This document shows positions 1-37,253 of a stretch of 37,253 bases of DNA, one piece after another (positions within the stretch are counted from its first letter, which is position 1; every line of letters starts with the position of its first letter). Position numbers and translations under genes: made by a program. The DNA comes from Flavobacteriaceae bacterium (GTDB lineage Bacteria; Bacteroidota; Bacteroidia; Flavobacteriales; Flavobacteriaceae): NCBI GenBank assembly GCA_017856205.1, contig JAFMFL010000008.1, positions 1 to 37,253 of the forward strand, read 5' to 3'. The notes beneath the pieces were generated by a model, which did not search any database, had not been told where the DNA came from, and saw only the letters and a list, made by a program, of their open reading frames with translations.

Positions 1-846
1 AAGCCACAAAGTCCTGCGGTTTCAGTAGCCATTGCACTTCTAGACGAGCAGTTTGAAGCATTTGCCAAAAAGCATTTCACGAAGATAAAAGCGCGACTAA
101 AAATTGACGACGAGCAGCTAAAAGACTGCATGAACGAAATTGAAAAACTTAACCCAAAACCTGGTGCGGCATTTGGTAGCGATACGAAAATGAATGCGCA
201 AATTGTTCCTGATTTTACTATTCAATTGATTGACGGACAACTCAATCTTATTCTCAACGGGCGTAATGCACCTGAATTACATGTTTCTTCGGAATATCGT
301 AACATGCTTTCGGGCTACAAAGAAGCCAATAAAAAAAGTAAAGAGCAGAAAAAAGCCGTGCAATTTATCAAGCAAAAGCTAGATGCAGCACGGTGGTTTA
401 TTGATGCCATAAAGCAACGCCAACACACGCTATACGAAACCATGAAAACCATCATGGATTTTCAGCAAGACTATTTTCTCACTGGCGATGAGCAACAACT
501 AAAACCCATGATTTTAAAAGATATCGCCGACCGTATTGGCATGGATATTTCTACAGTTTCTAGGGTTGCCAATAGTAAATATGTGGATACGCCTTATGGA
601 ACTAAATTGGTAAAGTGGTTTTTCTCGGAAGGAATTACCAACGCTGCGGGCGAAGATGTTTCAACCATAGAAGTAAAAAAAGCTTTGGGCGATGTGATTG
701 CTGCTGAAGACAAAACCAGTCCGTTTACGGACGAACAATTGATGAATATCATGAACGAAAAGGGCTATCCCATTGCCCGCCGAACCGTGGCAAAATACCG
801 TGAAATGATCGGCGCCCCTGTAGCACGACTGCGGAAAGAGTTATAG
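1..846 (+). CDS. rpoN: RNA polymerase sigma-54 factor RpoN, C-terminal part (5' end outside window)
   Basis: Frame 1 is open from base 1 (KPQSPAVSVAIALLDEQFEAF...), so the ATG at 130 is internal. Sigma-54 DNA-binding domain features are present (LKDIADRIGMDISTVSRVANSKYVDTPYGT) and the C-terminal RpoN box is ARRTVAKYRE. Confidence 0.95.
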   Translation, partial: KPQSPAVSVAIALLDEQFEAFAKKHFTKIKARLKIDDEQLKDCMNEIEKLNPKPGAAFGSDTKMNAQIVPDFTIQLIDGQLNLILNGRNAPELHVSSEYRNMLSGYKEANKKSKEQKKAVQFIKQKLDAARWFIDAIKQRQHTLYETMKTIMDFQQDYFLTGDEQQLKPMILKDIADRIGMDISTVSRVANSKYVDTPYGTKLVKWFFSEGITNAAGEDVSTIEVKKALGDVIAAEDKTSPFTDEQLMNIMNEKGYPIARRTVAKYREMIGAPVARLRKEL

Positions 847-1104
847 ATTTTTTCTTTTTCTATCGTATCGATCAGTAAAAAGAAAGCCTAATCCAGCAAG
901 GATGTGCCCCCAACCAAAGAGGCTGTTTTCTTCAATTAAATTGAGTACTCCCAAGAAAATCAAAAAAATAACGTAGATATGTACTGAAATTCTGCGTAAC
1001 CGTTCTCGTTTGACCTCCGAGAGTTTGAAAACACGAATTATAAAATAATTTAACGCAAGTAGCACAAGAAGAGTAACCGCAAGAATAAGTAGTCCTTTTA
1101 TCAT
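841..1104 (-). CDS. Small hypothetical membrane protein (87 aa, several TM segments)
   Basis: ORF with hydrophobic segments and a basic C-terminus; its stop overlaps the rpoN stop. Confidence 0.6.
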   Translation of the reverse strand: MIKGLLILAVTLLVLLALNYFIIRVFKLSEVKRERLRRISVHIYVIFLIFLGVLNLIEENSLFGWGHILAGLGFLFTDRYDRKRKNL

Positions 1105-1184
1105 ATTTTTAGATTTTGGGTGTCCTAAAAATACAATATTAATACAAACTTGTCCTTGCTATGCTATTTTATATAGCCGATTAA

Positions 1185-2894
1185 TTATTCAATCTCTGTG
1201 TAGAACAGTTCCAACTGTAACTTTAAATCTGCAAGCGCAGGGTCAGTTGGGGTTGGTCCTACAAATACGGCCGACTTTGGTGAGGAAACGGTACCGGCAG
1301 GTATTTTATTTATAGAGGTATTGTCAACTTTTGCCATAGCAACAGCACCTTGCGTAGCAAATGCATTAGTGATTGACACTCGTAATGGTGCATTGACAGA
1401 ATCCTTGCTGATGATATCACGCAAATATTCAGTTAGCCTAATCTTGTAATAGTGGTTGTCATCATTTTTTACTAAAAATCCACCATACACCAACTTATTT
1501 TGGGTGCCAATAACGGACGCGTCTCTCAGGAAATCAATGATAGGCGCATTGGTATTGGCATTATACAAATACAAACGATTTGGAAGGCTTAAACCATGTT
1601 GCTCAACTGCTTGTTTGTCAATATGAAATGTGAGATTAGCTTCATTCAGCAACATTGACTTTCCTTTTATTGCTTCAAGTTCTTCATTGTCCTCAAATAG
1701 GGTAATGGTGGCTACACTTCCAAGCCCGCCCCCTAAGGCAATTTGTGTTGGTGCAGCAGCCGAAACTATACTGTTAAGCTCTGGTGCTGCAGCAGTCGTT
1801 TTAGTTATCGTATTAAATTTAAGCACCCCTGCATTAATCAAAAACTCCTTATTCTTATCTTCTATTTCAACAGGGTCGGTGTCTGGTTTTTTTGCTTTGT
1901 AGGTGTATGCAATTCGAATACTCATCCTATCAAAATCCAGCAACATAAGCATTGGTGAGCTAAAGTTGCTTGTTTCAATAGAAATAGATCTGAAATAGTC
2001 TAGCCAAAGTTCTGCTGTAGAGAGTTCAGTTGCGCCCTCCTTGTTAATGAGAAGTTGCTGAAAAATAGCTTTGTCTAATGGTACTCTAAGTCTCGGAGTT
2101 AGATTGTTATTCTCACCCTCAACAATAATTTCATTGAAGTTTAGATTAATATTCGCACTGCCAAGCTGCTGTTCTTTATACGTGCCAAAATTAAAATTAG
2201 AGTAATAGGGTTGGAGTTGTTCAAAGTTTTGATCAGGATCCAGCTGACGTAAAAAGTAGTTTAGTTTAGTTACTTCCACATCAAAAGTTGTCTCCCTATT
2301 TCCAAAGAGGGAATCAATGGCATACAATTTTTTGTCGGGGTATGGGTTTTCGGTCTCAGCGTCTCGTCCGTCTGGCGTTCCGTCGCCATCGGTATCAGGG
2401 TTTGTAGGATCCGTTCCGTTATTTCGTTCCGCAATATCGCTCACACCGTCACCGTCTGAGTCGCTATTTGGGTCCGAATCGTCAATGTCGTATTCGTCAA
2501 TCAATCCATCACTATCTGCATCTATTCTATTGGTGAAAAATGGAATTTCCAACCATACGTCTGTAATGGTTTCTTGCTCATCAAAACTTTCTGAGCTTTC
2601 TAATGCAGCACTTTTATCACCAAAAGTGGGTGCATACGAACTCAAATTAAATTGAGAAACCACAGCGGCAGCTGTTGTTCCAAACAAATTATCACGGTAT
2701 TCACCTAGTTGCAAGACCGCGCCTGTATTTGTCTGTGCCACATCGATTAGCGTATGTGAAACTTTTACTGGATAAAGTACCTTTTTTGCTTGAATAGTAT
2801 TTGGAGGGAATACCTCAGCGCCAACTTCATTAAACTTTTTATCGCATGAAACTAGGGCAAGCACAAGTGCAATAGGGAGAAATTTTTTAATCAT
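1185..2894 (-). CDS. DUF4270-family lipoprotein with an internal thrombospondin type-3-like Ca-binding repeat segment
   Basis: Internal Met at 2894 gives a lipoprotein signal (MIKKFLPIALVLALVSC). This start does not overlap the upstream gene end at 2902. DUF4270-like features include VGAEVFP, LGEYRDNLFG and LNYFLRQLDP; DSDGDGVSD/DTDGDGTPDG repeats are present. Confidence 0.8.
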   Translation of the reverse strand: MIKKFLPIALVLALVSCDKKFNEVGAEVFPPNTIQAKKVLYPVKVSHTLIDVAQTNTGAVLQLGEYRDNLFGTTAAAVVSQFNLSSYAPTFGDKSAALESSESFDEQETITDVWLEIPFFTNRIDADSDGLIDEYDIDDSDPNSDSDGDGVSDIAERNNGTDPTNPDTDGDGTPDGRDAETENPYPDKKLYAIDSLFGNRETTFDVEVTKLNYFLRQLDPDQNFEQLQPYYSNFNFGTYKEQQLGSANINLNFNEIIVEGENNNLTPRLRVPLDKAIFQQLLINKEGATELSTAELWLDYFRSISIETSNFSSPMLMLLDFDRMSIRIAYTYKAKKPDTDPVEIEDKNKEFLINAGVLKFNTITKTTAAAPELNSIVSAAAPTQIALGGGLGSVATITLFEDNEELEAIKGKSMLLNEANLTFHIDKQAVEQHGLSLPNRLYLYNANTNAPIIDFLRDASVIGTQNKLVYGGFLVKNDDNHYYKIRLTEYLRDIISKDSVNAPLRVSITNAFATQGAVAMAKVDNTSINKIPAGTVSSPKSAVFVGPTPTDPALADLKLQLELFYTEIE

Positions 2895-2901
2895 TCGGGT
2901 T

Positions 2902-3705
2902 TTAAAATTCAGTCTGATAAAAGGTTTCGTGGGCATCAAGCGCATCGGATTCTTTACTTAATTCCAAAATAGGTTTTGAGCTGCTGAAAGCAATCTTTTT
3001 TACTACATCACTGACTTCTTCACTCGCAATAATAATGCCATCTGAGTGCTGCACCGCATTTGAATACAATGCATCAAGCGTTGGTTTTTTCAAATCGATC
3101 ATGTGTTCAGCTTCTATACCATCAAAAGCAATTTTTGAAAACAAATCTCCACCTAATTTTCCTTCAAAAGGAGGCGCAAAGAAGGAGGTCACGATTTTGG
3201 TATTTGCAAGCAACGGCTCATCCTTATAATAAAACTTACAATAAAGCGGCACCAAAGCAGCTATCCAACCCTGAACATGAATAATATTGGGTGACCAATT
3301 CAATTTTTTTACTGTTTCGATGACCCCCTTAGCAAAGAAAATAGCCCGTTCTTCGTTGTCAGCATAAAGCTTTCCGCTTTCTTCAGCATATAATCCACGA
3401 CCTTTAAAATAATCTTCGTTATCAATAAAGTACACTTGCATTCGCTCTTTTGGAATAGACGCCACTTTGATAATCAATGGCATGTCTATATCATTGACAA
3501 CCAGATTCATGCCTGAAAGACGTATCACTTCATGTAATTGATGACGGCGTTCGTTAATCAATCCGTATTTTGGAATAAAAATCCGCGTTTGCCCACCACG
3601 ATCATTAACCATTTTTGGGATTTCAAACGCCAAATTGGAAAGCTCAGTATGTGGAAGGTACGGTACGACTTCTGATGATATGTATAATATCTTTTTGTCT
3701 TTCAT
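2902..3705 (-). CDS. Glycogen/starch synthase catalytic-domain-type protein (GT5 N-terminal domain only)
   Basis: MKDKKILYISSEVVPY...GG.TRIFIPKYG...NIIHVQGWIAALVPLY resembles the starch synthase N-terminal domain. Only 267 aa, so the C-terminal GT-B half is missing. Confidence 0.75.
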   Translation of the reverse strand: MKDKKILYISSEVVPYLPHTELSNLAFEIPKMVNDRGGQTRIFIPKYGLINERRHQLHEVIRLSGMNLVVNDIDMPLIIKVASIPKERMQVYFIDNEDYFKGRGLYAEESGKLYADNEERAIFFAKGVIETVKKLNWSPNIIHVQGWIAALVPLYCKFYYKDEPLLANTKIVTSFFAPPFEGKLGGDLFSKIAFDGIEAEHMIDLKKPTLDALYSNAVQHSDGIIIASEEVSDVVKKIAFSSSKPILELSKESDALDAHETFYQTEF

Positions 3706-3737
3706 AAAGGAGCAAGTCGTATTTGTGGATTAGAATG

Positions 3738-3745
3738 CAAATTTA
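3738..3745 (-). promoter_or_regulatory. Bacteroidota-type -7 element TAAATTTG upstream of the starch-synthase-domain gene
   Basis: TAnnTTTG match about 33 bp upstream of the start at 3705; no clear -33 TTG. Confidence 0.45.
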
Positions 3746-3791
3746 CTAAAAATTTAAACGACTTTTGTGCTCAATCACTACGTGCTTAACT

Positions 3792-4628
3792 ATGTCGCTA
3801 TATCGTAAATTAAAAGAGGTTCATAATACACGTCAAAAACAACGGGCATATCAGTCTGGTTTGGTTCCCACTATGGGCGCATTACACCAAGGACATCTAG
3901 CACTAATAGCACAAGCAAAAGAAGAAAACGAAAGTGTTTGGGTAACCATTTTTGTGAATCCAACCCAATTTAACAATCCTTCCGATTTGGATGCCTACCC
4001 TGAAAGTCTTGCTGCTGATGTGGAGGCAATTCACGGCATTGATCCGAACATAAATGTTTTTGCGCCAACGGTTTCAGAGATGTACCCTGAAAAAGCGGAG
4101 GCAAGTACATTCTCATTTAATGGATTAGATAAGGTAATGGAAGGGGCAGACCGCCCAGGACATTTTAATGGAGTTCTTACAATTGTATCTAAGCTATTTG
4201 AAGCCATAAAACCCCATCGAGCCTATTTTGGAGAAAAAGATTTTCAACAGTTACAAATCATTAAAAATTGGGTAGATAAATCAGCAATTCCTACAACCAT
4301 AGTATCGTGTCCTATCGTAAGAGAAGCTAACGGGCTTGCCATGAGTTCGCGAAACGTACTTCTTTCAAAAGCTGTTAGAGCCGAAGCGGGTTTTATTTTC
4401 GAAACCCTAAAATATTGCGCTGGCAGAGGGATGAAAAAAACAGATATATACACCCACATTGCAAATGCCTTTGCAAAACATCCAAAGTTTACCCTGAACT
4501 ACGCTATGTGCGTTGATGAAAATACACTGCAGGAAGTTTTTGAAGTTAACCCACATAAAAAGCAACGTATTTTTGTGGCAACTTCTGTAGAAGGGGTTCG
4601 ATTAATCGATAATATCGCATTAAATTAA
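3792..4628 (+). CDS. panC: Pantoate--beta-alanine ligase
   Basis: VPTMGALHQGHLALI, FVNPTQFN, DRPGHFNGVLTIVSKLF, FGEKDFQQL, REANGLAMSSRN motifs. Likely start is ATG 3792. Confidence 0.95.
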   Translation: MSLYRKLKEVHNTRQKQRAYQSGLVPTMGALHQGHLALIAQAKEENESVWVTIFVNPTQFNNPSDLDAYPESLAADVEAIHGIDPNINVFAPTVSEMYPEKAEASTFSFNGLDKVMEGADRPGHFNGVLTIVSKLFEAIKPHRAYFGEKDFQQLQIIKNWVDKSAIPTTIVSCPIVREANGLAMSSRNVLLSKAVRAEAGFIFETLKYCAGRGMKKTDIYTHIANAFAKHPKFTLNYAMCVDENTLQEVFEVNPHKKQRIFVATSVEGVRLIDNIALN

Positions 4629-4649
4629 AGCACTCTTTTTTTTAAACTA

Positions 4650-4760
4650 TTCTCGATATAATTTCTGAATGCGATGAGCATGTCATATCGAGTGAAATTC
4701 TGAAAAAAATTTAGTTCGAGATATGACTTATTCAAATTATTTTCCTACAGTTTTATAAAC
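4650..4760. repeat. Degenerate copy of intergenic palindromic repeat (TTCTCGATA...GTCATATCGAG...CGAGATATGAC...TACAGTTTTATAA)
   Basis: Shares CTCGATA/CGAG words and a TTCAAA...TTTnCTACAG-TTTTATAA core with the element at 9949-10095. Internal GTCATATC...(GA)TATGAC palindrome at 4682-4727. Confidence 0.55.
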
Positions 4761-4783
4761 TTAAATGAGTTGATTAAAATAAG

Positions 4784-4791
4784 TACATTTG
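4784..4791 (+). promoter_or_regulatory. -7 element TACATTTG immediately upstream of the panD start codon
   Basis: TACATTTGCGCCATG; box ends 4 nt before ATG 4796. Confidence 0.55.
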
Positions 4792-4795
4792 CGCC

Positions 4796-5146
4796 ATGCA
4801 AATTGAGGTTTTAAAATCTAAAATTCATCGTGTAAGTGTCACGGGTGCCGAGTTAGACTACATTGGCAGCATTACCATTGACAAAACCCTTATGGATGCT
4901 GCAAATATCATTGCAGGCGAAAAGGTGCAAGTAGTAAATGTAAACAACGGCGAGCGACTTGAAACCTATGTCATTGAAGGGTTAGCAGATTCAGGTGAAA
5001 TTACCCTTAACGGGCCTGCTGCACGAAAAGTACAAAAAGGAGATGTGATTATTATCATCAGCTATGCCAGCATGACTTTTGAAGCCGCCAAATCTTTTAC
5101 CCCAACATTGATTTTTCCAAACACCTCCACTAATACCCTGGACTAA
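4796..5146 (+). CDS. panD: Aspartate 1-decarboxylase precursor
   Basis: [52 protein letters not shown], including the YxGSI self-cleavage site; adjacent to panC. Confidence 0.97.
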
Positions 5147-5150
5147 TTCC

Positions 5151-6107
5151 ATGTCTTCATTCCTTAAGCTCCTTAAAAATGTAGTTCCATTAGGGCTTGG
5201 GCTGTATTTGGTATATTTTTCATTTGCAAGTACCACTGAGGAAGATCGCGCACAAATTATCGCTGCTGTCAAACAAGCCGATTTAAAATTTGTGCTTTTA
5301 TCCTTAGTTTTTGGCGCATTAAGTCACCTATCCCGTGCCTATCGTTGGAATTTTTTACTCAAACCCCTTGGCTACCAACCCTCGTTTATCATTAGAACGC
5401 TTACCGTAATGATTTCCTATTTCTCCAATTTAGGTATTCCTCGCTCTGGAGAAGTATTACGCGCTACCGCATTGGCAACTTATGCCAATGTTCCGTTTCA
5501 TAAAGGCTTTGGTACCATCGTTACCGAGCGTATCATTGACCTCATATTATTGTTCTCCTTTATTGGTTTCGGCTTTTTGCTTCATCGTGATTTGCTCTTA
5601 GAGGTTATTGGGGGTCCAATATTTAACCCCTATACCTTACTTTGGATAGCAGCAGCTGCGGTGCTGTTTTTTGTGTTCATTCGAAAACTTAAACACTCAC
5701 AAAAATTGTGGGCTTTAAAAATTGTTGGTTTTTTTAATGGGCTTTGGGCGGGAATGCTATCGGTGCGCACCTTGAAAAATAGATGGGCGTTTATAATGCA
5801 CACGTTGTTTATATGGGGAATGTATTTGATGATGTTTTGGGCGGTTACCTTTGCCCTGCCCGAAACAAGCGGATTGTCTCTTTCGGCTATTCTTCCAGCA
5901 TTTATTGCTGGTGGTTTTGCTATGTCTGCCACAAATGGCGGAATTGGTTTATATCCGTTGGCGGTAGCTGCAGTACTGCAAGCTTTTGAGGTGTCTTATC
6001 CCCAAGCCTTGGCGTTTGGTTGGGTTATGTGGACAGGGCAAACCCTCATGGTAGTGGTATTTGGTAGCCTTTCTTTTTTACTCCTTCCCATTTTGTCCAA
6101 AAAATAA
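5151..6107 (+). CDS. Flippase-like / lysylphosphatidylglycerol synthase TM-domain protein
   Basis: About 318 aa with many TM segments; LSRAYRWNFLLKPLGY, PRSGEVLRA, GTIVTERIIDL, TNGGIGLYP motifs of the LPG synthase TM family. Confidence 0.85.
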   Translation: MSSFLKLLKNVVPLGLGLYLVYFSFASTTEEDRAQIIAAVKQADLKFVLLSLVFGALSHLSRAYRWNFLLKPLGYQPSFIIRTLTVMISYFSNLGIPRSGEVLRATALATYANVPFHKGFGTIVTERIIDLILLFSFIGFGFLLHRDLLLEVIGGPIFNPYTLLWIAAAAVLFFVFIRKLKHSQKLWALKIVGFFNGLWAGMLSVRTLKNRWAFIMHTLFIWGMYLMMFWAVTFALPETSGLSLSAILPAFIAGGFAMSATNGGIGLYPLAVAAVLQAFEVSYPQALAFGWVMWTGQTLMVVVFGSLSFLLLPILSKK

Positions 6108-6120
6108 GTAGCTTCGCTTA

Positions 6121-7470
6121 ATGGCAAAAGTCAAAAAAGCATTTTTTTGTACCCACTGTGGTACACAACACACACAATGGCAGGGGCAATGTAGCTCTTG
6201 TAAAAGCTGGAACACACTTCAAGAGGAAGTTTTGGACAACCCCAAAAAAGCGGCATGGCAATCTGAAAAAGCTGCGCCTATAAAGGCAAGTCCTGTGCGT
6301 ATTCAAGATGTAGCCATAGATGCACTAAAGCGACTTTCTTCTGGCGATCCTGAACTCGATCGTGTGTTGGGCGGGGGAATTGTGCCTGGTGCCATGATGC
6401 TTGTGGGCGGTGAACCCGGCATTGGAAAATCTACATTATTGCTACAAGTTGCACTTTCTGTCACAGGAAAAGTGGTTTATGTATCCGGAGAGGAAAGCGA
6501 ACAGCAAATTAAACTACGAAGCGCACGTGTGACTGAAGAAAGTAGCGAATGTTATTTACTAGCAGAAACACATACGCAATCGCTTTTACACCATTTAGGT
6601 AAACTACAACCCGCACTTGTTGTTATTGATTCCATTCAAACATTACATTCCGATGTCATTGATAGTACCGCAGGAAGCGTATCACAAATTCGCGCCTGTA
6701 CTGCCGAATTGCTACAGTTTGCCAAAAGCACACAAACACCTGTTTTTTTGGTAGGGCATATTACCAAAGATGGTGCCATTGCAGGACCAAAAGTGCTGGA
6801 ACATATGGTAGATACTGTGCTCCATTTTGAAGGGGACAGAAATCATGTCTATCGCATTTTACGTGCCCACAAAAACCGTTTTGGTACTACGGCTGAATTG
6901 GGCATTTACACCATGGCACAAGAAGGACTTTTGCCTGTTGCCAACCCTAGTGCGTTGCTTATTTCTTCTGAAAGTGCTGGGCTTAGTGGACACGCCATTG
7001 GTACTACTGTTGAGGGCATTCGCCCCATGCTGATTGAGATGCAAGCCCTTGTAAGTTCTGCCGTATATGGGACACCGCAGCGCAGTAGCACAGGTTTTGA
7101 TAACAAACGTCTAAACATGCTGTTGGCGGTTTTGGAAAAACGCGCTGGCTTTCAGTTAGGCGCAAAAGATGTGTTTCTAAATCTTGCTGGTGGACTTCGC
7201 CTTGACGATCCGGGATTGGATTTGGCGGTTATGGCGGCCATTCTCTCCAGTAGTTTGGATGTTGCTATTCCTAAGGGCTATACGTTTGCTGCCGAGGTAG
7301 GACTTTCGGGCGAATTGCGCAATGTTCCCAAAATGGAACAACGTATGCAAGAAGCCACAAAACTAGGCTTTGAGCGTATGGTCGTGGCGCAAAAAGTACC
7401 CGCAGCACCCAAAGGGCTGGAGCTTATTCGGCTAGCTACCATTCAAGAGGTAGTAGCGCATTTGTTTTAA
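6121..7470 (+). CDS. radA: DNA repair protein RadA
   Basis: Zinc finger FFCTHCGTQHTQWQGQCSSCKSWNT, Walker A GGEPGIGKSTLLLQ, KNRFG motif, Lon-like C-terminal domain. Confidence 0.97.
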   Translation: MAKVKKAFFCTHCGTQHTQWQGQCSSCKSWNTLQEEVLDNPKKAAWQSEKAAPIKASPVRIQDVAIDALKRLSSGDPELDRVLGGGIVPGAMMLVGGEPGIGKSTLLLQVALSVTGKVVYVSGEESEQQIKLRSARVTEESSECYLLAETHTQSLLHHLGKLQPALVVIDSIQTLHSDVIDSTAGSVSQIRACTAELLQFAKSTQTPVFLVGHITKDGAIAGPKVLEHMVDTVLHFEGDRNHVYRILRAHKNRFGTTAELGIYTMAQEGLLPVANPSALLISSESAGLSGHAIGTTVEGIRPMLIEMQALVSSAVYGTPQRSSTGFDNKRLNMLLAVLEKRAGFQLGAKDVFLNLAGGLRLDDPGLDLAVMAAILSSSLDVAIPKGYTFAAEVGLSGELRNVPKMEQRMQEATKLGFERMVVAQKVPAAPKGLELIRLATIQEVVAHLF

Positions 7471-8504
7471 GGCGAAGGGTTTGGCATTCGGTTATGCACG
7501 GCATCAATTTCTGCTAAAATATCTTCTGATAAGGTTACATCGGCAATAGCAATGTTTTCAGCCAACTGCGCCATGGTGGTGGCGCCAATAATATTGGACG
7601 TTACAAAAGGGCGATCCGTAACAAATGCTAACGAAAGCTGCGTTAACGACAACTGATGCTTTTCCGCAATCTTGGCATAGGCTTCTGTTGCTACCGTGGC
7701 TTCTTTGCTGCTATACCGTGCCATACGGGGAAATAATTTTAACCTGCTTTTTTCGGGCAGATTTCCACCGCGGTATTTTCCAGTAAGCACACCAAATGCT
7801 AACGGGGAATATGCCAATAATCCCAATTGTTCTCGATGCGAAACCTCCGCATTTCCCACCTCAAAAGTACGATTGAGCAAGGAGTACGGGTTTTGAATCG
7901 TTTTCATTCGGGGTAGGTTTTTGTGTTCGGCTAAGGCAAGGTATTTCATCGCACCCCAAGGCGTTTCATTAGATATACCTATCTGTCTTATTTTTCCTTC
8001 TTTAATAAACTCGGCAAGGGTTTCTAAAACTTGTTGAAAATTGATTTCCCATTGCTCATTTTCATCTGGTGCATAATCTCGTTTTCCAAAAAAATTGGCG
8101 TTGCGTTCGGGCCAATGCAGTTGGTATAAATCAATGTAATCTGTTTTTAAGCGCATCAAACTTCCTTCCAACGCCTCACGAATGCTATCGGGCGTAAAGC
8201 CCGTGGTGCGAATGTGAGCGGTATAAGCACCTGGTCCTGCAATTTTGGTGGCTAACACTACCTTATCGCGGTTTTTACGCTGCTCAAACCAATTGCCGAT
8301 AATCCGCTCCGTGTCGGCGTAGGTTTCTGCGTTGGCAGGAACAGGGTACAGTTCTGCTGAATCAAAAAAATTCACTCCTTTTTCTAGGGCGTAATCCATT
8401 TGTTCAAAGCCATCGTTTTGCGTGTTTTGGTTGCCCCAAGTCATGGTGCCTAGGCAAATTTTACTCACCCGAATATCGGTGTGCGGAATTGTCGTGTATT
8501 TCAT
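7467..8504 (-). CDS. Aldo/keto reductase (Tas/YajO-like)
   Basis: MKYTTIPHTDIRVSKICLGTMTWGNQN, NFFDSAELYP, DYIDLYQLHWP, IGISNETPWG. Confidence 0.93.
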   Translation of the reverse strand: MKYTTIPHTDIRVSKICLGTMTWGNQNTQNDGFEQMDYALEKGVNFFDSAELYPVPANAETYADTERIIGNWFEQRKNRDKVVLATKIAGPGAYTAHIRTTGFTPDSIREALEGSLMRLKTDYIDLYQLHWPERNANFFGKRDYAPDENEQWEINFQQVLETLAEFIKEGKIRQIGISNETPWGAMKYLALAEHKNLPRMKTIQNPYSLLNRTFEVGNAEVSHREQLGLLAYSPLAFGVLTGKYRGGNLPEKSRLKLFPRMARYSSKEATVATEAYAKIAEKHQLSLTQLSLAFVTDRPFVTSNIIGATTMAQLAENIAIADVTLSEDILAEIDAVHNRMPNPSP

Positions 8505-8507
8505 AAT

Positions 8508-9272
8508 TTAAATTGCTAGCGTTACACCTACAGGACAGTGGTCAGAGTGGATAGCTTGGGGAAGTATAAATGCACGTTCAATATTGTTTTTAAGCGGTTC
8601 AGAAACCATGGCGTAATCAATGCGCCAACCCTTATTGTTATTTCGGGCATTGGCGCGGTAACTCCACCAACTATAATGATGTGGCTCCTTATTTATATGT
8701 CGAAACGAATCCACAAAACCGCTACGAATAAAGCCGTCTAGCCAAGTACGTTCTTCGGACAAAAAGCCCGAAACCTTTGCATTGCGCACCGGGTCGTGAA
8801 TATCTATGGCTTCATGGCAAATGTTGTAATCGCCACAAATGACCAAATTAGGAAAGTCTTTTTTTAGGGTATCTATGTAGGATTGAAAATCATCCATATA
8901 GGTGAATTTATACGCCAAGCGATCGGGGTTGGTACCCGAAGGCAAATACAAACTCATTACAGAAACATTGTCAAAATCAACACGCAAATTGCGCCCTTCG
9001 GTATCCATATAATCTATACCTGTGCCGTAGGCAACATTATTGGGTTTTTGCTTACACAAAATAGCAACAGAGCTATACCCCTTCTTTTGTGCCGAAAACC
9101 AATAGTGATACGGATAGCCTGCCTTTTCAAAAACCGTAAGGTCAAGTTGCTCGGGCCGGGCTTTGGTCTCCTGAAGGCAAAGCACATCTGGCGATGCCGC
9201 TTGTAACCAATCCAAAAAACCTTTGTTGAGTGCCGCACGAATGCCGTTTACATTGTATGAAATAATTTGCAT
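8508..9272 (-). CDS. xth: Exodeoxyribonuclease III
   Basis: MQIISYNVNGIRAALNKGFLDWLQAASPDVLCLQETKA, GDYNICHEAIDIHDP, WRIDYAMVS, SDHCPVGV. Start refined to Met6 of the ORF. Confidence 0.95.
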   Translation of the reverse strand: MQIISYNVNGIRAALNKGFLDWLQAASPDVLCLQETKARPEQLDLTVFEKAGYPYHYWFSAQKKGYSSVAILCKQKPNNVAYGTGIDYMDTEGRNLRVDFDNVSVMSLYLPSGTNPDRLAYKFTYMDDFQSYIDTLKKDFPNLVICGDYNICHEAIDIHDPVRNAKVSGFLSEERTWLDGFIRSGFVDSFRHINKEPHHYSWWSYRANARNNNKGWRIDYAMVSEPLKNNIERAFILPQAIHSDHCPVGVTLAI

Positions 9273-9308
9273 AGGGCTAAAATACAAACTAATGGCACAA
9301 ATTTTGCG

Positions 9309-9316
9309 TATATTTG
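9309..9316 (+). promoter_or_regulatory. -7 element TATATTTG upstream of the 9338 CDS
   Basis: TAnnTTTG match 21 nt upstream of the ATG; no clear -33. Confidence 0.4.
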
Positions 9317-9337
9317 AGTAAACTAAATCTACTTTTC

Positions 9338-9910
9338 ATGAATAAGCTACTTATTATTTCGTTTGTTTTATTAGTGTTTTTCTGTGGCTATGCGCAGGAA
9401 GATGAAAAAGTTACCAAAGTTGAAGTCGTAAATCAATTTGACGAAGTTGAAGTCCATGAAAAAAATGAGATTCGGCTCAATGCTCTTGATTTAATCATGC
9501 ATCCTGCACTAAGTTTAAGCTATGAAAGAATTTTAAATGAATCTAACGGTTATGGCGTATCATTATTTGCAAATTTTGGCGACCATGACGCAACCTATCA
9601 AAATTTTTCCATTACACCTTATTACCGATTCTACTTTTTAAACAGAAAAGATTATGGTGCAAGTGGACTTTTTGTAGAAGCATTTAGCTCTTTTTCATCT
9701 GTTGATTTTGATGAAAAGCAAAATAGTAACTCTAATGAATTCCAAATATACATGGGTGTAGGTCTTGGGAAAAAGTGGGTTAATCGAAACGGATTTTCAT
9801 TTGAAACATTTGTTGGTGTTGGACGCTACTTTATAAACAGAGATACGGACAACTACTCCCATCCAGATGCCCACGGGCGTTTTGGTTTGTCTATAGGGAA
9901 AAGGTTTTAA
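9338..9910 (+). CDS. Hypothetical secreted/outer-membrane beta-barrel-like protein
   Basis: Signal peptide MNKLLIISFVLLVFFCGYAQ, then alternating beta-type segments ending ...RFGLSIGKRF. Confidence 0.75.
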   Translation: MNKLLIISFVLLVFFCGYAQEDEKVTKVEVVNQFDEVEVHEKNEIRLNALDLIMHPALSLSYERILNESNGYGVSLFANFGDHDATYQNFSITPYYRFYFLNRKDYGASGLFVEAFSSFSSVDFDEKQNSNSNEFQIYMGVGLGKKWVNRNGFSFETFVGVGRYFINRDTDNYSHPDAHGRFGLSIGKRF

Positions 9911-9948
9911 GGCGTTATTGTAATTTAGGGATATAATTGAAAAAATTA

Positions 9949-10095
9949 TGTCAGTTCGAGTGATTTTGAGGAACGAAAAAATCATATCGAGAACAAATTC
10001 AAAAACTAAATGTTTACAGGTTTTATAACAATCCAGAAGACACGTTCTCGATACAAATTTTACTCATTTCAATCGTAAAATTCACTCGAACTGAC
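9949..10095. repeat. Intergenic imperfect palindromic element, GTCAGTTCGAGTGA ... TCACTCGAACTGAC, with inner ATATCGAGAAC ... GTTCTCGATA arms
   Basis: Outer arms TGTCAGTTCGAGTGA (9949-) and TCACTCGAACTGAC (-10095) are reverse complements. Inner arms (TATCGAGAAC ending 9994 / GTTCTCGATA from 10044) are also complementary. Located between convergent genes. Confidence 0.8.
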
Positions 10096-10131
10096 GGCGT
10101 TTTTAAATAGAACGTTGGATTTTAAATTCCC

Positions 10132-11664
10132 TTACTTAAGCCAGCTTTCAAAAGCAATTGCTTTACTAAGTTTCGAATTTGCTTCAGCTATGCTAAGGCG
10201 TTCTTGTTCCATGCTATCGCGGTGGCGTAGCGTTACGGTTTGGTCTTCCAGCGTTTGGTGGTCAACCGTAATGCAAAACGGCGTTCCCAGCGCATCTTGT
10301 CGTCGGTAACGACGACCCACAGCATCCTTTTCATCATAGGTAACTGCCATGTCCCATTTAAGGTCATTGACAATGTCTTTGGCAATAGCTGGTAAGCCAT
10401 CTTTTTTGACTAACGGCAACACGGCTACTTTAGTGGGCGCTACCACAGCGGGCAAGCGCAACACCGTTCTGGTTGAGCCATCTTCTAAGGTTTCGTCTTG
10501 TAATGCATGTGAAAACACCGCCAAAAACAAGCGGTCTAAACCAATGGAGGTTTCCAACACATAAGGCACATAGTTTTCTTGTCGTTCCGGATCAAAGTAT
10601 TGCAGCTTTTTACCCGAGTATTTTTCGTGACTTCCAAGGTCAAAGTCGGTGCGGGAATGAATCCCCTCCAACTCCTTGAATCCAAATGGAAAACGAAACT
10701 CGATATCACAAGCTGCGTCGGCGTAATGCGCCAATTTTTCGTGGTCGTGAAAGCGATAATTGTCTGCTCCTAACCCCAACGAATGGTGCCATTTTAAGCG
10801 GGTTTCTTTCCAGTGTGCGTACCATTCTTTTTGTGTCCCCGGCGGAATAAAAAACTGCATTTCCATTTGCTCAAACTCACGCATACGGAAAATAAACTGC
10901 CGAGCTACAATCTCGTTTCTGAACGCCTTCCCTGTTTGGGCAATCCCAAAAGGCAATTTCATGCGTCCCGTTTTTTGAACATTTAAAAAGTTTACAAAAA
11001 TTCCTTGTGCGGTTTCGGGGCGTAAATACAATTCGGTAGCACTTTCAGCAGAAGCACCCAATTTGGTGCCAAACATCAAATTAAATTGCTTGACTTCTGT
11101 CCAGTTTTTTGAGCCCGACAACGGACACACAATCTCCAATTCTTCGATGAGTGCCTTCACGTCTGCCAAATCTTCGTTTTCTAACGATTTGCCCAATCGT
11201 TTTAAAATGGCATCGCCTTTTTCTTTGTAGCCCACAACGCGCGGATTGGTGCTTAAAAATTGTTCTTTATCAAACGCATCGCCAAAACGTTTAGCAGCTT
11301 TTTGGACTTCTTTGTCAATTTTTGCATCCAACTTTCCTACATAATCCTCCACCAACACATCGGCGCGATAGCGCTTTTTGGAGTCTTTATTATCAATAAG
11401 CGGATCGTTAAACGCGTCCACGTGCCCAGAAGCCTTCCACGTGGTCGGGTGCATCAAAATAGCAGCATCCAATCCCACAATATTTTCATTGAGTTGCACC
11501 ATGGCTTTCCACCAATACTCGCGTAAGTTTTTTTTCAACGCAACACCCTGCTGACCGTAATCATACACGGCACTAAGCCCATCATAAATTTCACTAGAAG
11601 GAAACACAAACCCATACTCTTTGGCATGGGACAATACTTTTTTAAACAAATCTTGGTCTGCCAT
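10132..11664 (-). CDS. glyS: Glycine--tRNA ligase (single-chain type)
   Basis: FVFPSSEIYDGLSAVYDYGQQGVALKKNL, RPETAQGIFVNF, EFEQMEMQFF, YVLETSIGLDRLFLAV class II synthetase motifs. Confidence 0.97.
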   Translation of the reverse strand: MADQDLFKKVLSHAKEYGFVFPSSEIYDGLSAVYDYGQQGVALKKNLREYWWKAMVQLNENIVGLDAAILMHPTTWKASGHVDAFNDPLIDNKDSKKRYRADVLVEDYVGKLDAKIDKEVQKAAKRFGDAFDKEQFLSTNPRVVGYKEKGDAILKRLGKSLENEDLADVKALIEELEIVCPLSGSKNWTEVKQFNLMFGTKLGASAESATELYLRPETAQGIFVNFLNVQKTGRMKLPFGIAQTGKAFRNEIVARQFIFRMREFEQMEMQFFIPPGTQKEWYAHWKETRLKWHHSLGLGADNYRFHDHEKLAHYADAACDIEFRFPFGFKELEGIHSRTDFDLGSHEKYSGKKLQYFDPERQENYVPYVLETSIGLDRLFLAVFSHALQDETLEDGSTRTVLRLPAVVAPTKVAVLPLVKKDGLPAIAKDIVNDLKWDMAVTYDEKDAVGRRYRRQDALGTPFCITVDHQTLEDQTVTLRHRDSMEQERLSIAEANSKLSKAIAFESWLK

Positions 11665-11668
11665 GGCG

Positions 11669-11676
11669 CAAAAATA
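11669..11676 (-). promoter_or_regulatory. -7 element TATTTTTG immediately upstream of the glyS start
   Basis: Minus strand reads TATTTTTGCGCCATG; box ends 4 nt before the ATG. Confidence 0.5.
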
Positions 11677-11723
11677 GGATAAGTTTACTAATTTACACCG
11701 TGCCTTAATCAGAACATTAGCCT

Positions 11724-12410
11724 ATGCTGAATGATTTACTTGCCGTTTGGTTTCCACAATGCTGTTGGAATTGTAAGCAACCCCTTGCTACAAAGCAAAA
11801 ATGGCTTTGCGTGAACTGTTCCACACAACTTCCAAAAACCTATTTTGAGCATGAAGAAAACAATGCGTTAAAAGTGTTGCTGCGCCAATACCTTCCATTG
11901 GAAGGGGCGTATGCGCCCTTTTATTTTTTGCAACACTCGCCCATTCAGGCGCTTATCCATGCACTAAAATATCAAGGAAAGAAGAAAGTAGCCGAATGGA
12001 TCGCACAGCAAAGCGCACAACTTATTCCAAAAGAACACCCTATCTTACAATGTGATGGCATTGTGCCGGTACCACTGCACCCGTCCCGACAACGTAAAAG
12101 AGGTTACAATCAAGTAACAGGCTTTGGGCAATATTGGGCAACTCGTTTGGGAGTGCCGTATTTAGACCATCTATTAGTGCGAAAAAATCAAACTAAAACC
12201 TTAGCGCGTATGTCGCGGGAAGCGCGCTGGGAAGAGGTAAAAAATGCCTTTTCGGTACAATCAAAAAAAGAATACAAACACCTGTTATTGGTAGACGATG
12301 TGATTACCACAGGAGCCACGCTAACTGCTTGCGGAAATACCTTGCTAAACGGGTCATGTACTAAAATTTCGGTTTTGGGAATGGCATATGCACAAAACAT
12401 CCTTCCGTAA
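11724..12410 (+). CDS. comF: ComF family protein / phosphoribosyltransferase
   Basis: N-terminal zinc-finger-like CCWNCKQPL..WLCVNCSTQLP; PVPLHPSRQRKRGYNQ; PRPP motif LLLVDDVITTGATLTAC. Confidence 0.93.
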   Translation: MLNDLLAVWFPQCCWNCKQPLATKQKWLCVNCSTQLPKTYFEHEENNALKVLLRQYLPLEGAYAPFYFLQHSPIQALIHALKYQGKKKVAEWIAQQSAQLIPKEHPILQCDGIVPVPLHPSRQRKRGYNQVTGFGQYWATRLGVPYLDHLLVRKNQTKTLARMSREARWEEVKNAFSVQSKKEYKHLLLVDDVITTGATLTACGNTLLNGSCTKISVLGMAYAQNILP

Positions 12411-12437
12411 GCAAGAAAATAGTCGTTATTTTGCGCT

Positions 12438-14033
12438 ATGCTTAAACGGGTTTTTGTTGCGCTTTTGATTTGCTCTGTGTTTGTGCAATGTGCACGTCGT
12501 GGTTCACCCACCGGTGGCCCAAAAGACGAAACCCCACCCGTTATGTTACGTGCCGAACCACCTCAGCAGTCTGTTCAGTTTAAAGAAGACCGCATCCGCA
12601 TTTATTTTGATGAATATATCAAGCTAAATAAACTCAATGATCAACTTGTTGTTTCACCGCCTCTTGAGCAAACCGCTTATGTGATTTCGCCACAAAGCCA
12701 GGCGGCAAAATATGTTGAAATCGAATTTTTGGACTCCCTTGCTCAAAACACCACCTATACCTTTAATTTTGGGGAGAGTGTGGTGGACAACAACGAAGGT
12801 AATCCGTTTTCTTATTTCTATTATGTGTTTTCCACGGGTGCTACCATAGATTCCCTCAAGTTACGCGGCACCATTTCCGATGCTTTTTCCCGTACCCCCG
12901 AATCCTTTGTTTCGGTAATGCTTTTTCCCATAGATAGTACCTATACCGACTCGGTTATTTACAAAAATAAGCCGCTCTATTATACCAACACACTAGACAG
13001 TCTTACTGAGTTTTTGATGCCCAATCTCAAAGCAGGCGATTATCTTTTGGCTGCTGTAAAAGATGTATCCAAAAATTATGTTTTTGACCCTTCGGTAGAT
13101 AAAATTGATGCCATAAGCCACGTCATTACATTGCCGAACGATAGCTTATTTCAGCTATCGCTCTTCAAGGAAGATCCAGCATTTGATTTTGGCAAAGCCT
13201 ACCAAGCAGGAAAGCAACGTATAGGGTTTGGATTTAAAGGGAGTGATGCCGTTTCCATTGAACTTAAGGAAACCGTTAATGACAGTTTTGCTTCAATGGT
13301 TTCACGTGACCGTGAATCCGATACGCTCTACTATTGGTATAAAGGAATTGATGCCGATTCGCTGCGTTTTACCTTACGCCACGACACCTTGACAAAAGAG
13401 TATGCCTTTCGAGTTCGAAAAGCGGAACCCGATTCGCTACAAATTTCTTTTGAGCCAAAAGGAACGCTGCATCTTAGCGACACGCTGAAACTTATTACCA
13501 ATACTCCCATCAAAAAACTTGTACAAGACTCCATGAGTCTACGAGCAAAAGATTCGACGCAAATACCCTTTACGCTTACGCAAAAAGGCATGCATGAGCT
13601 ACATGTTTTGTTTGATATCTTTCCTAACGAAAAATACCAACTCGAGCTCCTTCCGGGTGCCGTAACAGATTTTTTTGACATTGCAAACGATAGCCTTTCA
13701 ACGTCTGTTAGCACCAAAAGCAGGGTAGATTATGGCAACCTGTCATTAAGGTTAGCCAATGTGCCTTCGTATCCTATTTTTATTGATTTGATAAATGAAA
13801 AGGAGGAAATTGTTCGGAGCAAGTATATCGAAGAAGAACGTGGGTTATATCGCTTTGCCTATCTGTTGCCAAACAAATATTATGTGCGTGTTCGAGTAGA
13901 TGAAAATGCTAATGGCAAATGGGACACAGGGAACTTTTTAGCAGGAAAAAAACCTGAAGCGGTATATCACTTTCCGCCACTTTTAGATGTGCGTGCCAAC
14001 TGGGAATTACAAGAACAATTTATTCTAGAGTAA
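12438..14033 (+). CDS. Ig-like domain lipoprotein
   Basis: Lipobox-type N-terminus (LLICSVFVQCARRGSPTGGPKDETPPVMLRAEPP) followed by a bacterial Ig-like domain (IRIYFDEYIKL...VVSPPLEQ). Confidence 0.8.
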   Translation: MLKRVFVALLICSVFVQCARRGSPTGGPKDETPPVMLRAEPPQQSVQFKEDRIRIYFDEYIKLNKLNDQLVVSPPLEQTAYVISPQSQAAKYVEIEFLDSLAQNTTYTFNFGESVVDNNEGNPFSYFYYVFSTGATIDSLKLRGTISDAFSRTPESFVSVMLFPIDSTYTDSVIYKNKPLYYTNTLDSLTEFLMPNLKAGDYLLAAVKDVSKNYVFDPSVDKIDAISHVITLPNDSLFQLSLFKEDPAFDFGKAYQAGKQRIGFGFKGSDAVSIELKETVNDSFASMVSRDRESDTLYYWYKGIDADSLRFTLRHDTLTKEYAFRVRKAEPDSLQISFEPKGTLHLSDTLKLITNTPIKKLVQDSMSLRAKDSTQIPFTLTQKGMHELHVLFDIFPNEKYQLELLPGAVTDFFDIANDSLSTSVSTKSRVDYGNLSLRLANVPSYPIFIDLINEKEEIVRSKYIEEERGLYRFAYLLPNKYYVRVRVDENANGKWDTGNFLAGKKPEAVYHFPPLLDVRANWELQEQFILE

Positions 14034-14793
14034 ACGCATCGCGATCGTCCAAAAACGGGAGCTTTTTGCGCAATTTATACAGCTCATTTTTATCAAATTC
14101 AGCTAAAGCAATAGATGTCGGTGCTTCAGCAAATGCTATTTCGTCGCCAAGGGCATTGTACGCCGCCGAAGCACCCGGATATTGCAAAAGATATGCATCT
14201 TTCCCAGTGCGATTTACCCCAACAGAAAATGCCATGTTTTCTATAGCACGCGCACGCAGCAGCGTGTTCCATGCTTGAATACGTGCGGAAGGCCAATTCG
14301 CAACGCAAATAAGCAAATCGTAGTTGTCCGTATTACGTGCAAATACCGGAAAACGCAAATCGTAGCACACTAACGGACGTATGCGAAACCCTGCGTATTC
14401 GATTAGTCTGCTGCCCTTTCCAGCGTTGTAAATCCGCGCCTCTCCCGAAGGCGTATAGGGATGCGCTTTGTCATAGGTGTCTAACTGTCCGTTTGGGTGT
14501 GCAAAAATAAATCGATTATAAAATGCATTATTTTCTTTGATGGCAAGACTTCCGCAAACGGCTACATGGTGTTGTTTTGCCATCTGTTGCATCCAAGAAA
14601 CAGAAGAACCGCTCATGGGTTCGGCAACGTCGCTGGGTGTCATCGTGAAACCTGTTGCCCACATTTCGGGCAGTACAATAAGGTTTACACCTTGAGGTAA
14701 CTCTTCTATAAGCTGCTCAAATGCCAATTGATTTGCGGCAGGGTTATGCCAATGCAAATTGGTTTGAAGTAAGGCGGTGTGTAGGATTTCCAT
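14020..14793 (-). CDS. Nitrilase-superfamily amidohydrolase (omega-amidase/YafV-like)
   Basis: LIVLPEMWATGFTM (Glu), YDKAHPY (Lys), RPLVCYDLRFPVFAR (Cys) catalytic triad context. Confidence 0.9.
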   Translation of the reverse strand: MEILHTALLQTNLHWHNPAANQLAFEQLIEELPQGVNLIVLPEMWATGFTMTPSDVAEPMSGSSVSWMQQMAKQHHVAVCGSLAIKENNAFYNRFIFAHPNGQLDTYDKAHPYTPSGEARIYNAGKGSRLIEYAGFRIRPLVCYDLRFPVFARNTDNYDLLICVANWPSARIQAWNTLLRARAIENMAFSVGVNRTGKDAYLLQYPGASAAYNALGDEIAFAEAPTSIALAEFDKNELYKLRKKLPFLDDRDAFTLE

Positions 14794-14794
14794 T

Positions 14795-14834
14795 AGATAA
14801 AACTACTGATTTAAATTAAAAAGGTAGTTTATCT
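14795..14834. other. Imperfect hairpin between sdhB and the amidohydrolase (possible terminator/attenuator)
   Basis: AGATAAaACTAC...GTAGTTTATCT, 11-bp arms with one bulge and an AT-rich loop. Confidence 0.35.
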
Positions 14835-14844
14835 TTTAACTCCG

Positions 14845-15591
14845 TTACCCCTTTACATTCGCTGAGAGATACTCACGGTTCATACGGGCAATATTTTCTA
14901 GCGAAATACCCTTAGGGCATTCCACTTCGCAAGCTCCAGTATTGGTACAATTTCCAAAGCCTTCATCGTCCATTTGCTTAACCATATTTAGCACACGATC
15001 TGTTGCCTCCACTTGTCCTTGTGGCAGAAGTGCATACTGCGATACTTTAGCCGAAACAAACAGCATGGCAGATGCGTTTTTACATGTTGCCACACATGCC
15101 CCACAGCCAATACATGCTGCTGCATCAAATGCCTTGTCGGCATCTGCTTTTTCTATAGGAATGGCGTTGGCATCTTGGGTATTTCCAGAAGTGTTTACCG
15201 AAACAAAACCCCCAGCGTGTTGAATGCGATCAAATGACGAGCGATCAACGACCAAATCTTTAATTACCGGAAATGGCTTTGCTCGAAATGGCTCAATATG
15301 AATGGTATCACCATCTTTAAATTTGCGCATGTGCAACTGGCAAGTAGTAATCAGTCGATCTGGGCCGTGAGCTTCTCCATTGATAAACATAGAGCATGCT
15401 CCACAAATACCCTCTCGACAATCATGGTCAAAAGCTACAGGGTCAATGCCTTGGTCCATCAGTTGCTCGTTAAGCACATCCATCATTTCCAAAAACGACA
15501 TATCTGGTGAAACATCGTCAAGCGAATAGGTGTGCATGCTTCCTTTTGCGGTGGCGTTTTCTTGTCGCCAAATTTTTAATGTCAGTTTCAT
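14845..15591 (-). CDS. sdhB: Succinate dehydrogenase/fumarate reductase iron-sulfur subunit
   Basis: [58 protein letters not shown]. Confidence 0.97.
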
Positions 15592-15606
15592 ATGTTACCC
15601 TATTAA

Positions 15607-15650
15607 GTTAATAGTTATTGGTTAATAGTTATCTGTTAGTTATTATTATT
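15607..15650. repeat. Left flank repeat array: GTTAATAGTTATTG-GTTAATAGTTATCT-GTTAGTTATTATTATT
   Basis: Two 14-nt near-identical units in tandem plus a degenerate third that runs into the stop and Asn codons of the four-helix-bundle gene. Confidence 0.75.
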
Positions 15651-16019
15651 CTCTGCGCTTTTAACCAAATAGTTTATATACCCATTAAGAATTTTGATGT
15701 TCTCAAAAATATCTTTTCTTATTTCATTTAACATGTTTTCAGAAATATAGCCCTCCTCATTGGCTACAATTACTTGGTCTAAAACCTCGTATAGTGAACC
15801 CCTTGAAGTTCTACAAAACTGTGCGTTTTCACGAAAGTGAAATCTGCCATAGCCTTCAGCAATGTTATGCGTTACGGATCTTACAGCGCGAACAATTTGC
15901 GAAGTAAGACCAAACTTTTCATCATTGGGAAATGTCTTTACCAACTCAGAAATTTTAATTCTTAACCGCCTAGCTTTTTTCCAACAATCCAAATCTTCAA
16001 ATGTTTTTATGTCACTCAT
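15636..16019 (-). CDS. Four helix bundle protein (23S rRNA intervening-sequence / S23 family)
   Basis: MSDIKTFEDLDCWKKARRLRIKISELVKTFPNDEKFGLTSQIVRAVRSVTHNIAEGYGR...FCRTSRGSLYEVLDQ: characteristic L.cWkka, FP..E.fgL..QirRa..Si..NiaEG.gR and .a.GSl.E pattern. Confidence 0.93.
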   Translation of the reverse strand: MSDIKTFEDLDCWKKARRLRIKISELVKTFPNDEKFGLTSQIVRAVRSVTHNIAEGYGRFHFRENAQFCRTSRGSLYEVLDQVIVANEEGYISENMLNEIRKDIFENIKILNGYINYLVKSAENNNN

Positions 16020-16029
16020 TAAAAAAACC

Positions 16030-16085
16030 ATTAACTGTTTACCTATTAACTGATAACTATTTCCTATTAACTAATAACTATTGCC
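16030..16085. repeat. Right flank repeat array: ATTAACTGTTTACC-TATTAACTGATAACTATT-TCCTATTAACTAATAACTATTGCC (inverted relative to left flank)
   Basis: Reverse complement reads AATAGTTATTAGTTAATAGGAAATAGTTATCAGTTAATAGG, matching the left-flank unit GTTAATAGTTAT. Confidence 0.75.
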
Positions 16086-16096
16086 TTTTGCCTAAT

Positions 16097-18100
16097 CTAC
16101 TTGTACGATCGCGTTTTAAGTTCAATATTTTCATAATTCAGTGCTTCCTTATGCAACTTGGCATCGCTTGGCTCGCCGTTGTATTCCCATGCCGAAACAA
16201 AAGTGAAATTAGCATCGTCACGAAGGGCTTCGCCTTCTGGTGTTTGCGATTCTTCTCTAAAGTGGCCTCCACAAGACTCGGTGCGCTCTAAAGCGTCTTT
16301 GGCAAACAATTCGCCCAACTCTAAAAAATCTGCTACACGAAGTGCTTTTGCCAGTGGCTCGTTGAACGAGTCAGCTGTTCCAGGTACAAAAACGTCTTTA
16401 TAAAACTCCTCTCGAAGCGCTTTAACTTCTTTCATGGCTTCTTTTAATCCATCTTCATTGCGAGACATCCCACATTTGTTCCAGATGATTTTACCCAATT
16501 TTCGATGGAAATAATCTACCGTTTTGGTGCCTTTGTTGTTCATAAAGGCATCTATTTGCGCTTGAACGCGCTGCTCTGCAGCTTCAAACTCTGGTGTATC
16601 TGTAGAAATAGGTCCTGTGCGAATATCATCTGCCAAATAATCGCCGATGGTATAGGGCAACACAAAATAGCCGTCTGCCAATCCTTGCATAAGCGCAGAT
16701 GCACCTAAGCGGTTGGCTCCATGATCTGAAAAATTGGCTTCGCCGATAGCAAAACAGCCGGGAATAGTGGTCATAAGATTATAATCAACCCATACGCCGC
16801 CCATGGTATAATGCACTGCTGGATAAATCATCATCGGAGTTTCGTATGGATTCTGATCTACGATTTTCTCGTACATCTGAAACAAGTTTCCATACTTTGC
16901 CTTTATAATTTCCTTCCCCAATTTTTGAACCAGTGCGGTATCATTTTCATCCAATCCCTTTACATGCGCTTTTTCTTTTCCGTAACGAATAATGGCATCC
17001 GCAAAATCGAGGAAAACTGCCTCGCCGGTTTTGTTTACGCCGTAGCCTTCATCGCAGCGTTCTTTGGCAGCACGCGATGCCACATCTCTTGGCACAAGGT
17101 TACCAAAGGCAGGGTAGCGACGCTCCAAGTAATAGTCGCGATCTTCCTCTGCCAAATTGGTGGGTTTAAGTCGTCCTTCACGAATGGCTTCTGCGTCTTC
17201 CTTCTTCTTGGGAACCCAAATGCGTCCATCGTTTCGGAGCGACTCCGACATTAAAGTTAATTTTGATTGATGATCGCCTGAAACGGGAATACACGTTGGG
17301 TGAATTTGTGTAAAGCATGGATTGGCAAAATATGCCCCTTGCTTATGTATTTTCCAAGCTGCCGTTACGTTGCTTCCCATAGCATTGGTGGACAAATAGA
17401 ATAAATTTCCATATCCGCCTGAGGCAATAACTACGGCATGTGCTGCATGGCGTTCAATTTCGCCAGTAACCAAATTTCTTGTAATAATCCCTCTTGCTTT
17501 GCCGTCCACTTTTACCAAATCTAGCATTTCGTGACGGTTATACATTTTGATTTTACCACGCCCTATTTGACGGTTCATAGCAGAGTACGCACCCAATAAC
17601 AACTGCTGTCCGGTTTGGCCTTTAGCATAAAATGTTCTGGACACAAGTACACCCCCAAACGAACGGTTATCCAAAAGTCCGCCGTAATCACGAGCAAAGG
17701 GAACTCCCTGTGCGACACATTGGTCAATGATGTTAGCAGAAACCTCTGCCAAACGATATACATTTGCTTCGCGAGCACGGTAATCGCCGCCTTTTACGGT
17801 ATCATAAAACAAGCGATAGGTGGAATCGCCATCTCCTTGATAATTTTTCGCTGCATTAATTCCTCCTTGTGCAGCAATGGAGTGCGCACGTCTGGGAGAG
17901 TCTTGGAAACAAAATGCTTTTACGTTATAGCCCAATTCGGCTAGTGTAGCTGCGGCAGAACCTCCCGCAAGCCCCGTACCCACTACAATTACGTCAATCA
18001 AACGTTTGTTTGCAGGGCTTACAAGGTCAATATTGTTTTTATGGTTGGTCCACTTTTCGGCAATTGGACCTTGGGGAATTTTAGCGTCTAGTGTTGCCAT
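16097..18100 (-). CDS. sdhA: Succinate dehydrogenase/fumarate reductase flavoprotein subunit
   Basis: [85 protein letters not shown]. Confidence 0.97.
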
Positions 18101-18102
18101 AT

Positions 18103-18759
18103 TTAGTGATTTAAAAAGTGAAAAATAGCGATAAAAGCATACCCTACAGGAATACCAATGGCATACAATTTTCCAAACGATTTTACAGCAGGAGTATATT
18201 TGTTATTAAAGCCCATAGATTGAAATGCTGAGGAAAAACCATGTAATAGATGCAACGCCAAAAAGAAGAATGAAATAACATACAACACCACACGTGTTAG
18301 GTCTTCAAATTTGTGCACCAACTCTTCGTAATAACGGGTTGGATCTTCAGGTAATACTTCGATGTATTTGTAATTCATTTCGGGTACCCAAAAATCATAA
18401 AAATGTAAGGCCAAAAATGCCAATACCGTGGCGCCAGAAATCAGCATGTTTCGCGAAACCCAACTTGCATTAGCGCTTCCTTTGTACACGGCATAGCGTG
18501 TACCCCGAGCGCGTTTGTTTTGAATATCAAGGACAAACCCCATCACAAAGTGAAAAATTACTCCAAAGATGAGTATGGGCTGGAGTAAAAACTGCACTAT
18601 GGGGTTAGTACCCATAAAGTGCGAAAACTGGTTGAAAATAGCTTCGCTAAAAACAGATGTTATGTTGATGACAAAATGTTGCAGCAAAAAGATCATTAAG
18701 AAAATACCAGACAGTGCCATGGCTACTTTTCTGAGGATGGTTGAAGATAAGGTGACTCC
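18103..18759 (-). CDS. sdhC: Succinate dehydrogenase cytochrome b subunit
   Basis: About 218 aa with 5 TM segments ([29 protein letters not shown]...[16 protein letters not shown]); directly upstream of sdhA. Confidence 0.93.
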
Positions 18760-18783
18760 CATAGTTTTGGCTTTTGTTGGGTA

Positions 18784-18815
18784 CAAAATTAGGTGCTGAA
18801 CGCCTGAACGCCAAA
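18784..18815 (-). promoter_or_regulatory. Bacteroidota promoter for sdhC: TTTG-N20-TAATTTTG
   Basis: Minus strand: -33-like TTTG (18815-18812), 20-nt spacer, -7 TAATTTTG (18791-18784), 24 nt upstream of the start. Confidence 0.65.
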
Positions 18816-18903
18816 GGTTTTAGGTTATTTAGGATAATTCTAACATCCTTTCTGTTTTTTGTTTAAATAACAAGAAAAAATATTTCTGGCGATTCTAACA
18901 AAA

Positions 18904-21723
18904 CTACTCTATTGTTAGCTTCGTTTTTACTTCATTGTTCCATAAAAGGGTGTAAGTACCTTTGGGTAAATACGTATTGCCATCGTCTGCAGGTTCTATC
19001 CCTGTTTTATGTTTTCGGTTAAATGATTTCACCATATCTGGCTGCATCACTAAGCCATATGGAATTTTCTGAAGTCCTTTAGATAGCTGAATAGCTTCTT
19101 CGTGAACTACAACTCCTTTTTCAGAAGTCACTGTGAACACACCATCGGTATGATTTTGCGCAAAGAAAGTCCAATTAAATTTTGGCGTGTAGGCGTCATA
19201 CCAAACCCTGCTTTTTTGCCCCCATCTTTTACTGTGCTTTATTTGTTCTGGTTCAAGAATAGCAACAGATTGGGTAAGAAGGTTTGGTATCTGCTGTACC
19301 TCCTCTAATGGCAATATATAAATAGATCGACCGTGTGTTCCCACAAGCAAATCGTTTTCTTCCGTTTGGATAAACAAATCATGAACGGCAACTCGTGGCA
19401 TGTCACTGTCTGCCAAATGCCAATAAGTGCCTTGATTTACACTGATGTACAATCCATTATCTGTTCCAAGATAAAGCAATTGTTCATCTGTGAAATCCTC
19501 CCGAATAACGTTTACGGGAGCATCGGGTAAATTAGAAGAAATGCTTCGCCATGTGGCGCCCAAATCATCCGAAACATACACATAAGGAGTAAAATTATCC
19601 CAGCGGTAGCCGTTTAGTGTAACATAAATCCGAGAGGGGTTATGCGCTGAAAATTGCACCCTGCTCACCCATAAATGCTGAGGCAAATCGTCACTAATAC
19701 ACGACCATGTAGTGCCGCTATCTTTGGTAAAATGGATAAGTCCATCATCTGAACCTACAACAAGTTGTCCAAAAGTAAACGAAGACTCATCAATAGTAGT
19801 AATTGTTCCGTAAGGCACATTCCCTTTTTTTCCTCCTGTGGTTAAGTCGTCAGAAATGGCCACCCATTCATCTCCTTTGTCCATAGAACGATGTAGCTTG
19901 TTGCTGCCCAAATACAAGATGTCGTTGTTGTGTGGGGACAGTAAAATGGGTGTTTGCCAATTAAATCGCAGTGGTGCATCTCCTAATTTATGCTTCGGTT
20001 GAATATATGTGCGTTTATTTTTTTCTCTGTTAATACGAAAATAATTTCCAAACTGATAGCCTGTGTAAACGATATTTGCGTTGCGCTTATCTACTTGAAT
20101 TTGCATGCCATCGCCGCCCATAATATTCGTCCATGCATTGTGTCCCGATTGATGCCATGCTACACTCTCGCGACTGTCATGAGGTGCTTCCCAAACGCCA
20201 TTGTCTTGTAAACCCCCATACACGTGATATGGCTTTTGATTATCAGCATAAACCGTATAAAATTGCCCAACCGATGGCTGATTCGCTTTTATCCAATTTT
20301 TTCCACCATCATAGCTAAGGTTTACACCCCCATCGTTTCCGTTAATGAGATGTTTTGGGTTGTTGGGGTTTATCCAAAGGGCGTGATGATCCACATGAGC
20401 GTTTGGCGCATCTAATGAGCTGAATGTTTTTCCGCCATCGGATGAAGTAAGCATTGGTACGCCGTATATATAAACACGACTGCTATCTGTTGGTGCAACA
20501 TGAATCATTCCAAAATAGTAGCCATAGCTATAATATACATCATCCAAAAAACCTTCGTGGGTTTTTATCCACGACTGTCCGCCGTCTTCACTTTTATATA
20601 CCTGAGCACCTATTACAGGCGTGTCAAACAAATCGGCGTTTGCATCAGTCAAATACAGTGCAATATCCGAAGGTTTTAGGGTGCCATTTAGCACTGCTTT
20701 GCGCATGCTTTCGGCGGTATGTTCTTTAGGAAAATCATTGTCTTTTAAAAAATTGTCGAGTAATTTGGTATCTATTGCCATAAAAGCTTCCAACGAAATC
20801 CCCTCAAAATCTTTTTTTGTCAATTTTTTGCTTGCCTCTTGTTTTAAAGGACGTCTATCTTGATTGTCAACAATAGCATAAACCGTTTGGGCATCAAAAG
20901 CCGCCACGCCAATACGACCAACACCATCGCCTTGAGGAAAACCACTATTTGAGGTAGTTATGCGTTTCCATGAATTACCTCCATCGGTACTTTTGTAAAT
21001 CCCTGACGCACTTCCACTACCCGAAAAATTCCATGCTTTGCGGTCTTTTTCCCAAGCAGCAGCATATTGCACCATAAAATCTTCTGGTGCTGCGCTGATT
21101 TCAATAATTCCAGTAGTGTTATTTAAAGACAATGTTTGCTGCCAAGTTTGTCCTCCATCGATAGATTTATAAATACCTCGAGTAGGGTTTTCAGAGTATA
21201 AATGCCCTGTAACCCCTACAACAACTACGTTGGGGTCGTGAGGGCTGATTTCAATTTTGCCAATATGATGCGCGTCTTCCAACCCCATATGCTGCCAACT
21301 TTTGCCTTTGTCTGTTGATTTTAAGATCCCGATGCCTGCATAGGATGAACGTGAGGCATTGTTTTCGCCCGTTCCAACATAAATTGTATGTGTAGGCCAA
21401 TGCACGGCAATATCTCCGATATTTTGCGTGGGGCTGTTGTCCATGACTGGTGAAAACGTAGTGCCGTTGTTGTTGGTGTACCACAATCCACCAGAGGCAT
21501 AAGCCACATAAAACTCATAGGTTGCGTTTGGATTCACCGCCAAATCGGTCACGCGACCGCTCATTACGCTTGGACCAATATTAGTTAACGGTAATTTAGC
21601 TACAAGCGATTGCGCTATTAATTCATCTATTTTGGTAGTGGTTTGAAGTAATTTAGAAGGCGATGTAGGTTTAGGTTGCCCAAGGGCAACTGCAAATCCA
21701 AGAAGAAATAAGATGTATTTCAT
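18904..21723 (-). CDS. Exported BNR/sortilin (VPS10-like) beta-propeller protein, glycosyl-hydrolase-like
   Basis: Signal peptide MKYILFLLGFAVALGQ from Met at 21723. Repeated Asp-box/BNR motifs: STDKGKSWQH, SIDGGQTWQQ, STDGGNSWKR, SEDGGQSWIK, SYDGGKNWIK, SDDLGATWRS. Confidence 0.9.
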   Translation of the reverse strand: MKYILFLLGFAVALGQPKPTSPSKLLQTTTKIDELIAQSLVAKLPLTNIGPSVMSGRVTDLAVNPNATYEFYVAYASGGLWYTNNNGTTFSPVMDNSPTQNIGDIAVHWPTHTIYVGTGENNASRSSYAGIGILKSTDKGKSWQHMGLEDAHHIGKIEISPHDPNVVVVGVTGHLYSENPTRGIYKSIDGGQTWQQTLSLNNTTGIIEISAAPEDFMVQYAAAWEKDRKAWNFSGSGSASGIYKSTDGGNSWKRITTSNSGFPQGDGVGRIGVAAFDAQTVYAIVDNQDRRPLKQEASKKLTKKDFEGISLEAFMAIDTKLLDNFLKDNDFPKEHTAESMRKAVLNGTLKPSDIALYLTDANADLFDTPVIGAQVYKSEDGGQSWIKTHEGFLDDVYYSYGYYFGMIHVAPTDSSRVYIYGVPMLTSSDGGKTFSSLDAPNAHVDHHALWINPNNPKHLINGNDGGVNLSYDGGKNWIKANQPSVGQFYTVYADNQKPYHVYGGLQDNGVWEAPHDSRESVAWHQSGHNAWTNIMGGDGMQIQVDKRNANIVYTGYQFGNYFRINREKNKRTYIQPKHKLGDAPLRFNWQTPILLSPHNNDILYLGSNKLHRSMDKGDEWVAISDDLTTGGKKGNVPYGTITTIDESSFTFGQLVVGSDDGLIHFTKDSGTTWSCISDDLPQHLWVSRVQFSAHNPSRIYVTLNGYRWDNFTPYVYVSDDLGATWRSISSNLPDAPVNVIREDFTDEQLLYLGTDNGLYISVNQGTYWHLADSDMPRVAVHDLFIQTEENDLLVGTHGRSIYILPLEEVQQIPNLLTQSVAILEPEQIKHSKRWGQKSRVWYDAYTPKFNWTFFAQNHTDGVFTVTSEKGVVVHEEAIQLSKGLQKIPYGLVMQPDMVKSFNRKHKTGIEPADDGNTYLPKGTYTLLWNNEVKTKLTIE

Positions 21724-21764
21724 GGTTTTAATTTTATGTGAATATAATTTTTTTACTTTACGAT

Positions 21765-23048
21765 ATGAAATATACACCACTCCCCGCATCTGTTTTTAGC
21801 CAACACCGCCAACAATTTATGGCACAGCTAAAACCCAATAGTATTGCTGTTTTTAACTCCAATGATATTTACCCCATCAGTGCTGATAGCACCCTGCCCT
21901 TTGCTCAACATCGTGATTTGTTTTACCTCACGGGCATTGACCAGGAAGAAACTGTCCTTATCTTATATCCCGATGCCAAAGACCCCGCACAGCACGAAAT
22001 GGTTTTTGTACGTGAAACCAATGCACATATAGCCATTTGGGAAGGATATAAACTTACCAAAGAAGAAACCACTAAGTTATCGGGAATAGAAACGGTTTTA
22101 TGGACAGATAACTTTGAAAAAACCTTTTTAGAATTAGCAAAACAAGTTGACCACATTTATATCAATACCAACGAACACTACCGCGCTAAGGTAGAAACTC
22201 AAACCAGAGAAGATCGTTTTATTAATTGGTGTAAGGAGCAATTCCCTAAGCACACTTACGAAAAAAGTAATTTTATTTTACAAGCCCTTCGCAGCGTAAA
22301 AGACCCCAAAGAAATTGCGCAAATACAACATGCTTGTGATATTACCGAAAAAGGATTTAGACGTATTTTAAGCTTTGTAAAGCCCGGCGTTTGGGAGCAT
22401 GAAATTGAGGCAGAGTTTGCACATGAGTTTTTGCGTAATCGTTCCAAAGGGTTTGCCTACACGCCCATTATTGCTTCCGGGGCTAACAGTAATGTGTTGC
22501 ACTACATAGAAAATTGCAGACAATGCAAAGAAGGCGATGTACTACTGCTGGATGTTGGTGCCGAGTACGGCAATTATTCCTCAGATATGACAAGGACTAT
22601 ACCTGTCTCTGGACAATTTACCCCACGCCAACGTACTGTTTATGATGCCGTACTTAAAGTGAAAAATGAAGCCACACAATTGCTGCAACCTGGCGTTTTA
22701 TGGAAAGAATTCCACAAAGAAGTGGGCAAACTAATGAGTAGCGCACTGGTGGATTTGGGATTGCTAACAAAAAAAGAAGTTGCCGAAAACGCCGAGGCGT
22801 ATAAAAAATATTTTATGCACGGGACTTCGCATCATTTGGGGCTAGATACTCATGACTACGGATTGCTTGACAAACCCATGCAAGCCAATATGGTATTTAC
22901 GGTAGAGCCCGGAATTTACATTCCGTATGAGGGTTTTGGCATACGCATTGAAGACGATGTTGTGATACAATCTAGTGGTGCGCCTAAAAATCTAATGGCA
23001 AATATTCCCATTAATCCCGATGAAATTGAGGAGTTGATGAACACTTAA
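21765..23048 (+). CDS. Xaa-Pro aminopeptidase (aminopeptidase P, M24B)
   Basis: Aminopeptidase P N-terminal domain (FAQHRDLFYLTGIDQEETVLILYPDA) and M24 metal site (LLLDVGAEYGNYSSDMTRTIPVSG, HGTSHHLGLDTHD, VFTVEPGIYIP, GIRIEDDV). Confidence 0.95.
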   Translation: MKYTPLPASVFSQHRQQFMAQLKPNSIAVFNSNDIYPISADSTLPFAQHRDLFYLTGIDQEETVLILYPDAKDPAQHEMVFVRETNAHIAIWEGYKLTKEETTKLSGIETVLWTDNFEKTFLELAKQVDHIYINTNEHYRAKVETQTREDRFINWCKEQFPKHTYEKSNFILQALRSVKDPKEIAQIQHACDITEKGFRRILSFVKPGVWEHEIEAEFAHEFLRNRSKGFAYTPIIASGANSNVLHYIENCRQCKEGDVLLLDVGAEYGNYSSDMTRTIPVSGQFTPRQRTVYDAVLKVKNEATQLLQPGVLWKEFHKEVGKLMSSALVDLGLLTKKEVAENAEAYKKYFMHGTSHHLGLDTHDYGLLDKPMQANMVFTVEPGIYIPYEGFGIRIEDDVVIQSSGAPKNLMANIPINPDEIEELMNT

Positions 23049-24082
23049 AATGCCTTCCAGCCTTGGGCTTTTAGTGGAATAACTTCATTTCCGCGGGTAA
23101 CCAAGCAAGCCCCGTCTGCTTTTGGAGTCATATGCCCAATAACGCTAAGGTTTGGATTGCCTTTAATCTTGTCGTAGTCTTCTTGTTTTATGGTAAAAAG
23201 CAATTCATAATCTTCACCACCACTTAAGGCAATGGTTGTACTGTCTATGTTAAACTCCTCGCAAACAGCAATAAACTGTGGATCTAGGGGAATTTTGTCT
23301 TCGTATAATCGACACCCCAAATCGCTTTGGGTACACAAATGCAATACTTCAGAAGAGAGTCCGTCACTGATATCAATCATAGATGTTGGCACTACACCCA
23401 ACTTTTCAAAAAGAGTAACAATGTCTTTTCTGGCTTCGGGTTTGAGCTGACGTTCCACCAAATAGGTGTAGGGGTCTAAATCGGGTTGGTGGTTGGGGTT
23501 GGCTTTAAACACTTCATTTTCACGCGCCAATACTTGTAAGCCCATATAGGCAGCACCCAAATCGCCCGAAACTACCAAAAGCTCACTTTCGGTGGCACCG
23601 CTGCGTTTTACAACTCCTGTTTTAGGCGCCACACCAACTGCCGTAACCGAAAGTTGTAGTCCCTGTTTGGAAGATGTGGTATCACCACCCACTAAGTCTA
23701 CGCCATAGGTTTTGCACGCCAAATGCACCCCTGCATACAATTCCTCCAATGCCTCCAGCGTAAATCGGTTGGAAACCGCCAACGACACTAACACTTGCGT
23801 TGCTTGTGCATTCATGGCATAAATATCTGACAGGTTCACCACCACCGCTTTATACCCCAAATGCTTCAGCGGCATATAGCCCAAATCAAAGTGAACGCCC
23901 TCGACTAACATATCCGTACTAACAACAGTTTCACCATCGTGCTTTAATACAGCTGCATCGTCTCCGATGCTGAGTTTTGTAGAAGGCAAGGTTGCTTTTG
24001 CTGCTTTCGTAAGATGCTCAATAAGGGCAAACTCGCCGAACGATTCCAACGTGGTTTTGGAAGGTTTTTGGTCTTCAATCAT
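23045..24082 (-). CDS. thiL: Thiamine-phosphate kinase
   Basis: GDDAAVLKHDGETVVSTDMLVEGVHFDL, VVNLSDIYAMNAQATQVLVSLAV, VGGDTTSS, MIDISDGLSSEVLHL. Confidence 0.96.
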   Translation of the reverse strand: MIEDQKPSKTTLESFGEFALIEHLTKAAKATLPSTKLSIGDDAAVLKHDGETVVSTDMLVEGVHFDLGYMPLKHLGYKAVVVNLSDIYAMNAQATQVLVSLAVSNRFTLEALEELYAGVHLACKTYGVDLVGGDTTSSKQGLQLSVTAVGVAPKTGVVKRSGATESELLVVSGDLGAAYMGLQVLARENEVFKANPNHQPDLDPYTYLVERQLKPEARKDIVTLFEKLGVVPTSMIDISDGLSSEVLHLCTQSDLGCRLYEDKIPLDPQFIAVCEEFNIDSTTIALSGGEDYELLFTIKQEDYDKIKGNPNLSVIGHMTPKADGACLVTRGNEVIPLKAQGWKAF

Positions 24083-24086
24083 GGCG

Positions 24087-24094
24087 CAAACTTA
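24087..24094 (-). promoter_or_regulatory. -7 element TAAGTTTG immediately upstream of the thiL start
   Basis: Minus strand reads TAAGTTTGCGCCATG; box ends 4 nt before the ATG. Confidence 0.5.
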
Positions 24095-24170
24095 GCGTAT
24101 TTTGTTGTGATGTGTTTTTGCACACAAGCAATGTTTTATTGCGCTATTTGTAAACCCTATAACATTACTA

Positions 24171-24199
24171 TTGTATCCTCGTGAAATGTGGTATATTTG
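24171..24199 (+). promoter_or_regulatory. Bacteroidota promoter for the suf operon: TTG-N18-TATATTTG
   Basis: TTG at 24171-24173, TATATTTG at 24192-24199, ATG at 24227. Confidence 0.65.
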
Positions 24200-24226
24200 T
24201 ACTTTGGAATTAATCCAAATAAGGCT

Positions 24227-24556
24227 ATGATTAAAGTTTCTCCAGAGGCTCGAGACCAAGTGGTGCAGATGATGCAACAGGATGGCGTTAACACGCAGTC
24301 GCACTTTGTGCGCGTGGGTGTCAAAAGCGGCGGATGCTCAGGCTTGTCTTACGAGCTCACTTTTGATGAAGCGCTTAGTGATAACGATAAAGTTTTTGAG
24401 GACAATGACGTGCGCATTGTAGTTGATAAAAAAAGCTTTTTATATCTTGTAGGAACTACCCTCGAATATTCGGGAGGATTAAACGGCAAAGGATTTGTAT
24501 TTAACAATCCGAATGCCAACAGAACGTGTGGGTGCGGCGAAAGTTTTTCGCTTTAA
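24227..24556 (+). CDS. HesB/IscA/SufA-type iron-sulfur assembly protein
   Basis: MIKVSPEARDQVV...RVGVKSGGCSGLSYELTF...NPNANRTCGCGESFSL; conserved Cys and CGCGxSF. Start refined to ATG 24227 because the ORF-track start lies in the promoter. Confidence 0.94.
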   Translation: MIKVSPEARDQVVQMMQQDGVNTQSHFVRVGVKSGGCSGLSYELTFDEALSDNDKVFEDNDVRIVVDKKSFLYLVGTTLEYSGGLNGKGFVFNNPNANRTCGCGESFSL

Positions 24557-24565
24557 AAAATTGCT

Positions 24566-26011
24566 ATGGCATACACAGAAGAAGAATTAAAAAAAGAACT
24601 CGAAACCAAAGAGTACGAATACGGTTTTTACACCGATATTGAGTCGGATACGTTTCCTGTGGGATTAAACGAAGACGTGATTCGAGCTATTTCGGCACGC
24701 AAAAACGAGCCGCAATGGATGCTCAAATGGCGGTTGGAAGCCTATGAAAAATTCCTTCAAATGGAAGAGCCCGACTGGGCAAACGTAAACTATCCTAAAC
24801 CCAATTTGCAAGAAATCGCCTATTACTCTGCACCAAAGACAAAAGCCAAATACGACAGTTTGGACGAAGTAGATCCCGAACTGCTACAAACTTTTGAGAA
24901 ACTAGGCATTTCACTAGAAGAACAAAAACGATTGGCGGGCGTAGCGGTAGATATTGTGATGGACTCCGTATCGGTAGCCACCACATTTAAAGATACGTTG
25001 GCAGAAAAAGGCATTATTTTCTGTTCCATTTCGGAAGCCATTCAAGAACATCCCGAATTGGTACAAAAATACATTGGCACCGTAATTCCCCGAACTGATA
25101 ATTATTACGCTGCGCTCAATTCTGCTGTTTTCTCTGATGGTTCATTTTGCTACATCCCCAAAGGGGTGCATTGTCCTATGGAGCTTTCTACCTATTTCCG
25201 CATCAATCAAGCAGGGACTGGGCAATTTGAACGCACACTTGTCATTGCAGATGAAGGTAGTTATGTAAGTTATTTGGAAGGCTGTACGGCACCTGCCAGA
25301 GACGAAAACCAACTACACGCAGCTGTGGTAGAACTCATTGCGCTTGACGATGCTGAAATCAAATATTCTACCGTACAAAATTGGTTTCCAGGAGATAAAG
25401 ACGGTAATGGTGGTGTATTTAATTTTGTGACCAAACGTGGGATTTGTCACGAGCGTTCCAAAATTTCATGGACACAAGTGGAAACAGGCTCAGCGGTGAC
25501 ATGGAAATATCCGTCATGTATTTTGAAAGGTAACGATAGCATTGGTGAATTCTATTCCATTGCGCTTACCAACAATTACCAACAAGCGGATACGGGTACC
25601 AAAATGATTCATTTGGGCAAACGCACCAAAAGCACCATCATTTCTAAAGGGATTTCTGCTGGACACTCCCAAAACAGCTACCGCGGATTGGTAAAAGTGG
25701 GGGCAAATGCCAAAAATTCACGGAATTTTTCGCAGTGCGATTCGCTTCTTATGGGGAATAAATGTGGGGCGCATACTTTTCCGTACATTGAAGCCAAAAG
25801 TAAAACCGCCAAAATAGAACACGAAGCCACCACCAGTAAAATTGGAGAAGACCAAATTTTCTACTGTAACCAACGTGGCATTGATACCGAAAAAGCCATT
25901 GCCCTTATTGTAAATGGTTTTAGCAAAGAAGTATTGAATAAACTACCAATGGAGTTTGCTGTGGAAGCGCAAAAACTACTCGAAATTTCACTCGAAGGCT
26001 CTGTTGGATAA
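24566..26011 (+). CDS. sufB: Fe-S cluster assembly protein SufB
   Basis: [85 protein letters not shown]. Confidence 0.97.
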
Positions 26012-26021
26012 ATCCTAAATC

Positions 26022-26375
26022 ATGAGAACATTATTTTTAATTTTACTTATAGCTTTTGCTACTGCTTGTACGCAATCGTCCAAAAAAACAGATACAAATC
26101 CACAGTTTTACGGTGAGTTTTTATACCTGGCAGATGCCGCTGTGCTAAACACAGGCACGGAGATTTATGGCGTCATTATTGATGAAAAGATGCATGAGTT
26201 ACACGACTTATGTAGCCCACTAAAACGCGATGAATTCGATATGATTGCGGTTTATGTCAAAGGAAAAGTAGAAAATAAAAATCCTGACGAAGAAGGTTGG
26301 GACAAACGCATTAAAATAACATCGATAGATTCACTTGTAAATCCTACCGATAATTCCATTCTCAAACCCAATTAA
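26022..26375 (+). CDS. Uncharacterised small lipoprotein embedded in the suf operon
   Basis: Lipoprotein signal MRTLFLILLIAFATAC with a 117-aa body, no recognised family. Starts 10 nt after sufB and ends 3 nt before sufC. Confidence 0.8.
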   Translation: MRTLFLILLIAFATACTQSSKKTDTNPQFYGEFLYLADAAVLNTGTEIYGVIIDEKMHELHDLCSPLKRDEFDMIAVYVKGKVENKNPDEEGWDKRIKITSIDSLVNPTDNSILKPN

Positions 26376-26378
26376 CTT

Positions 26379-27125
26379 ATGCTAAGCATAGACAATTTAC
26401 ATGCCGGTTGCGAAGGCAAAACCATCCTTCAGGGGATTAACTTAGACGTGAAACCTGGTGAAGTACACGCCATTATGGGGCCTAACGGTTCGGGTAAAAG
26501 TACCCTTTCAACAGTAATTGCCGGACATGAAGAATACGATATTTCACAAGGAAGTATTTTGTTTGACGGGGAAGATATTGCCGAACTTAGCGCAGACGAA
26601 CGTGCACACAAAGGCATCTTTTTGTCGTTTCAATACCCTGTGGAAATTCCTGGCGTTTCGGTAACTAATTTTATCAAAACAGCTATCAATCAAACTCGAA
26701 AAGCGCAAGGGCTTGATGACATGCCTGCCAACGAAATGCTAAAGAAAATCCGTGAAAAAGCGGCACTTTTAGAAATCGATTCACGGTTTTTGTCCCGCTC
26801 ACTCAACGAAGGGTTTTCGGGGGGTGAAAAAAAACGCAACGAAATTTTTCAAATGGCAATGCTTGAACCCAAACTTGCCATTTTGGACGAAACGGATTCG
26901 GGGCTTGATATTGATGCGCTACGCATTGTGGCAAATGGCGTAAACAAACTCAAAGGCAAAGACAACGCCATTGTGGTTATTACGCACTATCAGCGTTTAT
27001 TGGATTATATTGTTCCTGACTTCGTACATGTATTGCACGAGGGCAGAATTGTAAAATCGGGAACTAAGGAATTGGCTTTAGAGCTTGAAGAAAAAGGCTA
27101 CGACTGGATAAAGCAAGGTGCATAA
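26379..27125 (+). CDS. sufC: Fe-S cluster assembly ATPase SufC
   Basis: Walker [10 protein letters not shown], signature [11 protein letters not shown], Walker [13 protein letters not shown]. Confidence 0.97.
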
Positions 27126-28441
27126 TGGATTTAAAAGAAACCTTATTGTCTTCCTATTTGGCGTTTGACGCTCAAGATGGTCCGCAGCGCAAACTACAAG
27201 ATCAGCGTGCGGCTGCCATTGAGGTGTTTGAACAGCAAGGGTTTCCAACCAATAAACAAGAGGATTGGAAATATACTTCCTTGCGAAATCTTACGAAAAA
27301 CCTGTTTTCGGTGTTTCCTAAAGAGGAAGTAAACTTAACGATTGAAGACATAAAGCCTTACATTTTACAAGACGTTGACACCTATAAAATTGTGTTTGTA
27401 GATGGTGTTTACAACGCTTATTTGTCTGAAACAACCCACGAAGGTGTGGACATTTGTTTGCTTTCTGCCGCCTTAACCAAGCGCAAATATGCCCCTGTAA
27501 TCAAAAAATATTTTAACCAAATTGCTGAAAAAGAAGAATCGCTTACGGCACTGAACACAGCCTTTACTAAAGAAGGCGCATACATTTATGTGCCCGAAGG
27601 AAAAGTGGTAGAAAAACCAGTCCAAATTATTCATTTTGCCACTGACAAAAATCCAAATTTGTTGCTGCAACCACGCAACCTGATTGTGTTGGAAAAAAAT
27701 GCTGAAGTGCAAATCGTGGAGCGCCATCAAAGTTTGACAAATGGTGCTGCGTTTACCAATGTGGTTACCGAAATTTTTACGGAACAAAACGCCCAATTGG
27801 ATTACTACAAAATTCAAAACGATCATACGGAAGCATCGCTGATTGATAGCACCTATATTTCGCAGCAAAAACACAGTCATGCCAAAGTCCATACGTTTTC
27901 CTTTGGCGGCAAGCTCACGCGCAACAACCTAAATTTCTACCACAAAGCTCCTGAAATCAATTCCACCATGAAGGGCATCACGCTTATTGAAGGAAAGCAA
28001 TTTGTGGATCATCATACGCTTGTGCATCACGCCCACCCCAACAGCAAAAGTCATCAAGACTACAAAGGTATTTTTGCCGAAAATGCCACAGGAGTTTTTA
28101 ATGGAAAAATTATTGTAGAAAAAGAGGCGCAAAAGACCAATGCGTTCCAACAAAACAACAACATTTTGATGGACGATAAGGCAAGTATTAACACCAAACC
28201 ACAACTTGAGATTTTTGCAGACGACGTGAAATGTAGCCACGGTTGTACGATTGGTCAATTGGATGAGGATGCACTCTTCTACCTCCAAACACGTGGTATT
28301 CCCAAAAAGGAAGCACGCGGATTGCTTACCTATGCCTTTGCAAACAATGTGCTGCAAAGTGTCCAAATTGATTCTGTAAAAAAGCGTATCAACAAATTGA
28401 TAGCTAACAAATTGGGTGTAAATATTGGATTTGATGTTTGA
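27125..28441 (+). CDS. sufD: Fe-S cluster assembly protein SufD
   Basis: SufBD core near the C-terminus: DDKASINTKPQLEIFADDVKCSHGCTIGQLDEDALFYLQTRGIPKKEARGLLTYAFA. Confidence 0.96.
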   Translation: MDLKETLLSSYLAFDAQDGPQRKLQDQRAAAIEVFEQQGFPTNKQEDWKYTSLRNLTKNLFSVFPKEEVNLTIEDIKPYILQDVDTYKIVFVDGVYNAYLSETTHEGVDICLLSAALTKRKYAPVIKKYFNQIAEKEESLTALNTAFTKEGAYIYVPEGKVVEKPVQIIHFATDKNPNLLLQPRNLIVLEKNAEVQIVERHQSLTNGAAFTNVVTEIFTEQNAQLDYYKIQNDHTEASLIDSTYISQQKHSHAKVHTFSFGGKLTRNNLNFYHKAPEINSTMKGITLIEGKQFVDHHTLVHHAHPNSKSHQDYKGIFAENATGVFNGKIIVEKEAQKTNAFQQNNNILMDDKASINTKPQLEIFADDVKCSHGCTIGQLDEDALFYLQTRGIPKKEARGLLTYAFANNVLQSVQIDSVKKRINKLIANKLGVNIGFDV

Positions 28442-29660
28442 GACTTCGCTTGATTTAGCGCAAATTCGAAACGACTTTCCCATTTTGCATCGTGAGGTAA
28501 ACGGTCAACCGTTGGTGTATTTGGATAATGCAGCAACCTCGCAAACACCTCTTCCTGTAATCAACGCCATAAGCGATTATTACAAACACACCAACGCCAA
28601 CATTCATAGAGGCGTTCACGCATTAAGCCAAGAGGCAACAGATCAATTTGAAGCGGCAAGACAAAAAATTCAAAAGCATTTTAATGCGGCAAAAGCCCAT
28701 GAAATTATATTGACTTCTGGGACAACGCATGCCATCAATTTGGTAGCAAACGGATTTGCTTCGCTGCTTAAGCAAGGAGACGAACTTATCGTATCTGCCT
28801 TAGAACATCACGCCAATATTGTGCCCTGGCAAATGCTTTGTGAGCGCACGGGGGCAACGCTCAACGTTATTCCGATGACGGACGAAGGAACGCTTGACAT
28901 AGAAGCCTTTGATGCTTTGGTAAATTCCAAAACCAAAGTGGTGTTTGTAAATCATGTTTCTAACGCACTTGGCATTATCAACCCCATAGAACACATTATT
29001 GAAAAAACGCACGCGGTAGGAGCTGCCGTACTTATAGACGGCGCACAAGCAACGCCGCATTTGGTTCCCGATGTGCAAGCCCTAGATGCAGATTTTTATA
29101 CCACCTCTGCGCATAAAATTTGCGGTCCAACAGGAATTGGTATGCTTTATGGAAAGGAGGAATGGTTGCGAAAGCTTCCCCCTTATCAAGGTGGTGGTGA
29201 AATGATAGACCAAGTAACTTTTGAAAAAACAACTTATGCCGATTTGCCACATAAGTTTGAAGCGGGCACGCCAAACATTGCAGGTGGTGTTGGTTTTGGT
29301 ACAGCTATAGATTATATGAATAGCATTGGATTTGACGCCATTGCAGCCCATGAAAACAATTTGCTTCAACATGCCACAGATAAGCTAAAGCAAATTGATG
29401 GCTTGCGTATTTATGGCGATGTGTCAAATAAGGTTGCTGTTATTTCATTTAATGTTGACGGCCTGCATCCTTACGACATTGGCACATTGTTAGATAAAAT
29501 GGGCATTGCCGTGCGCACAGGGCATCATTGTTGCCAACCGATTATGGATTTTTACCAAATTCCAGGAACGGTGCGGGCATCGTTTGCCTTTTACAATACC
29601 CACGAAGAAGTAGAACGATTTGTAACTGGCGTTGAAAAAGCAGTTAGTATGTTGCGTTAA
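28434..29660 (+). CDS. sufS: Cysteine desulfurase SufS
   Basis: PLVYLDNAATSQTP, TSGTTHAINLVANG, DGAQATPHLVPDVQALDADFYTTSAHKICGPTGIGMLYGK (PLP Lys), RTGHHCCQPIMDFY. Start ATG 28434 overlaps the sufD stop. Confidence 0.97.
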   Translation: MFETSLDLAQIRNDFPILHREVNGQPLVYLDNAATSQTPLPVINAISDYYKHTNANIHRGVHALSQEATDQFEAARQKIQKHFNAAKAHEIILTSGTTHAINLVANGFASLLKQGDELIVSALEHHANIVPWQMLCERTGATLNVIPMTDEGTLDIEAFDALVNSKTKVVFVNHVSNALGIINPIEHIIEKTHAVGAAVLIDGAQATPHLVPDVQALDADFYTTSAHKICGPTGIGMLYGKEEWLRKLPPYQGGGEMIDQVTFEKTTYADLPHKFEAGTPNIAGGVGFGTAIDYMNSIGFDAIAAHENNLLQHATDKLKQIDGLRIYGDVSNKVAVISFNVDGLHPYDIGTLLDKMGIAVRTGHHCCQPIMDFYQIPGTVRASFAFYNTHEEVERFVTGVEKAVSMLR

Positions 29661-29676
29661 TATGTATCTTTAACCT

Positions 29677-30102
29677 ATGAGTATAGCAGCACAACAAGAA
29701 GAAATTGTATCAGAGTTTGCCCTATTTGACGATTGGATGCAACGCTACGAATACATGATTGAATTGGGAAAATCCTTGCCACTCATTGCGCCCGAGTACA
29801 AAACTGACGATCACATTATCAAAGGGTGTCAAAGTAAAGTTTGGGTACACGCCGAACTTGAAGATAACAAAATTGTGTTTACTGCTGATAGCGATGCCAT
29901 TATTACTAAAGGCATTATTGCCATTCTCATTCGTGTGTTTTCAAATCAACATCCCAAAGATATTTTGGCAGCCGATACGACTTTTATTGACGAAATTGGA
30001 CTTAAAGAACACCTTTCGCCAACTCGTGCAAATGGGTTGGTTTCTATGATTAAGCAACTTAAAATGTACGCCATAGCGTACCAAACGCAACTCACATCAT
30101 GA
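29677..30102 (+). CDS. sufE: Cysteine desulfuration protein SufE
   Basis: Length about 141 aa; active Cys context IIKGCQSKVWVHAE; follows sufS. Confidence 0.95.
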   Translation: MSIAAQQEEIVSEFALFDDWMQRYEYMIELGKSLPLIAPEYKTDDHIIKGCQSKVWVHAELEDNKIVFTADSDAIITKGIIAILIRVFSNQHPKDILAADTTFIDEIGLKEHLSPTRANGLVSMIKQLKMYAIAYQTQLTS

Positions 30103-30413
30103 TGGATACTGCTGCACTTGGAGAAAAAATCGTTAAGGTTTTAAAAACCATTTATGACCCTGAAATTCCTGTAGATATTTACGAATTGGGGCTCATTTAC
30201 GACGTGTTTGTTAATGAAGACAACGACGTAAAAATATTGATGACGCTTACCACACCCAATTGCCCTGTTGCGGAAAGTCTTCCACAAGAAGTAAAGGAGA
30301 AAGTGCGCTCTTTGGACGAGGTTAAAGAAGTAGAATTGGAACTTACATTCGACCCCCCGTGGACGCGCGATTTGATGAGCGATGAAGCCAAACTTGAACT
30401 CGGGTTTTTGTAA
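30099..30413 (+). CDS. DUF59 / MIP18-family protein (SufT-like)
   Basis: VKVLKTIYDPEIPVDIYELGLIYDV...MTLTTPNCPVAESLP...FDPPW. Confidence 0.93.
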   Translation: MMDTAALGEKIVKVLKTIYDPEIPVDIYELGLIYDVFVNEDNDVKILMTLTTPNCPVAESLPQEVKEKVRSLDEVKEVELELTFDPPWTRDLMSDEAKLELGFL

Positions 30414-30925
30414 TGGCAAAAGAAATTGTCAATCGTGTGGCAAACAGTGCCCTTCAAGTAATTGACTTGGAGGAATTTTACCCTGAAGGACCTCGCACAT
30501 TGCTTTCCATTACTGATTTTTTGGATGAGGGCGTAGTGTTACGTGAACAATCGTTTAGAGAACGTTTGGAAAACCATAATTGGACAACTTATAAAGGTCA
30601 TTTTGTAGCGGTGTATTGCCCAGAAGGTGTACTGGTGCCACAATGGGCTACGCTACTTTTGGTGCGCTATTTGCAGCCTGTAACCAAAACTGTTATAGTA
30701 GGGACCATTGACGATTTGGAACGCTATCTATTCACTGAAAAATTAGCTGTTTTTGATACCACGCCATACCAAAATGGACTAGTAATCATAAAGGGCTGTG
30801 CCAACAAGGCCGTTCCGCAACAAGCTATGGGCATATTGGCGGCAAAATTAATTCCTGTGGTGCGAAAATTATCTTACGGCGAAGCCTGTTCTTCTGTACC
30901 TTTGTATTCGAAATCTAAAAAGTAG
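30413..30925 (+). CDS. DUF2480 family protein
   Basis: NRVANSALQVIDLEEFYPEGPRTLLSITDFL...WTTYKGHFVAVYCPEGVLVPQWATLLL; overlaps the preceding stop by 1 nt. Confidence 0.85.
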   Translation: MAKEIVNRVANSALQVIDLEEFYPEGPRTLLSITDFLDEGVVLREQSFRERLENHNWTTYKGHFVAVYCPEGVLVPQWATLLLVRYLQPVTKTVIVGTIDDLERYLFTEKLAVFDTTPYQNGLVIIKGCANKAVPQQAMGILAAKLIPVVRKLSYGEACSSVPLYSKSKK

Positions 30926-30928
30926 TCC

Positions 30929-31813
30929 ATGAAAAAAAGCATTGCGCTTTGTTTTATCCTTATAAATGCCATGCTTTATGCCCAAACCGACTCCGTGCAA
31001 ACCCCAGAAACAGATTGGAAAAAGGGTGGTGTAGCCAAACTTCTTTTTAATCAAACGGCATTTAGCGAATGGGCATCGGGTGGGCAAAATAGTATTTCGT
31101 TGAGTTTTCATGCCGATTACGATCTTAACTATAGCAAAAACGGATGGAATTGGGACACCAAATTTTTAGGTGATTTTGGGCTGACCAAACTCAGTGGCAC
31201 CAAGTTTTTACGCAAAACCAATGACCGCTTTGACTTGCAATCTTTTTTAGGCAAAAAATTTAGCACTACATGGAGCTATTCTACCGTATTTGGGCTAAAA
31301 ACACAGTTTGCACGTGGCTACATTTACGGCGAAGATACAGAGGGCAACGAAACCCGAACCCTTAGAACTCATTTTTTCTCCCCTGTTTACATTCAGTTGG
31401 GGGTTGGTTTGTATTGGAAAAAGTCCAAAGATTTGTGGGTAAACATTGCCCCTTTTACCCAACGACTAACCTTAGTAAGCCGAAAGTTTACAATGGATTT
31501 GCCCGAGGGCAAAGAATATTTTGGGGTGCGTAAAGGGGATAACCATCGCTTTGAATTGGGTGCGTCTGTAAATGCATTTTACAAGTTTTCCCCCATGGAA
31601 AATATGACCCTTGAACAACGTCTTGGGTTGTATTCTGACTATTTGGATAAGGCAGAAAATGTGGATATAGACTACCAAATTGCTGCCGAACTACAAGTAA
31701 ATGAATATGTATCTACCAACCTAATTCTTCAGTTGGTTTATGATGACAATGCGGTGCAGCGCCTACAGGTTCGCGAAGTATTTGGCGTGGGAGTACGAAT
31801 GGCATTAAAGTAG
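30929..31813 (+). CDS. DUF3078 domain, predicted outer-membrane beta-barrel protein
   Basis: Signal peptide, then WKKGGVAKLLFNQTAFSEWASGGQNSISLSFHADYDLNY; barrel-like alternating C-terminus. Confidence 0.88.
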   Translation: MKKSIALCFILINAMLYAQTDSVQTPETDWKKGGVAKLLFNQTAFSEWASGGQNSISLSFHADYDLNYSKNGWNWDTKFLGDFGLTKLSGTKFLRKTNDRFDLQSFLGKKFSTTWSYSTVFGLKTQFARGYIYGEDTEGNETRTLRTHFFSPVYIQLGVGLYWKKSKDLWVNIAPFTQRLTLVSRKFTMDLPEGKEYFGVRKGDNHRFELGASVNAFYKFSPMENMTLEQRLGLYSDYLDKAENVDIDYQIAAELQVNEYVSTNLILQLVYDDNAVQRLQVREVFGVGVRMALK

Positions 31814-31880
31814 CGTTTTTAGCGATTTAACTGCTTAACGAACACTCCGACTTTGCTCAGCATCCTAGTGATATCTTTTT

Positions 31881-31888
31881 TATATTTG
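31881..31888 (+). promoter_or_regulatory. -7 element TATATTTG upstream of the DUF3078 remnant
   Basis: TAnnTTTG match 24 nt before ATG 31913. Confidence 0.45.
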
Positions 31889-31912
31889 CAGCGTTAACCT
31901 AAATCTTATACA

Positions 31913-32053
31913 ATGAAAAACTACTTATGGATGCTTCTTTTTTGTGGTACCCTTACTTTTGCACAAACCGACACTGAAACCACACATTGGACCAAAAACG
32001 GCAAAGCCTCACTGTTGTTCAATCAAGCTACGTTTAGTAATTGGGTGTCATGA
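31913..32053 (+). pseudogene. Truncated DUF3078 paralog (46 aa: signal peptide plus first conserved motif)
   Basis: MKNYLWMLLFCGTLTFAQTDTETTHWTKNGKASLLFNQATFSNWVS* aligns to the start of the intact neighbour (TDWKKGGVAKLLFNQTAFSEWASGGQ) and stops inside the motif. Not in the ORF track because it is short. Confidence 0.85.
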
Positions 32054-32160
32054 TGTGTTGAATGGGTTCTCTTTTTTCATTGCTAACGTTTGGTTTGTAT
32101 CCCCCAAAAACGTTCTCAAATGCTATGTGGTGTAAAGAACAGATTTAGGGTTTGTTCTAT

Positions 32161-32183
32161 GCTAATTTAGCAAAAAAATTAGC
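32161..32183. terminator. Hairpin GCTAATTT-agcaaaa-AAATTAGC downstream of hflX (possible weak terminator)
   Basis: 8-bp perfect stem with a 7-nt loop just past the hflX stop on the minus strand; A/T rich. Confidence 0.35.
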
Positions 32184-32189
32184 CAAATG

Positions 32190-33401
32190 CTATTGCTCTA
32201 CTTCAATTTCTGGATAGAGAAAATGGTTGTATGGAAAACGGTTTATGTGCAATTCTCGCACCTTTTGATAAAGGCGTTGCCTAAAGTGCTGTAGGTTTGT
32301 TTTTTTGGCCGCTGAAATAAACACCGCATCTCCTTGGGTTTTTGCCATCCAGGTTTCTTTCCATTCTTCAAGTGAATAGTGTTCAGTGCCGCGTGTAGCA
32401 ATCAAATCGGTTTCATCAAAGGTTTCGGGTGTATATGCATCAATTTTATTAAACACCATTAGCGTAGGCTTGTCTTGCACCTTTAGTTCGGCAAGGAGCT
32501 CGTTGACAGAATTAATATGCTGCTCAAACTGCGGATGTGCCAAATCTACCACATGCAAAAGCAGGTTTGCTTCGTGAACTTCGTCTAGAGTGCTTTTAAA
32601 ACTCTCTACCAATTGGGTGGGCAGTTTGCGGATAAATCCTACCGTATCGGAAAGTAAAAAAGGGAGGTTTTCTACCACCACTTTTCGCACTGTGGTGTCC
32701 AATGTTGCAAAGAGTTTGTTTTCGGCAAAAACATCGCTTTTGCTTAGCACGTTCATAAGCGTAGATTTTCCCACATTGGTATAGCCTACCAATGCCACGC
32801 GCACCAAAGCACCTCGGTTGCCTCGTTGGGTTGCCATTTGGCGGTCAATGGTGGTCAGTTTCTTTTTAAGCAATGATATTTTATCTCGGACAATACGGCG
32901 GTCGGTTTCAATTTCGGTTTCTCCAGGACCACGCATTCCAATACCTCCACGTTGGCGTTCTAAGTGTGTCCAAAGCCCTTTTAGTCGTGGCAACAGGTAC
33001 TGATATTGCGCCAACTCTACCTGTGTTCGGGCATAGCTGGTTTTGGCGCGCTGCGCAAAAATGTCTAAAATAAGACCCGTGCGGTCTAAAATTTTACATT
33101 TTAATAGCTCTTCTATATTGCTTTGTTGCGCTGGAGTTAATTCATCGTCAAAGATAACAGTGCTAATGTCATGCGTTTTTACATAGGCGAGCACGTCTTC
33201 CATTTTGCCAGTTCCAATAAAGGTTTTGGGATTTGGAGTGTCTAGTTTTTGAGTAAAGCGTTTTTTTACCTCGCCGCCTGCGGTAAGGGTCAAAAATGCC
33301 AACTCGTCCATATAGTCTTGGACTTGTTGTTCGTTTTGTTGCTGATTGATAATCCCAACAAGTACGGCATACTCGAAATGATGTGTTTTTTGTTCAATCA
33401 T
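32190..33401 (-). CDS. hflX: GTPase HflX
   Basis: GMRGPGETEIETDRRIVRDKI, VALVGYTNVGKSTLMN, LPFLLSDTVGFIRKLPTQLVESFKSTLDEV, MVFNKID. Confidence 0.96.
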   Translation of the reverse strand: MIEQKTHHFEYAVLVGIINQQQNEQQVQDYMDELAFLTLTAGGEVKKRFTQKLDTPNPKTFIGTGKMEDVLAYVKTHDISTVIFDDELTPAQQSNIEELLKCKILDRTGLILDIFAQRAKTSYARTQVELAQYQYLLPRLKGLWTHLERQRGGIGMRGPGETEIETDRRIVRDKISLLKKKLTTIDRQMATQRGNRGALVRVALVGYTNVGKSTLMNVLSKSDVFAENKLFATLDTTVRKVVVENLPFLLSDTVGFIRKLPTQLVESFKSTLDEVHEANLLLHVVDLAHPQFEQHINSVNELLAELKVQDKPTLMVFNKIDAYTPETFDETDLIATRGTEHYSLEEWKETWMAKTQGDAVFISAAKKTNLQHFRQRLYQKVRELHINRFPYNHFLYPEIEVEQ

Positions 33402-34159
33402 GTTGCCTCCCAAGTGCTAAGACTCAGCGTATTGCCATCAAAAACGGCGTAGGTGTTATACTCTAGCCAATCCCCCAAATTGATGTAGCGCGATGTTTTG
33501 GACAACTCAATATCCAGCGGCAAATGCCGATGTCCGAAAATAAAATAATTAATGTTTTGCGTTTCCAATTTTTTACGACAATAATGTACCAGCCATTCGC
33601 CTTCAGCTCCATTATACACTTTATCCTCATTTCCGGATATTAGGCGGTTTTTGAGGGAAAGATATTGGGCAAAGCGCATTCCCAAATCGGGGTGAATAAG
33701 GCGGTACATCCATTGAATAAAAGGATTGCGAAACACTTTTTTCATACGCTTATAGCCCTTGTCGCCAGGACCAAGTCCATCACCATGCCCAATCAAAAAT
33801 GATTTGCCGTTAAATTCAAGTTTTTGGGGTTCGAAGAGTACAGGAATTCCCAATTCGGTTTCAAAATAGTCTTGCATCCACATATCGTGATTTCCCACAA
33901 AAAAATAGATGGGAATCCCACTATCGGCAACCTCAGCGAGCTTCCCTAAGACTCTTACAAATCCTTTAGGGATTACTCGCTTGTATTCAATCCACACATC
34001 AAACAAATCGCCCAACAAGTAAATGGCGGCGGCATCATCTTTGACTTTATCGAGCCAGGCAACGAATTGCTTTTCGCGCACCTTGCTTTTTTCAAGATTT
34101 GGTGCGCCCAAATGATTGTCGGAAGCAAAATAGACTTTTTTCCCTTTGGGTATGTTCAT
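33398..34159 (-). CDS. UDP-2,3-diacylglucosamine diphosphatase-like metallophosphoesterase
   Basis: VYFASDNHLGAP, LLGDLFDVW, FVGNHDMWM, LIGHGDGLGPGDKGYK, FGHRHLP. Confidence 0.9.
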   Translation of the reverse strand: MNIPKGKKVYFASDNHLGAPNLEKSKVREKQFVAWLDKVKDDAAAIYLLGDLFDVWIEYKRVIPKGFVRVLGKLAEVADSGIPIYFFVGNHDMWMQDYFETELGIPVLFEPQKLEFNGKSFLIGHGDGLGPGDKGYKRMKKVFRNPFIQWMYRLIHPDLGMRFAQYLSLKNRLISGNEDKVYNGAEGEWLVHYCRKKLETQNINYFIFGHRHLPLDIELSKTSRYINLGDWLEYNTYAVFDGNTLSLSTWEAT

Positions 34160-34175
34160 GGTATAAAAGTACAAA

Positions 34176-34628
34176 TTACTGGTCAGCAGCGTACCACTCG
34201 GCAAAAGAGGTTGCTGTTTCTTGGAGCCTTAAATGGTGAAGCTTAATATTGTGAGGAAGTTTAGCCTTAATTTTTGCGGCAAAGTCAATAATCATTTCCT
34301 CACTAGTAGGCTGATAATCTACTAATAATACCTTATGTCCGCTTTCTTCTAGTGTCGCTGCTAAAGCTACGTGAGGCGTGTTTTTATTAAAAACAGTAGC
34401 GTGATCAAACACATCTACAATTTCATCTATGACTATTTTTTTTAGGTCTTTGAAGTCGATAACCATGCCGTATTTGACATGGTTTGGGTCGCTGATAGGT
34501 GTGCCAATAACAGTGACATCTAGTTTATAGCTATGTCCATGCACATTTTTGCAAAGACCATCATAGCCATAAAGTGCGTGTCCCGTTTCAAATGAAAAGC
34601 TTTTGGTAATACGAATTTTACTCATCAC
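34176..34628 (-). CDS. queD: 6-carboxytetrahydropterin synthase / 6-pyruvoyl-tetrahydropterin synthase family
   Basis: SFETGHALYGYDGLCKNVHGHSYKLDVTVIG, MVIDFKDLKKIV, FDHATVFN, PTSEEMIIDFA. Confidence 0.92.
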   Translation of the reverse strand: MMSKIRITKSFSFETGHALYGYDGLCKNVHGHSYKLDVTVIGTPISDPNHVKYGMVIDFKDLKKIVIDEIVDVFDHATVFNKNTPHVALAATLEESGHKVLLVDYQPTSEEMIIDFAAKIKAKLPHNIKLHHLRLQETATSFAEWYAADQ

Positions 34629-35383
34629 TAGGCTTTAAGTTGTTGAAGCGTTTTTTGTGTTTCGGGCAAAAGTAAGAGTCTTCCCGAAATTTCAGCGTTT
34701 TTTGGAAGAAGTTCTTCCCAATGATCAGTGTTTGCCCAAAAGGTTTTGTTAAGTTCTGCGACGGCTTCTGGAGCATACTTTGCCAACTGCTCGGCTTTAG
34801 CAATGGCTGCATTATTAGCTGCGTCAAAATCTTCATATACTTCTGTAAAAAGACCGTGTTTTAGTGCCCAATCAGCAGATTTCCATTGGTTGGGTTGTAA
34901 GGCTAAAGAGGCTAATGCCGCCGTTCCAATTTTACGTTCCACCGCTGGGGCAATTACAAAAGGACCAATTCCAATCGCCAATTCGGATAGGCGTACTTGT
35001 GCGGCTACAGTAGCCACAGTATAATCGCAAGCAGCAACAATACCCACACCGCCACCTATGGCTTTACCGTGAATACGTCCAATTATGGGTTTTGAACACA
35101 AACGCATAGCGTTTATCAGGTTGGCAAATCCCATAAAAAAGGTTTTTCCTTGTTCAGGGGTTTGTACCTCTAAAAGCTCATCAAACGAAGCCCCCGCACA
35201 AAAGGCTTTAGAAGGATTGCTTTGTAATAAAATAGCGTGAACACCATTGTCTTTTGCAGCCGCGTTTATGGATTTCGTAAGTGCAGTTAATTGCGCTTGT
35301 TGGAAACAGTTATGCTTTGGATGCGCAAAGGTAATGGTAGCCACACCGTTTTTGTGTTGGGTTGTAAGCGTTCCTATTGTCAT
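34628..35383 (-). CDS. Enoyl-CoA hydratase/isomerase family protein
   Basis: ILLQSNPSKAFCAGASFDELLE, KPIIGRIHGKAIGGGVGIVAACDYTVAT, LSELAIGIGPFV. Confidence 0.93.
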   Translation of the reverse strand: MTIGTLTTQHKNGVATITFAHPKHNCFQQAQLTALTKSINAAAKDNGVHAILLQSNPSKAFCAGASFDELLEVQTPEQGKTFFMGFANLINAMRLCSKPIIGRIHGKAIGGGVGIVAACDYTVATVAAQVRLSELAIGIGPFVIAPAVERKIGTAALASLALQPNQWKSADWALKHGLFTEVYEDFDAANNAAIAKAEQLAKYAPEAVAELNKTFWANTDHWEELLPKNAEISGRLLLLPETQKTLQQLKA

Positions 35384-36144
35384 GCCGTTGGCTTTGGATG
35401 TTTTATGCGTCCAAAAATACGTTTTAGTTTGTAACGTAAATACTTGCCTTTATAGCTTTTGCGGTGAACACCAATCATGTAAAAATACGGATTGTTACGC
35501 ACGTCACCGTTAATAATGAAAGGCGAGAAGTTGTTTTTCCAAGCAGCGAAGTTAAAACTGAGTTGGTCGCGCTTACTGCCATGGCAAAATTCATCCCACC
35601 ATGTTTCCATTGTTTTGATGACATCAGGATGGTGGTGATTTCGCAACATTACAGTTGCCACAATCAGACCATTGTTTTCTGGATATCCACTATCACGATA
35701 GCGTTTCATATGGGTTTCCATTACCTTAAAATCATCTTTCAACACGCCGCTTTCATGGTATAAATCGATAATGGCTTGGTGTTCTTTGTAAACACAGTCA
35801 CGCGCATCGGAACATTGATTGTGGTCAAAAATTCCCATTGGCGCATGTGCCAACACCTCTTTAAGTAATGGAATTGGATTTCTAATCAGTAAGATGTTAC
35901 CGTCCATGTAAATAGAGTAATCGTACTCTTTTAAATACGCGTGTGGAACAATTTTAGGGTGTCTGGACGTACGTGCCGGACTAAGTGCTTTGGCGTGAAG
36001 GGGAATTATTTTCCATGTTTTTGAGCGGAAATTTTGATCGGTAAAGCAAACATAATCTATTCCATCAAATTTTGGCTGTGGTAGAAGTCCATCATACGGT
36101 CCTATGATAGTAGTATAAACGACAATCTTAGCATTGTGTTTCAT
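35380..36144 (-). CDS. DUF616 / TOD1-type glycosyltransferase-like protein
   Basis: KIVVYTTIIGPYDGLLPQPKFDGIDYVCFTDQ...ARTSRHPKIVPHAYLKEYDYSIYMDGNI...HNQCSDARDCVYKE. Confidence 0.85.
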   Translation of the reverse strand: MKHNAKIVVYTTIIGPYDGLLPQPKFDGIDYVCFTDQNFRSKTWKIIPLHAKALSPARTSRHPKIVPHAYLKEYDYSIYMDGNILLIRNPIPLLKEVLAHAPMGIFDHNQCSDARDCVYKEHQAIIDLYHESGVLKDDFKVMETHMKRYRDSGYPENNGLIVATVMLRNHHHPDVIKTMETWWDEFCHGSKRDQLSFNFAAWKNNFSPFIINGDVRNNPYFYMIGVHRKSYKGKYLRYKLKRIFGRIKHPKPTA

Positions 36145-36209
36145 GGTATAAAATTAAGACTTTATTTGACGATGTGGACTTTATGATTTTTAGTAAGTTT
36201 GCCTTCTGC

Positions 36210-36283
36210 GGGGATGTAGCTCAGTTGGCTAGAGCGCTTGACTGGCAGTCAAGAGGTCGAGGGTTCGAATCCCTTCTTCTCCA
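36210..36283 (+). tRNA. tRNA-Ala (anticodon GGC), 74 nt, CCA not encoded
   Basis: GGGGATG-TA-GCTC..GAGC-G-CTTGA-CTGGCAG-TCAAG-AGGTC-GAGGG-TTCGAAT-CCCTT-CTTCTCC-A. Full cloverleaf, G3:U70 alanine identity pair; one T6/T67 mismatch. Confidence 0.95.
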
Positions 36284-36290
36284 CGGCATT

Positions 36291-36327
36291 ATTCCCTAAA
36301 ATAATTTTTATTTTAGGGAATATTTTT
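36291..36327 (+). terminator. Rho-independent terminator downstream of tRNA-Ala
   Basis: ATTCCCTAAAAT-AATTTTT-ATTTTAGGGAAT (12-bp perfect stem) followed by a T-rich tract (ATTTTTTAC). Confidence 0.85.
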
Positions 36328-36409
36328 TACTTATATTCTTCATCTGTTCGAACAGGTGTGAAAAAAGCAAGTAAACTATGTGACTGGTTGCTAATCCACC
36401 ATAGTTGAT

Positions 36410-37253
36410 TTACTTCTTCTTAATTACACTTATCTCATCAAATAATGTTGGCACTCCCAAACCCCATTTGGTTTGTGATATCAGCGAGATTCTATTAAAA
36501 CTGGATGAATAGCTCAAAAAAGCATCAGGGGCGGTAGATGGGCTTACATAGTCAAAGCTATTGAGCTCAGGGTCAACCCAAATACTCGTTTTATTATTGT
36601 CAAAGTCCATCTGAATAATGATAAACTGTGCTGCAGATGAGCCTTTTAAAACCACTCCTGTATCAACAATATCGGATGGTTCACTACTTAACCTGGTCTT
36701 TGCCAGATAAATATTTCCATTTTTTCTACGAACAACTAATTTATCAACAGCATCTTCCATCAAAATAAAGTAATTATTTTTTGCTCCATTTGCATCAGAA
36801 TCGGAAAAGTTATTGAATTGCACCAAAAATTGCACGTAATAAACTCCCGAGTTAATAGATTCACTTAAATTCCTAAAACTAAAACAAGCAATATCCGTCT
36901 GCTGATCGTCATTTCCTAAATAATTACCAACAGATTCCAGGTTATGATAGGTCATTTCAGAACGTAGCGACGAAGAATAAACCCCTCCGTATGAAGAACT
37001 AGACTTGATTATATAGTGCATATTTCTAACGCTAAACCAACTTTGGGAGCTGGAATCATTATCCCATGCTTCACTCCATCCATAACCACCGCTTTTATTA
37101 TATAAAGTAGTCCCTTGGTCGTAATCGAAGCCTTCATAAGCAACAATACTGTAGGGTTTTAAATTTTGTAATTCCTGTTGCATAGTATTGATTTGATTTT
37201 GCATTTGAGCAATCAATAGATCTATCTCTTCTTTAAAATAAACGTCTGGTTTG
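36410..37253 (-). CDS. Partial CDS: coiled-coil followed by a beta-rich (possibly lectin/jelly-roll-like) C-terminal domain; 5' end outside window
   Basis: The track start at 37216 is a TTG, but the frame stays open to the window edge (KPDVYFKEEIDLLIAQMQNQINTMQQELQNLKPYSIVAYEGFDYDQGTTL...). Heptad-like coiled-coil, then a beta-rich domain. Confidence 0.75.
   Translation of the reverse strand, partial: KPDVYFKEEIDLLIAQMQNQINTMQQELQNLKPYSIVAYEGFDYDQGTTLYNKSGGYGWSEAWDNDSSSQSWFSVRNMHYIIKSSSSYGGVYSSSLRSEMTYHNLESVGNYLGNDDQQTDIACFSFRNLSESINSGVYYVQFLVQFNNFSDSDANGAKNNYFILMEDAVDKLVVRRKNGNIYLAKTRLSSEPSDIVDTGVVLKGSSAAQFIIIQMDFDNNKTSIWVDPELNSFDYVSPSTAPDAFLSYSSSFNRISLISQTKWGLGVPTLFDEISVIKKK

Follow-up and report, generated by a model that had tools for sequence, protein, structure and literature searches.

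A four-helix-bundle S23 gene bracketed by inverted heptamer arrays in the sdh operon of Flavobacteriaceae, a probable laterally exchanged unit

Introduction

The 23S rRNA intervening sequences (IVSs) that encode S23 proteins have been described as selfish, horizontally acquired elements, which are bordered by a stem and excised by RNase III (PMC4990558). Other places in which IVP genes occur are cas loci (PMC3936711) and CPR rRNA inserts (PMC11270868). Intergenic TAACTGA heptamers of Bacteroidetes, Cyanobacteria and Beggiatoaceae often lie beside start codons; they have been described as sets of direct repeats with no S23 or other protein partner, and transfer is suspected, by an unknown mechanism (MacGregor 2015, PMC4679880).

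In the literature that we searched, no paper linking orphan S23 genes, rRNA intervening sequences and heptamer repeats was found. To our knowledge, S23 genes have no settled function. MITEs and transposons with subterminal motif arrays carry a short motif at either end, in arrays that are inverted and face inward. Here we analyse an S23 gene with heptamer arrays between sdhA and sdhB of a marine Flavobacteriaceae bacterium, in a window (the whole stretch of DNA under study) of 37,253 nt.

Results

The window comprises positions 1-37,253 of the + strand of contig JAFMFL010000008.1 (GCA_017856205.1), and its genome, G000, is a 1.41-Mb draft that is 82.6% complete. The sdh operon lies on the − strand, with sdhC as its first gene (18103..18786; read from its ORF, genus relatives having sdhC too), followed by sdhA (16097..18100; ORF and synteny in relatives) and sdhB (14845..15591; ORF and junctions in relatives). 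Between the latter two lies an insert at 15592..16096 (− strand), where the sister genome G136 has 2 nt (TAG CT ATG). The S23 gene of the insert is located at 15636..16019 on the − strand. Its ORF spans 15636-16031 and encodes 131 aa if read from 16031; judged by conservation, the start is more likely M5 at 16019, giving 127 aa. The ORF matches Pfam 23S_rRNA_IVP (PF05635; E 5.7e-33, 113.7 bits versus a cut-off of 33.8) and TIGR02436 (E 1.6e-31, 108.8 bits versus a cut-off of 24). An AlphaFold model made from 25 locus proteins displays four helices with a pLDDT of 95, and Foldseek searches with this model retrieve the S23 protein 2gsc (TM 0.86), 2rld and, more weakly, Avd (4dwl, TM 0.74; 8ube, TM 0.73), while 2gsc is the sole match in a phmmer search of the PDB. 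With both profiles above cut-off and a matching fold, the ORF is a member of the S23 / 23S_rRNA_IVP family. No known structured RNA was found by Rfam at the locus (14000-18800).

The gene is bracketed by arrays of 7-bp units. Downstream, overlapping the stop codon, positions 15601..15638 read GTTAATA-GTTATTG-GTTAATA-GTTATCT-GTTA on the + strand, i.e., TAAC-type in the gene sense. Upstream, an array that is inverted relative to the downstream one occupies 16026..16086 (− strand), with the sense sequence TAGTTATTAGTTAATAGGAAATAGTTATCAGTTAATAGGTAAACAGTTA. Complementarity between the two arms (15606-15638 and 16047-16079) is 82% across 33 nt, and TRF detects periods of 7, 14 and 21 bp in 15601-15648 and in 16026-16086. 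When the 37-kb window is scanned from end to end at lag 7/14, the arms rank first and second with scores of 0.66 and 0.64, compared with a background mean of 0.249 (sd 0.053) and 0.48 for the next best stretch, and are therefore far beyond chance. The exact 12-mer repeat alone is weak evidence, two matches being reached in 6 of 100 shuffles. A preliminary description of this DNA had named a four-helix-bundle gene of the 23S-IVS/S23 type between sdhA and sdhB, structurally akin to Avd, with inverted repeat arrays at both edges and a left array that supplies the stop codon and the C-terminal Asn run. All of these points are borne out: PF05635, TIGR02436 and the 2gsc fold match identify the gene; a structural match to Avd is detected (4dwl), at lower similarity than to 2gsc; the complementary arms are the strongest 7-bp-periodic stretches in the window; and the array overlaps the stop and last Asn codons, precisely where the S23 C-termini of relatives vary (AENKNG, AEKKD).

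The sdhA|sdhB junction was readable in 15 same-genus genomes. Six junctions are empty, with a stop codon, 2 nt and ATG (5 nt including the stop; G136, G124, G131, G128, G126 and G132), so the gene and its flanks are not shared by all relatives, among which an empty site had been proposed as the thing to look for. Four carry the window-type S23, type I (G000, G122, G133 and, with its reading frame broken, G129), four carry a type II S23 that is 37% identical to type I (G121, G127, G130 and G125), and one, G134, retains a gene-less remnant. Every S23 gene detected in the genus lies at this junction, with one copy per genome, and S23 is absent from 9 of the 17 genus genomes, which are drafts. In other genera the junction is mostly short; a few carry S23 (G013, G142, G070 and G097), that of G013 being broken, two further genera show type II scars (G020 and G177), and gene-less inverted arrays occur at the junction in some others. 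In several clean empty junctions GCT directly precedes the sdhB start, which is also the case in uninvaded genera, and scars leave debris. On this sequence pattern, the clean junctions do not look like deletions; they seem never to have been invaded, or to have been restored when an uninvaded allele recombined with them. No target-site duplication was evident by eye between filled and empty junctions, where the ends are blurred by degenerate repeats. Three Flavobacteriaceae genera (among L277, L279, L280 and L282) have, in the sdhA-sdhB gap, an additional ORF of ~110-120 aa that contains hydrophobic segments, without S23; in G097 (L277), the gene order is sdhA, this ORF, S23 and sdhB.

The sdhCAB and rpoB trees agree in making the filled G000 and the empty G136 sisters (100% support in each), and both host trees interleave the junction states, i.e., empty, type I, type II and scar. 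Third-codon identity is higher for S23 than for sdhA in the genome pairs G122/G133 (0.99 versus 0.80, p 1.5e-10), G000/G122 (0.76 versus 0.51, p 9e-8) and G121/G127 (0.93 versus 0.75, p 1e-5); the cassette differs less from species to species than sdhA/sdhB do, third codon positions included, which argues for lateral exchange. In G121/G127, a conversion tract extends ~95 nt into sdhB, the mark of homologous recombination. In G122/G133, the first differences outside the insert occur 11 nt away in sdhA and 8 nt away in sdhB, and sdhA divergence is also low across the last 90 nt; this pair may have exchanged the cassette by recombination too, the sharp edges resting on few differences near the insert. 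When genera are compared, S23 distances correlate with those of sdhA (r 0.80; r 0.63 for sdhA pairs <95%), indicating long-range site faithfulness and largely co-inheritance, and the sdh-site S23 is kept through many Flavobacterium species. S23 changes concentrate at third codon positions, and the protein is thus under purifying selection. A single clade for all sdh-site S23s is rejected by AU tests (p 4.5e-53 overall, p 0.0023 within the type I group), with groups that were named after the tree was seen. Judged by these comparisons, the cassette appears faithful to its site in the long term, with exchange, replacement and loss on a shorter scale, and the S23 gene together with its arrays is very probably a laterally exchanged unit.

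A breadth scan of the window S23's group against genomes of 84,980 species yielded 80 loci. About 43 lie at sdhA|sdhB, in Flavobacteriaceae, Cyclobacteriaceae-type Bacteroidota and Ignavibacteria, and others at nuoF|nuoG, V-ATPase, hut-like and mur-like junctions, named from sequence and not from annotation; the non-sdh loci include Verrucomicrobia, Chloroflexi and Desulfobacterales records. Nearly all testable S23 loci (98/105) are co-directional with both neighbours. S23 genes are present in 90 of 121 sampled Flavobacteriaceae genomes, the highest number in one genome being 17. Where a genome has several copies, these share a mean identity of 37% and a maximum of 65%, ten weak matches being unplaced in this comparison. 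Ten Flavobacteriaceae genomes have a recurrent second S23 site with its own heptamers just upstream of a thiolase-like (acetyl-CoA acyltransferase) gene (L011, L012, L019, L026, L027, L029, L030 and L032-L034). Neither recent within-genome S23 copies nor transposition bursts were found in any genome examined, and G000 yielded no second or repeat-flanked S23 copy. As within-genome copies are old and divergent and G000 has a single one, the unit is not an amplifying MITE-like element. Two candidate helpers were rejected: reverse transcriptase (RVT_1) is found in 0 of 17 genus genomes, which are incomplete drafts, and a Y1 transposase in only 2 of 17, neither with type I. Phage or viral carriage was likewise rejected, with no match in phages or viral contigs. 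Plasmid matches are distant, with <40% identity among the matches listed, and come from cyanobacteria and Riemerella. S23 genes on a Nostoc plasmid (L268) and a Riemerella plasmid (L270) have inverted heptamer-like flanks, with CAGGAGT-like and TTCAAGG-like units.

The earlier proposal of a mobile or passively mobilised cassette thus stands in part. The polymorphic site, the interleaved states, the differing histories of cassette and sdh genes and the recurrence of the same unit at many junctions support it; however, copies are old, and the further four-helix-bundle genes with the same arrays that were to be looked for in the host genome did not turn up, G000 having one S23.

These data also bear on the leading alternative, in which S23 is a resident host gene for an operon-tuning or RNA-binding protein of use to the host, inherited vertically at junctions that stay fixed, often lost and now and then restored by ordinary homologous recombination through sdhA/sdhB, with the arrays as operator or mRNA sites. 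Such a gene would fit the correlated S23-sdhA distances, the conserved presence across many Flavobacterium species, the purifying selection seen in third-codon changes, the recombination tract that reaches sdhB and the single copy per genome in the genus. Yet it is missing from 9/17 genus genomes (drafts), is replaced at the same site by a 37% identical type and is broken in G129 and G013, and one protein group recurs in unrelated operons (sdh, nuo, V-ATPase, mur and hut). We consider a resident gene unlikely.

The flanking arrays were compared across S23 loci. In 35 loci, the flanks have lag-7 identities of 0.44 and 0.42 versus ~0.27-0.36 at neighbouring lags, and upstream and downstream arms match at 17.1 within a locus versus 10.4 between loci. 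Type I relatives, from several phyla and many operons, share one common motif, GTTAWNN, facing inward. Of the 4-mers that recur at +7, GTTA ranks first in all type I groups and in none of the other clades, and among 54 dereplicated loci, upstream arms contain 200 GTTA versus 27 TAAC, and downstream arms 186 TAAC versus 35 GTTA. Type II, at the same sdh site in the same genus, has TAGGCAA/TAGTGAA-like units, and the MetH-site S23 clade has GTTG-based units. In different-site pairs, shared arm 6-mers climb with protein identity from 9.7 to 19.6 (0/1000 permutations). Since type I members share GTTAWNN across sites whereas type II differs at the same site, the motif follows protein lineage, not site. 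As compared at the level of flanking sequence, these loci show that the array motif belongs to the S23 protein lineage, which is the new point here. The GTTAWNN core positions are conserved and the two spacer bases vary, arguing for constraint on the motif; the motif-protein link could also have arisen because the unit descends as a whole, and not through binding.

Four-unit GTTAWNN arrays were scanned for in 40 Flavobacteriales, and 22 array sites were examined. S23 is near the array at two of them, i.e., the window and a partial S23 in G155; ~20 sites have no S23 within ~1.5 kb, and most gene-less arrays are unpaired, with no inverted partner within 700 nt. Gene-less arrays are thus common in some Flavobacteriales, and an array can exist without S23. 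Outside the sdh site, GTTAWNN counts in the window's genus do not exceed a reversed-pattern control. The MITE-like solo copies that had been suggested are reduced accordingly: in the genus a few arrays look real (G000 contigs C96 and C63; G125 contigs C146 and C161) and totals show no excess over the control, while most arrays elsewhere are unpaired, with a putative relation to S23. On C96 (L199/L260), gene-less GTTAWNN arrays flank a trmD-like gene on both sides; on C63 (L103:1774), an array directly follows the stop codon of a dehydrogenase-like gene, beside a palindromic GTCAGTTCGAGTGA...TATCGAGAAC repeat; C146 and C161 (L261 and L262) carry paired inverted heptamer arrays with no gene between, possible deletion derivatives. 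G171, G190, G152 and G153 (L297-L335) have long, uniform GTTATGA or GTTATCA arrays of <=~12 units with no S23 nearby, some of which begin at a gene's stop codon.

Such arrays could be taken as landing pads, i.e., independent simple repeats between genes, often at stop codons, in which S23 merely settles. The ~20 Flavobacteriales sites without S23, together with the TAACTGA (= GTTATCA) arrays known without any S23 link (PMC4679880), agree with this. However, landing pads predict neither an inverted, inward-facing pair around the gene, nor a motif class that follows protein lineage across phyla, nor the presence of two array types at a single site within a genus; moreover, the gene-less arrays mostly lack an inverted partner, and the clean 2-nt gaps in the genus point to empty sites without prior arrays. 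We regard landing pads as very unlikely.

Whether the arms act as RNA or DNA was judged from their mismatches and pairing. Across 86 loci, G-U mismatches are fewer than A-C mismatches (57 versus 90, p 0.008), the sense arm duplex is no stronger than the antisense one, and cross-arm pairing is equal on both strands; selection on the arms as an RNA stem is thereby not supported. The predicted fold of the sense transcript pairs the arms, with 34 cross-arm pairs and a fold z of -2.4. The missing G-U excess, the equal pairing of both strands and an asymmetric motif whose inverted copies are one and the same site only as double-stranded DNA point to arrays that may act as double-stranded DNA sites. 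It is very unlikely that the insert is an mRNA intervening sequence whose arms pair in the sdh transcript and whose stem is cut by RNase III to excise the S23 segment as in 23S rRNA: the predicted sense fold and the known IVSs, with the same gene, size class, terminal inverted repeats and RNase III cleavage (PMC4990558), favour it, yet the G-U deficit, the sense duplex being no stronger and the equal pairing on both strands oppose it, and excising the segment would split the sdhA-sdhB message instead of leaving it intact.

Discussion

On balance, we lean towards reading the insert as a site-faithful single-gene element that is laterally exchanged, recognises its own arrays and is the operon counterpart of the S23-encoding 23S rRNA intervening sequences. 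The element consists of the S23 gene and an inward-facing GTTAWNN heptamer array at each end; it is gained and passes between species, other S23 types take its place, and deletions that leave scars remove it. It occupies gaps between co-directional genes, where it would do little harm. S23 would bind its own arrays as double-stranded DNA and hold both ends, and spread between genomes would proceed via recombination at the homologous junction, perhaps aided by end-binding, with cutting and joining presumably performed by host enzymes. The lack of a nuclease counts against this reading. Regarding its parts, recognition of its own end arrays by the S23 protein, as DNA, seems somewhat probable, and active promotion of its own spread is doubtful. 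A broader proposal, that S23 proteins are sequence-specific DNA binders with a heptamer code per lineage, driving nuclease-free homing into operon junctions via host repair, is distinctly speculative and rather improbable; if true, homing by a heptamer-reading S23 would explain orphan S23 genes, 23S rRNA IVSs and TAACTGA-type arrays. The tie between protein lineage and array motif offers a direct, cheap test of what S23 proteins bind, and connects three loose ends, i.e., orphan S23 genes, rRNA intervening sequences and intergenic heptamer repeats.

In comparison with known systems, the locus would be an operon-borne variant that joins ribosomal S23 IVSs and TAACTGA-type heptamers. It resembles the 23S rRNA IVSs of Leptospira and Coxiella in protein family, in pairable terminal inverted repeats, in a size close to the ~430-520 nt of those IVSs, in scattered presence and in signs of horizontal transfer (PMC4990558). 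Unlike these, the window insert lies between the protein genes sdhA and sdhB and not in rRNA, its arms consist of arrays in which a lineage-specific motif recurs every 7 bp in degenerate form instead of one near-perfect stem, and the conservation of operon-borne arms has no RNA-pairing signature. TAACTGA reads GTTATCA on the other strand and is thus a member of GTTAWNN; the window arrays are degenerate and mixed, and, unlike TAACTGA repeats, inverted pairs here bracket an S23 gene. Avd, the DGR accessory protein, has the same four-helix-bundle fold, yet identity is ~7% and none of the 17 genus genomes has a reverse transcriptase. Finally, the S23 unit shares inward-facing inverted arrays at both ends with MITEs and transposons of the subterminal-array kind, but differs from them in having neither a transposase nor fresh within-genome copies.
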